DNA from: Sulfobacillus thermotolerans
Lineage (GTDB): Bacteria; Bacillota; Sulfobacillia; Sulfobacillales; Sulfobacillaceae
DNA length: 64,000 nt
Reading direction: 5' to 3'
Assembly: GCA_002951815.1 (NCBI GenBank)
Contig: CP019454.1
Span: 1,426,001 to 1,490,000 of the forward strand
Shown piece after piece: positions 1 through 64,000 of this stretch (the first letter of the stretch is position 1; each line of letters opens with the position of its first letter). The notes beneath the pieces are model-generated. The model was given only the letters and a program-made list of their open reading frames with translations. It had not been told where the DNA came from and did no database searches. Position numbers and translations under genes: made by a program.

Positions 1-189
1 GCGAAGTATGCGATGGCCGCATGCAAGGCGGCGGTTAAGGCCTACCGTCCCCTCACCTTGGAAGAAATGCAAACCCTATTGAACCTCATGGCACGGGTGG
101 AAGACCCTCGTGGCTGTCCGCATGGTCGGCCGACGACGCTGCACTTAAGTATGGAGGAGGTTGACCGCCGATTTGGACGACGGGGATAA
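1..189 (+). CDS. mutL: DNA mismatch repair protein MutL, C-terminal end (partial)
   Basis: This is the last 62 residues of a frame that enters from the left edge and stops at TAA 187-189. It contains ACKAAVKAYRPLTLEEM followed by CPHGRPTTLHLS. This is the conserved C-terminus of MutL, where the CPHGRP motif belongs to the metal-binding endonuclease site of MutL proteins that lack a MutH partner. MutL couples MutS mismatch recognition to strand incision. The stop lies inside the start region of miaA, so the two genes overlap; mutL followed by miaA is a common order in Firmicutes. The motif match is strong even though only the tail is visible. Confidence 0.88.
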   Translation, partial: AKYAMAACKAAVKAYRPLTLEEMQTLLNLMARVEDPRGCPHGRPTTLHLSMEEVDRRFGRRG

Positions 190-1141
190 CGGGCGTGTTA
201 AGCCGCCGCTGGTGATTTTGGCAGGACCGACATCGGTGGGGAAAACTGATGTCAGCCTTGCCGTCGCCGAGGCACTGCAGGGCGAAATTATTTCCTGTGA
301 TTCAGCGCAAATTTTTCAAGGGGTGGATATCGGGACCGCGAAAATTCCGTTAGCGGAACGTCGCGGCATTCCGCATTTTGGCTTGGACCTCGTGGATGCG
401 TCGGCCACGTTTTCCGTGGCCGAATATCAGCAGTACGCCAAAACCCGCATTCATGAGATTTGGGCGCGTGGCCACTTGCCCATTATGGTGGGCGGCACGG
501 GGCTGTGGATTCGGGCCGTGGTTCAAGACTTTATCTTTACTCCCCAAGATCCGGCGTTGTCGGCAGCTATTCGGCGCCATATCCGGCAATTGGCAGACGA
601 GCAGGGATGGGAAAAAATTCGCGATTTACTGAAGGTATTAGATCCGGTGAGCTATGACAAAATCGCGGCCAACGACAAAAATCGAATTACGAGGGCATTG
701 GAGGTCGTGTGGACCACTGGCCGTCCATTAAAACGGCAGGGACAGCCAAGTCCCTACCGTGTCGACTATTGGGTGTTGACTCGCCCTATTGCTGACTTGC
801 ACCAACGGATTACACAGCGTACGCACCAGATGATTGCGCAGGGCTTGCCCGAAGAGGTCTTAGGTCTGTTGTCGCAGGGGGTGCCGGCCCATGCGCAAAG
901 CTTGTCCGCTATCGGATACCGAGAAACGGTGCAATGGGCTTTTGGCCGGAGTACCGCGGCGGAACGGGACGAATTTATTGCGCGGCATACCAAGCAGTAT
1001 GCGAAACGTCAATTGACATGGTTTCGTTCGGAAAAGGCTGCTCGTTGGCTCGATCTGTCTCTCTACGGATTTGAACGGGTTGCGGCCCAGATTATTTCCC
1101 ACGCGCAAGAGCTCGTGGCGGTTCAACGACAAAAGACTTGA
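161..1141 (+). CDS. miaA: tRNA dimethylallyltransferase MiaA
   Basis: MiaA transfers a dimethylallyl group to N6 of A37 in tRNAs that read UNN codons. The P-loop GPTSVGKTD lies near residue 22, followed by DSAQIFQGVDIGTAK (substrate-binding loop), GGTGLWIRAV, NRITRALEV and IGYRETVQW near the C-terminus. The length (about 326 aa) is normal. The start is ambiguous: TTG 161 sits directly on the AGGAGG at 154-160 with no spacer, whereas TTG 173 lies 12 nt downstream, so 173 (322 aa) may be the true start. The gene overlaps the mutL end and its own 3' end overlaps the convergent hydrolase gene by 19 bp. Confidence 0.95.
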   Translation: MTADLDDGDNGRVKPPLVILAGPTSVGKTDVSLAVAEALQGEIISCDSAQIFQGVDIGTAKIPLAERRGIPHFGLDLVDASATFSVAEYQQYAKTRIHEIWARGHLPIMVGGTGLWIRAVVQDFIFTPQDPALSAAIRRHIRQLADEQGWEKIRDLLKVLDPVSYDKIAANDKNRITRALEVVWTTGRPLKRQGQPSPYRVDYWVLTRPIADLHQRITQRTHQMIAQGLPEEVLGLLSQGVPAHAQSLSAIGYRETVQWAFGRSTAAERDEFIARHTKQYAKRQLTWFRSEKAARWLDLSLYGFERVAAQIISHAQELVAVQRQKT

Positions 1142-2070
1142 TTGCCAATAGTTACTGTCACCGGCAACGTATTCATCCAACTGGCATAGGGCAAAGAGGG
1201 GTTGTAATAGAATAACGCCCCGCCCGTCGGATCGGCACCGTTCAGGGCTGCCATCACGGCTTTATAGGCCAAGGTTCCGGGACTTTGCCAAAAAGTTCCG
1301 GAACTCACCGAATCAAATTGTCCGGGTTCTTCAATCACCTCGGGGATGGTTTTGGGAAACCCCGGGGTTTTTAACCGGTTTAGAACCACTGCGGCCACGG
1401 CGACTTGTCCTAAAAAAGGTTGGTTGCCGGCTTCGGCGTGGACTAAATGGGCCAATAACCGGATATCCTCGTGCGTAAAAGGCACCGTCGACGGGGAGAT
1501 GGCGGCGGCAGGCTGCACGGGCTCGGCATCATAGAGGTGAGCTTCTGGTTTCGCAGCCGGCACACTCAGGACTTGTCCCTTGGTCAATTGGTCAGACGTC
1601 AGGTGATTTGCATGCCAAATTTTCAAAATAGGGACTTGGTAACGACGGGCAATGGATTCCACAGTGTCTCCGGGGGTTACGGTATGACTCTGGGTGGGAA
1701 TCGTCAATGTATCCCCGGCGTAAATGGTTGTACTGTGTAAGTGATTGGCAGCTTCCAGCGTGGCAACAGAAACATGAAACTTTTCGGCAATGCTCCACAA
1801 AGAGTCACCCCACCGGATCCGGTAGACGTGGGCACGCGTTTGCGACTGGGCCAGCGATGACAAGGGCCTGCGAAGTTTTTTCGGTAAGGCAATGGGGCGT
1901 GGGACAATGAGCGTAGGTGAATGGGCTTTCATACCGACTGGCGCGACTTTGGGCGCAGGTGTTTGATGCGCGGCACTGCCCAACAGCAAGGTGCCACATG
2001 CCACAGCGACACGTGCAGGCCAGACGCTCGACCGTTGACGGGGCGCCCACCCGGGGGTCGACGTTATCAT
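1123..2070 (-). CDS. LysM-repeat cell-wall hydrolase, SleB/CwlJ-type
   Basis: A secreted or spore-associated peptidoglycan hydrolase of about 315 aa. An N-terminal hydrophobic segment (RVAVACGTLLLGSAAH) looks like a signal sequence or anchor. It is followed by two LysM modules, one starting HVYRIRWGDSLWSIAEKFHV and one SHTVTPGDTVESIARRYQVP. The C-terminal 115 residues match the Hydrolase_2 fold (RLLAHLVHAEAGNQPFLGQ, FYYNP), with the Glu of HAEA as likely catalytic residue. Related proteins act as germination lytic enzymes or in cell-wall turnover. GGAGG is only 1 nt from ATG 2076 but 7 nt from the in-frame ATG 2070, so 2070 is chosen. The specific role is inferred. Confidence 0.88.
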   Translation of the reverse strand: MITSTPGWAPRQRSSVWPARVAVACGTLLLGSAAHQTPAPKVAPVGMKAHSPTLIVPRPIALPKKLRRPLSSLAQSQTRAHVYRIRWGDSLWSIAEKFHVSVATLEAANHLHSTTIYAGDTLTIPTQSHTVTPGDTVESIARRYQVPILKIWHANHLTSDQLTKGQVLSVPAAKPEAHLYDAEPVQPAAAISPSTVPFTHEDIRLLAHLVHAEAGNQPFLGQVAVAAVVLNRLKTPGFPKTIPEVIEEPGQFDSVSSGTFWQSPGTLAYKAVMAALNGADPTGGALFYYNPSLPYASWMNTLPVTVTIGNQVFCR

Positions 2071-2133
2071 GCGCATTCCTCCTATGGGGATAGTCTTGTC
2101 CTACGGTTTCATCTTATGTCGTGCTCTTGGAAA

Positions 2134-3258
2134 TCATGCCCAAACTTTGGAGGTCGCGCTGAGCCAACCTCCGGCTAATAGAATGATGGCGCCCCCATAG
2201 ACGGCGCTCATATGCCAATGCCAGAGCCAGCCGCCTAACGCAGAACCCACGGACAATCCGAGATACATGGCCGAGTTATTCCAAGCTAATGCCAATCCTT
2301 TGGCCCCTTTATGGCTAATAAGCGCTTTCAGAGAGGGGGTATAAGAGCTGACGAAGGAATAGGCCAATAAGGCAGTCCACAAGGTGGCCACATTAGACGT
2401 GAAGAGTAACATCACCAAAGTCGCGATTTCTGCAGACATACCCCAACGGATGACCAACAAATTGCCGAAGCGGTCACCAAGACGGCCCGATGATAAGGTG
2501 CCGATGAGGCCGGCGAGGCCGAAGACCATCATAAAAATAGTTAAGGACAGTCTGGTGATATGCCATGTCTGCACTAAATATAAGGGAAGATAGGTATAGA
2601 CGGTTCCAAAGCTGCCGAACGCCAAGCCTGTCATCAGAACGTTTCCCCACAGAGGGCGCGGTAAGGTCCAAGATGGAGGAGTAGTGGGTTGCGGGATTGG
2701 TGAACGTATCCACAGCTCACGCGTAATGACGAGCGAGCATAACGCCAGTACAAAGATTAGCCAAAACGCAGCGGTCCATCCTAAAGCGTTCGCGACGATG
2801 AGGCCCGTGGGAATGCCTAGGAACGTGGCCGATGAAAAGCCAGCGGAGGCAACGCCCATACTCTTGGCCCGTGACCGGTAAGGAACATGGTCGGCAATAT
2901 AGGCATATAAGGTAGGGGTAAAGCCCGCGGCACCTACTGCAGCAAGAACGCGGCTGGCCAACACAAGGACATAGGGAGGACCAAGCGCTGTGAGGACATC
3001 ACCCACGATGAAGATGGTTAAGGCCCATAGGGCTGTCCATTGCCTGGGATGGCTGTCGGCATAATAGCCCCAAAAGGGAGAAGCGATAGCATACGTTAAA
3101 GCAAAGACCGTGACTAATAAACTGGCATGAGATGCGCCAATGTGGTAGCGTCTCATAATTTGGGGGAGTAAGGGCGAGACAATATATAAGTCCAAGCCAA
3201 TAACAAATGTTTGCGCAAAAAACCATAGGGGCTGAATCCGGGGGTTCCTCAATGGCAT
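2134..3258 (-). CDS. Major facilitator superfamily transporter (DHA1-like)
   Basis: A multi-pass inner-membrane transporter of about 374 aa with roughly 12 hydrophobic segments. The cytoplasmic loop after TM2 reads GYYADSHPRQW, a weak form of the MFS motif A, and SSGRLGDRFGN stands at the equivalent loop in the second half. The short loops and the N-terminal FVIGLDLYIVSPLLPQIM resemble drug or sugar efflux pumps of the DHA1 group. The substrate cannot be read from sequence. The start at ATG 3258 is preferred because AGAGGTGA lies 5-6 nt upstream of it; an upstream ATG at 3282 has no comparable site. It is divergent from the S9 peptidase gene and seems to be a single transcription unit. Confidence 0.87.
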   Translation of the reverse strand: MPLRNPRIQPLWFFAQTFVIGLDLYIVSPLLPQIMRRYHIGASHASLLVTVFALTYAIASPFWGYYADSHPRQWTALWALTIFIVGDVLTALGPPYVLVLASRVLAAVGAAGFTPTLYAYIADHVPYRSRAKSMGVASAGFSSATFLGIPTGLIVANALGWTAAFWLIFVLALCSLVITRELWIRSPIPQPTTPPSWTLPRPLWGNVLMTGLAFGSFGTVYTYLPLYLVQTWHITRLSLTIFMMVFGLAGLIGTLSSGRLGDRFGNLLVIRWGMSAEIATLVMLLFTSNVATLWTALLAYSFVSSYTPSLKALISHKGAKGLALAWNNSAMYLGLSVGSALGGWLWHWHMSAVYGGAIILLAGGWLSATSKVWA

Positions 3259-3282
3259 CAACGTCACCTCTGCACCTAGCAT

Positions 3283-3504
3283 GAAAGAGACGACCAGGAA
3301 GTATGCGTTTTTTATAAGGGAGAAACCGGTCTATCTATTCATGCCTCGCGGGGATTGTGCCATTGTGGTAGCGTGTCTCTAGAACCCGAAGCGCCTTATT
3401 CATCGGCCAAGACCAGGAGATGCGCCAAGCCAGACTTCGGGGGAATGGCGGTGCCGCAGGCCGAGGTCGTTGTCTAATTATGTGACGTAAGGAGCGCTGG
3501 ACTG
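3283..3504. other. Divergent intergenic region, no gene seen
   Basis: About 220 bp separate the MFS gene and the S9 peptidase gene. It must hold both promoters, but no convincing -35/-10 pair stands out. No open frame of interest or strong hairpin was found. Confidence 0.4.
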
Positions 3505-5520
3505 ATGTCATATGTTTTTATGCATGGCTTTCCCATTTTTGATCCGTATTACGCGTTAGAACAAGATGGCGCCATGACTCAAGAGTTTGAAAAGATTCAG
3601 CATGAACGGACACGGCACGCCTTGCGAAATGACCCCTATTGGCCGCACGTTCACGACCAGCTCCAAAGGTGGGGCGATGTCGACACGCCCGGCATGCCCC
3701 AAGTGCGCGGGGATACATGGGCGGTATTGCACAGGCCCCCACACGCCAATCAATTCCGACTTGAAGTGATGGACCTAAAAACCCAAGACGTGTTCGTGGT
3801 TTATGAACCAAATTGCGCGGCCGTGCCAGAAGCTATTGACTGGTTTACGCTGTCCAACGATGGGCGCTATGTGTTTTATGGAGTATCTCACCAAGGGGAT
3901 GAATGGACCGTCCTTAAAATTTTTGACATGCAACGTCACGCGTTTTTATCCGACGAGATTCCGGGCACGCGCTGGACCTCTGTGGCAATGGGGGAAGGGG
4001 CTGATGCTTTTTATTACACGCGCTATCCTCTACGTGCGGATGGGACGGCTGATCATTATGGACCCAAAGTCTATCGGCATCAGTTGGGGACCCCCTACCT
4101 AGAAGATGTCGTCATCTATGAAGATGCCGACCTGCAAGCAACGTTTACGCTCTCTTTAGCGACCACAGCACCGTGGCTGTTAATCGACACGCATAGAGGA
4201 TGGAGTGCGAATGAACTGGCACTGTGCGATATCTCGCAACCGACTCATCCCATAAAGACCATATTTGCCAGCCAAGAGGCACACATCGATCCGTTTTGGG
4301 ATCATAATGAGCTTTTGGGTATTTACCAGTCTGCGAATTCACCCAGTGACGTGGTGGCATGGCGCGCGGCATCAAACGCATGGGAGACGCTGTGGTCAGC
4401 AGAACCGAACGAGGCGATTGAGCAATGCTATCCGTATGCGGGCGGATTTTTAACGCTGCGCTGGCGCTGTGCGCGCTTAGTGCTGCAGTGGACGAGTGCC
4501 GAAGGTGAAGGGCACGATATTGACTTGCCCCATCAAGGAATCGGTACGGTGATGGGAATGGCCATTGACACCAACCGCCAGGAGGCATGGCTGGGTTGGA
4601 CATCGTTTGATCATCCTCCCCAATTATTTCGCATGCGCAGCCCGCTTGGGCCGCTCGAATCATGGGGTGTGGACGGACCTTGGCGCTTTGAGATGGACGT
4701 CTGGGCAGAGGAAGTCGAAGGACCAGATGGTGTGTTCATTCCAATTTATTTGGCGAAAAAGCGGGCTCAGTCGACAGGCCCTGTGCCAACAATAGTCGGC
4801 GGATATGGCGGCTTTAATATTGCCTATACCCCGGTTTACTCGCCAGGTATTGCGTTGTGGGTGGAGTCGGGCGGACTTTATGTGGTGGCGGGCTTACGGG
4901 GAGGCAGCGAGCGAGGAGAGGCGTGGCACCAAGCTGGAATGCGGGAGCGCAAGCAATCGGTGTTTGACGACATGACCACCGTCTTGCGTTACTTGATTCA
5001 GCGCGGCTATACCACGGCCTCAATGTTAGGCATTACCGGGCGGAGCAATGGTGGGTTGCTGACGGGGGCGCTAGTGACGCAGCATCCCGAGCTCATGCGT
5101 TCGGCTATCATCGGCGTTCCTTTATTGGACATGGTACGTTTCGACCAGTTTTTAGTGGCAGCCCTATGGAAAGATGAGTATGGGGATCCCGCGGTTTATC
5201 AGCAATGGCAATGGCTTTACCGGTATTCGCCGTATCATCATGTGGTGCCGTATACGAAATACCCCGCTGTCCTCCTTTTTACATCGGCTCACGATAACCG
5301 GGTGGCTCCGCTGCATGCCAGGAAGATGGCTGCGCGCCTCCAAGATGCGACGGGTTCAGGATATCCTATATATTTGCGCATCGCACCGGAGGCAGGACAT
5401 GGTGTGGGTAAAACACGCGAGCAAGCTCTTGAAGAAGAATCGGATATCTGGACATTCCAATGCCGACAGTTAGGTGTGACGCCGACCACGGGCGAGAAGG
5501 AGCGGGCGTCTAAAGCATAA
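3505..5520 (+). CDS. Prolyl oligopeptidase family serine peptidase (S9A)
   Basis: A cytosolic serine peptidase of 671 aa that would cleave short peptides, usually after proline. No signal peptide is visible. The N-terminal part (about 1-400) fits the beta-propeller that gates the active site. The C-terminal alpha/beta hydrolase domain has the nucleophile Ser514 in GRSNGG, Asp597 in SAHDNRV and His632 in EAGHGVGKT, so the catalytic triad is complete. The oxyanion-region motif GGYGGFN is also present. GGAG lies 10 nt upstream of ATG 3505. The gene stands alone and is followed by a hairpin. Oligopeptidase B is possible, but the length and motifs favour prolyl endopeptidase. Confidence 0.92.
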   Translation: MSYVFMHGFPIFDPYYALEQDGAMTQEFEKIQHERTRHALRNDPYWPHVHDQLQRWGDVDTPGMPQVRGDTWAVLHRPPHANQFRLEVMDLKTQDVFVVYEPNCAAVPEAIDWFTLSNDGRYVFYGVSHQGDEWTVLKIFDMQRHAFLSDEIPGTRWTSVAMGEGADAFYYTRYPLRADGTADHYGPKVYRHQLGTPYLEDVVIYEDADLQATFTLSLATTAPWLLIDTHRGWSANELALCDISQPTHPIKTIFASQEAHIDPFWDHNELLGIYQSANSPSDVVAWRAASNAWETLWSAEPNEAIEQCYPYAGGFLTLRWRCARLVLQWTSAEGEGHDIDLPHQGIGTVMGMAIDTNRQEAWLGWTSFDHPPQLFRMRSPLGPLESWGVDGPWRFEMDVWAEEVEGPDGVFIPIYLAKKRAQSTGPVPTIVGGYGGFNIAYTPVYSPGIALWVESGGLYVVAGLRGGSERGEAWHQAGMRERKQSVFDDMTTVLRYLIQRGYTTASMLGITGRSNGGLLTGALVTQHPELMRSAIIGVPLLDMVRFDQFLVAALWKDEYGDPAVYQQWQWLYRYSPYHHVVPYTKYPAVLLFTSAHDNRVAPLHARKMAARLQDATGSGYPIYLRIAPEAGHGVGKTREQALEEESDIWTFQCRQLGVTPTTGEKERASKA

Positions 5521-5532
5521 CGGGGCGCCTAA

Positions 5533-5577
5533 GGGCGAATGTCTCCCGCTTAGTCAAGTAGCACAAGACATTCGCCC
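5533..5577. terminator. Hairpin between convergent S9 peptidase and AKR genes
   Basis: A 12-bp perfect inverted repeat, GGGCGAATGTCT and AGACATTCGCCC, with a 21-nt loop lies just after the S9 peptidase stop and 50 bp past the end of the convergent AKR gene. No long T-tract follows, so terminator function is inferred from position. Confidence 0.6.
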
Positions 5578-5629
5578 ACGCTTCTTCGCAATCCTTCCCC
5601 GTGCGCCAAGCTTTAGCCTTAAGGAGAGC

Positions 5630-6643
5630 TTACGACGAAGTCCGTTCGCTATCGAGCTGGGCCATTTGAGCTGGGGCATAGCGAGTTCCCGCTACCGTAC
5701 CCATGGGGATGGCCGCTTCGATTCTCGCCCCTTCATCTGGATTCAACTCCACCGTTAGTGCCGCCAAGGCGTCGGCAAGTTGGTCGCGGCGTCTAGCCCC
5801 TATGAGAGGAATAATATCGTGACCACGGGAAAGCACCCAGGCAATGCTTAATTGCGCGACCGTAAGGCCCTTTTCATTCGCCATCTGGCGAAGTGTTTCG
5901 ACTAATATGAGATTCTTTTCAAGATTGCCCTCTTGAAAACGTGGCATCCTGCTGCGAATGTCTCCAGAGTGCGATGCCTGTGGTGACCATGTTCCACTTA
6001 GGAGTCCGCGTGACAAGACCCCATAGGCCGTGATGCCGATGCCCAGTTCACGGCATGTCGGTAATATTTCGGATTCGATGCCCCGTGACATCAACGAGTA
6101 CTCAATTTGAAGATCGGCGATGGGATGGACCGTTTGGGCCCGGCGCAAGGTGTGAGCGCCAACTTCGGAGAGACCGATGTAGCGGACATAACCGGCTTTG
6201 ACCATATCGGCGATAGCGCCTACCGTATCCTCAATGGGCACTGAGGGGTCGAGCCGGGCTGGCCGATAGATATCAATGTAGTCCACCCCGAGACGTTGAA
6301 GAGAATAGGCCAAGAAGTTTTTGATGGCGGCTGGTCTGCTGTCATATCCTAGAAATTCTCCCGACGGCGCACGTAAAGCGCCGAATTTCACACTGATAAT
6401 CAGGTCTTCACGTCGTCGGTTTTGTAACGCTTCACGGAGCAAAAATTCGTTATGACCCATGCCATAAAAGTCACCCGTGTCCAACAAATTAATGCCCGCG
6501 TCTATGGCGGCGTGGATGGTCGCGAGACTTTCAGAGCGATTGGCCGTGCCATACATCCCGGACATGCCCATTAAGCCCAATCCGATTCTTGATACCGAAG
6601 GTCCCCATTGACCCAAGTGATACCTCTGTGCGTTTAGCCCCAT
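5630..6643 (-). CDS. Aldo/keto reductase with altered catalytic tetrad
   Basis: An NADP(H)-dependent TIM-barrel oxidoreductase of 337 aa acting on an unknown carbonyl substrate. Of the Asp-Tyr-Lys-His tetrad, the Asp (LLDTGDFYG), Tyr (same motif) and Lys (IISVKFG) are visible. The segment that is normally YYQHRVDP reads YRPARLDP, so the usual His is absent. A C-terminal cofactor-binding stretch (PLIGARRRDQL) is present. AAGGAG lies 6 nt upstream of ATG 6643, which is preferred over ATG 6667. To my recollection the YRPARLDP variant recurs across a subfamily, so this is more likely a real variant than damage. The gene is monocistronic. Confidence 0.88.
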   Translation of the reverse strand: MGLNAQRYHLGQWGPSVSRIGLGLMGMSGMYGTANRSESLATIHAAIDAGINLLDTGDFYGMGHNEFLLREALQNRRREDLIISVKFGALRAPSGEFLGYDSRPAAIKNFLAYSLQRLGVDYIDIYRPARLDPSVPIEDTVGAIADMVKAGYVRYIGLSEVGAHTLRRAQTVHPIADLQIEYSLMSRGIESEILPTCRELGIGITAYGVLSRGLLSGTWSPQASHSGDIRSRMPRFQEGNLEKNLILVETLRQMANEKGLTVAQLSIAWVLSRGHDIIPLIGARRRDQLADALAALTVELNPDEGARIEAAIPMGTVAGTRYAPAQMAQLDSERTSS

Positions 6644-6837
6644 TGCGCTCTCCTTGATTCCTGCCATTGTCTCGATTATACCGCGAACGGCACGTTAATA
6701 CCCTTGGTCTTAGAAAATCTCACAGCGCTCCTTAAGAGAACGGCAAAGGACCTACGGATTGTTTGCCGGACAGGCAGCATTTTGGAAGGGCGTGCGTATA
6801 GTTAAGGGTGTGACGATATGAGGCGGAGGGAAAGCAG

Positions 6838-7836
6838 ATGCCCGAACCAGTCTATGAGCATGGTTATTCCCCTGATCCGATGACGTCGCGAGAGGTTCTG
6901 GCGTGGTTTGAGGCGGGCCGTATTTCATCGGAAGGGGCGTTAAAGCATCTCCAGAAATTGGACAGCCGGACAGGAGATTCCCGGACAACGGTTCGTGTGC
7001 CCAGTCAAGAATCGCGACGTCGGCGCGTCGAAGTAGTTTTGCGAGAATTAGATGATTTAGTGGGACTTCACGATGTAAAAAAGATGGTCCACGAAATTCG
7101 TGCTTATGTCGAAGTGCAGCAGCGTAGGGTCGAGGTCGGGTTAGCGAGCGAGCCGCAGGCGTTGCATATGGTCTTTTCAGGAGCTCCGGGCACGGGAAAA
7201 ACGACCGTTGCCCGCATTCTAGGACGATTGTTTCAAGCCTTAGAAGTGCTCAGCAAAGGCCATATGTTAGAGGTCGAGCGTGCTGACTTAGTGGGGGAAT
7301 ATATTGGGCATACCGCGCAGAAAACACGAGATGTTGTCAAGCGGGCCTTGGGAGGGGTCTTGTTTGTCGACGAAGCGTATTCCTTGGCGCGAGGCGGTGA
7401 AAAGGATTTTGGCAAAGAAGCGATCGATACCCTCGTCAAGGCTATGGAAGATCATCGGGGTGAATTTGTGTTAATTCTTGCGGGATACTCTGAAGAGATG
7501 GCGTGGTTTCTTTCGATGAATCCGGGTTTACTCTCACGCTTTCCCCTTCATTTGCATTTTCCCGACTACGGGCCAATTGAGCTGGTCGCCATTGCCCGTC
7601 TGATGTTGTCCGCCCGTCAATACCAGTTAACTCCGGAAGCCGACCGTCAATTAGCCGAGTATTTGCTACAGACCCAGGGACGGTGGCATAAGAATGCAGG
7701 CAATGCGCGCCTTGTGAGAAATTTAATGGAAGGCGCAATTCGGCGGCAAGCCGTGCGCTTGATGCGTCGATTAGACATGGCATCCCGCGAGGATTTAATG
7801 ACGTTGACATGGGCTGATATTGAAGGAGGCTTGTGA
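6838..7836 (+). CDS. spoVK: AAA+ ATPase, stage V sporulation protein K (SpoVK/CbbX-like)
   Basis: A CbbX-type AAA+ ATPase of 332 aa. Walker A is GAPGTGKTT, Walker B LFVDEAYSL, sensor-1 LILAGY and the arginine-finger region NPGLLSRF. The N-terminal 75 residues are variable and lack a recognised domain. SpoVK is required for late spore maturation in Bacillus, and the related CbbX remodels Rubisco. With no Rubisco genes nearby and the Firmicutes order spoVK - GTPase - ynbB - lexA, the sporulation assignment is favoured. GGAGGG lies 7 nt upstream of ATG 6838. The stop overlaps the next start by 1 nt, so the two are translationally coupled. Confidence 0.9.
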   Translation: MPEPVYEHGYSPDPMTSREVLAWFEAGRISSEGALKHLQKLDSRTGDSRTTVRVPSQESRRRRVEVVLRELDDLVGLHDVKKMVHEIRAYVEVQQRRVEVGLASEPQALHMVFSGAPGTGKTTVARILGRLFQALEVLSKGHMLEVERADLVGEYIGHTAQKTRDVVKRALGGVLFVDEAYSLARGGEKDFGKEAIDTLVKAMEDHRGEFVLILAGYSEEMAWFLSMNPGLLSRFPLHLHFPDYGPIELVAIARLMLSARQYQLTPEADRQLAEYLLQTQGRWHKNAGNARLVRNLMEGAIRRQAVRLMRRLDMASREDLMTLTWADIEGGL

Positions 7837-8441
7837 TGGACGCATTGGTCATCGGCAAGCCCAATGTGGGTAAGTCTTTGTTTGTGTTGAATTTCGCGTC
7901 CTATTTGGGCCTGCGAGAGATCCGTTTGGATGTGATGAGCAGCGATGATCGCGTATCGGTTCGGCGGGTTTCCTTAGAGGATGCCAAGAGAAAATTAGTC
8001 TCTCATACAGCACATAAGACCTTGTTGCCGCGCCGTGTAGATCTTGTCTTGCCCAATGGAAAAAATCCCAAGCATTTGAGCATCATCGACACGGTGGGAA
8101 TTTCCGAGGGGATTCACCATGTGGCGGATGTACGTCAAGCCATGGCGTCAACCTTGGCTCGCATCAGCTCTGCTGATATGGTTTTGCATCTCGTGGATGT
8201 GTCGCGTCTAGGACATAAAAGTATTGAAGCGCCTGGGCCGGTTGATGAGGAAATTGCCCGGTATGCTAAACTGCTTGGACCCTATGCCATTTTAGCGAAT
8301 AAGGTGGATAAACCCGGAGCGGCGGACGGGGTCAGTCAATTGCGAGAACAGTTTCGGGGCATTCCGGTAATTCCAATTTCGGCTCTAACTCGGCGTGGCT
8401 TTCGAGAAGTCAAAGCGCTAATTTTTAGGTATATGGGATAA
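7836..8441 (+). CDS. Small Era/HflX-like GTPase coupled to spoVK
   Basis: A compact P-loop GTPase of 201 aa that consists only of the G domain. G1 is GKPNVGKS, G3 IDTVG, G4 NKVD and G5 SAL. No KH, HflX-N or other RNA-binding domain is attached. AAGGAGG (7823-7829) is 6 nt upstream of ATG 7836. This ATG overlaps the spoVK stop (TGATG), so GTG 7833 is less likely. In Bacillus the gene after spoVK is ynbA/hflX, a GTPase about twice this length, and this protein sits at the same place. The stretch ADMVLHLVDVS resembles HflX, but G1 resembles Era/Der. Function unknown; a role with the AAA+ protein in spore maturation is inferred from coupling. Confidence 0.85.
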   Translation: MDALVIGKPNVGKSLFVLNFASYLGLREIRLDVMSSDDRVSVRRVSLEDAKRKLVSHTAHKTLLPRRVDLVLPNGKNPKHLSIIDTVGISEGIHHVADVRQAMASTLARISSADMVLHLVDVSRLGHKSIEAPGPVDEEIARYAKLLGPYAILANKVDKPGAADGVSQLREQFRGIPVIPISALTRRGFREVKALIFRYMG

Positions 8442-9088
8442 CAATGTGTCGCTCAGCGCTTATGTTTCCACAAATAGGCTAACGTATTTCATGACTTGTG
8501 TGGAGATTGACCACGTTCATAAAGGAGAGTCCGGTATTGGTGTGCCGTGCCGCTAACGTGAGTCGATGCTGCTGCGAAGAGGCACGGTTCGAGAGGATTT
8601 TCCTCGGTGACCGTCAGGATTTATGCGACGCTAATGAGCCGTGAAATAAGGGGCCCGGTCATCGGTGGCAATAGGTGTTGCTGTACAAATTGGCGGGGAC
8701 GCCGTATCTCCCCCGATCCTCGGGGCAAAATGTCCCTTCTTGGATCTTTAATGACACGTGCACCATCGCCGAATGGATCAGTTCACATAACGGTGAAGCC
8801 CGTTGACCGCATGCGACCCAGCGGATCCAGGAGGATCGGGGGAATTCCTTTGCCACGGGAACATGTGGTGGCCATTGTCCTTTGTGCGGTTAGCACTTTT
8901 GACCCGTTGTGCCGCGGCCTAAGGCCCCTATCAATGGGAAACGACGCGATCCATGCGGGGCGGTACAACGGGCGAATCATCAAAGATACCCTAAACATTT
9001 GAGCCTTGCTGTACGGGGCTAGCTATCGGTTGATTTCATTTCCTCCGGTGATGATGTATCATACCCAAGATCGCTTGAGGAAGGTGGA
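8442..9088. other. Gene-free spacer of about 650 bp
   Basis: No frame here has recognisable protein similarity, a convincing ribosome binding site or codon use like the neighbours. The longest open frame (8607-9002, 131 codons) is Arg/Pro-rich and low-confidence. No tRNA, known riboswitch or strong terminator was recognised. It may be a decayed gene; in Bacillus the interval before ynbB is occupied by hflX. Confidence 0.5.
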
Positions 9089-10309
9089 ATGAGAGTGATA
9101 GGAGATCGTCGTCCTGATGTGCTCCGTACGAGCCGTAATGCATGGGAGCGCATTGAAGCTGTTGTGGCAGACAATATGATGCGGGTCGCATCCGCGTTTA
9201 GTACGAGTGGAATGGCAACCAGTGATCTCGGTGGGACCACAGGATATGGTTATGATGACCGCGGAAGGGATACCTTGGATCACATCGTCGCCGACGTGAT
9301 GCATGCTGAAGCGGCCATGGTGCGACCGCAATGGACATCAGGTACGCACGCGTTAGCCACGGCTTTGCGCGCCTTGTTGATGCCCGGAGATGCCCTATGG
9401 CTCGCCAATGGTCCTGTCTATGATACGTTACAGCCTTTGCTATTCGGGAACAGCCGTACAAGCCTGCCTGCGCATGGTGTGCAGATTACGACACTGCCGA
9501 CTGATATGAATGGCGATCCAAAGTGGCCTGCACTGAGTGATACGATATCGCCGCGTGTGGTCTACTTGCAACGGTCGCGGGGTTATCAGGCCAGACCGTC
9601 CTTGACCCGTACGCAGATTCAAGAGGCCGCATCGCAAGCTCATGCGCGCGGAGCTTGGTTAGTGGTCGATAATTGCTATGGAGAATTTACCCTCACGGAA
9701 GAACCCACGGATTGGGGCGCCGATCTGATTATTGGCAGTCTGTTAAAAAACCCAGGCGGGGGCATCGCGCCTACAGGGGCTTATGTTGCGGGACGACGGG
9801 ATTTGGTGCAGGCTGTGGGTGACATGCTGTTAGCGCCGGGCATTGGTCAAGAAGTCGGGCCGACGGGCCCTTATGTGCGTTTGTTAGCACAAGGGTGGTT
9901 TCTGGCCCCGATGATTGTAGGCGAGGCCCTCATGGGGGGGATTTATGCGAGCCATGCATTTCACGCGGCGGGATATCGCGTGGATCCGGCGCCTGATGCC
10001 CTCTTGCGTACCGACATTGTTACCGCTATTGAACTTGGACGGGCGGAACGCATTGAAGTGTTATGCCGGGCAGTGCAATCGGTATCGCCGGTCGATGGAC
10101 ACGTCGATCCCCAAGCGTGGGACATGCCCGGATATGCCGATCCCGTCATTATGGCAGCGGGAGGGTTTGTGGCGGGGGCGTCATTGGAATTATCGTGTGA
10201 TGCGCCAATGCGGCCGCCTTATACGGCCTACTTGCAAGGCGGGTTGTCACGCTGGCATATGGTCATGGCCGTGAATAAAGGTCTCGACGCGTTACAAGCT
10301 GCGGACTAG
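9089..10309 (+). CDS. ynbB: PLP-dependent YnbB-type protein (methionine gamma-lyase-like, 'aluminium resistance' family)
   Basis: A fold-type I PLP enzyme of 406 aa in the YnbB family. The PLP lysine is in SLLKNPGGGIAPTGAY, the Asp that contacts the pyridine nitrogen is in VVDNCYGEF, and the N-terminal SDLGGTTGYGYDDRGRD is diagnostic of the family. Homologues are annotated as aluminium resistance proteins or methionine gamma-lyase-like, but their physiological substrate is unsettled. GAGG 8 nt upstream supports ATG 9089; GTG 9095, 7 nt after AAGGTGG, is an alternative. Its 3' end overlaps the convergent lexA gene by 18 bp. Linkage to spoVK and lexA is conserved in Firmicutes. Confidence 0.92.
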   Translation: MRVIGDRRPDVLRTSRNAWERIEAVVADNMMRVASAFSTSGMATSDLGGTTGYGYDDRGRDTLDHIVADVMHAEAAMVRPQWTSGTHALATALRALLMPGDALWLANGPVYDTLQPLLFGNSRTSLPAHGVQITTLPTDMNGDPKWPALSDTISPRVVYLQRSRGYQARPSLTRTQIQEAASQAHARGAWLVVDNCYGEFTLTEEPTDWGADLIIGSLLKNPGGGIAPTGAYVAGRRDLVQAVGDMLLAPGIGQEVGPTGPYVRLLAQGWFLAPMIVGEALMGGIYASHAFHAAGYRVDPAPDALLRTDIVTAIELGRAERIEVLCRAVQSVSPVDGHVDPQAWDMPGYADPVIMAAGGFVAGASLELSCDAPMRPPYTAYLQGGLSRWHMVMAVNKGLDALQAAD

Positions 10310-10882
10310 ACCGACAACGCGGCCAATAACTTGAATGTCAGGGGAAACAATGGGGCGATATCGCTCATTAGCGGGCATGAGACGCACCCCTTCAGGGTCC
10401 CGGTAAAAATATTTGACGGTCGCTTCGTCGCCGATGAGGGCAATGACAATATCGCCGTCGTCGGCGGACGAGGTGCGTTTTACTGCAACCATGTCGCCGT
10501 CGAAAATCCCGGCGTTGATCATAGAATCCCCATCGACATGTAATAGAAAGTCGGGGACAGTGCGAAACAATGTGACGGGTAAGGTGAGGCGCTCCTCTAA
10601 GGATTCGGTCGCTAAAACGGGCAAGCCAGCAGTAATATGGCCCACGAGGGGCACCGACAGGGTCGGAGTGTGCGAAGACGATCCAATTGCCCACGCACGT
10701 CGTTTGGACGGAGGGTGTGAAATATACCCGGCTTCTTCCAGCGCCTTTAAATGGCGGGCTACGCTAGCGGTGGAACTCAAGCCGACAGCTTTGCCAATTT
10801 CTCGCACCGACGGTGGGTATCCATTGTGGTTTAAATAATCCTGAATAAAGGTCAGAATCTTTTGTTGCTTTTCTCCCATCAC
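10292..10882 (-). CDS. lexA: LexA repressor of the SOS response
   Basis: A transcriptional repressor of 196 aa that undergoes RecA-stimulated self-cleavage. The N-terminal winged helix (about 1-65) contains the recognition-helix region GLSSTASVARHLKALE. The S24 peptidase domain has the Ala-Gly scissile bond (VGHITAGLP), the catalytic Ser in VDGDSM and the catalytic Lys in DEATVKYF. CCTCC at 10893-10897 (GGAGG on the coding strand) is 10 nt from GTG 10882, and ATG 10879 is the alternative. No clear CGAAC-N4-GTTCG box was seen upstream, so autoregulation is not shown here. Convergent with ynbB. Confidence 0.95.
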   Translation of the reverse strand: MMGEKQQKILTFIQDYLNHNGYPPSVREIGKAVGLSSTASVARHLKALEEAGYISHPPSKRRAWAIGSSSHTPTLSVPLVGHITAGLPVLATESLEERLTLPVTLFRTVPDFLLHVDGDSMINAGIFDGDMVAVKRTSSADDGDIVIALIGDEATVKYFYRDPEGVRLMPANERYRPIVSPDIQVIGRVVGLVRSL

Positions 10883-10913
10883 AAGCGATCGTCCTCCTTA
10901 TAGAGCCTAAAAT

Positions 10914-10922
10914 ATTGTACCA
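10914..10922 (-). promoter_or_regulatory. Candidate lexA extended -10 promoter element
   Basis: On the minus strand TGGTACAAT forms an extended -10 box about 30 nt upstream of the lexA start. The -35 region is poor, as expected for an extended -10 promoter. An imperfect ATATT/AATAT palindrome overlaps it. Confidence 0.45.
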
Positions 10923-10999
10923 TAATATGTAATGGGGAAGGGGGAGGACGGCTGAATCAGCGCGTAAAGGCCCTTCTGGGAGGACTTATTGCTGTTGGA

Positions 11000-11935
11000 T
11001 TGTACGCGTGTGTTGCTCGCGTGCATCATGCGGACGAGGCGATGATCGCCAGCTTGGCATTGGTTATTGCGACGATGGCGATGGCATGGGCGATTCCTTA
11101 TCCGACCATGGTGGTCTTGCTGACCGTTGGCTCAAGTCTGCCATTGTGGTTCGTCCCGGTGTCGTGGACCCAACGGTTGCTATTGCCGGCCATGTTGGGC
11201 ATCATGGCCGGGGGCGTTGCGATGTGGGCACATCGCGCTCAACCCGGCCGCATTACCGCCGGGGATGGATTTTTGGGATTTGGATTATTTTTATGGACAT
11301 CCTTCATCCTCTCTATAAGCTTATTAACAACTCATCATACGTCGCTATCGGCCAATCTGCCCTTGCTGCTGACCGCATATCTTCTGACACCGCCCACCGA
11401 ATGGTTTATTGTCTTCATGATTCTTCGTCACCGTCGCCGCCTGTCGGCCTTTATTGCCGAGAACTATGCTGGGCCCTCTCAGTGGCCTCGCGAGATAGTG
11501 TGGGGATTGGCGACGGGCGGCGTGATGACTCTCTTGGTTGGGGTGTTGGTGAGCATAGAGAGTCAAATAGGTCATGTGACCATCCAATCAAATAACCCCT
11601 TTGTGTACGCTTCGACCATCAACTCCCATCCTGTGATCGTTGTGGCGATGGCGCTCGCCGTCATCGTGATGGCCCCGTTGGCGGAAGAAGCACTTTTTCG
11701 TGGGATCCTCTTTGGCTCCTTGCGGACGGCATGGGGATTTTGGTGGGCTAATCTGACGGCAGCGGCCGTATTTGGTGCGGCACACATGGATCCGACATTG
11801 TTTATTCCCTTGATGGTCGCCGGAATGATGTTGAATGTCGCTTACGTGAAGACCCGGTCCTTGGTCACGACGACCATAGCCCATGCCTTGCTTAATGGAC
11901 TCGCCGTGTTCTCAGCGCTGTTCGCCGTGCGTTGA
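11000..11935 (+). CDS. CPBP-family intramembrane metalloprotease
   Basis: An integral membrane protein of at least 311 aa with about 8 hydrophobic segments. The C-terminal third carries the CPBP (Abi, Rce1-like) signature: APLAEEALFRGILFGSLR, FGAAHMDPT, and a late helix ending HALLNG. The two Glu and two His would form the zinc site facing the membrane. Relatives mediate prenyl-protein processing, bacteriocin self-immunity or sporulation-linked functions; the role here is unknown. No ribosome binding site precedes TTG 11000. The frame is open to CTG 10952, which lies 4 nt after GGAGG (10943-10947) and would add a better N-terminal helix, so the true start may be that unusual codon. Confidence 0.85.
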   Translation: MYACVARVHHADEAMIASLALVIATMAMAWAIPYPTMVVLLTVGSSLPLWFVPVSWTQRLLLPAMLGIMAGGVAMWAHRAQPGRITAGDGFLGFGLFLWTSFILSISLLTTHHTSLSANLPLLLTAYLLTPPTEWFIVFMILRHRRRLSAFIAENYAGPSQWPREIVWGLATGGVMTLLVGVLVSIESQIGHVTIQSNNPFVYASTINSHPVIVVAMALAVIVMAPLAEEALFRGILFGSLRTAWGFWWANLTAAAVFGAAHMDPTLFIPLMVAGMMLNVAYVKTRSLVTTTIAHALLNGLAVFSALFAVR

Positions 11936-11965
11936 AATGTTTCATCGTCATCGTGTAAATACTTG

Positions 11966-11994
11966 TTAACTGCATAAATTTGATGTGGTAAAAT
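11966..11994 (+). promoter_or_regulatory. Candidate promoter for acyl-CoA dehydrogenase operon
   Basis: TTAACT and TAAAAT are separated by exactly 17 bp, with a TG just upstream of the -10. The gene starts 38 bp downstream of the -10. This would drive the acyl-CoA dehydrogenase - SCP2 - thiolase unit. Confidence 0.55.
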
Positions 11995-12031
11995 AATTCT
12001 GGTTGCAATTAGTGCGAGGGGGGATGGCACG

Positions 12032-13171
12032 ATGGACTTTGAATTAACGCCTGATCAACGCGAACTGCAGGAGTGGGCCCATACCTTTGCGGAAAAGGAA
12101 ATTCGCCCTGTAGCGGCGCTATACGATGAAAAAGAAGAAATGCCGTGGGATGTCTTAAAAAAAGCTGCGAAAGTTGGACTCTTGGCGTATACCATTCCTG
12201 AGGCATACGGAGGCAACGGGGTGCCCGACCTTGTGTCTAGTTTGGTTGTGGGAGAAGAGTTATTTTGGGGCTGCGCGGGTATTGCAACCGCGATTGGTGG
12301 CATAGGATTGGCGTCCATTCCCATATTAGAAATGGGGTCGGAAGAACAAAAACGGAAATGGCTGCCGCTTTTTTGTGATCCGGACCAAGTCCGTATGGGG
12401 GCAATGTGTCTGACGGAGCCGGAAGCCGGGTCTGACGTGGTGAATATGAGCACGAAGGCCGTGAAACAAGGCCACGAGTACATTCTCAATGGGACCAAAA
12501 CGTTTATTACCAATGGCGGCATAGCGGACGTTTATGTCGTGTTTGCCAAAACCAACCCTGAAGGGGGCTACGCGGGGGTTTCGGCGTTCATTGTCGATGG
12601 AAAGACACCGGGAATTTCGTCCGGTAAAAAGTTTAAGAAGTTGGGACTAAGGGCTAGTCACACCGCAGAAGTGCACTTTGACAATGTGCATGTTCCGGAA
12701 GAGAATTTACTCGGGCAAGAAAATATGGCATTTTTAGGCGCTATGAAAATGTTGGAGCATTCGCGACCGACGGTGGCCATTGCGGCAGTGGGCGTTGCAC
12801 GCGCGGCTTATGAATATGCTTTGGCTTACACCAAAGAGCGCGTGCAATTTGGCAAGCCCATTTATCATAATCAAGCGGTCTCCTTTACGTTGTCGGACAT
12901 GTTAACCAAGATCGAAGCGGGTCGTCTTTTAGCCTATCGGGCGGCGTGGCTGGCGGATCAAGGGCGCTCTTGCAACTTAGAGGGATCCATGGCGAAAGCC
13001 TACTGTGGGGATATGGCCATGGAGGTCGCGACTAATGCTGTGCAGCTACTGGGAGGCTATGGTTACATCCGTGACTACCCGGTAGAAAAGTGGCTGCGTG
13101 ACGCCAAAATTATGTCCATTTACGAAGGAACTACGCAAATCCAAAAACGGGTGATGACGCGTCTCATGTGA
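12032..13171 (+). CDS. Acyl-CoA dehydrogenase (FAD)
   Basis: Catalyses alpha,beta-dehydrogenation of an acyl-CoA and passes electrons to ETF, the first step of beta-oxidation. The protein has 379 aa, the family norm. Three regions are evident: an N-terminal helical domain (MDFELTPDQRELQEWAHTFA), a central beta domain with MCLTEPEAGSDV and NGTKTFITNGGIAD, and a C-terminal helical domain with AVQLLGGYGYIRDYPVEKWLRDAKI. The catalytic Glu is in IYEGTTQIQ. The chain-length preference cannot be read. A GAGGGGGGA ribosome binding site precedes ATG 12032. It is followed within 40 bp by the SCP2 gene and then the thiolase, which suggests one operon. Confidence 0.95.
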   Translation: MDFELTPDQRELQEWAHTFAEKEIRPVAALYDEKEEMPWDVLKKAAKVGLLAYTIPEAYGGNGVPDLVSSLVVGEELFWGCAGIATAIGGIGLASIPILEMGSEEQKRKWLPLFCDPDQVRMGAMCLTEPEAGSDVVNMSTKAVKQGHEYILNGTKTFITNGGIADVYVVFAKTNPEGGYAGVSAFIVDGKTPGISSGKKFKKLGLRASHTAEVHFDNVHVPEENLLGQENMAFLGAMKMLEHSRPTVAIAAVGVARAAYEYALAYTKERVQFGKPIYHNQAVSFTLSDMLTKIEAGRLLAYRAAWLADQGRSCNLEGSMAKAYCGDMAMEVATNAVQLLGGYGYIRDYPVEKWLRDAKIMSIYEGTTQIQKRVMTRLM

Positions 13172-13207
13172 GTGCGTCACGCACTTGATTTCGATAGAGG
13201 AGGCAGG

Positions 13208-13534
13208 ATGATGACAACCCAAGAAGTGTTCGAGGAATTAAAAGGTCGCTTGGCCCAAAAGCCGGCAGCGCAATTAGCAGGATCCCAGGGAACGTATCAA
13301 TTTGTTCTGACAGGGGATGATGGGGCCGAGTATTTTGTCGTCGTTGGCGCGGATGGCGCCAAGGTGGAATCTGGCAAAGCTGACAATGCGGGCGTCACGA
13401 TTACGATGAGTGCTAGTGATTTCAAGGACTTGGCGTCTGGCAAACTCAACCCAATGACGGCGTTTATGGGTGGGAAGCTGTCCGTTGGCGGAGATATGAG
13501 TATGGCGTTAAAACTACAAACCTTGATTAGCTAA
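13208..13534 (+). CDS. SCP2 sterol-carrier domain protein
   Basis: A free-standing SCP2 domain of 108 aa. Features include YQFVLTGDDGAEYFVVV, the Asp/Gly turn ADGAKVESGKADNAGVTITM and SGKLNPMTAFMGGKLSVGGD, which is the conserved C-terminal signature. SCP2 domains bind fatty acyl chains or acyl-CoA in a hydrophobic tunnel. Between an acyl-CoA dehydrogenase and a thiolase, a lipid-substrate carrier is a reasonable role. GGAGG (13199-13203) favours ATG 13208 or ATG 13211 over an upstream in-frame GTG at 13172 that would abut the previous stop. Confidence 0.9.
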   Translation: MMTTQEVFEELKGRLAQKPAAQLAGSQGTYQFVLTGDDGAEYFVVVGADGAKVESGKADNAGVTITMSASDFKDLASGKLNPMTAFMGGKLSVGGDMSMALKLQTLIS

Positions 13535-13563
13535 GGCAAGTACTTAAGAAAGGGGCGGGATTC

Positions 13564-14709
13564 ATGGCCGACGCGTATATTGTTGATGGCGTGCGTACGC
13601 CATTTGGAAAGCGCAATGGCGTGTTGAAAGATGTGCGCCCGGATGACTTGGCGGCGCTGACTTTGCAGCAATTGATGGAGCGCACTCAGGTTGACCCCCA
13701 CGCGGTCGAAGACGTCAGACTAGGGTGTGTGACCCAGATTGGTGAACAGGGATACAACATCGGCCGGTTGGCTCCCCTCATCGCCGGATTTCCTGTTGAG
13801 GTGCCCGGGACCACCGTCAACCGCATGTGTGCGTCAAGTCTTGAGACCATCAACCAAGCGGCACAAGCCATTATGTCAGGCATGCACGATGTGGTCGTAG
13901 CGGCTGGTGTGGAATCTATGACGCGGGTGCCCATGGGCAGCGATGGCTCGACCTTCAGCGACCAGCTCTTGGCCCAATACAATATTGTTCCTCAGGGTAT
14001 TTCCGCAGAATTGATAGCGGCCCAGTGGAAGTTATCGCGTCAAGAGTTAGACCAGTATTCCTACGAAAGCCACATGCGGGCCGTTCGGGCCCAAAATCAG
14101 CATTTTTTTGACAAGGAAATTATACCGGTCAGGGTCCAAAGTGCCGAAGGTCAAGAGCCCTTGACGGTGACGCAGGACGAAGGCCCACGGGCAGACACTA
14201 CCGTGGAGAAAATGGCTACACTGCGTTTGCCCTTTAAGGCCGACGGTGTCGTCACCGCGGGGAATTCCAGTCAGATTAGCGATGGCGCCAGCGCCTTGTT
14301 GGTGGCGTCGGAACAGGCCCTGCGTCAGCATCATTTAACCCCGCGGGCTCGTATTGTTGCAATGGCCGTGGTGGGAGTGGATCCTGTCATCATGCTCACC
14401 GGACCGATTCCTGCGACGCGCAAGGTGTTAGACAAAGCGGGGTTACGTTTTGATGATATCGATGTGTTTGAGGTAAACGAAGCCTTTGCATCGGTTGTCT
14501 TAGCATGGGGCCGCGAATATCATCCCGATTGGAACAAAGTCAACCCCAATGGGGGAGCCATTGCGTTGGGACATCCCCTAGGAGCCTCAGGCGGTCGTCT
14601 TGTCTTAACGGCGCTCAATCAGCTCGAGGCGATTCAAGGACGCTATGGACTCATCACGATGTGCATTGGATGGGGAATGGCTGTGGCGACCATTATTGAA
14701 CGGGTCTAA
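13564..14709 (+). CDS. Acetyl-CoA acyltransferase (thiolase)
   Basis: Performs thiolytic cleavage of 3-ketoacyl-CoA or the reverse acetyl-CoA condensation. The nucleophilic Cys is in VNRMCASSLETINQ, the active-site His in NPNGGAIALGHPLGASGG and the second Cys in MCIGWGM. The CxGxG pattern is kept, with Trp where Gly is common. At 381 aa it is about 10 residues shorter than typical thiolases, with a shortened loop after GVESMTRVPMG. As the last gene of the beta-oxidation unit and directly before a strong hairpin, it is likely degradative. It differs from the PaaJ-type thiolase at 58.9 kb. Confidence 0.93.
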   Translation: MADAYIVDGVRTPFGKRNGVLKDVRPDDLAALTLQQLMERTQVDPHAVEDVRLGCVTQIGEQGYNIGRLAPLIAGFPVEVPGTTVNRMCASSLETINQAAQAIMSGMHDVVVAAGVESMTRVPMGSDGSTFSDQLLAQYNIVPQGISAELIAAQWKLSRQELDQYSYESHMRAVRAQNQHFFDKEIIPVRVQSAEGQEPLTVTQDEGPRADTTVEKMATLRLPFKADGVVTAGNSSQISDGASALLVASEQALRQHHLTPRARIVAMAVVGVDPVIMLTGPIPATRKVLDKAGLRFDDIDVFEVNEAFASVVLAWGREYHPDWNKVNPNGGAIALGHPLGASGGRLVLTALNQLEAIQGRYGLITMCIGWGMAVATIIERV

Positions 14710-14726
14710 ACAGCAATATTAGGATC

Positions 14727-14770
14727 GATGGATGAAGGCCCTTCTCCGGTGAGAAGGGCCTTCATCCATC
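14727..14770. terminator. Perfect 20-bp hairpin, probable bidirectional terminator
   Basis: Arms 14727-14746 and 14751-14770 are perfectly complementary, with a 4-nt loop CGGT. It lies between the convergent thiolase and BNR-protein genes. No T-tract follows on either strand, but stem stability and position support termination in both directions. Confidence 0.75.
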
Positions 14771-14788
14771 ATCTTGGCTAACAGGCGC

Positions 14789-16276
14789 TTAAGAAGGTTT
14801 CTTAGACGGGAGAGGGTTCGACACCACGAAAATCGACCAGCCGTTCCCGTAGCCAGCGAGAATTTGATGGTTTCCAATCGCTTCAAGCGGATATGGGGCG
14901 GATGTCGTTGTGGTCGGAGCACTAATGGACTGCCATTGGCCTGTGGCTTTTACCCATCGGTAAATGGATCCAGTAGGCGAGCCGTATAACAGATCACCGT
15001 TGGGAGACGCGGCAAGTTGGCCAATGCCCACTTGGTCTGGCGATGCGGGGACGGCAATAGCGGTCCACTTTTGGTGGTGAGGGGAATAACACACCAACAC
15101 AGGATCTGTAAGATTGACGAGCGCCGAAATTCCGCCGGCTGGAGACATGACCATACTGGAGGGGGCGGCTCCTAAGGCAGGAAAATGGGGTAATTCCTGC
15201 CATGTCTTGCCGCCGTTAAGACTTTCTAAAACGGGCCCGATCCCTGTGCCGGATATCGGCACTAGGGCCACGGCAATTTGCTGCGCGTTGGAAGGATTAA
15301 TGGCAAAATCCTCGACTTGCCAGCGATTGGTATTAAGTGCCATCATGGAACGCCACGTCATGCCGTTGAAGCTTGTTTGCAAAGTCCCATTGATGATAGC
15401 CCAATACTGGTGTCCCATCGCGACGACATTCGAAAACGTGGTTTGCCCTAAAGTCCACGGTTGCCACGACCGGCCCCCATTATTGCTGACATACCCGGAA
15501 CTGAGTCCTGATGGCGCTTCTTCCGCCAAGAGAACGGATTGTGGATTGGATGGCAGCGCTGAAATGGTGTCGATAATGTTGGGCGAGGCGTGGCCAGGCG
15601 AGGCTGCCCAGTACGCGTTGCGGGGACCATGAAGCACCGCCCAGGTATTGTTATGTGTCAGATAAATATATGAGCCGGCCGCCGCAAATGAGGAAATGGG
15701 AGTCGGGAGGCCGGAAACCCACGTGCCAGCAAGTGGGGTAGCCGACGGATGGGGGTTAATAACGTCACCGCCCGTCGTGATATTTCCCACAAAATCATAG
15801 ACAGGGACGCCTTGATTAAATAGTGTGCCGCCTAATACACGGCGTCGATTGTCCAGTTTTAACACCAAAGACGTCCCGGTGATATTGCCCACGCTAAACT
15901 TGCCTGACAAGGTGAGTGCGTGTCCCGTGGGAACAGCCATTGGATAGGTGGCATAGACCGGCGACATCCCCATGACTTGCACGGGTTGATTGCTTAATTG
16001 GGATATCACATGTTTCACAGAAGCCGACAGGGCCGGTGCTGATAAGGTGCGCTGGCCTGTCGATGTATGGCTTTGCCCAGCGGGGCGAATTTGCGGAAGA
16101 ATTAACAATCCTGCAATCGACGCCGCGGCAGCGCTCAAAAATATCTGCCGGACGCGCGCACGCCGTTTTAACGCTTTTTTCGGATGCCAGTCGGGTTTGA
16201 AGTACAGACCCATCCCGTCAGCCATGGCCCGATCCATCAGCTCTCCGATTGTGTCATGGTGGCGTTCTTCGCTCAT
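14789..16276 (-). CDS. Membrane-anchored BNR/Ycf48-like repeat protein, putative anti-sigma factor
   Basis: A protein of about 495 aa with a short cytoplasmic N-terminus (TIGELMDRAMADGMGLYFKP), a basic stretch (KKALKRRARVR), one membrane helix (near residues 45-65) and a large extracytoplasmic domain. That domain carries Asp-box/BNR-type repeats: NNGGRSWQPW, FNGMTWRSM and LNGGKTWQEL, as in sialidase or Ycf48 beta-propellers. It starts at ATG 16276 (AAGGAGGG 6 nt upstream) and overlaps the ECF sigma gene stop by 4 nt (ATGA). One TM plus a cytosolic tail plus coupling to a sigma factor indicates an anti-sigma or sensor role. That role is inferred; no zinc-binding anti-sigma motif is visible. 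Confidence 0.8.
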   Translation of the reverse strand: MSEERHHDTIGELMDRAMADGMGLYFKPDWHPKKALKRRARVRQIFLSAAAASIAGLLILPQIRPAGQSHTSTGQRTLSAPALSASVKHVISQLSNQPVQVMGMSPVYATYPMAVPTGHALTLSGKFSVGNITGTSLVLKLDNRRRVLGGTLFNQGVPVYDFVGNITTGGDVINPHPSATPLAGTWVSGLPTPISSFAAAGSYIYLTHNNTWAVLHGPRNAYWAASPGHASPNIIDTISALPSNPQSVLLAEEAPSGLSSGYVSNNGGRSWQPWTLGQTTFSNVVAMGHQYWAIINGTLQTSFNGMTWRSMMALNTNRWQVEDFAINPSNAQQIAVALVPISGTGIGPVLESLNGGKTWQELPHFPALGAAPSSMVMSPAGGISALVNLTDPVLVCYSPHHQKWTAIAVPASPDQVGIGQLAASPNGDLLYGSPTGSIYRWVKATGQWQSISAPTTTTSAPYPLEAIGNHQILAGYGNGWSIFVVSNPLPSKKPS

Positions 16277-16821
16277 AACAGTCCCTCCTTCCACAGGGGT
16301 TCAAGCAAAGGACGCAAGTGTTGGCGGGCCCGGTAGAGACGGGTTTTCACAACCTGTTCGCTGACGCCGAGCGCCGCCGCGGTCTCCTTTAGTGAGCGGT
16401 CCATATAATAAAATAATAAGATGCATTGGCGTTCAACCACACCGAGTTTCATGACAGCGTCCAAAACATTGACGTCCTCCAAAAGTAAGGGTACCTCATC
16501 GACGGCAGATTGAGTTACCTCGAGAATGTCGGTGGGATCTTCGGGATGGCGCTTGTAATAACGCATACGGTCGCGACAAAGATTGGTAATCGTATGAAAA
16601 AGCAAAGCAGGGCTCAGAGTGTCCGCGCCGTGCCGTTCGGTATGGCGCCACAAACGGACGAAGGCTTCTTGGGCCGTGTCCTCCGCGTCATCTTTGACGT
16701 GCAGTGTGACGAAAGCATACCGCAAAGCTCTATCTCCATATTCCTCCATAAATTGGGTAAACCGTCGTTCTTCCTGTGCGTCCGTAACAGGCAACTCCCT
16801 TTTCTCTTGTCTCAATACCAT
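16273..16821 (-). CDS. ECF-type RNA polymerase sigma factor
   Basis: A sigma-70 family factor of 182 aa containing only regions 2 and 4. Region 2 covers about residues 22-90 (YAFVTLHVKDDAEDTAQEAF, then FHTITNLCRDRMRYYKRH). Region 4 covers about 120-175 (ERQCILLFYYMDRSLKETAAALGVSEQVVKTRLYRARQHL), giving the -35-recognition helix-turn-helix. It overlaps its downstream partner by 4 nt, the usual sigma/anti-sigma arrangement. The start is uncertain: no good ribosome binding site precedes ATG 16821. No autoregulated promoter could be recognised upstream. The target regulon is unknown. Confidence 0.92.
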   Translation of the reverse strand: MVLRQEKRELPVTDAQEERRFTQFMEEYGDRALRYAFVTLHVKDDAEDTAQEAFVRLWRHTERHGADTLSPALLFHTITNLCRDRMRYYKRHPEDPTDILEVTQSAVDEVPLLLEDVNVLDAVMKLGVVERQCILLFYYMDRSLKETAAALGVSEQVVKTRLYRARQHLRPLLEPLWKEGLL

Positions 16822-17123
16822 AACGTTTGACGATGCAAGGAGGTTACATCGCTTAACACTTTCATACGCAAGAATGGAACGAGCGAGACATGTCGAATCT
16901 GAGGATGCACGCTCTGAACACGGTCGTTATGGTCAGACCACAGCCGTATTATGTTGCACATTCTTAAATTATTCGTCATCGGTTGTGCAACCACAATCCC
17001 TATAGCTATTATAAGCACCACAACACTTTCTCGCTACGGAACGGAATATGTGTCGGCGTGGTTCGGGCCTTTAAACATTGGAGGCCGGGCCGCGCGGCTT
17101 ATGTGGGATATTAAAGATGGATA
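16822..17123. other. Intergenic region upstream of ECF sigma gene
   Basis: Holds the sigma gene promoter, but no clear ECF-type -35/-10 pair was seen. AAGGAGG on the plus strand at 16838-16844 is not followed by a credible start. No gene or RNA recognised. Confidence 0.4.
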
Positions 17124-17166
17124 GCATTCTCGCGCCCAGACTACGGATCCTTTGGCGCGAGAATGC
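17124..17166 (-). terminator. Terminator of the 3D-domain protein gene
   Basis: A 13-bp perfect inverted repeat (GCATTCTCGCGCC / GGCGCGAGAATGC) with a 17-nt loop begins 5 bp after the stop codon of the gene at 17171. The minus strand continues TATCCATCTTT, a weak U-rich tail. Confidence 0.7.
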
Positions 17167-17170
17167 CTAG

Positions 17171-17911
17171 TTATTGGCCCAGCACGTAAACGGTGACGGG
17201 CTGAATGCCAAAGTTGGCTACGGTCTGGGAGCCATTGTCCATAAAGATATCAATGCGGTCGCCGACAATCGCGCCGCCGGTATCCATGGCTTGACCAAGA
17301 AAGCCGCCTTGGGGCAGTACAGAATCGTGATAGCCTTGGACGTAGACGGTAGATTTCAAAGGGATGACACTGGGGTCAACAGCGATCATGCCGGGTTGCA
17401 GAGGTTGTCCGAATGCATCAACAGGACCATAGGGATAGTTGTCTTGTGCACTCGGTCCATAGGCTGTTGCCGTCATATGATAGACCGCCACCACCGGTTT
17501 GCCGTCTATCGTCTGAGGGGATGCATTGGATGCTTGGACCGCGGAGCCTTCAGAAGACGAATAGGCCGGGGTGAGATGAAATCCGGCGAGAATATCTTGC
17601 CAAGTTGCAGGGTCTACGGTCCCCGTCACGGGCAGACCTTCAGCCTGTTGGAAGTCTTTGACCCCTTGTTCGGTTTTGGGGCCAAAGATACCATCAACAG
17701 GTCCAACAGCCGCAAAACCAAGGTCCTGTAAGTCAGCCTGCAAGGTCATCACCCAATGCCCTTGGTCGGAATAAGATAGGGTGTGCTGCATCGCGGGATG
17801 TTGGGCTTCGAGTTCCGGTAGCGTGACGCTTTGCGCCCATGTAGGACTCGATACCATTAACATACTGCTCATAGCGGATATGGCTAATGCAAAAGGTTTC
17901 CACAATCCCAT
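17171..17911 (-). CDS. Secreted peptidoglycan-binding / 3D-domain cell-wall protein
   Basis: An exported cell-wall enzyme of about 246 aa. A signal peptide ends near SSPTWA-QS (residues 1-26). A PG_binding_1 domain follows (about 50-110: VMTLQADLQDLGFAAVGPVDGIFGPKTEQGVKDFQQ). The C-terminal 3D domain (about 145-246) contains MTATAYGPS, GMIAVDPSVIPLKSTVYVQGY and AMDTGGAIVGDRIDIFM; the Asp residues DP, DTGG and RIDIF are the family signature. 3D domains resemble MltA/RpfB lytic transglycosylases. TTG 17914 (6 nt after GGAGG) and ATG 17911 (9 nt) are alternative starts. A c-di-AMP riboswitch ends about 20 nt upstream, so expression should respond to this wall/osmotic signal. Confidence 0.9.
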   Translation of the reverse strand: MGLWKPFALAISAMSSMLMVSSPTWAQSVTLPELEAQHPAMQHTLSYSDQGHWVMTLQADLQDLGFAAVGPVDGIFGPKTEQGVKDFQQAEGLPVTGTVDPATWQDILAGFHLTPAYSSSEGSAVQASNASPQTIDGKPVVAVYHMTATAYGPSAQDNYPYGPVDAFGQPLQPGMIAVDPSVIPLKSTVYVQGYHDSVLPQGGFLGQAMDTGGAIVGDRIDIFMDNGSQTVANFGIQPVTVYVLGQ

Positions 17912-17933
17912 CAATGAATGCCTCCTCTCGTTT

Positions 17934-18034
17934 GGCGCCGCCGGAGTTAGTTTACGGGTTCGGGCACGAGCGTCCCTGCCTAAAAAGGATTCACCCAAAG
18001 AATAATCCCCCGGTTCCCAAGGAATTAGGCGCGG
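17934..18034 (-). ncRNA. c-di-AMP riboswitch (ydaO/yuaA class)
   Basis: On the minus strand the leader shows the conserved blocks of the ydaO class in order: GCGCC (P1), TTGGGAACCGGGGGA, TGGGTGAATCC, CAGGGAC, CCCGAACCCGTAAACTAACT and GGCGC closing P1. Known members of this class turn genes off when c-di-AMP is high and often control peptidoglycan hydrolases. The GAGGAGG ribosome binding site follows immediately after P1, with no obvious terminator between, so control may be at translation initiation or by a structure not recognised here. Confidence 0.88.
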
Positions 18035-18383
18035 TGTAACGCCCCATAGTGTAACGGGGATCACAAGAAACGGGGAAATCTGTCGAGATGCCTTGTCCGG
18101 GCACAACGTGGCGTCTAGGCATTTTGGCGCGGGTATGCACGACAATGAGCACGAAGGGAGACGAACTCCAGCATTTGTTTTGGCTGCAAAGATGTGGAAA
18201 TGGAAAAAAACTTGGCGAAACACGAAAATGTCACTAGAATAAACGGTATAATGCGGTTTTATTGTGACAAATTTTTTTCGGCAGGTAATAAATTCTGTGT
18301 TTTTTCACCCTAAGATTTGCCAGAGGAGTTGACCGAGAATCAGTTCATTGCAGACAAGGCATACTGAGCGTGGAGGGAACACA

Positions 18384-18932
18384 TTGCTGATTGACGGTAA
18401 TGCTTTAATTATTCCGGTAGCCTTGCCTGACGCGCTTGAGGCGTTCAGGTTGCAAAGCGACCCTTCTGCTCGGCAACTCCCTGCACATGTCACGGTGCAT
18501 TTTCCTTTTGCCGATGAGCCAAAATCTCGGATCGTGGCTCCCCAGTTGAAGCGTTTGCTGGGTAAAATGGCGCCCTTTCGGATTTATTTTGACAACATGG
18601 GGCGCTTTGAAATGCCCAACGAAATGATTTTGTACTTAAAAGTCACAGTAACGCCAGAGTTGATGACGCTATTTGAAACGATTTGGCAAAAATTTCGAAC
18701 ATATCCACCGTATGAAGGTAAGCATCAAGAGATTATTCCCCATATCACCATGGCGCGCGTCAATCCTGCGACTGCGGGAGCCGTTGAAGCACGCCTCACC
18801 CATCTGGTTGAGCAACACCGGTCTGCGTTATTTTGGGACATCTCCGAAGTTGAGTGGGTTAATGTCCAACAGGGCGTGCCAGGCTGTCGTATTTTGGGAA
18901 GTTTTCCTCTAGGACGCTCCATCAAATCATAA
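18384..18932 (+). CDS. 2'-5' RNA ligase-like 2H phosphoesterase
   Basis: A soluble protein of 182 aa in the 2H phosphoesterase superfamily. Two H-x-T motifs are present: HVTVHF near residue 39 and HITMAR near residue 128. They form the paired catalytic histidines for cyclic phosphodiester hydrolysis or ligation. The native substrate is unknown; relatives act on 2',3'-cyclic phosphates of RNA or nucleotides. TTG 18384 is chosen because GGAGGG lies 6 nt upstream. The gene stands alone between the divergent 3D-protein leader and the ars remnant. Confidence 0.85.
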   Translation: MLIDGNALIIPVALPDALEAFRLQSDPSARQLPAHVTVHFPFADEPKSRIVAPQLKRLLGKMAPFRIYFDNMGRFEMPNEMILYLKVTVTPELMTLFETIWQKFRTYPPYEGKHQEIIPHITMARVNPATAGAVEARLTHLVEQHRSALFWDISEVEWVNVQQGVPGCRILGSFPLGRSIKS

Positions 18933-19015
18933 GGTAAAGAATGTTCCCAGCACGCACTGGTTGCTTTTTTTGTAGATAATGATATGATTATATATAAATC
19001 AACCCAAAGGAGGAA
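18933..19015 (+). promoter_or_regulatory. AT-rich promoter region of the former ars operon
   Basis: The segment 18972-19003 is strongly AT-rich, with TGAT and ATCA flanking an alternating AT stretch. It is the kind of site ArsR repressors use, and a clear AAAGGAGG follows at 19006-19013. The binding-site reading is inference. A short CCAG/CTGG hairpin followed by TTTTTTT at 18947-18971 may terminate the upstream gene. Confidence 0.35.
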
Positions 19016-19269
19016 ATGATGGTGACGGGTATTAACCGAGAACTTATTGGCCTCGCACTCAGCAACTGGTCCGAGTGGCGACCCTGATTGAACGATTGAA
19101 ACATGAGGGGCACCAGGTAGCCCGCTATATGTTGAGTCACAATCCGGACGCCTTCGTCTCCGATACCGTTGTGTATCAGGCGCTTCCGATTGTTACGGTG
19201 GAAGGGGCTGTCCTTACAATGGGGCAGTATCCCTCTTATGAAGATATTTGTGGCCGCCATGAGGGTTGA
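19016..19269 (+). pseudogene. arsD: arsD remnant (arsenic metallochaperone), N-terminus lost
   Basis: After a good AAAGGAGG the ATG at 19016 opens a frame that stops within 24 codons. A different frame carries an ArsD-like body: QLVRVATLIERLKHEGHQV, then ARYMLSHNPDAF, LPIVTVEGAVLTMGQYPS and a stop at 19267-19269. The N-terminal segment that holds the paired metal-binding cysteines of ArsD is missing, and the reading frame is broken near 19034. ArsD normally delivers arsenite to ArsA. It is directly followed in the same frame by the arsA remnant. Protein function is unlikely. Confidence 0.78.
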
Positions 19270-19272
19270 CAT

Positions 19273-19970
19273 GAGCATTATCTGCTGTTTTCAGGCAAGG
19301 GAGGGGTGGGTAAGACGTCCCTGTCCTCGGCAGCGGCGGTCGCACAAGCGCAAAAAGGCTTGAACACGCTGTTGGTGACAACAGATCCGGCGTCCAATCT
19401 GGGAGACGTTTTTGGACAGCCTGTGGGTCTTGAGCCTCAGCCGGTAGAAGCGGTCAATGGCCTCTTTGTACAGGCTATCGATTCTAAAGCCTCTCTTGCG
19501 GCGTATAAAGAGCGTGCGTTAGCCCCCTTGCGGGTGTTATTTCCGGAAACGATTGTTCACGCTGCAGATGAGAAGATGAGCGGTCCCTGTACGGAAGAGG
19601 TGGCGACATTTGACCAATTTATTGCCTGCTTGCGTAACCCCGCCTACGACTGGGTAGTTTTTGACACGGCTCCGTTAAGGTTGCTGGAGTTGCCGGAAAG
19701 TTGGACGGTCCACATTTCGGACAGTGCTAGGGCAGTGGGCAAACCTGTATGGGGCCTGTTGACGCACTCACGGCTTCTCAACAGGACTGAGTTCTCCCTG
19801 AGGAATCCGCAACAAGCCCCTTATTTGCCAAGCGGTTTACCACACAACCGGACTATTTAACGGAATTGCAAAGACGTTATCGCGTGCGTGAAATAGTGGG
19901 CATACCATGGCAAGAAGAGGAAATAACAGGCGCAGAGGCGATTCGACAGATTGCCAAACTCTTGCGATGA
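19273..19970 (+). pseudogene. arsA: arsA remnant (arsenite-pump ATPase), frameshifted and internally deleted
   Basis: The frame begins HYLLFSGKGGVGKTSLSSAA, the deviant P-loop of ArsA/Get3 ATPases, but no ATG/GTG/TTG precedes the P-loop after the arsD stop. DPASNLGDVFGQ and a divergent DTAP block follow. Here DTAPTGHTLRLLELP is reduced to DTAPLRLLELP, a loss of the TGHT residues. The frame then degenerates and stops at 19860. A second frame (from about 19803) supplies the C-terminus, ending EAIRQIAKLLR at 19968-19970. The total coding capacity is about 230 codons, against roughly 300-590 for intact ArsA. The ATPase is very probably dead. Confidence 0.8.
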
Positions 19971-20095
19971 TAAAGCAAGAGTTAGATTATCAAACCGGCA
20001 CAGCGAGCCTTTTTGAAGTCTCCGCATTGCCACCGTCTTTTTGGAATCTATTCAAGACACAAGTGATGAGGGTGCTATGGGTTATCTGGCGTTAG
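19967..20095 (+). CDS. Short ORF between arsA remnant and arsB (doubtful)
   Basis: A frame of 42 codons starts at an ATG overlapping the arsA remnant stop (ATGA) and ends 19 nt inside arsB. The product (about 42 aa) contains DYQTGTASLFEVSALPPSFW and matches nothing I recognise. The overlapping start is suggestive, but it may be residual sequence from a deleted gene. Confidence 0.25.
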   Translation: MIKQELDYQTGTASLFEVSALPPSFWNLFKTQVMRVLWVIWR

Positions 20096-21369
20096 CAATC
20101 TTTGTGGTCACCTTGGGCCTGGTGATTTGGCAGCCCAAAGGATTGTCGATTGGTTGGAGTGCGTCCGCAGGAGCAGCGCTAGCACTGCTTACGGGCGTTG
20201 TATCGTGGAGTAATGTAGGGCAAGTGGTCGGTATTGTTTGGGATGCGACGTTGACCTTTGTGGCGGTCATCCTCATTTCCTTAATTCTCGATGCTGTGGG
20301 GTTTTTTGAGTGGGCAGCGCTGCATATGGCGCATGCCTCCAAGGGCAATGGACGGCATTTATTTATTGGGTTAGGTATTTTAGGAGCGTTGGTAGCCATG
20401 TTTTTCGCCAATGATGGCGCCGCGTTAATTCTTACCCCCATTGTCTATGAACAAGCCAAAGCATTGCGCCTTGATGCCAAAGCGACGTTGGCCCTCATTA
20501 TGGTCAGTGGGTTTGTTGCCGACACGACATCCTTGCCACTGGTGGTCTCGAATTTGGTCAACATTGTATCGGCAGGATATTTTCACCTCGGTTTCGCCTC
20601 TTATGCCGCCCGTATGGTGCCGGTGGATATTGTGTCGCTGGCCATAAGTTTGTTGGCGCTCTTCGCATTTTATCACCGAACACTACCCAAAGTGGTTAAT
20701 GTCGGGACGTTGGCTCGTCCGCAAGATGCCATTAAGGATACACGAATTTTTCATGCCGCGTGGATTGTGCTAGCGCTTTTAGTGATCGGGTACTTTGCTA
20801 GTCAACTTTTGCATTGGCCGGTGGCGATTTTTGCGGGAGGGGCCGCCTTAATCTTTCTGGCAATTGCGCACCGAAGTCCTGCTGTTAGCGTACCGACTGT
20901 GGTTCGCGAGGCGCCATGGAAGGTTGTCGTCTTTTCCATTGGCATGTATGTTGTGGTGTTTGGCTTGCGCAATGCGGGCTTAACACATATTTTAGCCCAC
21001 CTGCTATCGGCATTGGGCCAACATGGGGGACTCGCCAGCGTCATGGGCGCTGGTGTATTGGCCGCGGCCCTCTCATCGGTGATGAATAATATGCCAACCG
21101 TTCTAATCGATGCGTTAGCCATTCATGGGGCTGCCCTCTCCCACGGGATTCGGACGTTAATGGCTTATGCTAACGTCATTGGCTGTGACTTGGGCCCGAA
21201 ATTCACCCCGATTGGGTCGTTGGCGACTTTGTTGTGGCTTCATGTTCTTGATAGGCGTGGTATTCGCATCACATGGGGTTATTACATGCGTGTGGGAATT
21301 ACGTTGACCATTCCCGTATTGGCCGCGTCCTTGCTTGGGCTATGGGCGTGGTCAGCCTGGGCTTTTTAG
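20077..21369 (+). CDS. arsB: Arsenite efflux transporter ArsB
   Basis: An arsenite/antimonite:H+ antiporter of the inner membrane, 430 aa with about 11-12 hydrophobic segments. Family motifs include FFANDGAALILTPIVYEQ, VADTTSLPLVVSNLVNI, SVMNNMPTVLIDALAI and NVIGCDLGPKFTPIGSLATLLWL. The reading frame is intact, unlike its arsD and arsA neighbours. ArsB can work without ArsA, using the proton gradient alone. ATG 20077 is preferred: GAGGGTG precedes it and the N-terminus then matches the first TM helix; an upstream in-frame TTG (20041) adds a poor extension. Transcription presumably still starts at the AT-rich promoter near 18.98 kb. Confidence 0.93.
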   Translation: MGYLALAIFVVTLGLVIWQPKGLSIGWSASAGAALALLTGVVSWSNVGQVVGIVWDATLTFVAVILISLILDAVGFFEWAALHMAHASKGNGRHLFIGLGILGALVAMFFANDGAALILTPIVYEQAKALRLDAKATLALIMVSGFVADTTSLPLVVSNLVNIVSAGYFHLGFASYAARMVPVDIVSLAISLLALFAFYHRTLPKVVNVGTLARPQDAIKDTRIFHAAWIVLALLVIGYFASQLLHWPVAIFAGGAALIFLAIAHRSPAVSVPTVVREAPWKVVVFSIGMYVVVFGLRNAGLTHILAHLLSALGQHGGLASVMGAGVLAAALSSVMNNMPTVLIDALAIHGAALSHGIRTLMAYANVIGCDLGPKFTPIGSLATLLWLHVLDRRGIRITWGYYMRVGITLTIPVLAASLLGLWAWSAWAF

Positions 21370-21414
21370 CGTGACCTAGATAATGAACCCATGGATGGAT
21401 GGAGGAGACACGGG

Positions 21415-22773
21415 ATGGCACAGACGCGTGTGGTGGTTGTAGGAGGATCCGATGCGGGGGTGATGGCGGCCTTGTGGGCCAAGGCCACCGATTCGAGCTT
21501 GCATGTGGAAATGGTGGTGAAGGACCAATGGGTGAATTATAGCGTCTGTGGCGCTCCCATGTTTTTGGGTGGCGAAGTGCCCTCCGTGGAAAAACTGGCG
21601 CACCGCTCATTGTCTGATATTGAAGCGTTAGGGATTCATGTCCATCTCAATACCGAAGCGCTCGCGGTCGATGGGAATTCGCAAGTGCTGCATGTGGTGC
21701 ACCAAGGAGTGGAGCGTTTTGTCCCATTTGATCGGTTGGTGATAGCCCAGGGGGCTCAGGCTGCTGTACCTCCTCTTCCGGGGCGAGACTTGCCTGGGGT
21801 GTTTAGCTTGCATGACATGGAGGATACCGTCCGTATTGACCGCTTTATTGCTCAATATCAGCCCCAGCGCGCTGTGATTGTAGGGGCTGGCTACATTGGC
21901 TTGGAAATGGCGGATGCGTTGACGCATCGTCACATGACGGTAACGGTGGTTGAACGGCTGCCCCAAGTGCTTCCGACTGTCGACCGGGAATTCGCTCATC
22001 GATTGGCGGGCCATTTGGGTGCCCACGGAGTCCACGTGATGACCGACACGACGATTGAACGCATTGAAAGGGCTGGGCAAGGGCTGGTGTTGACTTGTCA
22101 TACCGGAGAACGCCTTGACGCAGACATGGTTATGATTGTTGTGGGGGTGCGTCCTCATGCGTCCTTGGCTCAGAGTGCGGGTCTCCATGTGCATCAAGGA
22201 GCGGTCGTGGTAGACGAGCGGATGGCCACCAATCGCGCGCATATTTGGGCCGCGGGGGATGGGGTCATCACACAGCATCAATTACTAGGCACGACTTATC
22301 TCCCCTTGGGAACTACGGCGCATAAGCAAGGGCGGATTGCAGGAATCAATGCGGCAGGTGGACAGGCTGTGTTTCGCGGGGTGGTCGGCACTCAGGTTGT
22401 GAAGATTTTTGATTGGGTTGTGGGACGAACGGGGCTCAAAGAAGAAGAGGCCCGAAAAGTTGGGTTTACACCTTTAACGGTGGAATCAGAACTGACCGAC
22501 CATAAGGTCTATTATCCCGGAGCTTCTCCGCTGTGGATCCGCCTCACGGGAGATCAGCACACAAGACGTTTGTTAGGCGCTCAGATAATGGGACAATATG
22601 GGGCGGAAGTCGCCAAACGAATCGATTTGTTTGCGATAGGCCTCATGCAAGGTGCCTTAGTCGATGATGTCAACGATTGGGACTTAAGCTATACACCACC
22701 GGTTTCTAGTCCCTTTGATCCGGTGCAAATGGCGGCGCAAGCATGGCAGGCGGCGTGGAAAACCCAGCAATGA
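21415..22773 (+). CDS. FAD/NAD(P)-dependent oxidoreductase, CoA-disulfide-reductase-like
   Basis: A class III pyridine-nucleotide disulfide oxidoreductase of 452 aa. The N-terminal FAD site VVVVGGSDAGVMAAL is followed by the single redox Cys45 in NYSVCGAP (as in CoA-disulfide reductases). The NAD(P) site is AVIVGAGYIGLEMADAL, the second FAD contact IWAAGDGV, and the C-terminal dimerisation domain starts near residue 330. ATG 21415 is chosen on its GGAGGAG site, 46 bp after the arsB stop. Placement after arsB suggests a role in thiol or arsenic redox chemistry, as in other ars operons with flavoproteins. This role is inferred. Confidence 0.9.
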   Translation: MAQTRVVVVGGSDAGVMAALWAKATDSSLHVEMVVKDQWVNYSVCGAPMFLGGEVPSVEKLAHRSLSDIEALGIHVHLNTEALAVDGNSQVLHVVHQGVERFVPFDRLVIAQGAQAAVPPLPGRDLPGVFSLHDMEDTVRIDRFIAQYQPQRAVIVGAGYIGLEMADALTHRHMTVTVVERLPQVLPTVDREFAHRLAGHLGAHGVHVMTDTTIERIERAGQGLVLTCHTGERLDADMVMIVVGVRPHASLAQSAGLHVHQGAVVVDERMATNRAHIWAAGDGVITQHQLLGTTYLPLGTTAHKQGRIAGINAAGGQAVFRGVVGTQVVKIFDWVVGRTGLKEEEARKVGFTPLTVESELTDHKVYYPGASPLWIRLTGDQHTRRLLGAQIMGQYGAEVAKRIDLFAIGLMQGALVDDVNDWDLSYTPPVSSPFDPVQMAAQAWQAAWKTQQ

Positions 22774-22791
22774 GGAGAATAGAGTATTATT

Positions 22792-22917
22792 GGGCCTGTC
22801 TTAACCGGTGGATCGACATTGATGCTTTACCTTAAATCTTCAATTTAGGCGGCGTAGAGGAGAAAGTCGGTTAATTTCCCGAAAAAAAGTAGGGCCGAAG
22901 CCTTTTGAGACAGCCCC
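22792..22917. mobile_element. IS-derived or MITE-like remnant (about 126 bp)
   Basis: The left end GGGCCTGTCTTAACCGG and the right end, read inverted, GGGGCTGTCTCAAAAGG match at about 13 of 18 positions. GGGGCTGTCTCAAAA-type termini are common among DDE-transposase insertion sequences. The 126-bp interior has no transposase frame. No clear target duplication was seen. It lies right where the ars genes end and the decayed Hyf-like region begins. Confidence 0.45.
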
Positions 22918-23087
22918 ACCGGGAAAGTCCTGCTGTGTGTTGGGGTCACTATCATATCAAGTCGATAATTGCTCTCCGGTCCCTGTGGGAGGACCCGGAT
23001 GCCACACGCCGTGGGACACGCCATTCGAAGACCATGATGCGCATTACCTAGAGATATTCTCGGTGGTCAGAATTTCGGTAATTCAGT
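22918..23087. other. Degenerate spacer before the hyfI-like fragment
   Basis: No intact frame. The sequence could be the decayed 5' part of the NuoB/HyfI-like gene that resumes at 23088, but no clear similarity can be read here. Confidence 0.35.
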
Positions 23088-23336
23088 ATGCTCTGGCTTG
23101 CAGCGGGGACAGTGTGTTCCGGATCGTACACACCCTCACCGCGGCATGCGGATATCCTTGTTGTCACAGGTGTAATTACAACGGCAATGGCCGATATCAT
23201 TGCCGCAGTTTTTGAGGGCATGCCTAGGCCCAAGCGTGTTGTAGCCTTAGGGCAATGTGCCATCGATGGACATGTGTTTCGTAAAGCGCCTGGTGTGCGG
23301 GGATCTTTGAGCGGTATCGTGACGGTTACGGTGTGA
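23088..23336 (+). pseudogene. NuoB/HyfI-like [Fe-S] subunit fragment
   Basis: An 82-codon piece with the core of the complex I 20-kDa / hydrogenase-4 small-subunit family: PSPRHADILVVTGVITTAMA, MPRPKRVVALGQCAIDGHVF. The N-terminal Cys pair that binds cluster N2 and the C-terminal VPGCPP segment (last ligand Cys) are missing. The frame ends prematurely at TGA. The intact protein would be about 150-180 aa. It cannot assemble the Fe-S cluster and is judged a pseudogene. Confidence 0.7.
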
Positions 23337-23444
23337 TTTTTCCCGCATGGGATTTTCCGTCAGTACGGCATTCTTTCTCCGCACTTGTCCACCACATTGA
23401 ACTCAACAACAGAAGTGGCCCACGTGTTTGCCTGATAGAACATT

Positions 23445-24889
23445 ATGATTTTGGTATTGTTGGCATTTGGCGTGAAGGCGGGATTATTTCCCGTCATGAT
23501 ATGGATACCGCTTGTGGAGCCGGAAGCGCCGGGACCCATTGCGGGCATCTTTTCAGGAATTTTCACGGCGTTGGCCATTTTGGGGATTATGACAATGGAA
23601 CGGGTGATCATGCCGGGCATGGCGTGAGGTATGCTACTATTTGTACTGGGAACCATTGGTACAGTTGTCGCGGCCCTATATAGTGTGGTATCCCGCCATG
23701 TTAAGCTGATTTTGGCCTACTCTACGTTGGAGATCCTCGGATTGGTTTTTGCCGCATTAGGTATCTGGGCGATGGTACGTGTTGCCCACTCAACATCGGT
23801 GGTGTCCACCTTGGCGTGGGATGCTGCGATGATTCTCTTGGTGATGCATGCGGGGGCCAAATTTGTGTTGTTTGCGCTGACGGATCATACCGAGCCGGTG
23901 TCCCATACGGTTGACGGGCTGGGTGGGCTTGCTCGACAGGTTCCGTCCCTGAGCGTTGTGGCGATGGTGGGAGTGTCCGCGCTAGACGCGATTCCTCCCC
24001 TAGGCGGTTTCGTGGGCGAATGGTTGCTCCTTGAAGCAATATTAAAACCCACAGGTGCGACTCCTGCATTGCGCAATCTTCACTTGGTGTTATTAGGAAG
24101 TGGAGTTTTTTTAGCGATGGCAACGGCATTAGGTGTTGCCACGTACATCCGTTGGTTTGGCTATGTTTTTTTGGGCCCCGTGCGCCGGCCAGCGACCGTT
24201 CACAAGGTCCGTCCGGTGTATGCGCATCAGATCGTCGGTTATACGTTGGCGCTGTTGCCCGTATGGGTTGCGGGGCCTGGTGTGCCATGGCTGATTCATG
24301 GCTTAATCTGCAAGGTCGCCAAGCTTTTCACAATAATGGACAGTACGTCATAGCGCCTCTCTTTCGTCATCCGCGTACAGTTCCGCTGTTAGTGCATATC
24401 GGCGGCACATTCGTTAAAGCTCCAGGCTCTATGGGAACCATATTTTATCCAGACGGATTTTCGGTCGGCGATCCTTATGTGCTGTGGTGGATGGGTATAG
24501 GACTAATGCTTGTGTTGAGTCTCCTGCGGTCTTATTGGCGCAGAGGACGACCGGTGCGATATATGAGTCCATGGACAGGGGGACCGCATGATTATACGGA
24601 GCATACCAGCTTTAGTGCAGAAGGATTTGTACATCCTTTGCGGCTCGCCTTTCAAGCTTTTTATGGGCTGCGGCGACAGCGGTGGAGTCGTTCGGGCGTT
24701 CGCTTTTACCGCCATACGATTATTTACCGACTCGAACAGCAAGGGTATTTGCCGGTTGTAAGGGCAGGGCAGTGGATTGCTCAAAAGGTTCGAATGTCCC
24801 AATCCGGGCAGACGTCATTGTACATGGCCTATCTCATGATTTCGGTCGTATTAGCCTTCATTTTGGCGTTATGGCACCCGGGGGCCTAG
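23445..24889 (+). pseudogene. HyfB/NuoL-type proton-translocating membrane subunit, disrupted
   Basis: Conserved blocks of the antiporter-like subunits are spread over broken frames. LLAFGVKAGLFPVMIWIPLVEPEAP (TM7 with the key Lys) is cut by an in-frame TGA at 23625-23627. The same frame resumes at 23631 with VSRHVKLILAYSTLEILGL and DAIPPLGGFVGEWLLLEA. A frameshift near 24290-24350 separates the C-terminal part, SPWTGGPHDYTEHTSFSAEG to QSGQTSLYMAYLMISVVL, ending at 24889. The N-terminal half (about 200 residues) is absent or unrecognisable. Such subunits belong to hydrogenase-4/Hyf or complex-I-like ion pumps. Function is lost unless the stop is read through and the frameshift is a sequencing error. 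Confidence 0.75.
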
Positions 24890-25211
24890 GGGTCCCCGGA
24901 CGGTAAAGGAGATGGATTGAAAGACCATGTGGCACTAACAAGCAAGAATTAACTGAGCCATAATGGGGCGGATATCACTGGTGAAATATACCACAGAATC
25001 GAAAATCAGGAACAGGAATAAAGATAAGTTACGCCCCTTGGCACAATGCTGTTACAGGCTGCTACCCGATTGGGTTTTTACGGAGGCTCTACTCGCACCG
25101 ACATAAGTATTTTATGTAATATATTTGTGAGGATATGTAACAAATATTTTATTTTTATTTAAGTAATGTTATGTTTTTAAGGTAATATAAGAAGAAAATA
25201 ACAAGTTAGGG
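24890..25211 (+). promoter_or_regulatory. AT-rich leader with two inverted repeats upstream of the ATP-grasp operon
   Basis: From about 25100 the sequence turns strongly AT-rich. It holds ACATAA-GTATT-TTATGT (25101-25117) and ATATTTGT / ACAAATAT with an 11-nt spacer (25121-25147). TTAAGT and TAATAT about 18 bp apart (near 25167-25196) are a candidate promoter. The repeats are plausible regulator sites. Positions 24890-25090 hold nothing recognisable apart from an abortive AAAGGAG-led short frame. Confidence 0.45.
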
Positions 25212-26669
25212 GTGGTGACGGTGTCGTCAGAAGTATTGCCTGTCTCGGCGCAAACCGATCCATGGCGTCACTACCCGCGGGGCGGTCTTGATGAGTTTTT
25301 TGATGCACATGGCGCTGTGCGCCCGCTATACCGAGTGTTTCTCCCCTTATTGCAAGGGCGTCTTACTCAATGGGACCGGCGAAAACAAATTGCGGATCAG
25401 ATTTTTCACCACCGAGGTGTGACTTTTGCGTTGGGCTCCAGTGTCGAACGGGTTGAGCGCCCCATTCCGTTTGACATTATTCCGCGCATTCTCTCGCACG
25501 CTCATGGGAAATATTTGGCAAAGGGATTGGCTCAACGACTTGTTGCGCTAAACTTGTTAGTAGGGGATATTTACGGTGATCAACGTATTTTGCAAGCGGG
25601 GGTAATTCCTAGGAACTTCGTGTATTCGAGCCCATTGTTGCAGCCGCGGATGATGGGAGTGGCAGTGCCAGAAGATCGGTGGGTATCTATCGCGGGCATT
25701 GATATTGTTCGTACGGGCGAAGACGAATATGTTGTGCTTGAAGATAATGTCCGGAGCCCCTCCGGAGTCAGCTATGTCCTAGAAAATCGCTTAGTTTCGT
25801 CCTCAATTTGGCCGCAAGTAATGCGCGCTGTCAGTATGCATTCGGTTGTCGATTATCCTCAACGTCTACTGGAAACATTGCTGGGAATTTCTCTTGGGAC
25901 ATGGGTTGTGCTTACCCCGGGTGTTTACAATAGTGCCTATTTTGAGCATTCATTGCTAGCCAGCCAAATGGGCATTGATTTAGTTGAAGGTCGGGATTTA
26001 GTAGTGTACCGCAATCGCCTTCACGTAAAAACAACTCAGGGACTGAAGCCGATTGATGGAATTTACCGACGTGTTGATGAGGATTTTCTAGATCCTTTAA
26101 CTTTTCGTGCCGACTCTTTAATTGGCGTCCCGGGCTTAGGTAATGTCTTAATGCACGGCGCATTGGCCTTAGTTAATGCTGTGGGTTGCGGCATCGCTGA
26201 TGATAAAGGGATGTATCGCTTTATTCCTGATGCCATTCGTTATTATTTAGGGGAAGAACCTATTCTTCCAAATATTCCTACATACTTGCCTGTTGTTAAA
26301 CAGGAAAGGGATTATATTTTTACCCACTGGGATGAATTAGTGATAAAACCTGTGGCTGAGTCTGGTGGAAAGGGCTTGGCCTTCGGTCGGGATATGGCCC
26401 AAGATGAGCGGGAACAGTGGAAAGAGACGCTGTGCCGTCAACCGCGTCAATTTATTGCGCAACCTGTAATTAACTTCTCGACGGCGCCTGTCTATCGCCA
26501 AGGGCAGTTTGAGGCACGTTACGTTGATTTTCGTCCGTTTTGTCTGCTTGGAAAAGACCCATGGATTTTGCCAGGGGGCTTGACCCGTGTGTCGGGGACT
26601 TCTCAGTCACTCGTAGTCAACTCATCCCAGGGAGGCGCTATTAAGGACACTTGGGTTCTTCGGGAGTGA
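25212..26669 (+). CDS. Circularly permuted ATP-grasp protein
   Basis: A protein of 485 aa of the circularly permuted type-2 ATP-grasp family. Motifs include YDEF-like LDEFFDAHGAVRP, the central EDEYVVLEDNVRSPSGVSYVLENR, TPGVYNSAYFEHSLLA, GIYRRVDEDFLDPL, and VIKPVAESGGKGLAFG as the ATP-binding Lys/Gly loop. ATP-grasp enzymes activate carboxylates to acyl phosphates for amide or ester bond formation. The substrate is unknown. It is the first of three genes (alpha-E, transglutaminase) that recur together in many bacteria. GTG 25221, 5 nt after GGGGTGG, may be the real start. Base use is visibly more AT-rich than in neighbouring genes. Confidence 0.92.
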   Translation: MVTVSSEVLPVSAQTDPWRHYPRGGLDEFFDAHGAVRPLYRVFLPLLQGRLTQWDRRKQIADQIFHHRGVTFALGSSVERVERPIPFDIIPRILSHAHGKYLAKGLAQRLVALNLLVGDIYGDQRILQAGVIPRNFVYSSPLLQPRMMGVAVPEDRWVSIAGIDIVRTGEDEYVVLEDNVRSPSGVSYVLENRLVSSSIWPQVMRAVSMHSVVDYPQRLLETLLGISLGTWVVLTPGVYNSAYFEHSLLASQMGIDLVEGRDLVVYRNRLHVKTTQGLKPIDGIYRRVDEDFLDPLTFRADSLIGVPGLGNVLMHGALALVNAVGCGIADDKGMYRFIPDAIRYYLGEEPILPNIPTYLPVVKQERDYIFTHWDELVIKPVAESGGKGLAFGRDMAQDEREQWKETLCRQPRQFIAQPVINFSTAPVYRQGQFEARYVDFRPFCLLGKDPWILPGGLTRVSGTSQSLVVNSSQGGAIKDTWVLRE

Positions 26670-26677
26670 ATAATCAT

Positions 26678-27583
26678 ATGCTGAGTCGGGTGGCGGAGGA
26701 TGTTTATTGGATGGCGCGCTATGTGGAACGTGCGCAGAATTTTGCTCGCATTTTGGGCATTCGCAAAACCCAAGGGGCGCAGATGATTACGCGTGAGCGT
26801 TGGGGGGACTTTCTCCAGACATTTGGTGATCCCCACGCGGATCAAATGGGAGACCCCTCATCAATCATACGGCATGTGATTTGCGATACCGACTGTCCGA
26901 TTTCATTGTGTAGCAATATAAAAATGGGGCGGGATAATGCGCGCATGGCGCGGGATATCGTGAGTCCGGAAATGTGGCAAATTTTAACCCGAATGCAAAA
27001 TACGGTCAGTGGGAAGGTCGAAGATATTGATGATGAATCGTGGGAAGAAGTTCTTTCTCAGGTGACGATGGATGCCTTGACATTTCAATCACTGCTGATG
27101 TCAACAATTTTACACGACGAAGCTTATCATTTTATGATGATAGGCACCCTGTTGGAACGCGCTCTTGCAACTTTGCGACTCCTGTTATCCTATTGTGGAA
27201 CGTTAAGCCTTTGGGATCATGAACCGTTATATGCGGTCAATGCACTGAAAAGTGTTACGGGTTACGGCGCCTTTCGCCGAGCGTATCGAAAACAGCTGCA
27301 AGCTTTCGACGTGTTTCAATTTCTTTTGTTTGAACCGGCTTTTCCTCGTTCGGTCCTAAATGCCGCAGCCCATTTATTACGGGAACAGCAAGCCGTGCCA
27401 GCTCCGGCGGATATGCCGCGTCAGTTGTCTGGTCGTCTTTTGGGACAATTGTCGTACGATACGATGGACTTGGTCATGGAAGAAAGCCCTGGAATGTATG
27501 TAAGACGTCTCATTGCTCAATTTGAGAAAGTTCATGAGGGCCTCACAGCAAGCTATTTCCAGCCTGAGGTACAAGAGATATGA
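26678..27583 (+). CDS. Alpha-E domain protein
   Basis: A mostly helical protein of 301 aa with the alpha-E family signature MLSRVAEDVYWMARYVERAQNFARIL at its N-terminus (written here in part: VYWMARYVERAQ). Further conserved stretches are NARMARDIVSPEMW, FHLIG-equivalent HFMMIGTLLERALATLR, and SVTGYGAFRRAYR. Its biochemical role is not established. It is always tied to ATP-grasp and transglutaminase partners and may act as a substrate or adaptor protein. ATG 26678 begins at the family signature and lies 8 nt after the previous stop; it overlaps the transglutaminase start by 4 nt (ATGA). The operon arrangement is clear. Confidence 0.9.
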   Translation: MLSRVAEDVYWMARYVERAQNFARILGIRKTQGAQMITRERWGDFLQTFGDPHADQMGDPSSIIRHVICDTDCPISLCSNIKMGRDNARMARDIVSPEMWQILTRMQNTVSGKVEDIDDESWEEVLSQVTMDALTFQSLLMSTILHDEAYHFMMIGTLLERALATLRLLLSYCGTLSLWDHEPLYAVNALKSVTGYGAFRRAYRKQLQAFDVFQFLLFEPAFPRSVLNAAAHLLREQQAVPAPADMPRQLSGRLLGQLSYDTMDLVMEESPGMYVRRLIAQFEKVHEGLTASYFQPEVQEI

Positions 27584-28383
27584 ACATTGTCCTGCGTCAT
27601 GACACGATTTACGAATATCAAGAACCGATTTTTAGTTTGGCGTCAGAACTACACTTGCGCCCCTTAAACAATGCCCGGCAAATCGTCGAGTCTTTTCAAA
27701 TTATGACGATTCCCTCAACGCATTTATATGAGTATATCGATCGGTTTGGTAATGCGGTTCACCATTTTACGATTCCTAAGCACTTGCAAGCAGTGGAAAT
27801 TAGCGCGACGTCGCGCGTAAGCACCATGGATCAACCCTTTGCCTACCGTCATCCCACGGGCTTTTTAGGCTATGAAAGTCTATCGGCAACCATGCGGACG
27901 ACAGTTGATGAGGAGATGAAAGCGTGGATTCGAGAGGTGGATCACCCGGAATTGCCTGTCGTGGAGCGCGTTAAGGGATTGACACAGGCGACACACCAAT
28001 ATTTTACTTACGAGGCTGGCGTGACGACTGTTCTGGATACAGCAAAAGACTTTATGCACCTCAAGCGTGGGGTGTGCCAAGATTTTGCGCACTTTCTCGT
28101 TAGTGTCTGTCGCTTTCTTGGCATTCCAGCGCTTTATGTCAGTGGTTATGTGATTCCTCAAGGGGAGACGCCTACCGCCAGTCATGCGTGGGCTGCCGTT
28201 TATACCGGAGTGTTGTCCTCGAAGCAATGGACGGGATTTGACCCTGTCGCGGGAACCGTTACGAATGACCGATACATTTGGGTGGCTTTGGGTCGCGACT
28301 ACGGGGATGTTACGCCCGTGCGTGGGGTTTATTGGGGCACACGGCATGAGAATTTGCAAGTTAGTATACAAATTGAAGAATAA
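27580..28383 (+). CDS. Transglutaminase-like protease/amidase
   Basis: A protein of 267 aa with an N-terminal transglutaminase beta domain (VLRHDTIYEYQEPIFSLASE) and a papain-like core. The catalytic Cys is in RGVCQDFAHFLVSVCR, the His in ASHAWAAVY and the Asp in GFDPVAG, so the triad is complete. Bacterial members usually cleave peptide or isopeptide bonds rather than cross-link. In this three-gene cluster it probably processes or transfers the product of the ATP-grasp enzyme; this is inference. No signal peptide is present, so it is cytoplasmic. Translationally coupled to the alpha-E gene. Confidence 0.92.
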   Translation: MNIVLRHDTIYEYQEPIFSLASELHLRPLNNARQIVESFQIMTIPSTHLYEYIDRFGNAVHHFTIPKHLQAVEISATSRVSTMDQPFAYRHPTGFLGYESLSATMRTTVDEEMKAWIREVDHPELPVVERVKGLTQATHQYFTYEAGVTTVLDTAKDFMHLKRGVCQDFAHFLVSVCRFLGIPALYVSGYVIPQGETPTASHAWAAVYTGVLSSKQWTGFDPVAGTVTNDRYIWVALGRDYGDVTPVRGVYWGTRHENLQVSIQIEE

Positions 28384-28896
28384 ACGGGGAGAAGTCTGGC
28401 CTAATGTTCGTGGGCTGTTGTACAGGACATCGAAGACATACGCACCAGCGACCGAAAAACAAGTGCGAAAGAAACTTGGTCAAGTCTTCTACAATGGATC
28501 TTTAGGAAGGTCGTTTATTCTCTTCGCCTTTCGGCGACAAGTCACATCCTACGACGTATTGAAACGCTGCCAGGTCAATTCTTCAAAACGATCATCATCA
28601 GTTGACAGGAAATCATGCATTAGATGCTCATAAATATAGTTGAGCCATATTAGCATGACACGGCTAATCGTTTAGAGTTCGACAAGGGCTTTTCCATCTA
28701 TCGTCCTGTTACTATTCTGAATAGGTATGGTGTTATTGAATAGTATGATGCGATATATTATGGAATTTCAAGGCGGCCGTGGGACGTTGATGACTCTAAG
28801 CCGTATAGAAGTCATGAATTTTGCTGCGATATTTTACGCGGACAGCCGTTGGGGATACTGCGATCACGTCCGGTTACTAAAGTATGAAGGGAGCGA
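28384..28896. other. Gene-poor region after the transglutaminase gene
   Basis: More than 500 bp without a convincing gene. A 73-codon frame (28727-28948) matches no known family and has no good ribosome binding site. The sequence is AT-richer than average and may be decayed DNA. Confidence 0.4.
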
Positions 28897-28924
28897 GCAA
28901 TCCGGCACTTTTGTGCCGGATTGC
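28897..28924. terminator. Hairpin terminator
   Basis: A 12-bp perfect stem (GCAATCCGGCAC / GTGCCGGATTGC) with a TTTT loop is followed by ATAGCTTTT on the plus strand. It lies 510 bp past the transglutaminase stop, so it may end that operon's long 3' tail or an unrecognised transcript. Confidence 0.6.
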
Positions 28925-29061
28925 ATAGCTTTTATGGACATGGCTTGAGTGTTGCGAAATAGAATATACAACGAGACATGGGCCAACTTTCTAGTAGGGA
29001 TTGTTGCCAGGCAAGGCCCTGAATGGCATGGAGAGGTCATATGTGGCCCTTCTAATACGGA

Positions 29062-30972
29062 TTAGGAACTCGAGTTGGGGTCCAATGGAGAATGACCTTG
29101 ATGCCAGACTTCTGTCAATGCCGCAACCGCCGTGGGATCTTCGATGGTCGAGACATCTCCCGGATTCTCGTCGCGAACTACTGAACGCAATACGCGGCGC
29201 ATAATTTTTCCGCTACGCGTCTTGGGTAGGATCTTTACAAACTCGATGGCTCCGATAACGGCGACCGCCCCCAGTTCGCGCCGCACCGTTTGCCGAATTT
29301 CGTCGGCGAGTTGTGGTGAGGATTCAAGCCCGGGGCGCAAGACCACGAACGCAGCAATGACGTCCCCGCGCAAGGGATCGGGAGCTCCTGTCACACCTAC
29401 CTCTGCCACCGCAGGGTGTCGCAAGATGGCTGTTTCGACTTCGCTTGTGCCAATCCGGTGTCCAGCAATCTTTAAGATTTCGTCTGCGCGGCCACTAAAC
29501 CACACGTAGCCATCCTCGTCGATGTTGGCTGCATCTCCTGTCAGGTAAACACCAGGCAATTGCTCCCAATATGAGGTGCGGTAGCGTTCGGCATCGTTCC
29601 ATAATTCTTGGGTGAGCCCTGGAAATGGATGGGTAATGACAACACTCCCAGTCTCTTTGGGGGCAGCTCGTGTACCATCCGGCTGCCTTATTTCAACACC
29701 GTAGCCGGGCAGCGGAATTCCCGCCGAGCCAGGTTTAATCGGCAGCAGCCCCAGCGAATAGGGATTGCCTATGACAGGTCCGCCCGTTTCCGTTTGCCAC
29801 CAGTGGTCAATAACGGGAATCTGGTTGTTAAAAACGTCATGTTGAAACCATTCCCAAGCCGGGGCGTTAAGAGGTTCACCGGCCGAGAAGACGCGCGTCA
29901 CGCTTGACAAGTCATGTTTGCGGGCGACATCTGTGCCGTATTGCATTAACAAGCGGACGGCTGTTGGGGCTGTCAGAATCGCACTAACTTTGTGGTCAGC
30001 AATGATGCGGTAAAAGTGTTCGGGGGAGGGAAAATCCAGTGCGCCTTCATAGCTGATGGTGGTAGCGCCCACCAGAAGTGGCGCGTAAACGATAAAACTA
30101 TGTCCGACAATCCATCCAATATCCGAGGTTGACCACCAAACATCTTGGTGCGATAAGCCATACAAAATCTGGGAGGCGTGCAAAATACCGACTTGATAAG
30201 GGCCGTGCATGTGAACGACTAATTTAGGGCGCGCTGTGGTTCCGGAGGTGGCCAGAATAAAAGCTGGCGTGTTCGATTCGAGCTGAATCGCTTCAGATGT
30301 GTGGGAAGGGGCTTCTTGTCGCAAGTCATTCCACAGAACCGTGCGTACTGGTACTGGCGGTAACGCGTGATCCGTCCTTTGCTGCCAGATAACAGTTCGG
30401 ACGGGAGAATGGGGATCGTGCAAGGCCTCTGCGACAATTGAGGAGAGGGGAATCACTTTGCCCCGGCGATGGGAGACGTCACTGGCTATTAAGACCGTGG
30501 CTTGGGCTAACTGAATCCGCTGGGCTAAGGCCGCAGAACCGAACCCGGCAAAAACGACCATGTGAATAGCGCCAATGCGGGAGAGGGCTAGCATTGAAAA
30601 AATGGCTTCAGGTCCCGTGGGCATGTATATCGCGACACGATCTCCTGGTTGTATGCCTAAGGCCAGAAATCCGGCTGCGAGACGGTGAACTTCGGCGGCC
30701 ATTTGCGCGTACGTGTATGTGCGCACATCGCCATTCTCGGTCAGGGCGATAAGTGCGGCGTGACCTGGGGACCTTTGGGCCCATAGGTCCACGGCGTTGG
30801 CGCCAAGATTTGTGGTAGCACCGCTAAACCAGCGAAATGTCGGGGGGTCAGATGCAAAGACTGATTGCCATGGCTTAGTCCAGTGTACGCGCTTAGCAGC
30901 CTGCGCCCAATACGATTGCCAATCGCGAGCTTTGTGTAGTTCTTGGTGAATGCGGGGATTGATTAAGTCCAT
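29062..30972 (-). CDS. acs: Acetyl-CoA synthetase-type acyl-CoA ligase
   Basis: An AMP-forming acyl-CoA ligase of 636 aa. Motifs: A3 ATSGTTARPKLVVH, A5 WWQTETGG, A7 YLTGDAANIDEDGYVWFSGR, A8 IKIAGHRIGTSEVE-like stretch, and A10 KTRSGKIMRR with the acetylatable Lys. An N-terminal ACAS_N region (WQSYWAQAAKRVHW) and VVFAGFGSAALAQRI mark it as Acs/PrpE rather than a long-chain ligase. Acetate is the likely substrate, with propionate or short acids possible. AGAGGGTGA precedes ATG 30972. It is monocistronic, and no leader structure was seen. Confidence 0.9.
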   Translation of the reverse strand: MDLINPRIHQELHKARDWQSYWAQAAKRVHWTKPWQSVFASDPPTFRWFSGATTNLGANAVDLWAQRSPGHAALIALTENGDVRTYTYAQMAAEVHRLAAGFLALGIQPGDRVAIYMPTGPEAIFSMLALSRIGAIHMVVFAGFGSAALAQRIQLAQATVLIASDVSHRRGKVIPLSSIVAEALHDPHSPVRTVIWQQRTDHALPPVPVRTVLWNDLRQEAPSHTSEAIQLESNTPAFILATSGTTARPKLVVHMHGPYQVGILHASQILYGLSHQDVWWSTSDIGWIVGHSFIVYAPLLVGATTISYEGALDFPSPEHFYRIIADHKVSAILTAPTAVRLLMQYGTDVARKHDLSSVTRVFSAGEPLNAPAWEWFQHDVFNNQIPVIDHWWQTETGGPVIGNPYSLGLLPIKPGSAGIPLPGYGVEIRQPDGTRAAPKETGSVVITHPFPGLTQELWNDAERYRTSYWEQLPGVYLTGDAANIDEDGYVWFSGRADEILKIAGHRIGTSEVETAILRHPAVAEVGVTGAPDPLRGDVIAAFVVLRPGLESSPQLADEIRQTVRRELGAVAVIGAIEFVKILPKTRSGKIMRRVLRSVVRDENPGDVSTIEDPTAVAALTEVWHQGHSPLDPNSSS

Positions 30973-31089
30973 CGGTCACCCTCTTTTCATTTCAAAGTTC
31001 TAGTGGATTCAGAATACACCAGGGATTTGGAAAATACGAGGCTGCTTGGGGTGAAATGCCGGAAATCTGTGGCGATTAGGATTCTGTTA

Positions 31090-31728
31090 TCAGTGCCCTT
31101 GCTTAATGGCCACTCGGATTAAAACGTTAGCCGCTTGGTCCATGCGGTCTGCGGCATTACTTAAGTGGCGGTATATTTCGCGCATTTTAATCAAGGCATG
31201 GATGTCATCCACACTGCCGAGGTCAGCAATCGCGCGCCGATAAAGCCCTTCCATCTTGTTTTCGCACGTCTTGGCTCGCACAGCATGGTCTCCTGCATTG
31301 CGCAAGGATGTTGGTAACAATTGTACGGCCTCCGCAAGTGCAGCGGTCCCTTCGCCCATGACGTCGATCATTTGTAAGAGTTCAGATGTTATCGTGGTTT
31401 GATAGAGGGCCAGTTCCTTAATGGAGTTTTCGGCGTAATCGACGATATCGTCTAAAGCTTGCGAGAGATCGTTTATGTCTTCTCGGTCGAATGGGGTCAC
31501 AAAGGTATGGTAGAGTTGTTCGACAATGGTAATACGCGCTCGGTCTCCTGCGTGTTCTAAATCAGAGGCTTGTTCAGCGATTTGTCTCTGCTTGGTTTCG
31601 TCTGAGCCATTTTCCACATAGGCTTTTAACAAGCCAACCATGGTTACGGCGTATTGCGATTGGTCAGCCAACAAACGGTCAAAGTTTTGAACCTGACGGG
31701 ACATTTGAAAGATATCTTTCCAGCTCAT
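31090..31728 (-). CDS. DUF47/PhoU-like phosphate transport regulator
   Basis: An all-helical PhoU-like protein of 212 aa. Conserved parts are AEQASDLEHAGDRARITIVEQL, FVTPFDREDINDLSQALDDIVDYAENSIKEL and the C-terminal IKMREIYRHLSNAADRMDQAANVL. The acidic clusters ED..D and E..D bind metal in relatives. DUF47 proteins partner with PiT transporters, where they are thought to regulate phosphate flux. AGGAGG lies 5 nt upstream of ATG 31728, and the gene starts 21 bp after the PiT stop. The two clearly form an operon. Confidence 0.92.
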   Translation of the reverse strand: MSWKDIFQMSRQVQNFDRLLADQSQYAVTMVGLLKAYVENGSDETKQRQIAEQASDLEHAGDRARITIVEQLYHTFVTPFDREDINDLSQALDDIVDYAENSIKELALYQTTITSELLQMIDVMGEGTAALAEAVQLLPTSLRNAGDHAVRAKTCENKMEGLYRRAIADLGSVDDIHALIKMREIYRHLSNAADRMDQAANVLIRVAIKQGH

Positions 31729-31749
31729 GATAACCTCCTAGTGGGATAG

Positions 31750-32730
31750 TTACTTAATCCAAAGAAACAGAGCCATAATGCCACCGCCCAGTACGATGGC
31801 AGCAGGTAAGGTCAAGGCCCAGACTCCCAGGATCTTGCGGACGACAATCCACCGGACGCTGCCGGGTCGCAAAGCCGTGCCGGTTCCGAAGAGGGAGCCG
31901 TCCGTGGTTTGGGTTGTGCTGACAGGAAAACCGGCGATGGCTGCGAGGCTTACCGTAATCGCGGCAGCGCATTGGGTGCTCACGGCGTTCATGGGATTGA
32001 CGCGAATCACATGATTACCAACCGTGCGCGCAATGCGAATGCCGCCAAATATCATCCCTAGGGCCCAAAATACCAAGGGTAAGAATATTGCGGCAATAGG
32101 TACCTGGTAGCGTGTTTGATGATGGAGGATCATAAAAAATAACGCCATCAGGCCAATAGCTTTTTCTTGATCGTTGGCGCCGTAGGCCAATCCCTGCCAG
32201 AATGCGGTAAGATACTGTCCTTTTTCCAATTGATGAATGCGGTCGGCGCTTAATCGGCTTAAAATCCACCAAATCGCACGTGTTAAAAGCCATGCCGCTA
32301 AAAACCCCAGACCCACGGAACCTAATAGGCCAATAAGCAGTTTGACGATGCCAAGAAGATGGATATCTCGCGCGTGGCCACTCACTAGGGCTGCGCCAAT
32401 CATGCCGCCGCCTAGAGCCACGGTTGTACTGGTGGGCATTTTCATTTTCCAGGTAACCAGCAGGGTAAACAACGCGGCGAGCAGAGCCCCTGTTAGCACC
32501 CCGTACCCGGCCACCTGAAAGTTAATGATTTCGACGGCAATGGTATGGGATACTGCCGTGCCAAAGACCATGGGACCTAATCCAATACTTATTAAAATAA
32601 GTGGGACGACGGTAAAGGGGCGTAAGGTGCGGCTGGCCAAGAACGTGGCCATCAGGTTTCCACCGTCGTTAATGCCCGATATGATTGTAAAGGCTACGAT
32701 GAGGGTGAAGATAGCTCCGTCCAACACCAT
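31750..32730 (-). CDS. pit: PiT-family inorganic phosphate transporter
   Basis: A low-affinity phosphate permease of 326 aa, usually carrying metal-phosphate with H+. The two inverted-repeat signatures are SGINDGGNLMATFLASR near the N-terminus and AYGANDQEKAIGLMAL near residue 180. The GFPVSTTQTTDGSLFGTG segment in the last third and MKMPTSTTVALGGG in the first half are the paired signature helices. About ten TM segments are seen. GGGAGG is 8 nt upstream of ATG 32730. A four-hexamer direct-repeat array lies 15-53 bp upstream of the start, pointing to specific regulation with the DUF47 gene. Confidence 0.93.
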   Translation of the reverse strand: MVLDGAIFTLIVAFTIISGINDGGNLMATFLASRTLRPFTVVPLILISIGLGPMVFGTAVSHTIAVEIINFQVAGYGVLTGALLAALFTLLVTWKMKMPTSTTVALGGGMIGAALVSGHARDIHLLGIVKLLIGLLGSVGLGFLAAWLLTRAIWWILSRLSADRIHQLEKGQYLTAFWQGLAYGANDQEKAIGLMALFFMILHHQTRYQVPIAAIFLPLVFWALGMIFGGIRIARTVGNHVIRVNPMNAVSTQCAAAITVSLAAIAGFPVSTTQTTDGSLFGTGTALRPGSVRWIVVRKILGVWALTLPAAIVLGGGIMALFLWIK

Positions 32731-32744
32731 CGGCGTCGCCTCCC

Positions 32745-32783
32745 TTAACGTAATCGTAATCCTTTCTTAACATAATCTTAATA
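32745..32783. promoter_or_regulatory. Four-hexamer 11-bp direct-repeat array near pit (Pho-box-like)
   Basis: On the plus strand TTAACG, GTAATC, TTAACA and TTAATA begin at 32745, 32756, 32767 and 32778, each separated by 5 bp, so the period is exactly 11. OmpR/PhoB-type regulators bind such repeats; the TTAACA form resembles the Bacillus PhoP box. It sits immediately upstream of the pit ribosome binding site. A minus-strand TTGAAG-N17-GATATA pair (32852-32824) is a possible pit promoter. If so, the array lies in the leader and would act as a repressor site. Confidence 0.55.
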
Positions 32784-32869
32784 ATATCACGATTAAGCCG
32801 GTATGTGCGGTATTGAGACGAACTATATCTCAGATGATGGGAAGAGCTTCAAAATGATATAACGCGATT

Positions 32870-32908
32870 TTCACAAAAGGTTCGCGCGGTGTTCATAAAA
32901 AGTTCATA
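32870..32908 (+). promoter_or_regulatory. Second 11-bp direct-repeat array with -10 box, promoter of the winged-helix genes
   Basis: TTCACA, TTCGCG, TTCATA and TTCATA start at 32870, 32881, 32892 and 32903, again with a period of exactly 11. The last repeat ends 9 bp before an extended -10 (TGGTATGCT, with TATGCT at 32918-32923), and there is no other -35. A repeat array replacing the -35 is the architecture of PhoB/PhoP-activated promoters. The transcript would lead into the winged-helix gene at 32970. Confidence 0.65.
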
Positions 32909-32969
32909 CCCTCTTGGTATGCTGCATGCAGACACATATCACAGGGTGGAATGGGAGAGGGGTGAGACG

Positions 32970-33521
32970 GTGAATCATCCACTGGTAGGGCAAGAGACGT
33001 CACGGCAGGCGAGGATTGCGGAGGCGATGATTCCGCTTCATGCCCTGCTCAATGGAGAGGCATTAGACCGGACTCTTGCCGCATTGTGTCGTGAACATGA
33101 CGTCGTGCATCTCCGTAGTGAATATTTGACGCCTCGCAACTGGACCATTGTGCCAATTCACGCTGGGCTTCCGGCGCTCGATGGATGCGTTAGCGTGGAC
33201 ATGGCTAATCGCCGGTGTTGGCATCGTGGCACGGAGGTGACAATTCCCTATCACCTTTTGCGTCTGATGCACGTTTTTGTCACCTCGCCCCTGCGGGCTT
33301 TAAGCCTTGCGCAGTGCAATCAATGGGCTCTGCAGGAACAATGGCCGCAGTGGACCCAAGAAACATTGCGCGTCGCGATTCACCACGTGCGGAAGGTTTT
33401 TCCGAACCATTTTGTATCGGTAAGGCAAATCGGATATTTTTTTCGGCCCTGCGATGAAGAGAAGTTCTGGGAACCAAGAATGCCATGGTCAGTTGACATT
33501 TCGGAAGTGGGAAATCCATGA
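32970..33521 (+). CDS. PhoB-type winged-helix protein without a receiver domain (paralogue 1)
   Basis: A protein of 183 aa whose C-terminal half (about 90-175) fits the OmpR/PhoB winged helix: CVSVDMANRRCWHRGTEVTI, LLRLMHVFVTSPLRALSL, then the recognition helix TLRVAIHHVRKVF and the wing SVRQIGYFFRP. The N-terminal 80 residues match no receiver signature and lack a phosphoacceptor Asp pattern. GTG 32970 is chosen on GAGAGGGGTGA; an upstream frame start at 32889 lies inside the repeat array. It overlaps paralogue 2 by 4 nt. It is probably a DNA-binding regulator acting on the 11-bp repeats next to it and on pit; this is inferred. Confidence 0.75.
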   Translation: MNHPLVGQETSRQARIAEAMIPLHALLNGEALDRTLAALCREHDVVHLRSEYLTPRNWTIVPIHAGLPALDGCVSVDMANRRCWHRGTEVTIPYHLLRLMHVFVTSPLRALSLAQCNQWALQEQWPQWTQETLRVAIHHVRKVFPNHFVSVRQIGYFFRPCDEEKFWEPRMPWSVDISEVGNP

Positions 33522-34096
33522 GGCAGATAGGGACGATGGGTATCTTTGCCCGTAATGCTGAGTATTGGCGAGGGATGCTTTCGTTTGGAGGTTCTGTCGT
33601 TAGATTGAGCTCTGAAAACCAGGTGTTTGAGGTTCTGGGCGACGCCAAGGTTAACGTGCTTGGCGTAGAACTTGCGTCCTTTGATAACACGGCATGGATC
33701 GGCGCAATGCTCGATCAAGCCCAAAGCGCACGAATTCCTGTGCTATTCCTCCTTCAAGAGTGGCCTTGGGTAGTCCGCGTAATGCCAGACGGCACGGTGT
33801 TGTACCGCATGCAAAGCCAAGGGTCATGTACTCGAGTGGACTTAAATCGCCGTCAATGTTTTCACAAAGGGATGCCAATCGTTCTACCGTGGCGCGTTAC
33901 CCAAACCCTAGCCCTTTTAGTCTCGGACCCCTCTCGAACGTGGAATGTGCGCGCGTTCAATCTCGCCGCCCTTGAAAATGGATGGAATCCTTGGACAGAT
34001 AACGTGTTAAAGGTTCATGTGCATCACATCCGGCAATCATTGGGGCCGGAACATATTCGGCGTGTTTCGGATGGCTACCAGTTTAATAATTGTTAA
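33518..34096 (+). CDS. PhoB-type winged-helix protein with degenerate receiver (paralogue 2)
   Basis: A protein of 192 aa related in layout to its upstream neighbour. The C-terminal winged helix (about 108-190) has TRVDLNRRQCFHKGMPIVLP, VTQTLALLVSDPSRTWNV, the recognition helix VLKVHVHHIRQSL and the wing IRRVSDGYQF. The N-terminal part (VNVLGVELASFDNT, IPVLFLLQEW) resembles a receiver domain core in which the phosphoacceptor Asp is not evident, so it may be a pseudo-receiver. The 4-nt overlap with paralogue 1 suggests equal production and perhaps a heterodimer. A strong terminator follows 20 bp after the stop. Confidence 0.75.
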   Translation: MRQIGTMGIFARNAEYWRGMLSFGGSVVRLSSENQVFEVLGDAKVNVLGVELASFDNTAWIGAMLDQAQSARIPVLFLLQEWPWVVRVMPDGTVLYRMQSQGSCTRVDLNRRQCFHKGMPIVLPWRVTQTLALLVSDPSRTWNVRAFNLAALENGWNPWTDNVLKVHVHHIRQSLGPEHIRRVSDGYQFNNC

Positions 34097-34115
34097 TAGG
34101 AACCCTGTTGAAAAA

Positions 34116-34151
34116 GAGGCCCTGCACTATACGATGCAGGGCCTCTTTTTT
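34116..34151. terminator. Strong intrinsic terminator
   Basis: An 11-bp stem (GAGGCCCTGCA / TGCAGGGCCTC) with an 8-nt loop is followed by TTTTTT on the plus strand. AAAAA precedes it, so it also works on the minus strand for the convergent DUF2892 gene. Confidence 0.88.
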
Positions 34152-34169
34152 GAAAATCCTTCAAGCTTT

Positions 34170-34376
34170 CTATGATTTGCGGACGGGACAGGTCCGGATG
34201 CCAAAGAGTCGATATAGACCACAAAATCCCGTAATACCTGTCACAATGGCTACGACGGCAAGAATCCCGAAAACCCACTCACCGGTAACGCCACCGGTTT
34301 TGGTAATGGCCAAGAGTCCGAATACAATCCCAATGATCACGCGAATAATACGGTCTGAACGCCCCTCATTTACCAT
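34170..34376 (-). CDS. DUF2892 (YgaP-like) small membrane protein
   Basis: A protein of 68 aa with two membrane helices. It carries the DUF2892 pattern: an N-terminal RSDRIIRVIIGIVFGLLAI, then GILAVVAIVTGITGFCGLYRLFGI, with the C-terminal RTCP. Such domains occur alone or attached to rhodanese domains (YgaP); their function is not well defined. AGAGG precedes ATG 34376. It stands alone, ending at a shared bidirectional terminator. Confidence 0.85.
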   Translation of the reverse strand: MVNEGRSDRIIRVIIGIVFGLLAITKTGGVTGEWVFGILAVVAIVTGITGFCGLYRLFGIRTCPVRKS

Positions 34377-34731
34377 GGTATGTCGCCTCTTTTTAGTAGT
34401 TGTTATGATTACTACGCTATCTAATTTCAGATTAAGTAGTTTCTACCAAAATGTCAAGAGCCACTTGAAAAAAACTGTGACCCATTGGTCACCATAGGGC
34501 CGGGTACGGTTACGGAGCATGTTTGTTGGTAAGAAGGGAATAACGGTTTTCAGAAGCCACACAACAACGTCGTGGACCAAAGATTCATCAAGAATCTCCC
34601 ATGGGCATAAGACGCGAAACAACCAGCGTCTTGGCGTCTCCCCCAATACGCTACGTGATGGATTGTGCTAGGCACCGCCGAAGTGGCGTTGTCGGTCCGC
34701 TTCGCAGCATGGAAGCAAGTCGAGTGGAGAC
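34377..34731. other. Intergenic region with an orphan minus-strand terminator
   Basis: About 350 bp without a supportable gene. On the minus strand GTGACC-AATG-GGTCAC followed by AGTTTTTTT (34492-34468) looks like an intrinsic terminator, but no coding gene lies upstream of it on that strand. A small RNA or decayed gene between 34490 and 34720 is possible. Confidence 0.4.
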
Positions 34732-34760
34732 TTGACAATAACTGTTATGCTATGTAATAT
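34732..34760 (+). promoter_or_regulatory. Consensus sigma-A promoter of the APC permease gene
   Basis: TTGACA (34732-34737) and TAATAT (34755-34760) are separated by exactly 17 bp, with TG one base before the -10. This near-perfect vegetative promoter places the start of transcription near 34767, 37 nt before the permease ATG, and excludes the longer upstream reading frame. Confidence 0.85.
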
Positions 34761-34803
34761 CACAGCAGATGCAAATTTATTGCAAAAGATCGGGGGACCA
34801 ACA

Positions 34804-36225
34804 ATGACGGATAAGCAAGGGACATTGCAACCGGATGTTGTCGGCTTTTGGGGATTAGTCAGTCAGAGTTTGGCGGGCATGGCACCGAGTTGTGATGTGG
34901 TGGCTTTTATGACGGCTGGTGCCGCTTTTGCTTTGGTCGCCATGCCTTTGTCCTTTTTATTGGCTTTCCTGTTAATGTTTATTGAAGTGAATACGCTGTA
35001 TCACCTCTCCAAAGATAGAGCATCAGCGGGGGGATACTATAGCTATGTTTCGGCGGGATTGGGCCCTCGCGCAGCCCTCGTGACAGGATTTATGGTTGTG
35101 TTTTACCAAATTCTGAGTGTGGCGGGGATTCCTGTCTATATTGGCGGAGTATTTTTGCCAGGACTCGCGGACCGATTGCACGTGGCATTGCCCGCTTATT
35201 TCTGGATCGTTGCCGTATTGTTCTTCATCGGGGTACCTTGGCTCTTAGCGGTGTTGGGCATTCGACCATCGATTAAGGTATTAGCGACAACCAGTTTGGT
35301 GGAAATCAGCTTTTTAATCGTGGCATCCATCATTATTATGGCCAAAGTTCATCCATCTCATCCTCTGGTTCCCTTTCAGTTCGGGTCGGTGGGCATTAAA
35401 GGTGTGGCGATGGGCATGGTCTTTGCGATCACGAGCTTTATCGGCATCGGAAGTCATAGCTCGTTAGGAGAGGAAGCCAAAGGAGTGCGGACCCAACAAG
35501 GCCGGCTGATTGGGAAAGCGGCGTTAGTCTCACTCACGTTAACCGGAGTGGCCTTAACCCTCTCGGCCTATGCGTTAACAGTGGGGTGGGGCATGTTTCG
35601 CATGAGTAGCTTTTCTACCGCTAATGCCCCCGGAGTGACGGTATTTCTTCACTATTTGGGGCCTGTGGGCGCGGCATCTTTGGTCATTTTAGCCTTAAAC
35701 AGTGCGTTGGCGGATAGCATCGCGCTCTTAACGAGTTCGTCGCGAGTGCTATTTGCGATTGGGCGCGATAACCTGGTGAATACGGGGTTTGCGCAAGTCA
35801 ATGGCCGTCGCGCGCCGGGCCGCAGCGTGACGTTGTTAGCAGGGATTGCGGTGGTCATGGCTGTCGTGGCCGGGTCGCTTTTAGGTCCGTCGGCCGCTTT
35901 TAATGTCATGACGACAGCGGTGTTGTTTGGGCTGGTGACCTCTCACACCTTGATGAATGTCTCCTTGATGCGCTTATTCCGGTCCGAACACAAACAAAGT
36001 CACTTTTTACAACATGTAGTTCTGCCCATATTAGCCATCGGATTGTTTTGGATCGTTCTATACGAATCGGTTTGGCCCATCGCCTATCCTCTCAGTCTTT
36101 CGGCGCTGATTTGGATTGTGGTGTTGATTCCCGTCGTTTTCTATGTCTATGGGATATCCAAGCGCATTCCCAAGGAACGGGGCCATCAGTTGGGAATGAT
36201 ACCGCCGAGTGAGTCAGCGCAATAA
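34804..36225 (+). CDS. APC-superfamily amino acid permease
   Basis: An inner-membrane transporter of 473 aa with about 12 TM segments. The N-terminal helix region VVGFWGLVSQSLAGMAPSCD, then SAGGYYSYVSAGLGPRAALVTGF, fits the APC signature around TM1-TM3. FIGIGSHSSLGEEAKG around TM6 is the substrate-site helix. Substrate unknown: amino acids or polyamines are typical. ATG 34804 (GGGGGA 6 nt upstream) is required by the upstream promoter. It forms a single-gene unit closed by a hairpin shared with the convergent NCS1 gene. Confidence 0.9.
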   Translation: MTDKQGTLQPDVVGFWGLVSQSLAGMAPSCDVVAFMTAGAAFALVAMPLSFLLAFLLMFIEVNTLYHLSKDRASAGGYYSYVSAGLGPRAALVTGFMVVFYQILSVAGIPVYIGGVFLPGLADRLHVALPAYFWIVAVLFFIGVPWLLAVLGIRPSIKVLATTSLVEISFLIVASIIIMAKVHPSHPLVPFQFGSVGIKGVAMGMVFAITSFIGIGSHSSLGEEAKGVRTQQGRLIGKAALVSLTLTGVALTLSAYALTVGWGMFRMSSFSTANAPGVTVFLHYLGPVGAASLVILALNSALADSIALLTSSSRVLFAIGRDNLVNTGFAQVNGRRAPGRSVTLLAGIAVVMAVVAGSLLGPSAAFNVMTTAVLFGLVTSHTLMNVSLMRLFRSEHKQSHFLQHVVLPILAIGLFWIVLYESVWPIAYPLSLSALIWIVVLIPVVFYVYGISKRIPKERGHQLGMIPPSESAQ

Positions 36226-36244
36226 GCTGAGTCAAGAGCAATGA

Positions 36245-36283
36245 AAACCGCGAGGCGAGGGATGTTCCTTGCGCTCGCGGTTT
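36245..36283. terminator. Bidirectional hairpin between APC and NCS1 genes
   Basis: AAACCGCGAG pairs with CTCGCGGTTT across a 19-nt loop. T-rich sequence on both strands adjoins the stem. It sits between the two convergent stops. Confidence 0.75.
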
Positions 36284-36288
36284 ATGCT

Positions 36289-37647
36289 TTAGAACGGACC
36301 GCCTGGGGATTGGCGCTTGCCACTGATGTATACCAGGGCCGTCACGGCAAAACCCACAAAATATCCCAAAGAGGACCCGTTAAAAATGCCCACGGCGAGG
36401 GGGCCCGTAAATACGGGGGTGGATGTCGTGGACAGAGCCACGGCGGCTCCAATTAGCCATGCGATGATGGCACGTGAGGGTGCAGTTGGTTGGATTTGGC
36501 GCACATTAAGGAGGGCGATGGCCGCCCATGGTGCCAAGAATGTGGCGATGACCTCAAGAAACCCCTCAAAACTATTTAAGAAACCTTGTGAAACGAGTAA
36601 CACGTAAAGACTGGCGGTAATGGAAAGAACGGCATCAATACCGACCGTACGAGATCGCGGCACCTTAACTCCAGCGGCTAAAAGGCTAAGACCGGAGGAG
36701 TAGGCACACAAGATGCCGCCGGCTAACATGCCTGTGAGCGTAATAATAAGATAAGGAATTTGTGCCCATAGCGGAAGCCAATGCAGCAAGAATTCGACGG
36801 GATTCGCGGCGGTGGCCAATGCGGGCGCGCTCTGGGCCAAGAGTAACCCGGTAAGCATCAATCCCAACGTGGGGATGATGGAGCCGAGGGTGGCCGCGTA
36901 GGCAATTCGCCGATTAGGAAGATGATGGGGTAAGTAGCGGGTATAATCGGACGCCGTCGTAATCCATGATAACGCACTGACGGCGACTACGATCGTAATA
37001 GCCGGAATAACTCCCTTCAGCCAAGAGCCACTTGAATGCGTCCAAACGGCATGCCATGCCGTATGCGGCAAGAGGGCTAGAATTACCAGCAACGTTAAAA
37101 AGCCAAAAATATACGAGATCCGTTGCTGCAAATATTCAATGGTCGCGTGGCCTAGAAAAGCTAAAAATAATTCTGCGGCAGCCGTCAATCCCAATGACGC
37201 AACCAACCATACCGCCGTGAGTGGGACGCCGAAGACCAGATGAAACACAGTTTGCAAAGCATAGCTGCCAATGATGAGAACAATGGTTTCCCATCCTACC
37301 ATATTCAACCAGGCAATTAGGGCAATGAAGCGATTGGCTTTCGGTCCAAAGTACTTTTCCGAATAGGCCATGGTGGGTAGGCCCGTGACTTTGCCCGGGA
37401 TCCCAAGATACCCAATGGCGGCAAAGGACAATAATCCCGTAGCAATGGCCAAGACGCTTTGGCCTAACGACAATCCGTAGCTCCAAACGACAGCGCCAAT
37501 GACCAGATAGGTAAAAGATAAGTTGCCGGCAAACCATAACCAAAAGACTTGTCGGACTGTACCATGGCGCCCGGATGCATTGATAGGGTTAATCCCGTTA
37601 CGCTCCACGTGCCATACCTGATGAGTGTCAATATCTGGGGAAATCAC
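36289..37647 (-). CDS. NCS1-family permease under TPP riboswitch control (thiamine-precursor or thiamine uptake)
   Basis: A cation symporter of 452 aa with about 12 TM helices. NCS1 features: GTVRQVFWLWFAGNLSFTYL at TM1, GLPTMAYSEKYFGPKANRF, and the cytosolic loop TTASDYTRYLP. NCS1 members carry cytosine, purines, uracil, allantoin, hydroxymethylpyrimidine or thiamine. A thiamine pyrophosphate aptamer about 120 nt upstream makes thiamine or its pyrimidine precursor (CytX-like role) the likely cargo. GTG 37647 lies 6 nt after AGGAGG; longer upstream frames would run through the riboswitch and are rejected. Substrate is inferred from regulation, not from residues. Confidence 0.88.
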   Translation of the reverse strand: MISPDIDTHQVWHVERNGINPINASGRHGTVRQVFWLWFAGNLSFTYLVIGAVVWSYGLSLGQSVLAIATGLLSFAAIGYLGIPGKVTGLPTMAYSEKYFGPKANRFIALIAWLNMVGWETIVLIIGSYALQTVFHLVFGVPLTAVWLVASLGLTAAAELFLAFLGHATIEYLQQRISYIFGFLTLLVILALLPHTAWHAVWTHSSGSWLKGVIPAITIVVAVSALSWITTASDYTRYLPHHLPNRRIAYAATLGSIIPTLGLMLTGLLLAQSAPALATAANPVEFLLHWLPLWAQIPYLIITLTGMLAGGILCAYSSGLSLLAAGVKVPRSRTVGIDAVLSITASLYVLLVSQGFLNSFEGFLEVIATFLAPWAAIALLNVRQIQPTAPSRAIIAWLIGAAVALSTTSTPVFTGPLAVGIFNGSSLGYFVGFAVTALVYISGKRQSPGGPF

Positions 37648-37766
37648 GAATATCCTCCTCTTGTCTGCTTGGAATAGGCCTGTTAGTTTCACGGCCGTGC
37701 ACTCGACTCGAGGGGAGAAGCATCTATGACGAAAAGATACCGCGTCCGTCGTAAGCAAGGATGGAT

Positions 37767-37853
37767 GAGCACATCGTCCTTTGCCAGAATTACCTGGCCA
37801 AGTTCTAGGGTTGGCGGTAAGCCTCTCAGCACAAATCGGCACCCCTCATGCTG
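37767..37853 (-). ncRNA. TPP (THI-box) riboswitch
   Basis: The minus strand reads GAGGGGTGCC, GTGCTGAGAGG, ACCCTAGAACTTGG, CCAGGTAATTCTGG and CAAAGGA in the order and spacing of the TPP aptamer, including the CUGAGA pyrimidine-sensing loop and the ACCC..GAAC block. An extended -10 (TGGTATGAT, 37871-37866) lies just upstream. The NCS1 start is about 120 nt downstream; the exact expression platform was not resolved. Confidence 0.9.
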
Positions 37854-38014
37854 TAACACGCTTCCATCATACCATGGTGAGCGGGGGTTGACTAGCGACG
37901 ACAAGAGCGTCGTAAAGGGGATACGCGGGCTTGAGCCCCGGCAAGCGTAGCAGTCAAGAGGGCAATGGCCGTTCTAGGCTGCCGGGGTTATCGTGACGGG
38001 AGGCGTGTAAGGGG

Positions 38015-38353
38015 TTACGCTGGCTTGACGTGCAGCAGATATTCGGCATGGCGCCACCGTACCCGGTAATCGCCAAAAATGTCTTCGGGATTAGATACAA
38101 TAATGTCGTCCCCTCCCAGATGCCGATAATCGGCCGTGTCGAGAAGGCTCACTTGCATCATCACCCCTTCGAAAAGGTCGTGCTTGACGAGCCAGTTCAG
38201 GGCTATTGTGTCGTTGATAGTAAAGGTTTGCTCAGCAAATACGTCGTGCGTGCGGCTGTCTGGTTGCGTGATAAAGATGCGTAGTCGTTCTAGTTGATGG
38301 GGGTCGACAATCAGGGTCTCTTCCCAGATAGGCGTTGGGTTATCTTTAGGCAC
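38015..38353 (-). CDS. Conserved-looking hypothetical protein (112 aa)
   Basis: Soluble, acidic, no membrane segment, no recognised family. It contains DPHQLERLRIFITQPDSRTHDVFAEQ-type repetitive hydrophobic/polar alternation (seen as QLERLRIFITQ), TINDTIALNWLVKHDLFEG and a C-terminal GDYRVRWRHAEYLLHVKP. The reading frame is judged real because AAGGAGG sits 8 nt upstream of GTG 38353 and codon use matches the neighbours. It stands between the NCS1 leader and the Nramp gene on the same strand, but the gaps of 140-170 bp argue against an operon. Confidence 0.65.
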   Translation of the reverse strand: MPKDNPTPIWEETLIVDPHQLERLRIFITQPDSRTHDVFAEQTFTINDTIALNWLVKHDLFEGVMMQVSLLDTADYRHLGGDDIIVSNPEDIFGDYRVRWRHAEYLLHVKPA

Positions 38354-38522
38354 GAGAAGCGCCTCCTTTTCATGTGCAGCTTCTATCATACTATAAGATA
38401 CCCTTCGCCTTACGAAAGTTCTCCCCCCGTCGAATTGCTCGGCTCTGGCCGGGATATGAGCAATCCAGCGTTAGGGGAAAGATGTGTGTCATGCATAGCG
38501 TGGCAAAAGCGTCGTAAGCGGG

Positions 38523-39830
38523 TTATTTTAGGGTGTTCCAAATGGTTAAGAGCGCCATCACGATCAAAAGCGAGACAATCAACCAACTCCACCGCGTTGC
38601 CCAACGACTATTGCGGTGATGTCCCATCAAACGGCCGTCACTGGTCAGAACGACGAGAAAGATCAGCACAGGAGCCATTAGCACCCCGCCTACGACCTGA
38701 GCGAGGACGGACAAAAAGTCTAGTGGTAAATGAGGAATCAAGAGAAGGGCCGCAGCGGTCGTTAAACTACCGATATAAATGGCATAGAATTTGGGGGCCC
38801 GCGTGAGGGAGGCATTGAGACTATGGCTCCATTTTAACGCGCTGGCAATGGTCCACGAGCTCGACAAGGATATGGTAATGGCTGCGAGAAGACCAGCGTC
38901 AAAGAGTCCCACCCCAAATAGGTAGGCTGGCCACATCCCAAATCGATGCCTGATGGCGGCGATCAATTGGCTGGGACCGATATGATTAATATGGCTCAAA
39001 TGTCCATATAAGCCCGCACCAATAATGATGATCGCCGCGGCGACCACAATTTGTGCCAAGGTGCCGACCGCTGTATCGATGCGTCCCAGTCGAATGTCTT
39101 CGGAGGTTACTCCCTTGTCGAGGGTCGCATCGCCCTGAAAGAACACCATCCATGGCGCTAAGGAATTGCCGATGGCTGCAACAATATACCAGGAGACGAC
39201 AGCAAAAGGTGTCATGGATGGCAAGTGCCAGGTGATTAATACGTGTGCGATGCGCACCAGATTGGGGTGGGTTTGGTAGGCGATAATGAAAAAGACAAAA
39301 TTAATGAGCCCCAATAGCAGCACCAAGCGTTCTTTGCTGCGGTATCCCGAAATGAACAGCAAACTGAATACCAAGGCCAGCGAGGCCGCGTCACTCATGG
39401 CCAGCGATAATCCTGTCATCATGAGACCTGCGGTCATACCAATAAATTCGGTGAGGAGGGTAATTAAATTCTCGAGAAACAGGGTGAGAATATGGTAATA
39501 GCCCCACCAGCGACCCCACCGATAAAAAATAAGCTGGGTGAAGCCGGTTGAGGACGCTGCACTCAGGCGCATACTCATTTCTTGGACTGTGTACGTCACA
39601 ATTCCCAGTACGAGGATCAGGGGAATAAAACCGCTGATACCGAAACGGGCCCCCGTTACGGCATAGGCAATATCGCCTCCCGCATCGTTGTCACCGATAA
39701 TAGCCAAGACCCCTGGGCCGAGTGCTGCCCAAATGAGAAGGAGAAGTTGCCAAAAGCCAGCAGAAGAAGTGGAAGATAAAACTCGCGGCTGTGTACCCGT
39801 GCTCACCGGTGATTCGTTGTGCGAACTCAT
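38523..39830 (-). CDS. Nramp-family transporter with non-canonical metal site
   Basis: A transporter of 435 aa and about 11-12 TM helices of the Nramp fold. In TM1 the usual DPGN metal site reads DAGG (in IIGDNDAGGDIA), and in TM6 the MPH motif reads APW (in SLAPWMVFFQG). The Met that selects Mn/Fe over Mg/Ca in classical Nramps is therefore Ala. Such changes are known in Nramp-related Mg2+ or Al3+ carriers. GGGAGG lies 6 nt upstream of ATG 39830. The substrate is probably not Mn2+, so the name mntH is avoided. The gene is divergent from the HTH-DUF1232 gene. Confidence 0.87.
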   Translation of the reverse strand: MSSHNESPVSTGTQPRVLSSTSSAGFWQLLLLIWAALGPGVLAIIGDNDAGGDIAYAVTGARFGISGFIPLILVLGIVTYTVQEMSMRLSAASSTGFTQLIFYRWGRWWGYYHILTLFLENLITLLTEFIGMTAGLMMTGLSLAMSDAASLALVFSLLFISGYRSKERLVLLLGLINFVFFIIAYQTHPNLVRIAHVLITWHLPSMTPFAVVSWYIVAAIGNSLAPWMVFFQGDATLDKGVTSEDIRLGRIDTAVGTLAQIVVAAAIIIIGAGLYGHLSHINHIGPSQLIAAIRHRFGMWPAYLFGVGLFDAGLLAAITISLSSSWTIASALKWSHSLNASLTRAPKFYAIYIGSLTTAAALLLIPHLPLDFLSVLAQVVGGVLMAPVLIFLVVLTSDGRLMGHHRNSRWATRWSWLIVSLLIVMALLTIWNTLK

Positions 39831-40012
39831 GAAAATCCTCCCTCTGCCATTCCTGCAGGTCCATGCGCCATGATCCCGACTCTTTCATAACATGTAGGGA
39901 TGGCCCGCCTAGCGTTCTCGGTTCATAGTACGGTGGGGAGATTCGAAGCGTGACGGGTGTTGACACAATGTTTGCCGTATGTGGGCAACATCTCCGAGAA
40001 AGGAGGCGCGCG

Positions 40013-40648
40013 ATGGAAAGGTCGGACACCAATGCTGTGGGGCAGGCCATAAAAGCGTATTTACAGGCACACGGTCTGTCCTTGCGGAAATTTGCCACAA
40101 TGACAGAGATTCATGTGTCCACGCTGTCCCGACTGGTGAACGGCAAACGCCGGGCGACTGCGCAACAAATGCGCAAATTAGCTCCTTATGTGGCGATTCC
40201 AAAGGAAGAAGACGGCCATGATGGAGAGTCGTGGCAACGTCTTCAAGAATTTTTTGCAGTGGTGTCACCGGATATGGAGGTTAGTCAGTGGAATCATCTG
40301 AACGCGCATATCAAAGAGATTTTGGATACGTATGAAACATTTGCCCGCACTATAGAGGGTGACAACATGATTCGAACGGAATTTCCCAAAAAAATGGCGC
40401 AAGTCGCGGGAATTGGGCCCTTGGTATCAGAAATGGAACGGTGGTTTGCCAACTATCAGACGTTGCCGTGGGCTGCCCCAGAGCGCACGGTGATGGCCAG
40501 TGGCCTTTTGTACTTTATTTTGTCAACCGATGCCATTCCGGATTACATGTTTCCCATTGGATACCTCGATGATGCGTTAGCGATTCATTTGGTCATGCAA
40601 CGGTTGCAACAAATGGCCAAAACTCATCCACCAAGTGATTCTCCCTAG
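40013..40648 (+). CDS. HTH-XRE plus DUF1232 (YkvA) protein
   Basis: A protein of 211 aa. Residues about 10-62 form an XRE-type helix-turn-helix (LSLRKFATMTEIHVSTLSRLVNGKRRAT). The C-terminal segment (about 155-200) matches DUF1232: YFILSTDAIPDYMFPIGYLDDALAIHLVMQ. DUF1232 proteins are small membrane-associated or stress-linked proteins of unknown role; an attached HTH suggests a regulator. AAAGGAGG lies 6-8 nt upstream of ATG 40013; the longer frame from 39950 has no such site. It is divergent from the Nramp gene and could regulate it. Confidence 0.8.
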   Translation: MERSDTNAVGQAIKAYLQAHGLSLRKFATMTEIHVSTLSRLVNGKRRATAQQMRKLAPYVAIPKEEDGHDGESWQRLQEFFAVVSPDMEVSQWNHLNAHIKEILDTYETFARTIEGDNMIRTEFPKKMAQVAGIGPLVSEMERWFANYQTLPWAAPERTVMASGLLYFILSTDAIPDYMFPIGYLDDALAIHLVMQRLQQMAKTHPPSDSP

Positions 40649-40707
40649 TGGTAAAAGCAGCTGATGGTTTGTGCGCAGGGATTTCGTAACCTAGACGCGA
40701 TAGGTCT

Positions 40708-41625
40708 TTAGGGGGTTTTGCCAGCCTTGAGCAAAGCGGTCGTGACGCCTGCGGCCACCGCTTCGGCGATGGTTTGTTGACTCTGCGCAGTTAAGCCGGC
40801 AATATGTGGCGTGAGCCAGACATTGGGCAAGGTCGCGAGTGGATCCGGAACGGAAGGCGGTTCGTGCTCGCGCACGTCGAGAATGGCGCCGGCTAATTGG
40901 TTCTGGGTTAGTCGTCGCCACAACGCCTGTTCATCAACGAGTTCACCCCGGGCTGTGTTGATAATGAGCGCATCAGGACGCATGAGGCTTAAGGTTTGCG
41001 TATTTATCATGTGAAAGGTTTGGGTATTCAAGGGGACATGCAAGGTAATGTGGTCGGATTCGGCATAGAGGTTTTCTAGTGACGTACTGCGCCATGTTTG
41101 TGGAATCATTTGGGTTTTGGTCGGATCGTGGACTTTGACCCTTATGTGCAATGCCTGGGCACGCTGGGCCACGGCTTGTCCTGTGGCTCCAAATCCGACA
41201 ATGCCTAATGTTGTTGCCTTAACTTCGTTTCCCTTCATATCGCGTTTCCAGTGTCCCTCTTTTGTGTGGCGTGCTAAGGTCATGAGGTGGCGACGAAAAA
41301 TAATCAGCGAGCCTAACACGTACTCGGCCACCGCCGTGGCATTGGCGCCGTAGGGAACGATGACCGCTATGCCGCGTTGGCGTAAGGCCTCTATGTCTAA
41401 ATTGTTTAACCCCACCCCTAAACGGCCCACTGCTAGGATGTGGGGGCCATGGCGTAATAACTCGGCGTCGACGGCCGTGTGGTTGCGGACAATCAAAGCA
41501 TCGGCGGTGGCGACTCGTTCCAGCAATTCGGCCCGGCGTTGATACAAGTCGGGGTCATAGTACACGGGGAACGAGCTCAACAGCTCGAGGCCTACAGGGT
41601 GGATGACTTCCGATATCACGATCAC
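40708..41625 (-). CDS. D-isomer 2-hydroxyacid dehydrogenase (SerA-like)
   Basis: An NAD-dependent dehydrogenase of 305 aa. The Rossmann motif is LGIVGFGATGQAVA. The catalytic Arg is in NTARGELVDE, Glu in DVREHEPP and His in LTPHIAGLT. It lacks the C-terminal ACT domain of many phosphoglycerate dehydrogenases and matches the short hydroxypyruvate/phosphoglycerate reductase group. GGAGGTG precedes GTG 41625. The neighbouring histidine phosphatase gene lies on the same strand. The exact hydroxyacid is not readable. Confidence 0.88.
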   Translation of the reverse strand: MIVISEVIHPVGLELLSSFPVYYDPDLYQRRAELLERVATADALIVRNHTAVDAELLRHGPHILAVGRLGVGLNNLDIEALRQRGIAVIVPYGANATAVAEYVLGSLIIFRRHLMTLARHTKEGHWKRDMKGNEVKATTLGIVGFGATGQAVAQRAQALHIRVKVHDPTKTQMIPQTWRSTSLENLYAESDHITLHVPLNTQTFHMINTQTLSLMRPDALIINTARGELVDEQALWRRLTQNQLAGAILDVREHEPPSVPDPLATLPNVWLTPHIAGLTAQSQQTIAEAVAAGVTTALLKAGKTP

Positions 41626-41699
41626 CTTTTCACACCTCCAGTGTAAGCTTACGAGAGGAAGGGGTTAAAAATGCGTGATTGTCTGTGCCCATGCTCATC

Positions 41700-42269
41700 T
41701 TATAATGAAAAGCCAACTCCTTCGCAGATAAAGTGGGAACCGACTTGTGTGACGCGGGTAATGGACGCATTGGGCAAAGAAAACTGATGAAGGTCTGCCA
41801 GGCTCCGATTTTGCAAATAACAAATTAAAGTTTTGAGGGCAAGATGGTGAGAGACGATAATTAGTTGCGAGTAGGCTTGCAGATACTCTTCAAACGCCCC
41901 GATCATACGGCGTTGGACTTCGCGCAAACTTTCTCCACCCGGAAAACGAAATTCATGGGGTGCGCGTTGATAGGGCTTCCACAGAGTGCTTTCTTGCACC
42001 AACACCTTCGGAATGCCAGACCATTCCCCTACGTCTGCCTCGCGCAGACGGGCATCGGGCTGAACTTTTTGCGTCGGCAGGGCCAAAGCGTGGGCGGTGT
42101 CGAGCGCCCGGGATAAATCACTCGTTACAATTACACAGGAGGGGAGAACACCCTGTAGCGCAGCGGCTTGGCGCATGCCTTGGGTAGACAAAGGCGCATT
42201 ATACCAACCCTGTAATGTGTGTTCCCGATTGAGCGTACTTTCCGCATGACGAATCAGATAATAATCCAT
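41700..42269 (-). CDS. Histidine phosphatase (phosphoglycerate-mutase-like)
   Basis: A phosphatase of 189 aa. The phospho-acceptor motif is LIRHAESTLN with the catalytic His at residue 7. TSDLSRALDTAHAL supplies the Arg clamp, and VVSHHLALKTLI the second His. It is too short for a cofactor-dependent phosphoglycerate mutase and is more like CobC/PhoE-type phosphatases with broad substrates. ATG 42269 lies 9 nt after AAGGAG; the longer frame is rejected. Confidence 0.87.
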   Translation of the reverse strand: MDYYLIRHAESTLNREHTLQGWYNAPLSTQGMRQAAALQGVLPSCVIVTSDLSRALDTAHALALPTQKVQPDARLREADVGEWSGIPKVLVQESTLWKPYQRAPHEFRFPGGESLREVQRRMIGAFEEYLQAYSQLIIVSHHLALKTLICYLQNRSLADLHQFSLPNASITRVTQVGSHFICEGVGFSL

Positions 42270-42413
42270 AAAAATGAGCTCCTTGGAATTTTTATTCACA
42301 AGACTATCATGCGCAAGGGGAATCGACAATCAAATTGAAGAGTAGAAGATTCTGGCACAAGGTCAGACCTTATGCCGAAAATCTCCTACGGGTTAGCAGT
42401 TCGCTTAGAACAT

Positions 42414-43583
42414 CTAGTCACGACCAGCCGTTAAAAACTTTCGCATGCGCTCCAAGGCTTTTTCAATATGACCGACCGACGTGGCGTACGAACAGCGGAC
42501 AAAGCCTTCTCCTTGGTCACCAAAGACATTGCCAGGGACCACGGCGACTTGGCCGTGGATGAGCAACGACTCGGCAAATTGTTCCGATGTGAGCCCTGTT
42601 CCACGAATGTCAGGAAACACGTAAAACGCCCCTTGGGGAAGCGGACAGAGGAGTCCTAGTTCGTTGAGACCTTTGGTGATGAGGCGCCTGCGGGCATCGT
42701 ATTCGGCTACCATCGTAGTTACATCGCCTCGGCCGCGGTTAAGAGCTTCAATGCCCGCAACTTGGGCCGCAACGGGGGCGCACAAAATTGTATATTGATG
42801 AATGGTGAGCATCGCATGCAAAATGTACTCGGGGGCTGCGGCATAGCCCAGGCGCCATCCTGTCATGGCATAGGCTTTGGACATGCCGCCAATGAGGACG
42901 GTGCGTTCTTGCATGCCTGGCAAAGACGGAAATGATGTATGCGGGTGATCATAGGTGAGTTCCGCGTAAATTTCGTCGACAATCGCGAAAAGGTCGGCCT
43001 CTTTAAGCACCTGGGCGATTGGCTCGAGCTGAGCGCGGGTCAGCACGGCCCCAGTGGGATTGTTGGGATTGCATAGGATAATGGCTTTCGTGCGAGAGTT
43101 TAGACGGGCACGGATGTCATTGGCATCAAGCTGAAATCCATTTTCGGGTCGTAGCGGAACGGTCACGGGCGTGGCGCCTGTCAAATGCACTAAAGGCCGA
43201 TATGATACGTAGGCGGGTTCCGCAATCAAGACTTCATCACCAGGGCCTGCTAGGACCCGAATGGCCAGGTCGATTGCTTCGCTGCCGCCGACCGTAACTA
43301 AGATTTCATTCTCGGGCTGATATATGGTGCCAAAGCTCTCAAGATAGCGGGAAATCGCCGATCGGAGTTCAAACAACCCGGCGTTGGCGGTATAGGCAGT
43401 CATGCCTCGTTCTAGGGCATGTAGGCCCGATTCGCGAATATGCCAGGGAGTAACAAAGTCTGGTTCGCCGACGCCGAGCGATATGACGTCTTTCATTGTG
43501 CTGGCCAAATCAAAAAACCGCCGAATGCCTGATGGAGGCAAGGACGCGGCAAGCGGGGCCAAACGGTCTTTCAAGGTGGTCAC
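42414..43583 (-). CDS. Class I/II aminotransferase (aspartate/aromatic type)
   Basis: A PLP-dependent transaminase of 389 aa. The PLP Lys is in GGMSKAYAMTGWRLGY, Asp in AIVDEIYAEL, the Asn in CNPNNPTGAVL and the substrate-binding Arg in VRCSYATSVG. N-terminal SGIRRFFDLASTMKDVISLGVGEPDFVTP marks the PatA/AraT group. The start GTG overlaps the upstream Lrp/AsnC gene stop by 4 nt. The substrate is likely an aromatic or branched amino acid, or N-acetyl-LL-diaminopimelate; this cannot be decided here. Confidence 0.92.
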   Translation of the reverse strand: MTTLKDRLAPLAASLPPSGIRRFFDLASTMKDVISLGVGEPDFVTPWHIRESGLHALERGMTAYTANAGLFELRSAISRYLESFGTIYQPENEILVTVGGSEAIDLAIRVLAGPGDEVLIAEPAYVSYRPLVHLTGATPVTVPLRPENGFQLDANDIRARLNSRTKAIILCNPNNPTGAVLTRAQLEPIAQVLKEADLFAIVDEIYAELTYDHPHTSFPSLPGMQERTVLIGGMSKAYAMTGWRLGYAAAPEYILHAMLTIHQYTILCAPVAAQVAGIEALNRGRGDVTTMVAEYDARRRLITKGLNELGLLCPLPQGAFYVFPDIRGTGLTSEQFAESLLIHGQVAVVPGNVFGDQGEGFVRCSYATSVGHIEKALERMRKFLTAGRD

Positions 43584-44074
43584 GGGCTAATCACCAGCCG
43601 CTGTTCGTTGTCATCGTCGTCAAGAACCACCCCGTCGACTTTATAGGTTTTGAGAACGAAATGCGTCGTCGTCGATTGTACGTGTTCAATGGTGGCCAAC
43701 CGTTCGGAAACAAAGCGAGACACTTCTTGAATGCGTTGACCCTCGACAATGACGAGCAGGTCATAACTGCCTGATACGAGGGTGACATCTTTGACTTCAG
43801 GATATTGATAGATGCGGCGGGCGACGGCGTCAAAGCCGACTTCGCGTTGTGGAGTGACTTTTACCTCAATAATTCCCCGTACGCGGTCGCGTTCAATGCG
43901 GTCCCAGTTAATGACAGCATTATACCCGCGGATGATTCCGGAATTTTCTAGTTCTGCGATTGTGGCTTCCACATCTGCGGGATCCACATCCATCATGGCC
44001 GCTAGGGTGTGAACGGACAGCTTGGCGTCGTTGTGAAGATGGACTAGCAACTCATGGCGTTGTGTGGGTGACAT
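43580..44074 (-). CDS. Lrp/AsnC family transcriptional regulator
   Basis: A protein of 164 aa: an N-terminal HTH (about 5-55: LLVHLHNDAKLSVHTLAAMM, DVEATIAELENSGIIRGYN) followed by a RAM/ACT-like ligand domain with GIIEVKVTPQREVGFDAVAR and DVTLVSGSYDLLVIVEG. GGAGG lies 6 nt upstream of ATG 44074, favoured over an earlier in-frame start at 44140. Overlap with the aminotransferase start by 4 nt shows an operon and suggests amino-acid-responsive control of that enzyme. Confidence 0.9.
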   Translation of the reverse strand: MSPTQRHELLVHLHNDAKLSVHTLAAMMDVDPADVEATIAELENSGIIRGYNAVINWDRIERDRVRGIIEVKVTPQREVGFDAVARRIYQYPEVKDVTLVSGSYDLLVIVEGQRIQEVSRFVSERLATIEHVQSTTTHFVLKTYKVDGVVLDDDDNEQRLVISP

Positions 44075-44205
44075 ACGAGACCTCCAATCAATGGCTCTTT
44101 CTTCGCATTCTATTGGACGGCTAGATGGCAGTTGTGTCAAGTCTAAAATGGACGAGACAAGTGGATCAATGTGCCATGATGCAGATGAGGACTGTTGGGG
44201 AAGGG

Positions 44206-44235
44206 TTCTGCGGACGCGTATTGGCGTCCGCAGAA
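44206..44235 (-). terminator. Hairpin after deoB
   Basis: A 12-bp perfect stem (TTCTGCGGACGC / GCGTCCGCAGAA) with a 6-nt loop lies 6 bp beyond the deoB stop. No T-tract follows on the minus strand; terminator function is inferred from position at the operon end. Confidence 0.6.
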
Positions 44236-44241
44236 TAGGCC

Positions 44242-45411
44242 TTACGATGTGATGAGTTCTGAACTGGGTTTCCCCTGACCAATTTGGGGTGTAGCGAATA
44301 AGGCGGCTAAAGTCGCCCCGATGTCGCCCAAAGTCATACGTGGGCTACCGACATAGGGCGTCAGAGACGGCCCATAGCAAAGCCATGGGAGCGCTTCGCG
44401 GGTATGATCGGTCCCGCGGTAGGTGGGGTCACAGCCATGGTCAGCCGTAATCCATAGCTGGTCACCGGGTTCCAAAAGGGCCCACAATTTCGGCAAGAAG
44501 TTGTCAAGTTCTTTCAGTGCCTGTGCATAGCCTGCCACATCACGGCGATGCCCGTAATGTGAGTCAAATTCAACAAGGTTGGTAAAAATAAATCCCGACT
44601 GTCTATCAGGCCATTCCGCTAAGGCCGCAGCAGTCTTTTCTAGACCATCTTGATTGCTAATGGTTGGCACTTTTACATCAAATCCTCGGCCAGAAAAAAT
44701 GTCGCCGATTTTTCCGACCGCAATAGTTCGAACGCCTGCTTCTTGCAATGCATCCACTTGAGTGGCCGAAGTTGGGGACACACTGAAATCATGCCGGTGC
44801 GCTGTACGGACAAACTGCCCTGGGATGCCTATAAAGGGACGGGCAATAATGCGTCCGACAAGCCACGGGCCTTGCATAATGTCGCGAGCGCTTTGACACC
44901 ATGTGTATAACTGGGGCAATGGTACGATGTCTTCATGGGCGGCGATTTGCAAGACGCTATCGGCTGAGGTGTAAACAATCGGCCAACCAGTAGCCATATG
45001 CTGTTCCCCTAAACGTGCAATGATTTCTGTTCCCGAAGCCACTTCATTGCCTAAAACAGGACGACCGAACGCCGAGCTCAGTTTGTCAATAATGGCTGCG
45101 TCGAAGCCATGAGGAAACGTGCGAAAGGGGATGGTGACCGTAAGTCCCATCATTTCCCAGTGGCCAGCTAAAGTGTCTTTGCCTGCGGCTTTGGGATAAA
45201 CCGGATAGGCCACCCCTTGCAGAGGGACCGCTGGGGTTCCTGGCAGGGTTACGAGCGCGGACAATCCCATGGCCGCCAGGTGAGGCAATGACAATGAGGG
45301 CACAGCTTGGGCGGTATGACCGATGGTATTGGCTCCCCCATCGCCAAAGGCTTCGCTGTCGGGGGCTGTGCCTATTCCTCCCGAATCAATAACCAATAAT
45401 ACGATGCGCAT
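44242..45411 (-). CDS. deoB: Phosphopentomutase DeoB
   Basis: Interconverts (deoxy)ribose-1-phosphate and -5-phosphate. The enzyme has 389 aa, with the metal-site motifs VLLVIDSGGIGTAPDSEAFGD at the N-terminus (partly quoted: DSGGIGTAPD), GDGGANTIGH with the phosphorylatable Thr/Asp region, AGHWEMMGL, LVEFDSHYGHRRDV and ITADHGCDPTYRGTDHTRE. These are all the alkaline-phosphatase-fold ligands expected. It follows deoC and deoA on the same strand. Together they convert deoxynucleosides to glyceraldehyde-3-phosphate and acetaldehyde. Confidence 0.95.
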   Translation of the reverse strand: MRIVLLVIDSGGIGTAPDSEAFGDGGANTIGHTAQAVPSLSLPHLAAMGLSALVTLPGTPAVPLQGVAYPVYPKAAGKDTLAGHWEMMGLTVTIPFRTFPHGFDAAIIDKLSSAFGRPVLGNEVASGTEIIARLGEQHMATGWPIVYTSADSVLQIAAHEDIVPLPQLYTWCQSARDIMQGPWLVGRIIARPFIGIPGQFVRTAHRHDFSVSPTSATQVDALQEAGVRTIAVGKIGDIFSGRGFDVKVPTISNQDGLEKTAAALAEWPDRQSGFIFTNLVEFDSHYGHRRDVAGYAQALKELDNFLPKLWALLEPGDQLWITADHGCDPTYRGTDHTREALPWLCYGPSLTPYVGSPRMTLGDIGATLAALFATPQIGQGKPSSELITS

Positions 45412-45471
45412 AGTATCCGTTGGCGAATGTCGTGTTCGCCTTCTCCTTTCTTCTTAAACGCCGTCCTAGAT

Positions 45472-46773
45472 TTAGGCACTGGCGATGCGGTCTAAAATCA
45501 ATGCGGGTGCGGGTATCTGTGACGCGCTCCATGAGAAGGCTTGTTGAACGCCAGCGATGGCGTTTTCGGCAGCCAATGGGGTGCGTGCGTAGATGCGCGC
45601 AACCAGTTCGCCTTGGTCAAAATGCTGGCCTATTTTGGCAAAGCATTCTAATCCTACACCAAAGTCGACTTGCTCTCCTAGTTCGTGGCGACCGGCACCG
45701 AGTTCCAAGGCAACCTCACCTAGAGCTTGGGTTTGAATCGACGAAATCCACCCGGGATTCGGAGCACGCACCTCTGCTGTAACGGGCGCAAGGGGTAGGG
45801 GCTGCTCGATGCTTCGCGGATCACCGCCTTGGGCTTGAATCCAACGAACAAAGACCTCCCAGGCTTTACCACTATCTAAGGCTTGGCTGGCACGAGCGTG
45901 GGCCGTGTCGGCATCCGTGCCATTGACGGACTGATCGAGAGCTGCTGCGAGAGCGATGACGAGAGTCCGCAAATCTGAAGGTCCTTGCCCTTTAAGACAG
46001 GCTACGGCTTCATTGACTTCAATAGCATTGCCCACTGCCCATCCAAGCGGTTCGTTCATCGTTGTTAGAATCGCGGTGACATGACGTTGATGAAACGCGC
46101 CAATTTTCACCATGAGTTGGGCTAGTTCACGGGCACGGTCTAACGTCGTCATGAAAGCTCCGTTTCCGACTTTTACGTCTAAGACCATGTGTCTGGTACC
46201 GCTGGCCAACTTTTTCGACATGATAGACGAGGCGATGAGTGGGATGGAATCGACCGTGGCAGTCACATCACGCAACGCATATAGTCTCTTATCGGCTGGG
46301 GCTAAGCTGGATGACTGCGCCACCACCGCCACCCCAATTTTCTCGACTTGGGCCCGAATGGTGTCGGGTGGCAAGTCTACGCGAAATCCGGGGATGCTCT
46401 CCAGCTTGTCGAGCGTGCCTCCGGTATGGCCCAGACCTCGGCCTGACATTTTGGCAATGGGTAGGCCCAAACTGGCGACTAAAGGGGCGAGAACAAGGGT
46501 CGTTTTGTCGCCGACGCCTCCCGTAGAATGTTTGTCCACTAACCCCAACGGTTCTGGAATCGGCCCGCCCGACTCTGCCATGGCTCCTGTCAATTCAAAG
46601 GTTTCTCGGTCGGTCAACCCCTTAAGGTAGGCCGCCATAAGCCAAGCTGAGAGCTGGTAATCGGGCCAATCGCCATTGACTACGCCAGCAATCAGCGCTT
46701 GAATCTCTTCTCGGCTTAAAGCGATCCCATCCCGAGTTTTTGCAATGAGCTGCGGCATAATATCGTGTGCCAT
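45472..46773 (-). CDS. deoA: Thymidine/pyrimidine-nucleoside phosphorylase
   Basis: Phosphorolysis of (deoxy)pyrimidine nucleosides. The protein has 433 aa. Family features are the KTRDGIALSREEI start, VDKHSTGGVGDKTTLVLAPL (phosphate-binding), KMSGRGLGHTGGTLDKLESI, ASSIMSKKLASGTRHMVLDVKVGNGAF and the C-terminal barrel-sandwich PYNP_C domain with ARIYARTPL. ATG 46773 (10 nt after AAGGAG) is preferred over GTG 46782. The length fits the Bacillus Pdp type, which accepts uridine as well as thymidine. Operon with deoC and deoB. Confidence 0.94.
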   Translation of the reverse strand: MAHDIMPQLIAKTRDGIALSREEIQALIAGVVNGDWPDYQLSAWLMAAYLKGLTDRETFELTGAMAESGGPIPEPLGLVDKHSTGGVGDKTTLVLAPLVASLGLPIAKMSGRGLGHTGGTLDKLESIPGFRVDLPPDTIRAQVEKIGVAVVAQSSSLAPADKRLYALRDVTATVDSIPLIASSIMSKKLASGTRHMVLDVKVGNGAFMTTLDRARELAQLMVKIGAFHQRHVTAILTTMNEPLGWAVGNAIEVNEAVACLKGQGPSDLRTLVIALAAALDQSVNGTDADTAHARASQALDSGKAWEVFVRWIQAQGGDPRSIEQPLPLAPVTAEVRAPNPGWISSIQTQALGEVALELGAGRHELGEQVDFGVGLECFAKIGQHFDQGELVARIYARTPLAAENAIAGVQQAFSWSASQIPAPALILDRIASA

Positions 46774-46815
46774 TCGCAACACTCTCCTTGATTAGTTTGC
46801 CCTATGCCGGTCCTG

Positions 46816-47598
46816 TTACGAAACGGGCATGGCCTCCAAAATGGTGCGGGTCTGGCTCGCGCCAATTCGGTCAGCACCCGCTGCGATCATCGCCAAGGCC
46901 TCATCGGCCGTATGAATACCGCCAGCGGCCTTTACTCCGGTATTGCGTCCCACCACTTGGCGCATGAGTAAAACATCGGACACGTTAGCGCCAGAGGGGC
47001 CAAAACCGGTGGAGGTTTTCACAAAATCGGCCCCTGCAGCCACACAGAGAAGACATGAGAGAATAATCTCGTCGCGGCTAAGCAATGCATTTTCAAGGAT
47101 GACCTTAAGGCGATTAGGCGCTGGAGTTGCCTCGCGGACCGCTTCAATGTCGTCGAGCACACCCCGCCATTGCTGGCTTTTTACTAAACCGATGCTAATG
47201 ACCATATCAATTTCGTTGGCTCCATGGTCAATACACCACGCGGCCTCTTGAGCTTTGACCCGAGAAGCGGTCGCGCCCAGGGGGAAACCGACAACCGCTG
47301 CCAAATCTACCAAGGAGGCCAGATGGGTCCGCGCCAGTGGGATATAGAGAGGATTAATGCAGACCGCCGCCGTGCGCCAGGCTAAGGCTTCGTCACAAAG
47401 TGCATGCACTTGCTCCGGCGTAGCGGCCGGAGCAAGTAAGGTATGGTCAATATACTGTGCTAAGTCTTGGCGGGTATGGATTGCAGGGGCTGTCCACGGG
47501 GTACGGTCAATCGCATTAACGCGCTCGCGTTCAGCGGGGGTGAATATTGAATCGACAACCGCAATCCATGGGTTCCAATCGGGTGTAGTCATGAGCAT
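46816..47598 (-). CDS. deoC: Deoxyribose-phosphate aldolase DeoC
   Basis: Cleaves 2-deoxyribose-5-phosphate to glyceraldehyde-3-phosphate and acetaldehyde. The protein has about 260 aa. It starts with a 40-residue extension before the family motif YIDHTLLAP. The Schiff-base Lys is in FVKTSTGFG, and the second Lys is in LKVILENALL. GVKAAGGIHTADEALAMI is the phosphate-binding segment. ATG 47598 is 6 nt after AAGGAG, and TTG 47604 abuts it. The acetaldehyde could feed the acetyl-CoA synthetase at 29 kb. Confidence 0.94.
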   Translation of the reverse strand: MLMTTPDWNPWIAVVDSIFTPAERERVNAIDRTPWTAPAIHTRQDLAQYIDHTLLAPAATPEQVHALCDEALAWRTAAVCINPLYIPLARTHLASLVDLAAVVGFPLGATASRVKAQEAAWCIDHGANEIDMVISIGLVKSQQWRGVLDDIEAVREATPAPNRLKVILENALLSRDEIILSCLLCVAAGADFVKTSTGFGPSGANVSDVLLMRQVVGRNTGVKAAGGIHTADEALAMIAAGADRIGASQTRTILEAMPVS

Positions 47599-47629
47599 TG
47601 TCAACTCCTTTATGGATATCAGGGACGAC

Positions 47630-49009
47630 TTACACGGCTTTTTTGCCCTGGGTTACCGGGTTGACCCGGGAAGGCCGCACTCTCCACAGGGCATAAATGA
47701 CAGCGGACACTAAGCCGCCTACGACCGGCAGGGGAAGGACGGTGGCAAATAAGTCAGGAGCTAAACGGGCTCCCCATAACGAGAAGGCGAGTCCGGCTGC
47801 AAACGCCACAATGCTTGGCCAATTCATCCAATCCTCTGGTTTTTCCGGATGAGTGAAGAAGGCTTCAGCAGGAGTACGCCGCCGCTGCACCCACAGCCAA
47901 TCCACCAACATAATGAACGTAAAGGGAACAATCACGTCGCCAATGGCGTCTAAGAAATTACTCACGTGGTTCAAAATGCCGAGAACGGCTAATACCGTGC
48001 TCAAGATTCCCAAGATAATTGTGGCCACCGGTTGCTCCCAGCGCGTCGATTTGCGTAAGGTATTCAACGCCACTAAGAGGTCAACCGTCGAGGGGTAAAG
48101 GTTCATGGCGTTCGTGTGGATAATTGCTAACGCCACACCCAATGCTGCGGCTAGCCCCCAGACGGGAATGTGAGGTCCTAACAACGCGACGTTCCAGTTG
48201 CCGGTGGCTTGCTGGGCATCCATTCCCACAATTCCCATGAGCAATACGGCTAGCATGATGCCAATAGAGGGGGCTAAAAAGTACCGAGCATTGCCGGTGT
48301 TGGAGGACTTGGGTACACAAAAACGGGACACGGTAGACAATTTGTAGGTCCATGCCAAGATCGAGAAGCTTACCACGGTGGAAATGGCCGTACCCCATTG
48401 CATCGCGGTGGTGGCATGCGGCGTCGTGATGTGGAAGTGGGTAAAGAGGTACCAAGTCAAGGCACCATAACATAAGAGTAAAAGCACTGACGTGTAACGG
48501 TAGAAATATTCTAACCACTTCATGCCAAATAACACCAAAATCACTTGTGCTGCCCCAATCACCCAAAACCAAAAGGAACCGGTGGCGTGGAAGATGGCAT
48601 TAAGGACTTCGCCAGCCACGGCGGTGTTGAGACCAAACCAGCCCATGTTGACAAAGGTGAACAGCACGGCGAAGAGAAAGGCGCCTACGCGACCATAGGT
48701 TTTCCGTGCCACAATGAGACCGGTTAAGGGGACTTCACGGCCCATTTCCGAAAACAACCCAGCAGGAATAAAGCTGATGAGCCAGCTGACGAGAATCGCC
48801 AAAATCATGTCGGTCATGCCGAAATGAAATAATAGTAACCCAATGAGCGGGGTCATTGCGGAGGCTGAGGCCATTAACCACACAATCATCAATTTTCCAG
48901 ACGTCATCGTTCTTTCGGCATCGGGTACGGGCAACACCCCAACTGTTTCAATTTCATTCAAGGTTTTTTGAAAGAGTCCGTTATTGGGGCTATCCGCGGG
49001 GTTTTTCAC
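47630..49009 (-). CDS. NCS1/CodB-type nucleobase or nucleoside permease
   Basis: A transporter of 459 aa with about 12 TM segments. The TM1 region GVLPVPDAERTMTSGKLMIVW, GLIVARKTYGRVGAFLFAVL and the long helix WFGLNTAVAGEVLN resemble cytosine/purine permeases. It starts at GTG 49009 (GGAGGAG upstream) and lies 31 bp from deoC in the salvage operon, so nucleoside or nucleobase uptake is likely. It is only distantly similar to the TPP-controlled NCS1 protein at 36.3 kb. Confidence 0.88.
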   Translation of the reverse strand: MKNPADSPNNGLFQKTLNEIETVGVLPVPDAERTMTSGKLMIVWLMASASAMTPLIGLLLFHFGMTDMILAILVSWLISFIPAGLFSEMGREVPLTGLIVARKTYGRVGAFLFAVLFTFVNMGWFGLNTAVAGEVLNAIFHATGSFWFWVIGAAQVILVLFGMKWLEYFYRYTSVLLLLCYGALTWYLFTHFHITTPHATTAMQWGTAISTVVSFSILAWTYKLSTVSRFCVPKSSNTGNARYFLAPSIGIMLAVLLMGIVGMDAQQATGNWNVALLGPHIPVWGLAAALGVALAIIHTNAMNLYPSTVDLLVALNTLRKSTRWEQPVATIILGILSTVLAVLGILNHVSNFLDAIGDVIVPFTFIMLVDWLWVQRRRTPAEAFFTHPEKPEDWMNWPSIVAFAAGLAFSLWGARLAPDLFATVLPLPVVGGLVSAVIYALWRVRPSRVNPVTQGKKAV

Positions 49010-49063
49010 GTCGTCTCCTCCGTTCGCTGAGATTATTTCACGCTCGTGCCGAGCGTGGATGGA

Positions 49064-49222
49064 CTAATGTATCAAGTATTGCGTAAGCCACATACCGCAA
49101 AAAATTCCGACAATGCCTAATACTCCCGACAACGTTGGCGGAGCGGGGAGTGGTAAATGCAACAAGGTGAACACGGCGCCGACGACTATGCCGACGCCAA
49201 ATGACATGAGCACCGTCATCAT
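49064..49222 (-). CDS. XapX-domain small membrane protein (52 aa)
   Basis: A short frame reading MMTVLMSFGVGIVVGAVFTL at the start, then LPLPAPPTLSGVLGIVGIF and ending YLIH. Two helices with the PxPAPPxLxGxxGxxG core are the XapX pattern; XapX proteins of about 50 aa are known beside nucleoside phosphorylase genes. A GGTGG-containing site lies about 5 nt upstream. As the first gene of the salvage operon, it may assist the permease. Function unproven. Confidence 0.75.
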   Translation of the reverse strand: MMTVLMSFGVGIVVGAVFTLLHLPLPAPPTLSGVLGIVGIFCGMWLTQYLIH

Positions 49223-49313
49223 CTGACCCACCGGCCTTTCACAACAAAACCCGTAAGAACAATGCCATTAAGCTCTATTTATCTGAAAATAACACCAAGA
49301 GCATCTTGAATGA

Positions 49314-49443
49314 TGTCTGACGTCTGCTGTGATTGTACCCTATTGCATCCAAAATACAAGAGTGTCCATACGGACGGACGAAAAAACGTTGTTGATTTAT
49401 GAAAGGCGGGAAAATACAATACAACTTGAGGTCTGACATCTGA
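49314..49443. promoter_or_regulatory. Two copies of a TCTGAC[G/A]TCTG element flanking the gntR promoter
   Basis: TGTCTGACGTCTGC (49314-49327) and GGTCTGACATCTGA (49430-49443) share an 11-bp core in the same orientation, 116 bp apart, in the divergent region between the deo operon and the GntR gene. The second copy lies 10 bp after the gntR -10 box; the first is about 90 bp before the XapX start. They are good candidates for the GntR operator. Confidence 0.55.
49392..49420 (+). promoter_or_regulatory. Promoter of the gntR gene
   Basis: TTGATT (49392-49397) and TACAAT (49415-49420) are exactly 17 bp apart. The GntR ATG is 40 bp downstream. Confidence 0.7.
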
Positions 49444-49460
49444 CCGGGAGGTGATTAACC

Positions 49461-50180
49461 ATGCAGCCCAATCGTCTACCATTGCCCAGGCAAGTGGAGG
49501 CGCGAATCAAAGAGCGCATTATTTCTGGAGAGTGCCGAGCTGGGGAACAATTGCCCAGTGAGGAGGAGCTCGCTCATGAATATGGAGTCAGCCGTGCGAC
49601 CGTAAGGGAAGCGGTGTCTTCTCTGGCGCTGCAGGGATATCTCATTAAGCGGCGCGGTGTTGGAACTTTTGTTGGCCAGCCGGACGCCATTTCGGGTGGT
49701 TTGGAATCGCTCATCAGCATTACTGAGTGGATTCGCCAAAGCGGCCGGGAGCCAGGGACAACCTTTGTTGAAATTGACCGGAGGCCGCCGACAGCCCATG
49801 AACGGGAGCTATTCGCTCCGTGGAAGACAGAAGAAGTGGCAGAAATCCATCGGGTACGAACCGCTAGTCAAATTCCGGTCTTATATTGTATCGATGTCAT
49901 TCCGGGTGAATTTGCACCGACTAAAGGTTCTGAGCTCGACGAGTCGCTTCTTACGTTTTTAGAAAAGCGCTGGGGCCAGGTCATCATTTTTGCGCAAACA
50001 GAAATTGACGTCGTCACGGCGTCTAAGCCCATGGCAGATCATTTAAAGGTGCCGCGTGCTACGCCGTTGTTATGTTTGCGACAAGCGCATTATAATCAAC
50101 ACTCGACTGTATTGTTGTGGTCTCAAGACCATTTTTTACCGGGACATTTCCGCTTTGATGTGCGGCGTCACCGGCAATAG
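49461..50180 (+). CDS. GntR/HutC-family transcriptional regulator
   Basis: A protein of 239 aa with a winged helix at residues about 8-72 (LPSEEELAHEYGVSRATVREAVSSL, GYLIKRRGVGTFV) and a C-terminal UTRA ligand domain (about 95-235; PTAHERELFAPW, QTEIDVVTASKPMADHL, LCLRQAHYNQ). HutC-type regulators usually sense sugars, amino acids or nucleosides and repress adjacent genes. It is divergent from the deoxynucleoside operon and next to an MFS gene, so it probably responds to a nucleoside or deoxyribose phosphate. GGGAGG precedes ATG 49461. Confidence 0.92.
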   Translation: MQPNRLPLPRQVEARIKERIISGECRAGEQLPSEEELAHEYGVSRATVREAVSSLALQGYLIKRRGVGTFVGQPDAISGGLESLISITEWIRQSGREPGTTFVEIDRRPPTAHERELFAPWKTEEVAEIHRVRTASQIPVLYCIDVIPGEFAPTKGSELDESLLTFLEKRWGQVIIFAQTEIDVVTASKPMADHLKVPRATPLLCLRQAHYNQHSTVLLWSQDHFLPGHFRFDVRRHRQ

Positions 50181-50259
50181 GGGTTTTATGGTAAAGGGCC
50201 ACAGTCAGGGTAAAAAGTGGAGTTATGGTTCACACTAAGTGTTCAAGGAGGGAAGTAGG

Positions 50260-51558
50260 ATGACGCAGCCGCCAGTTACAGGGGAAGAGCATTGGACACG
50301 AACCGATACCTGGTCATTTTGGGCCTTTGGATTAGGTATGTTGCTTGAAGCGTATATTTTTGGTATGGCGACGATTGCGACGGGCTGGACCCATATGCCC
50401 CCAGATCTTCGGTCGTTGCTGTTATCATGGGCACCGCTATGGCTTATTATCGGAATTGCGGTTGCAGGCCCCTTGTCGGACCGGGTGGGTCGCAAGAATA
50501 CGTTCTATTTGACGATGAGTCTTTATGGGATTGGAGCTATCGGAATTGTTTTTAGTTATTCCTATGTGTTGATCTTGTTATTTTTAGCGGTGCTGCTGTT
50601 TGCGGCGGGCGGTGAGATGAATACGATCATGGCGGCTTCGCACGAAATGATGCCGACTAAACATCGTGGTAAGACTATGATGATGGAACTCAACTTTATC
50701 AACTTGGGCGGCTTTTTACTGGCCTTGGTTGCGTTGATGAGTGCCTATAACTCGGTGAGCTTCCAGCGGGGCATGATTGCGATTACGATTTTAGTGGTCT
50801 TATTTGTGCTGTTTTTGGCGCGAAACCGGACTCCCGAGTCCATTCGGTGGTTGGAACAACGTGGTTTGACAGAACGCGCGAAGGCGGAAGCTGCCAAATA
50901 TTACGGTGAAGATGAATATCAAGTGCGCCAAAACCTTTTGCGAAGAGAACAAGATCAACACGCGGCACCGAAAACGTCAATGGGTGTTCGGTTTTATGCG
51001 ACGACGGCCACGGCGTTTGCGGGCAGTGCAGGGTTCGGATTAATGACATATGTGCTGGGGCCTAGCTACTTCAAAAACGATACCGCTCTGATTTTATTGG
51101 TGGCGACCGGCGTGGGCTTTTTCTCGGGTTTTTTGGGATTGTTGGCTGACCGGTGGAGCCGGAAAACCATGTTGCTATGGGGCTATGGAGGCACATTTCT
51201 GGTCACCTTGATTATTTACTTGTCGGTGGATGCGTGGACGAAAACCGCGGCGTTATTCTGGTTGCTGTTGGTGGTCCTGAACTTCTTTGTCAATATTGGA
51301 TACTTGACCGAAGACACTTTAAAAGGCGAAGTATGGCCCACCAAGAAGCGTGGGACGTATACAGCTATTGTACGATTTGTTAGCATTGGTCTTTATATTG
51401 TCACCATCTACATGAGTCAGAACTATGACCTGCACCAGTATATGCTGTTTAATCTGGTGGTGTGGGCTATTGGTTTAAGCGGCGCGCTGTTGTGGGTTTG
51501 GAAAGGCAATGAGACCGGGCGCGGCGTCAGTTTGGAAACCGCATCAGGCGAAGAATAA
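50260..51558 (+). CDS. MFS metabolite:H+ symporter
   Basis: A 12-TM transporter of 432 aa of the sugar-porter/aromatic-acid type. The motif DRVGRKN stands between TM2 and TM3, ADRWSRKTM at the equivalent place in the second half, and RNRTPESIRWLEQRGLTERAKAEA forms the long central loop typical of sugar/organic-acid symporters. AAGGAGGG lies 7 nt upstream of ATG 50260. It follows the GntR gene by 80 bp on the same strand and may be co-regulated. The substrate is not readable. Confidence 0.88.
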   Translation: MTQPPVTGEEHWTRTDTWSFWAFGLGMLLEAYIFGMATIATGWTHMPPDLRSLLLSWAPLWLIIGIAVAGPLSDRVGRKNTFYLTMSLYGIGAIGIVFSYSYVLILLFLAVLLFAAGGEMNTIMAASHEMMPTKHRGKTMMMELNFINLGGFLLALVALMSAYNSVSFQRGMIAITILVVLFVLFLARNRTPESIRWLEQRGLTERAKAEAAKYYGEDEYQVRQNLLRREQDQHAAPKTSMGVRFYATTATAFAGSAGFGLMTYVLGPSYFKNDTALILLVATGVGFFSGFLGLLADRWSRKTMLLWGYGGTFLVTLIIYLSVDAWTKTAALFWLLLVVLNFFVNIGYLTEDTLKGEVWPTKKRGTYTAIVRFVSIGLYIVTIYMSQNYDLHQYMLFNLVVWAIGLSGALLWVWKGNETGRGVSLETASGEE

Positions 51559-51564
51559 GATAAG

Positions 51565-51596
51565 GGCACAGCAGCCCGTAAAAGGGCTGCTGTGCC
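51565..51596. terminator. Bidirectional terminator
   Basis: A 13-bp perfect stem (GGCACAGCAGCCC / GGGCTGCTGTGCC) with a 6-nt loop is followed by GCTTT on the plus strand. It separates the convergent MFS and SDR genes. Confidence 0.82.
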
Positions 51597-51599
51597 GCT

Positions 51600-52364
51600 T
51601 TAGGCGCGTCCGGGCGCTCCACTGATATAAATCACTTGACCCGTTACAAAACTGGCATCATCACTGCACAAAAACGCGACGACATTGGCAATATCGCGCG
51701 GCGTGCCAACGCGGCGCAACGGAATTTGAGCGGCGCGCTCGGCCTTCCATTCCTCAGGGTCCTTATGCAACCGAAAGGCGGTATCTCTGGTCATGTCGGT
51801 ATCGACAAAGCCAGGGGCTACGGCATTGACATTAATGTTGAAGGGCCCGAGTTCAATGGCCAAGGTGCGGGTCATGCCAATGAGTCCCGCCTTGGCAGCC
51901 GCGTAATTGACCTGGCCCCGGTTGCCAAGCGCTGAGGTTGAAGATGTAAAAACAATTTTCCCCCACTTCTCTTGCACCATATAACGTTGCACCGCGCGTG
52001 TGCAGTTAAAAGATCCCGTCAAATGGCTATTGACGACGGACCACCATTCCTCGTCGGTCATTCGAAAAATGAGATTATCGCGGGTGATGCCCGCGTTATT
52101 AACGAGGATCGTAATGGGGCCCCACGTGTCTGCAACGGTTTCGACAGCGGATGCGACACTCTTTGGATCTGTGACATCACAACTTACAGCCATAGCCTGT
52201 CCACCTTGGGCAATAATGGTGTCTACGGTGTCCTGGCACTTTTGGGCTTCGAGGTCGAATACGGCCACTTTGACGCCTTCTTCGGCCAGCCGGATAGCAT
52301 CAGCTTGTCCGATGCCCCGGGCGCCGCCCGTAACAATGCCGACCCTTCCTTGCAATCCTGTCAT
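51600..52364 (-). CDS. Short-chain dehydrogenase, FabG/3-hydroxyacyl-CoA dehydrogenase-like
   Basis: A classical SDR of 254 aa. The NAD(P) motif is TGGARGIGQADA, the NNAG motif VNNAGITRDN, and the catalytic Ser-Tyr-Lys lies in SSTSALGNRGQVNYAAAKAG. The C-terminal VAPGFVDTDMTRD is FabG-like. It overlaps the MaoC gene by 4 nt, so the reaction is probably 3-hydroxyacyl-CoA/3-oxoacyl-CoA interconversion in the phenylacetate or fatty-acid route. The coenzyme preference cannot be stated: Asp in VFDLEAQ after the second strand suggests NAD. Confidence 0.9.
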   Translation of the reverse strand: MTGLQGRVGIVTGGARGIGQADAIRLAEEGVKVAVFDLEAQKCQDTVDTIIAQGGQAMAVSCDVTDPKSVASAVETVADTWGPITILVNNAGITRDNLIFRMTDEEWWSVVNSHLTGSFNCTRAVQRYMVQEKWGKIVFTSSTSALGNRGQVNYAAAKAGLIGMTRTLAIELGPFNINVNAVAPGFVDTDMTRDTAFRLHKDPEEWKAERAAQIPLRRVGTPRDIANVVAFLCSDDASFVTGQVIYISGAPGRA

Positions 52365-52822
52365 GATTGACTGACTCCTTCCTGTTTGCGTTGCATCATA
52401 ATATTGAGTTCACCCGATTGCACTACGGTGCCCGTTTGATTGACCAGTTGCACGCTCCGAAAAAGAATCCCGTAGCGGGGGTCCCGGGTTTCGCGCATGT
52501 CGCGAATCGTTACCATGGCGTGCACGGTGTCACCAAAAAATATGGGGGCTGAGAACTTCCATTGGTCAATGCCCAGCAGCGCGACAGCAGTGCCATCAAA
52601 AATATTAAGCCGGGCAATGAGGCCCAAAACGATGCTGAGCCCCAGCATGCCATGCGCGACCGGTTTTCCAAAACGCTGATGTTTGGCAAACTCAAAGTCG
52701 GTGTGTAAGGGGTTAAAATCGCCCGATAACTGTGCGAAATGCATCACATCGCTCTCCGTGATGGTGCGGGCGGGCGTGTTCCACTGGGCTCCGACTTGAA
52801 AATCTTCATAATACCATCCCAT
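52361..52822 (-). CDS. MaoC-like (R)-enoyl-CoA hydratase
   Basis: A single hot-dog domain of 153 aa. The hydratase signature is FAQLSGDFNPLHTDFEFAKHQRFGKPVAHGML, seen here as SGDFNPLH with catalytic Asp/His and PVAHGML. It would hydrate a 2-enoyl-CoA, feeding the adjacent SDR. The overlap with the SDR start (ATGA) and 0-bp gap to the thioesterase gene show one operon. AGGAGCG precedes ATG 52822. Confidence 0.9.
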   Translation of the reverse strand: MGWYYEDFQVGAQWNTPARTITESDVMHFAQLSGDFNPLHTDFEFAKHQRFGKPVAHGMLGLSIVLGLIARLNIFDGTAVALLGIDQWKFSAPIFFGDTVHAMVTIRDMRETRDPRYGILFRSVQLVNQTGTVVQSGELNIMMQRKQEGVSQS

Positions 52823-53227
52823 CTAGTGTCGCTCCTTATTGGGGCGCTCAGCGCCTGCTGTGTCCATCCGGTATACTGTGCCGCGGAAAACGGCGATTAA
52901 GTCGCGGCGGCTATTCATAATGCGCACGCTGTAGACGGCGATTTTTCGTTTGCGCACGAGTTCTTCGCAGTGGGCGTACAGCACATCATCTGTATTAGCG
53001 GCCCGGGTAAAGGTCATGGAGGTATCTAGCGCGACGGCGGGTATGCCGTCGCGGTTGCTGGCGCGGGCAAACACGGCGTCCGCGAGGGCAAATATCACAC
53101 CTCCATGAGCGGTGCCGTGTTGATTTAAATGCTGTTCGGTGACCCTTAGGCGTCCGCTGACAAAGCCGTCTTCTTCCTCATCTATGATAATCCCAAGAGT
53201 CTCGCTAAATATGTCTCTTGCGGCCAT
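52823..53227 (-). CDS. paaI: PaaI-family thioesterase
   Basis: A hot-dog thioesterase of 134 aa. HLNQHGTAHGGVIFALADAVFARASN carries the family His-Gly and the catalytic Asp. PaaI releases CoA from stalled ring-hydroxylated phenylacetyl-CoA intermediates, protecting the CoA pool. It is the first gene of the minus-strand operon and lies divergent from paaA, consistent with that role. AGGAGGG precedes ATG 53227. Confidence 0.88.
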   Translation of the reverse strand: MAARDIFSETLGIIIDEEEDGFVSGRLRVTEQHLNQHGTAHGGVIFALADAVFARASNRDGIPAVALDTSMTFTRAANTDDVLYAHCEELVRKRKIAVYSVRIMNSRRDLIAVFRGTVYRMDTAGAERPNKERH

Positions 53228-53449
53228 CTTGCTCCCTCCTGACCGTCTTTCTCAAGGCGCATATCCTCCGCAATAACTACATCGATCGGGTGATATGACG
53301 CACAAAATATGGCAATACCGCACTGAGCTAGTGAATGGCGATGTCTACGAATATGGACCGTCCATCCGCAAAGCCTTGAGCCCCGTGGTTTCTGGCAATA
53401 CGTGTTGTATCGGCCGCAAATCCTCAAATAATAGAATATCAAAGAATTG

Positions 53450-53499
53450 TTGACCAATACTGACGAACATTATATCATGGTGCAAGCAAGCGATTGCTT
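53450..53499 (+). promoter_or_regulatory. paaA promoter with overlapping inverted repeat
   Basis: TTGACC (53450-53455) and TATCAT (53473-53478) are 17 bp apart. AAGCAA-GCGA-TTGCTT (53484-53499) lies just past the -10, where a repressor would block the start of transcription. It is a candidate site for the PaaR-like TetR protein at 60.1 kb. Confidence 0.6.
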
Positions 53500-53562
53500 T
53501 GTTTAAAAAGATCTCACTCTTTGGGTGTGGCGGGTTCCTACCAAAAGGAGGGGCAAAAAGCG

Positions 53563-54501
53563 GTGGATGAGGCGCAAAAAACGGCGGAATTTATGGCGCG
53601 GATTGAGAACGGCGAGAAAATCGAAGCAAACGATTGGATGCCCGAGGAATATCGTAATCTGTTAATCAAACAAATTCATATGCATGGGGTCAGCGAAATC
53701 ATGGGAGCCTATCCCGAAAAGGAATGGGTGCCGAAGGCTCCATCGATACGGCGCAAGCTGGCGCTCAATGCCAAGGTTCAAGACGAAATCGGGCATGGTC
53801 AAATGCTTTTGAGACTCGCAGAAGATTTAAGCCGACCGTATGGCCGTGGCCGCGAGGCATTGATGGAGGACTTGCTGAACGGGCACGTGAAATTTCACAA
53901 TGTGTTTCATATGCCGGCGCCCACATGGGCTGATGCAGGGGTTATTGGTTTTTTGGTCGATGGAGGAGCCATTATTACCCAAGCGGCCTTGCTCGAGAGT
54001 TCTTATGCCCCGTATGCGCGCATGCTCAAGCGTATCGTCGCCGAGGAAAGCTTTCACATGCAGTATGGTGAATCGGTGGTTCTGGCGTTGGCCGAAGGCA
54101 CGACCCGCCAGCGAGAAATGCTACAAGGCGCCATTGATCGGTGGTGGGAACCGATGATGTTCTTTTTTGGGCCGCGGCAAATGGGACAATCTGCGGAAAA
54201 AATGATGCACTACCGGATTCGAACCAAAACTAACGAAGAACTGCGCCAGAAATTTATCAATCGCTATGTCCCGAGGCTCCAAGCTTTAGGCATGCGGGTT
54301 CCAGATCCTCTTGTCAAAAAAGATCCAGTCACCGGCGAATGGGGTTATACGGAGCCCGATTGGGTCCGGGACACCGAAATGGTCCGGAATAATTCGGGGC
54401 CGCAATCTCAAGCCCGCCTGCATTTGCGTCGGCAAGCGCATAGCGAACAACGCTGGGTACGAGAGGCTGTGATGCATGCCACGGCTCTGGCGACCGTATA
54501 A
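53563..54501 (+). CDS. paaA: Phenylacetyl-CoA 1,2-epoxidase catalytic subunit PaaA
   Basis: The di-iron subunit of the multicomponent epoxidase that converts phenylacetyl-CoA to its 1,2-epoxide. The protein has 312 aa. Iron ligands are in NAKVQDEIGHGQML and the later AEESFHMQYGESV; MPEEYRNLLIKQIHMHGVSEIMGAYPE near the N-terminus is diagnostic (quoted in part: MHGVSEIMGAYPE). GTG 53563 lies about 10 nt after AGGAGGGG and is preferred over the longer frame from 53494. First gene of paaABC. Confidence 0.95.
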   Translation: MDEAQKTAEFMARIENGEKIEANDWMPEEYRNLLIKQIHMHGVSEIMGAYPEKEWVPKAPSIRRKLALNAKVQDEIGHGQMLLRLAEDLSRPYGRGREALMEDLLNGHVKFHNVFHMPAPTWADAGVIGFLVDGGAIITQAALLESSYAPYARMLKRIVAEESFHMQYGESVVLALAEGTTRQREMLQGAIDRWWEPMMFFFGPRQMGQSAEKMMHYRIRTKTNEELRQKFINRYVPRLQALGMRVPDPLVKKDPVTGEWGYTEPDWVRDTEMVRNNSGPQSQARLHLRRQAHSEQRWVREAVMHATALATV

Positions 54502-54537
54502 AGGGCTCAGACGGGTGACGAGCGAGGGGGGACGGAA

Positions 54538-54894
54538 GTGGCATTAAATGCAGCGGAGTACCGCGTGTATGAGGTGTTTGTGCAACGCGATGCGAGTCAA
54601 TTTCATGTGAATGTGGGGAGTCTGCGGGCTGTCAACTCCGAAATGGCCTTACAAATGGCGCGGGAAACTTTTTTTCGGCGGGAAGAACCTTGCGAGGTAT
54701 GGGTCGTGCCCCAAGACTGCATTGTAGCAAGTCCTCGTGACTCGGCCTATTTACCGGTTCACACCATGGATAAGCAATATCGGTTACCGGCTGGCTATGA
54801 CAATGCGCCCCGGTGGAAGCGGTTCAAAGCCAAAGCAATGACTATCGAGGAAGTAGCGGAAGAAATGGCTACGCACAAACAGGGAGGAGCGTGA
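54538..54894 (+). CDS. paaB: Phenylacetyl-CoA epoxidase subunit PaaB
   Basis: A protein of 118 aa. The PaaB signature is YEVFVQRDASQFHVNVGSL, then EMALQMARETFFRREEPCEVWVV. PaaB bridges PaaAC heterodimers in the epoxidase. Start at GTG 54538 with GAGGGGGGA upstream; it lies 36 bp after paaA. Slightly longer than E. coli PaaB (about 95 aa) because of a C-terminal extension (RWKRFKAKAMTIEEVAEEM). Confidence 0.93.
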   Translation: MALNAAEYRVYEVFVQRDASQFHVNVGSLRAVNSEMALQMARETFFRREEPCEVWVVPQDCIVASPRDSAYLPVHTMDKQYRLPAGYDNAPRWKRFKAKAMTIEEVAEEMATHKQGGA

Positions 54895-54902
54895 TGACCT
54901 AG

Positions 54903-55667
54903 GTGGAATCTCAAGACGTGCCACATTGGATAGCGCTTTTACAGCCGATCGCGGATGATGAGTGGATTATTGCACACCGGGGCTCAGAATGGCTCGGTTT
55001 GGCTCCCGATTTGGAAGAGGATTTGGCTTTTAGCTCCATTAATCAGGACAAAATGGGCCATGCTCAATACTATTATGCGCTATTGGAAGAACTAGGCGAG
55101 AAAACTCCCGAGGACATGGTGTACGGACGCTCCAAGGAGCAGTGGCGGCATGCCGTCGTGCTGGAAACGGCTCATGGCGATTGGGCCAGACTTGTGGCTT
55201 TGCGGTATTTTTACGAAGTCTTCGATGCCCTGCGCCTTGAACGGTTGAGTACGGCGTCCTGGCAGCCTTTGCAAGATGGCGTGCGTAAGATTCGGCGCGA
55301 AGAAGCCTATCATCTGCAACACTTTACCACATGGTTTGAGATGTTGGCGACCGGAACCGAGGAGTCGCGCCATCGGCTGCGTGAGGCTATTGCCGACCTT
55401 TGGCCGCTTTTAGGGGGTCTGTTTTTGTGGGGCCCTTCGGAGCACTTTTTGACTGCCATTGGGTTAGACAGCCTACGAGGCTCGGAGTTACAGCGGTCGT
55501 GGGAAACTCACGTGGCGGAAAAGATGCGGTCTATGGACTTGCCATGGCCAGGAGCGCTTTCGAGTCCGGTGCTCGACGGCCGTCTTGGCGAGCATAGCCC
55601 CGACATGCATGATCTTTTGCAGGTGATGACGGAGGTTCGGCGCAGTGAGCCCGCTGCGCACTGGTAA
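54903..55667 (+). CDS. paaC: Phenylacetyl-CoA epoxidase structural subunit PaaC
   Basis: A protein of 254 aa related to PaaA but catalytically inactive in known systems; it stabilises PaaA. Features are WIIAHRGSEWLGLAPDLEEDLAFSSI (in part) and NQDKMGHAQYYYALLEEL, IRREEAYHLQHFTTWFEML. Start at GTG 54903, directly after a TAG in the same frame and 15 nt after GGAGG, an unusually long spacing; the alternative start cannot be upstream because of that stop. The next usual subunits, paaD and paaE, are not present downstream. Confidence 0.93.
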   Translation: MESQDVPHWIALLQPIADDEWIIAHRGSEWLGLAPDLEEDLAFSSINQDKMGHAQYYYALLEELGEKTPEDMVYGRSKEQWRHAVVLETAHGDWARLVALRYFYEVFDALRLERLSTASWQPLQDGVRKIRREEAYHLQHFTTWFEMLATGTEESRHRLREAIADLWPLLGGLFLWGPSEHFLTAIGLDSLRGSELQRSWETHVAEKMRSMDLPWPGALSSPVLDGRLGEHSPDMHDLLQVMTEVRRSEPAAHW

Positions 55668-55688
55668 CTCGCATACGGAGGCAGGCGA

Positions 55689-55772
55689 TTGCCGACGTCG
55701 TGGAGCAGCGACGAGAGCATTGTTGACGTGGGGGTCAAATCGGTGACGACGGGCTCTATGTCGGTAAGGTGA
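55689..55772 (+). CDS. Very short ORF after paaC (27 aa), possible paaD remnant
   Basis: TTG 55689 lies 7 nt after GGAGG and opens a frame of 27 codons ending at TGA 55770-55772. It includes DESIVDVGVKSVTTGSMSV, vaguely like the PaaD/DUF59 core (a VDLG-type stretch). Whether it is translated is uncertain; it occupies the place where paaD normally lies. Confidence 0.25.
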   Translation: MPTSWSSDESIVDVGVKSVTTGSMSVR

Positions 55773-55954
55773 TGTGGACCTAAGCGTACGAGCAGTTATT
55801 GGTAACAGTCCCTGTCCGGCCCTCTTTTATTGTCTTGATTGTTCACAACCTTTCGAGCAGATGAAAATGTGTTGAAATAGTCAGCGCCTGATGACAATGG
55901 GGGTCGCGCTGTCACCAAGGCCAAGACCCACGAGACACCGACCCGGGAGTGAAA

Positions 55955-57304
55955 ATGGGGAAGGAGTGGCAACAGCCAATGATGTTAGACCCAGAAATTG
56001 AGACGATGTCACGGGATCAAATGCAAGCCCTCCAGTTGCGCCGCTTGCAAACAACTTTGGAACGTGTGTATCAATCGGTGCCGTTTTATCGTCAAGCCAT
56101 GGACGAAGCGCATGTGAGGCCCGAGGATATTCAGTCGATGGAGGATATTGTTCGACTGCCTTTTACGCGGAAAAGTCATCTACGCGATCAATACCCGTTT
56201 GGATTGATTGCTGTCCCCATGGACCAAGTGGTTCGATTCCACGCATCGTCGGGCACACGGGGAAAACCGACCGTCGTGGCCTATACTAAGGGCGATATCT
56301 CGCGTTGGGCTCATATCGTGGCGCGTCAATTGGCGTGTGCAGGCGCAAGACCCGGCGATCGTTTCCATAACGCCTACGGCTACGGTCTATTCACCGGCGG
56401 CTTGGGACTTCATTATGGTATTGAAGAGTTAGGAGCGGCCGTGATTCCGGTATCGGGAGGCAACACCCCCCGCCAGGTTCGGCTGATTGAAGACTTTAGG
56501 CCGCGTGGGATATCCGGCACTCCGTCTTATATTTTAAATATTGCCGAAGAAATGCGGGCATTGGGTCTCAACCCGCATGAGACAAGTCTTGAATACGGAA
56601 TTTTGGGTGCCGAGCCATGGAGTGAAGCACTCCGGGAAGAGATTCAAAACACATTAGGGATTAAAGCTATCGATATTTATGGACTGAGTGAGGTCATTGG
56701 ACCAGGTGTCGCCATGGAATGCTGGGAAGCCCAAAACGGGCTTCATATTGCCGAAGATCACTTCTTGGCAGAAATTATTGACCCTGAGACAGGACTGCCC
56801 GTGCCCTATGGGGAAACGGGAGAACTCGTGTTCACGTCGCTAACCAAAGAGGCGTTTCCGGTGATACGTTACCGTACGGGGGATATTGCTTCGCTAAATC
56901 CTGAACCTTGCGTTTGTGGGCGGACGGTGATGCGTATGTCTCGAATTAAGGGGCGGTTGGATGACATGCTCATTATTCGAGGTGTCAACGTATTTCCCAC
57001 CGAGATTGAATACGTATTGTTACAAGTCGATGAAATTGCACCGCACTATCAAGTGGTCGTCGACCACGTGGGGACATTGGATACGCTTGAGGTTCATTGC
57101 GAAGTGACGCCAGAATTCCATCAAGCCACGGCGACTAATCCTGAAGACCCGCGCTCGATTCAGTTGCACCGCCAAATTCTTCATGCCCTAAAAAGCGAAT
57201 TGGGGATCTCTGTGGGATTAAAGATTCATCAACCAGGGACGATTGCGCGCAGCGAAGGCAAGGCGGTGCGGATTGTCGACAATCGGGTGCGGTCGGGCGT
57301 TTAG
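55955..57304 (+). CDS. paaK: Phenylacetate-CoA ligase PaaK
   Basis: An AMP-forming aryl-CoA ligase of about 449 aa. Motifs: SSGTRGKPTVVAYT (P-loop-like A3), YGLSEVIGPGV (A5), YRTGDIASL with the Asp, RIKGRLDDMLIIRGVNVFPTEIE and the C-terminal SEGKAVRIVDNR with the Lys. It activates phenylacetate to phenylacetyl-CoA, the substrate of PaaABC. Starts considered: ATG 55955 (GGGAG 5 nt upstream) and ATG 55979, where the family N-terminus MMLDPEIETM begins. It lies 287 bp after paaC. Confidence 0.94.
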   Translation: MGKEWQQPMMLDPEIETMSRDQMQALQLRRLQTTLERVYQSVPFYRQAMDEAHVRPEDIQSMEDIVRLPFTRKSHLRDQYPFGLIAVPMDQVVRFHASSGTRGKPTVVAYTKGDISRWAHIVARQLACAGARPGDRFHNAYGYGLFTGGLGLHYGIEELGAAVIPVSGGNTPRQVRLIEDFRPRGISGTPSYILNIAEEMRALGLNPHETSLEYGILGAEPWSEALREEIQNTLGIKAIDIYGLSEVIGPGVAMECWEAQNGLHIAEDHFLAEIIDPETGLPVPYGETGELVFTSLTKEAFPVIRYRTGDIASLNPEPCVCGRTVMRMSRIKGRLDDMLIIRGVNVFPTEIEYVLLQVDEIAPHYQVVVDHVGTLDTLEVHCEVTPEFHQATATNPEDPRSIQLHRQILHALKSELGISVGLKIHQPGTIARSEGKAVRIVDNRVRSGV

Positions 57305-57349
57305 GGACGAGGCCAACTATTGCAGAGTATGCGGAAGGGGACGACAAAG

Positions 57350-58840
57350 GTGGAGCAGATTCTTAACGCGAAGGCGTCAGTGCAGGAATTTATTCAGCGC
57401 ACTCATCGTCATTTTATAGGGGGTGAGTGGGTTCCCGCTGCGTCCGGAGAAACGATGGACGATATTGATCCATCCACGCGGGGCGTGTTAACACAGGTGG
57501 CTCGGGGCGATAGCGCCGATGTTGACCGGGCTGTGGCCGCCGCCGCACAGGCTTTTCGGGATAAGGCATGGAGACACATGAGTCCGCAGGCCCGCGGCGT
57601 CTTAATGTGGAAATTAGCCGATTTGATGGCCGCGCATTTGGAAGAGCTGGCGCAAATTGATAGTTTGGATATGGGCATGCCTCTACGTCAAGCTCAGTAT
57701 GGCACGGTACCGATGGCGATTGATCACATGCGTTACATGGCCGGTTGGGCTACCAAAATCGAGGGGGAGACGATTCCGGTCTCTGCAGGACCCTTTTTCA
57801 ATTATACTGTGCGTCAACCCGTTGGGGTCGTGGGAGCCATTATTCCCTGGAACTTTCCTTTATTAATGGCGATTTGGAAGTTAGGTGCAGCCTTGGCGGT
57901 GGGATGTACGGTGGTCTTAAAACCTGCCGAACAATCGCCCTTAAGCGTCTTGCGGTTAGCGGAACTGATTACCGAAGCGGGCTTTCCGCCCGGGGTGATT
58001 AATATTGTTACAGGCTATGGCCCCGAGGCTGGGGCTGCGTTAGTCGCGCACCCTGGTGTGAATAAAATCGCATTTACGGGATCGACCGAAGTGGGCAAAT
58101 CCATTATGCGGACTGCTGCCGACCGTATGGCCCGGGTCTCGCTAGAGTTGGGCGGCAAATCGCCTAACATTATATGCGCCGATGCCAATCTCAAGCGGGC
58201 CATATCCGGATCAATGCTGGGTATCTTTATGAATCAGGGTGAGGTGTGTTCAGCTGGGTCGCGCATTTACGTGGCGCGTGAAATTTACGATGAAGCGTTG
58301 GAACAAATGGCCACGTACGCGAAAAACATGCGAGTCGGGATGGCGTTGGATGCCAAAACGCAAATGGGACCCGTTGTGTCGGCGGAGCAATATGAACGCG
58401 TATTGGGTTATATTACCAAAGGACGTCAAGAAGGCGCCACGGTGATTGCCGGCGGCGGTGCAATGCCCGCTGCGGGGTCCGGTTTCTTTATTGAACCCAC
58501 GGTGTTTGCGCAAGTAACCGACACGATGACGATTGCCCAAGAGGAAATCTTTGGACCTGTTGCTGCCGTGATGCCCTTTGATACGGTGGACGAAGTGATC
58601 GAGCGCGCGAATGTTTCGGCTTACGGCTTAGCTGCTGGAGTTTGGACGGAAAACGTGCGCACGGCGCATTATCTTGCCCAGAACTTAGAAGCTGGCACCG
58701 TTTGGGTCAACGCCTATCATGTCTATGACGCCGCCGCTCCTTGGGGAGGCTTTAAGCAATCGGGTTTGGGCCGCGAAATGGGGCATCATGCGCTGGAGTT
58801 ATACACTGAAACCAAAGATGTCTGGATCAGTTTGCAATAA
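57350..58840 (+). CDS. Aldehyde dehydrogenase (probable phenylacetaldehyde dehydrogenase)
   Basis: An NAD(P)-dependent aldehyde dehydrogenase of 496 aa. Motifs: IPWNFPLLMAIWKLGAALA (cofactor loop), FTGSTEVGKSIM, the catalytic Glu in LELGGKSPNI and the nucleophilic Cys in MNQGEVCSAGSR, then QEEIFGPVAAVMPF. Between paaK and paaJ, it may oxidise phenylacetaldehyde to phenylacetate. An alternative is the PaaZ-like semialdehyde oxidation, but the protein lacks the MaoC hydratase half of PaaZ. GTG 57350 is chosen, 9 nt after AAGGGG. Confidence 0.9.
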   Translation: MEQILNAKASVQEFIQRTHRHFIGGEWVPAASGETMDDIDPSTRGVLTQVARGDSADVDRAVAAAAQAFRDKAWRHMSPQARGVLMWKLADLMAAHLEELAQIDSLDMGMPLRQAQYGTVPMAIDHMRYMAGWATKIEGETIPVSAGPFFNYTVRQPVGVVGAIIPWNFPLLMAIWKLGAALAVGCTVVLKPAEQSPLSVLRLAELITEAGFPPGVINIVTGYGPEAGAALVAHPGVNKIAFTGSTEVGKSIMRTAADRMARVSLELGGKSPNIICADANLKRAISGSMLGIFMNQGEVCSAGSRIYVAREIYDEALEQMATYAKNMRVGMALDAKTQMGPVVSAEQYERVLGYITKGRQEGATVIAGGGAMPAAGSGFFIEPTVFAQVTDTMTIAQEEIFGPVAAVMPFDTVDEVIERANVSAYGLAAGVWTENVRTAHYLAQNLEAGTVWVNAYHVYDAAAPWGGFKQSGLGREMGHHALELYTETKDVWISLQ

Positions 58841-58870
58841 CGGCGGCGCATTCCCAAAGGAGGCAGGACT

Positions 58871-60073
58871 ATGCGAGAAGTGGTAGTGGTGGCGGCTAAA
58901 AGGACGCCCATTGGTCGCCACCATGGGGTGCTGAAAGATGTACGGCCTGATGACTTAGCGGCCCTCGTACTGAAGGCGTTACTAGAACAAACGGGCCTTG
59001 ATCCGCGCGAGGTGGACGACGTGCTGCTTGGCGCAGCTAACCAAGCCGGGGAAGACAATCGCAATGTGGCCCGGATGGCTTTGTTATTGGCAGGATTTCC
59101 TGTTGAGGTTCCGGGGGCCACCGTTAATCGTCTTTGCGGCAGTTCGCTCGAAGCAGTGAACCGCGGTTATCAAGCCATTTTTTCTGGGGAAGCAGATGTC
59201 ATTATTGCGGGGGGCGTTGAATCTATGACGCGGGCCCCCTTCGTCCTGCCCAAATTTGATACGGCTTTTCCCGTGGGAAACCGAGAAATTTTTGATACCA
59301 CAATTGGCTGGCGCATGGTCAATCCGCGTTTGGCCGCACAATACTATCCCTATTCAATGGGAGAAACGGCAGAGAATTTAGCGGAGCGCTTTGGCCTAAC
59401 GCGCGAGGAGCAAGATGCGTGGGCGCTGCGGTCTCATCAACGTGCGGTTTTAGCGCAAACTGCGGGGCGATTTGCAGATGAACTTATCCCCGTTCCCATT
59501 GAAAATCCTAAAACCCATGAAGTGAAGTGGGTCACGCAAGATGAGCATCCCCGACCGGATACGTCGTTGGAAAAACTGGCTCAATTGAAACCGGCTTTTC
59601 GGCCAGGCGGGACGGTTACGGCTGGAAACTCATCAGGCATTAATGATGGAGCGGCAGCCGTGATGTTGATGGAGGAAAGTGTGGCCTTGCGGCACAATTT
59701 GGAACCCTTAGCCTATATTCGCGGGGGCGGTGTGGCGGGGGTCGACCCGGCAATTATGGGCTATGGTCCCGTACCTGCTACGCAGCGGGCATTGCAGCGG
59801 CATGGGTGGACATTGGACGAAATTGAGCGTGTGGAACTCAATGAGGCCTTTGCAGCTCAAGTCTTAGCGGTATTACACGATTTACCATTTGACCGGGATA
59901 TTGTCAATCCGGAAGGAGGGGCCATAGCCTTGGGTCACCCGCTAGGCGCATCCGGAGCTCGCATCCTTACGACCTTAATTTATGGGATGCGTCGCCAAGG
60001 CGCACGCCGGGGAGTGGCAACGATGTGCATTGGGGTTGGCCAAGGTATTACCACATTAGTGGAACGTCCTTAG
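58871..60073 (+). CDS. paaJ: 3-oxoadipyl-CoA thiolase-type acyltransferase (PaaJ/PcaF)
   Basis: A thiolase of 400 aa, the full family length. Cys in VNRLCGSSLEAVN, His in GGAIALGHPLGASGA and Cys in MCIGVGQG. The stretch TTIGWRMVNP with YSMGETAENLAERFGL is typical of the PcaF/PaaJ clade acting on 3-oxoadipyl-CoA or 2,3-dehydro-3-oxoadipyl-CoA. This makes the cluster's endproducts acetyl-CoA and succinyl-CoA. AAAGGAGG lies 8 nt upstream of ATG 58871, 30 bp after the ALDH stop. Confidence 0.92.
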   Translation: MREVVVVAAKRTPIGRHHGVLKDVRPDDLAALVLKALLEQTGLDPREVDDVLLGAANQAGEDNRNVARMALLLAGFPVEVPGATVNRLCGSSLEAVNRGYQAIFSGEADVIIAGGVESMTRAPFVLPKFDTAFPVGNREIFDTTIGWRMVNPRLAAQYYPYSMGETAENLAERFGLTREEQDAWALRSHQRAVLAQTAGRFADELIPVPIENPKTHEVKWVTQDEHPRPDTSLEKLAQLKPAFRPGGTVTAGNSSGINDGAAAVMLMEESVALRHNLEPLAYIRGGGVAGVDPAIMGYGPVPATQRALQRHGWTLDEIERVELNEAFAAQVLAVLHDLPFDRDIVNPEGGAIALGHPLGASGARILTTLIYGMRRQGARRGVATMCIGVGQGITTLVERP

Positions 60074-60104
60074 AACCGTTGTGGTTCTGAGACTCACTTC
60101 CTAT

Positions 60105-60674
60105 TTAAGCCAGCATCTTGAGGATCATGTCGGCGTAATGGTCTGCGATTTCGTGGACCATGAGCCGACCTTTTGGATCATACCACCGATGAAAGCCGTT
60201 TAAGGCCGAAAGAATAAACAATTTCGTGAGCCCAATATCGATGTCAGAGAACACGTGCTGCTGTTGTCCTTCTTCTAAAAGCTGAATCCAATATTGTTCA
60301 TAGGTGCGGCGCAATTGGCGCACGGTCGCACGCCCCGTCTCGGAAAATGCCATATCCTCATCTAAATATACAGTGCTCCAAGCGCGAGATGACGCAATGA
60401 CCCCTAAATGCGCATGGACGGCCGCTCGCATCTTGGCGGTGGGGCTTTCTTGCGATTGCACGATCGGGGCTAAAGCCTGGGCGAATTCATTAGCCGCCTG
60501 GCGGACGATTTCGATCAATAAGTCTTCCTTAGTGTCGATGTGCGCATATAGACTACCGGACAATACCCCCGCCCGTTCCGCAATGTCGCGGACTGTGGTC
60601 GCCTTAAATCCTTTGGTGCTAAATAATTCTGCGGCGGCTTGAACAATTTCGCTTTTCTTACTAGGCCGTGCCAT
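60105..60674 (-). CDS. TetR-family regulator, PaaR-like
   Basis: A protein of 189 aa with an N-terminal TetR HTH (about 8-55: EIVQAAAELFSTKGFKATTVRDIAERAGV, SGSLYAHIDTKEDL) and a ligand domain resembling PaaR (KstR2-type) regulators. It lies convergent to paaJ. PaaR proteins in other Gram-positive bacteria and Thermus repress paa genes and are released by phenylacetyl-CoA. The inverted repeat at the paaA promoter is a candidate target. GAGGAG precedes ATG 60674. Confidence 0.87.
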   Translation of the reverse strand: MARPSKKSEIVQAAAELFSTKGFKATTVRDIAERAGVLSGSLYAHIDTKEDLLIEIVRQAANEFAQALAPIVQSQESPTAKMRAAVHAHLGVIASSRAWSTVYLDEDMAFSETGRATVRQLRRTYEQYWIQLLEEGQQQHVFSDIDIGLTKLFILSALNGFHRWYDPKGRLMVHEIADHYADMILKMLA

Positions 60675-60813
60675 AATACACTCCTCAATTCGCTAAATGC
60701 TCTTTCCTTTATCTTACGACATCGCGTCCGAAGGCGCGAGTCTGGATGGGGATCGAAGGCGTATGTGCCAGGGGCTTGGTATAATAAAGACGACGAAATA
60801 GGGGAGGTTTTGA

Positions 60814-62061
60814 ATGTATAAATTTATTCATTGTTCCGATTTGCATTTAGACAGTCCTTTGCGCGGGTTGACCATGCGAGAGGATGCGCCCACGGATGCG
60901 ATACGGTCGGCCACGCGGCGAGCTCTTGAGAATTTGGTGTCTTTAAGTATTGCCGAAGCTGTGCGATTTGTCGTGATTGCGGGCGACATCTTTGATGGGG
61001 ACTGGATAGATTACTCAACGGGCTTGTTTTTCAACGCTTGCATGGCGCAATTAACAGCCCAGAATATTGCCGTGTATATCCTCAATGGCAATCATGATGC
61101 GGCCAGTCAAATGAGTCGGAAGCTCGTGCCTCCTGACGGCGTGTACCGCTTTTCACATGACCGCCCCGAGACCTTTGTCATTGAGGAGCTACAGGTCGCA
61201 TTGCATGGTCAAGGATTTAAAAATCGTGCCGTCACCGAGAACCTGGTACCTGAATATCCGACCCCTGTGCGGGGCTATTTTAACATTGGTGTGCTTCATA
61301 CCTCCCTTGAAGGGCATGAGGGGCACGAGGCGTATGCACCGTGTACCGTACAGGACTTGGTGATGAAGGGATATGACTATTGGGCATTGGGGCACGTGCA
61401 TAAGAGGCAGGTTATTCGGTCTGAGAATCCTACCATCGTGTATCCGGGAAATATCCAAGGGCGCCATATTCGCGAAACAGGAGACAAGGGGTGCACGGTC
61501 GTGACGGTTGATGGGTCCCATGTGTCGCTAGAACATCGCCCGCTAGATGTCTTGCGGTGGTCGTTATGCACGGTGAATTTGGAGAATGCGGCGCAGCCTC
61601 AAGATGTGGTGGACCGGTGCTTGACGACTTTTCAGCAAGAACTGGCGAATCATCCCGGCTATCCTTTGGCGGTACGGATTCGGTTGACCGGGACGACCTC
61701 TTTGCACGGTGCGTTGCTGGCGGAGTGGGACTATTATTATCATGAAATTCTTAACGCGGCGCAGCAAAGTGGTGTGGACCGGATCTGGGTCGAGAAGGTC
61801 CTCATTGACACTCAGCCCATGGCTGTGGAGCAGGTCTCTACAGCGTATCTTGATGCTTGGTCGGAACTCGATCGTCTTTTGCAAGCAGTTCAGATAGGCG
61901 ACCCTTTTCTCGATGAATTTCTTAAGGATATGAAAGCGATCCAACGTCGCATGCCAGACTATAATAAGGATACAAATGCCTCCGAGGTCCGTCCGATGGA
62001 CCTCCTCAGCCAAGCGCGGGATCTTCTTGAAGCCTTAATTGCGAAAGGAGGAGCCCTATGA
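60814..62061 (+). CDS. yhaO: Metallophosphoesterase/exonuclease YhaO (SbcD-like)
   Basis: A calcineurin-like nuclease of 415 aa. Motifs: HCSDLHLDSPL (Asp, His), AGDIFDG, NGNHDAA, GVLHTS and ALGHVHKRQV form the two-metal site. The YhaO group is distinguished from SbcD by the LDSPL pattern and by its partner YhaN. It acts as the Mre11-like half of a DNA-end-processing complex. The gene overlaps yhaN by 4 nt (ATGA). AGGGGAGG precedes ATG 60814. Confidence 0.9.
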   Translation: MYKFIHCSDLHLDSPLRGLTMREDAPTDAIRSATRRALENLVSLSIAEAVRFVVIAGDIFDGDWIDYSTGLFFNACMAQLTAQNIAVYILNGNHDAASQMSRKLVPPDGVYRFSHDRPETFVIEELQVALHGQGFKNRAVTENLVPEYPTPVRGYFNIGVLHTSLEGHEGHEAYAPCTVQDLVMKGYDYWALGHVHKRQVIRSENPTIVYPGNIQGRHIRETGDKGCTVVTVDGSHVSLEHRPLDVLRWSLCTVNLENAAQPQDVVDRCLTTFQQELANHPGYPLAVRIRLTGTTSLHGALLAEWDYYYHEILNAAQQSGVDRIWVEKVLIDTQPMAVEQVSTAYLDAWSELDRLLQAVQIGDPFLDEFLKDMKAIQRRMPDYNKDTNASEVRPMDLLSQARDLLEALIAKGGAL

Positions 62062-64000
62062 GACTACGTTCCCTCCGTGTTCGTCAGGTTTTACATTATG
62101 ACGAATTTTCCTTAGAGTTCAATAACGAAGCCTCATTTCATGTATTTTATGGCCCGAATGAAACGGGCAAGTCCACGCTGCTTAGTGTCATTGTGGATTT
62201 GTTGTTTGGGGGGCCGATCCCCGAAGCGCTGCGGGCACACTATGACAGCCGCTCCCGGTTGCAAGGGATTGTCGAGCGCGGTGACGATGCTATCTATCAC
62301 ATTGAGCGAAAGAAACGATATAACCGTCTGGTGTTAAGTGACCCAAGTCACCCGGAACTCCCTGAAGATGTGTTGTGGCCATTTATAGGCGGATATCCAC
62401 GCGATCGCTATATGATGCTGTTTGGGTTTGACCATGATCGCCTTCGCGCGGGCGGACAAAGTTTACTCGAGTCCCAGGGAAATGTGGGGATCTCCTTGTT
62501 TGAGGCCGGTGGGGGCATCCAGTATTTAACCAAGATTCTCCAACAATTAAGCCAGCGCTCGGAACAACTGCTCGATCCGTCGTTCAACGCCAGATCCGCT
62601 AAGGAACTGAATAAACAATGGCGTGCGTTTACCGAAGCGCAAAAGCGGATTAGGCAGTATAGTCTGCGGGCCGAGGAATGGCACCGGGTCCGTGACGAGG
62701 TGGCCCAACACGAAGGCCATTTACAGCATTTACAGCAGCAGTGGCAAGAAGCTCAGGCCCAGTTGCATAAGGTGGAACGGCTCATTCGGGTTCGCCCTTT
62801 CCTGATCGAGTGGCAAGAGCATATAAAAGCCATGGCGGGTAAAGCAGTGCCGAAGACGTCTCCTGATGTCGAAGATTATATTCGTCAGCAATTCGAGGTG
62901 CTCGATACGACCCAATCCCGCTTGTCCCAACTTCATGATGAATATCAGCGCCAACAAGAACGGATGGGGGAGATTATCCGAGATCCGGCGGTCTTAGCGG
63001 TGTTCGACCGAATTGATGCGTTAGGCGAGGGCTTGCAGCATTTTCTTAAATTGCGGGACCACACGTTGCCTGATGCACGCCGGAATCGACAGGTGCTGCA
63101 GACGGATTGTGAACAGCGGATTAAAAATTTGGCGCCGGGACTTTCGTGGACTGAACGCGAACAGTTGCGGCTGCCTATTGCCGTAGTGGACCGGGTTACG
63201 GAACTGATCAAAGGCCTCGCCGATGTGCGGGTTCGCTATGAGCATGAAAAGGCGCAGCATGATGATATTTTACGCGAACACCAATCTGTCCGAGACCAAC
63301 TAAGTCACGTCGGGCCAGTGATCGATACCGCCGTTCTTAGCCAACTTATTCGAAAAATCCGAGAACGAGGAAATCTAAGTGAACAATTAGCCCTTCTTTC
63401 TCGTGACATCACAAAAAAAACCGTGGACCTCGAGCAAAAAGCGCATCAACAGGCGATATTTACGGGTCCTATCGATCAGCTGGCCACCTTGCCGATTCCT
63501 TTGCAAGACACCATGGACCGTTTTGCACAGCAATGGACATACCTAGAACAAGAACTCGCGGATACGGCCAAGACGCTCCAGACGTTAAGTGCTCAATTGC
63601 AGGAAATCCAAAGGGATTTGGAGGCGTTGTCCTTGCAGGGGACTGTGCCGATCCTTCATGATTTGTGGGTTGCACGTGAACAGCGCGATATCTCGTGGGC
63701 GCAGATTAAACGCGTATGGCTCGAAGGCCATGCGGATGAGGTGCCTCATCCGCATGCGTTGGCCGACGCATATGCCCGGCAGGTGGAGAATGCCGACCGT
63801 GTATCTGACGACTTGCGTTTAGATGCTGAACGTTCGGCACGTCGCGCGATGTTATTGCTGCAGCAAAGACAAACGCAAAAAGCTCTGCAAGATAGCCGGG
63901 AACACCAAGCCAATTTGGAAGAGCAGTTTTCTGCGCTGCGCACGCAATGGGCTTTGGAATGGACAGCCTCTGGGATTGTACCGCGCAATCCTGGGGCTAT
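62058..64000 (+). CDS. yhaN: SMC-like ATPase YhaN (SbcC/Rad50-type), partial
   Basis: The start ATG 62058 overlaps the yhaO stop, with AAAGGAGG upstream, and the frame is open to the right edge (about 647 codons). The N-terminus MRLRSLRVRQVLHYDEFSLEF is followed by the P-loop FYGPNETGKSTLL, as in YhaN and Rad50-like ATPases. From about residue 180 it becomes a long heptad-rich coiled coil (AQHEGHLQHLQQQWQEAQAQ). The Walker B and C-terminal lobe lie beyond the window. With YhaO it should form an ATP-driven nuclease for DNA repair. Confidence 0.9.
   Translation, partial: MRLRSLRVRQVLHYDEFSLEFNNEASFHVFYGPNETGKSTLLSVIVDLLFGGPIPEALRAHYDSRSRLQGIVERGDDAIYHIERKKRYNRLVLSDPSHPELPEDVLWPFIGGYPRDRYMMLFGFDHDRLRAGGQSLLESQGNVGISLFEAGGGIQYLTKILQQLSQRSEQLLDPSFNARSAKELNKQWRAFTEAQKRIRQYSLRAEEWHRVRDEVAQHEGHLQHLQQQWQEAQAQLHKVERLIRVRPFLIEWQEHIKAMAGKAVPKTSPDVEDYIRQQFEVLDTTQSRLSQLHDEYQRQQERMGEIIRDPAVLAVFDRIDALGEGLQHFLKLRDHTLPDARRNRQVLQTDCEQRIKNLAPGLSWTEREQLRLPIAVVDRVTELIKGLADVRVRYEHEKAQHDDILREHQSVRDQLSHVGPVIDTAVLSQLIRKIRERGNLSEQLALLSRDITKKTVDLEQKAHQQAIFTGPIDQLATLPIPLQDTMDRFAQQWTYLEQELADTAKTLQTLSAQLQEIQRDLEALSLQGTVPILHDLWVAREQRDISWAQIKRVWLEGHADEVPHPHALADAYARQVENADRVSDDLRLDAERSARRAMLLLQQRQTQKALQDSREHQANLEEQFSALRTQWALEWTASGIVPRNPGA

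Follow-up and report, generated by a model that had tools for sequence, protein, structure and literature searches.

PHO boxes are direct repeats of 11 nt, with the sequence GTTCACC in Streptomyces, and Pst is elsewhere the most conserved Pho target (PMC4415409). In S. meliloti the orfA-pit genes are repressed on Pi starvation and have a PHO box immediately ahead of the translation start (PMC3131613). Activation of pitH2 by S. coelicolor PhoP runs through four 11-nt units (PMC7866108). The available portions of three further papers describe HP1043, GlnR and RitR as having an OmpR-type winged helix and a receiver-like domain without phosphotransfer residues, RitR being a redox sensor (PMC5965902, PMC8345958, PMC12632262). 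The Pho genes published for Sulfobacillus thermotolerans Kr1 are phoB/phoP, phoR, pstSCAB and phoU; the operators, pit and PHS targets and winged-helix genes reported here are not described in the available part of that account (PMC6803676).

We analysed a 64-kb stretch, hereafter the window, that covers C1:1426001-1490000 of the 3,317,203-bp chromosome of the acidophile S. thermotolerans. It contains two arrays that, like the PHO boxes of E. coli, B. subtilis, Streptomyces and S. meliloti, are 11-nt tandem repeats with TTAACA/TTCACC-like cores; at activated promoters such boxes replace the -35 element. Arrays of this kind differ from known PHO boxes in typically having four units, in following a strand rule (reversed at pit, co-directional with genes for PHS-type phosphate:H+ symporters), and in having PHS and PiT carriers as their chief targets, with no boxes in the phoPR-pst operons examined. 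As at S. coelicolor pitH2, four 11-nt units precede a Pit transporter gene; pitH2 is activated by PhoP, whereas orientation and position suggest repression here. The locus also encodes two winged-helix proteins, WH1 and WH2. As far as the available portions of the papers on HP1043, GlnR and RitR go, WH2 resembles those proteins in combining an OmpR-type winged helix with a receiver-like part that lacks the phosphotransfer residues. It differs in that this part is shortened, none is seen in the low-confidence model of the WH1 N-terminus, and the DNA-binding domain of the family carries a pair of invariant Cys and a pair of invariant His; the family lies beside phosphate genes.

The locus and its arrays

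Features are listed by window position.

31090..31728, minus strand: DUF47/PhoU-like partner of pit (Pfam PhoU_div, E 7.9e-20)
31750..32730, minus strand: pit, PiT-family phosphate transporter (Pfam PHO4, E 4.7e-54); probable repressed target of array 1
32745..32783, plus strand: array 1, four PHO-box-like hexamers repeating every 11 bp within the leader of pit, which is on the other strand (TTAACG 32745, GTAATC 32756, TTAACA 32767, TTAATA 32778)
32870..32908, plus strand: array 2, four PHO-box-like hexamers of period 11 at the -35 position of the WH1-WH2 promoter (TTCACA 32870, TTCGCG 32881, TTCATA 32892, TTCATA 32903)
32915..32923, plus strand: extended -10, TGG-TATGCT, its hexamer starting 9 bp past the last array 2 unit
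32970..33521, plus strand: WH1, OmpR/PhoB-type winged helix with no receiver detected; GTG 32970 taken as start
33518..34096, plus strand: WH2, OmpR/PhoB-type winged helix with a truncated receiver-like N-terminal domain; 4-bp overlap with WH1
34113..34151, no strand assigned: terminator-like hairpin, AAAGAGGCCCTGCA...TGCAGGGCCTCTTTTTT, between WH2 and the convergent ygaP-like gene
34170..34376, minus strand: ygaP-like membrane protein, a neighbour conserved in a second genome of the genus (G017)

The open reading frame of WH1 opens mechanically at 32889, within array 2, and its likely start is the GTG. Because a hairpin follows WH2, WH1-WH2 is likely a two-gene operon; a consensus scan did not flag this hairpin. 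The ygaP-like gene is probably outside the phosphate switch.

Arrays were scored with a matrix set beforehand on the B. subtilis PhoP-box consensus. With 27.8 and 27.0 bits, arrays 1 and 2 are the top two 4 x 11 arrays in the window; the third-ranking 11-bp array scores 12.4 bits, and among the other periods between 8 and 15 the best array in the window scores 18.5 bits. The highest score was 21.4 in 40 simulated 64-kb windows and 18.4 in 2000 dinucleotide shuffles of the 239-bp intergenic region, so that no shuffle came up to 27.0. All eight hexamers described in an earlier note on this DNA were found at the coordinates and the period of 11 given there.

Both arrays are 11-bp tandem direct repeats with a conserved core of 6-7 bp, as expected of PHO boxes. 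Array 1, which runs opposite to pit, ends only 14 bp ahead of its start codon. The proposal that array 2 takes the place of a -35 directly before an extended -10 also holds, the fourth hexamer ending 9 bp ahead of it. A sigma-70 scan gave no consensus promoter at array 2, as would be expected if the -35 is replaced; its four matches lie near the shuffle mean. An Rfam search of 31000-35000 gave no match.

The same locus occurs in one relative, G017, with the identical gene order ygaP, WH2, WH1, pit, DUF47. The array before pit in that genome (L050) scores 27.9 bits, and before WH1 there is a three-unit array of period 11 at 15.6 bits. WH1 is apparently interrupted there, its halves lying in different frames with a short stretch absent, which may reflect either decay or an error in a draft assembly. 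The tree pairs WH1 and WH2 each with an ortholog in G017 (supports 99/98 and 98/96); long branches meet in it, and it does not separate the routes by which WH1, WH2 and a third own-genome paralogue, WH3, arose. The expected conservation of the pair and the arrays beside pit is thus borne out in G017 for gene order and arrays, less so for WH1, which looks broken.

Distribution and targets of the arrays

The arrays of homologous loci gave a gap-free alignment, from which a profile based on DNA sequence only was built. Alignment positions that had not been used in finding the arrays are also conserved; among them are an AATC that follows the first hexamer and, 9 bp past the final hexamer, a TATAAT-like box. 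Sites matching the profile are present in 34 of 34 family genomes (up to 150 candidates were scored per genome).

We examined 40 sites, all outside the training loci. Eighteen precede pit, in every case near its start codon and running against it, and 17 precede genes for PHS-type symporters, every one on the same strand as the gene; the PHS assignment is based on TIGR00887 matches of 133-305 bits, which fall under the strict cut-off of that model. The others are one each at ugpC, surE and a VIT gene, and two without an assigned gene. As expected of PHO boxes, the neighbours are phosphate-acquisition genes, with 37 of the 40 sites at pit, PHS, ugpC or surE. A -10 at +9 after the last unit was the best placement at 11 of 20 sites and the commonest spacing, agreeing with the 9 bp at array 2, so that the -35 is replaced at a fixed distance from the -10.

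A pattern search of the S. thermotolerans genome allowing up to two mismatches gave 40 matches, and the reversed control gave 11. Those that are credible lie ahead of three PHS-like MFS genes, pit, WH1-WH2, WH3 and a phosphatase-family gene. At G000:C1:13352-13389 an array-like site, which may have a -10 at the common spacing, precedes a 355-aa tyrosine phosphatase family gene (PF13350).

Sites also occur in near-complete genomes in which no member of the WH family was found (G003, G007, G009, G011 and G012), and in a sister family arrays likewise precede PHS and pit/DUF47 genes. The arrays therefore do not depend on the WH proteins. Judged from sequence and gene context, the arrays are PHO-box operators of a regulon that is spread over the order, reversed at pit, where they probably repress, and forward at probably activated genes. 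The reading of the arrays as 11-bp-repeat operators of the PhoB/PhoP type is upheld by their retention in relatives and by their tie to phosphate genes.

Arrays were also seen before genes of the VIT family of iron/manganese carriers (L062:9541-9596, L063:13561-13616, L064:7607-7662 and L204), in three of the four loci divergent from ugp genes. They point to a possible connection, in these acidophiles, of phosphate handling with that of iron.

The winged-helix family

A genome scan with WH2 alone found no relatives and a 20-row alignment gave no usable pattern; a 6-row alignment worked. Its clear relatives are confined to Sulfobacillus and Bacillota MAGs, the remainder being weak matches to the wHTH domain only. 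NCBIfam gave no full family name for WH1 or WH2, and theirs is an undescribed family of the Sulfobacillaceae. Full-length members are present in 17 of the 34 family genomes and diverged members in five more.

Both proteins fall below the Pfam cut-off for Trans_reg_C (WH2 at 16.4 bits); the predicted fold is clear for that domain. In the WH2 model (pLDDT 84) an OmpR-type winged helix stands behind a truncated (beta-alpha)3-beta domain, and residues 102-192 match the effector domains of PhoB, PhoP and GlnR with Z 10-12 and an rmsd of about 2-3 A. The whole chain aligns to response regulators, although the receiver-like domain was compared within the whole chain and only its (beta-alpha)3-beta part is present; alpha4-beta5-alpha5 is absent from the model. 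WH2 has no Pfam receiver match and lacks the acidic pair, Asp and Lys of a receiver: Glu stands at the position of the phosphoacceptor Asp, A-R replaces the acidic pair, and the beta5 part that would bear the Lys is missing. Across the family the phosphoacceptor position is D, E or N. In the WH1 model the wHTH is confident and no receiver was modelled, but the N-terminal 69 residues are mostly at pLDDT under 50.

The earlier note had assigned a degenerate receiver to one paralogue and an unrelated N-terminus to the other. Modelling agrees on WH2, where the domain is truncated, without acidic pair or beta5 lysine, and no intact receiver Asp was found; on WH1 it goes only as far as a low-confidence model with no receiver.

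In the DNA-binding domain C104, C192, H116 and H179 are invariant in 20 members, and this set suggests a metal or thiol function. RitR-like redox regulators are marked by a reactive sensor cysteine in the linker; of the invariant Cys here, C104 is at the start and C192 at the end of the wHTH. The recognition helices vary, and the positions equivalent to those with which PhoB reads bases differ across the family. Phosphate genes are frequent among the neighbours of the WH genes, with surE at 12 loci and also ugp genes, PHS carriers and uppP, and the member in G010 adjoins permease, ATPase and PstS-type genes. In one clade (L225-L229) diverged members lie directly downstream of ugpB, before a nitroreductase-like gene. 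A continuous 488-aa ORF on the minus strand of L054 (G017:C129, 8511-9977) encodes two WH-family domains, each with paired cysteines, beside ugp-type genes. This double-domain ORF makes a functional WH pair possible and hints that such pairs can act jointly.

Which protein binds the arrays

The S. thermotolerans genome encodes a canonical phoP-phoR-pst-phoU system, with PhoP, PhoR, PstS and PhoU in one gene cluster. Among solved structures PhoP is nearest to RegX3, and its recognition helix ARTVDVHIRHLREK is found identical or near-identical in 8 genomes. The occurrence of arrays without WH proteins, together with this canonical PhoP-PhoR-Pst-PhoU system, makes PhoP the likely binder. We regard it as probable, well short of certain, that the arrays are operators of canonical PhoR-PhoP, activating WH1-WH2 and repressing pit-DUF47, and that WH1 and WH2 are regulon members and probable second-tier modulators. 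Against PhoP as binder counts the phoPR-pst operon itself, whose want of arrays is unusual for a Pho regulon: no 11-bp array was found in the canonical operons examined (L129, which is G000:C1:536001-551000, L130-L133 and L135-L137), and 69 loci around pstS, phoU or phoP contained almost none. The idea of a canonical pho operon carrying matching arrays was dropped, since there was none in the operons read. Weaker arrays of 20-21.5 bits were seen at L100, L101 and L103, loci with an additional PstS-type binding protein.

The earlier note had instead made WH1 and WH2, perhaps as a heterodimer, the binders of both arrays and thereby a phosphorylation-independent phosphate switch. Their OmpR/PhoB DNA-binding fold, the position of the genes next to the arrays with a 4-bp overlap, the occurrence of the family near phosphate genes, the two-domain ORF beside ugp genes in G017 and the recovery of orthologous pairs would all suit such a role. 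It is nevertheless distinctly unlikely, since several near-complete genomes and the sister family have the arrays without these proteins, the positions corresponding to the base-reading ones of PhoB vary across the family while the array sequence is constant, and in G017 WH1 is apparently frame-shifted and shortened, yet both arrays are kept. With the same arrays before pit and PHS in the absence of WH proteins, variable WH helices and a canonical PhoP in the genome, the claim of a WH1/WH2 switch acting on the arrays is not supported. A milder version, a special case of PhoP binding and not its opposite, has PhoP as the main binder and induced WH1/WH2 competing for or co-occupying the boxes as feedback. 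We think it unlikely: the proteins share the fold and the tandem-repeat logic, WH members sit in Pho-type loci and array 2 would control their own genes, but their recognition helices vary and nothing links them to the reading of TTAACA.

Another OmpR-family regulator could also read the arrays. The WalR box, TGTWAH-N5-TGTWAH, is nearly the reverse complement of the arrays, and TGTTAA-N5-TGTTAA on the pit strand fits this consensus; the genome holds six full OmpR-type matches. The targets are overwhelmingly phosphate transporters, however, which fits PhoP better than a cell-wall regulator, and we consider binding by another such regulator, for example a WalR/YycF-like protein, very unlikely.

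Proposed regulation and significance

The arrays, their conservation, targets and orientation, the presence of PhoPR, and the WH family with its neighbourhoods were computed; from these we infer that PhoP binds, in which direction the genes are regulated and what WH1/WH2 do. With PhoP as the binder, PhoP~P would occupy the four 11-bp repeats under phosphate starvation. At array 2, which points forward and lies 9 bp ahead of the extended -10, it would then turn on the WH1-WH2 operon as PhoB does its targets in E. coli. Forward arrays with a -10 at +9 match class II activation by PhoB-type regulators, a mode established for E. coli PhoB. Array 1, reversed and either covering the presumed pit promoter or lying downstream of it, would turn the pit-DUF47 operon off. 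The reversed array in the pit leader resembles that of S. meliloti orfA-pit, and by this analogy array 1 probably represses pit; repression of pit is not automatic, since S. coelicolor PhoP activates pitH2. Array orientation follows one code across the regulon of the order, reversed at pit and forward at PHS-type symporters, ugp, surE and WH genes.

The WH1/WH2 genes are probably targets of the switch and not its agents. As regulon members they would be OmpR-type winged helices that lost the phosphorylation machinery and that provide a second tier of modulation; phosphorylation-independent modulation of phosphate scavenging is their most likely role as far as sequence can indicate. The fuller proposal, that WH1, WH2 and their relatives are PhoP-induced second-tier Pho regulators, free of phosphorylation, arranged in tandem pairs and gated by metal or thiol through the Cys/His set, is rather unlikely as a whole.

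The order of Sulfobacillus, for which the available portion of the literature had listed only phoPR-pst genes (with ppk and ppx), gains a concrete Pho regulon with a simple strand rule. That rule parts probable repression (pit) from probable activation (PHS, ugp and surE). The WH family accompanies phosphate genes and no longer has the phosphorylation machinery, leaving the question of how it is controlled; Cys/His gating, if true, would tie phosphate scavenging to iron or redox status in these acidophiles.
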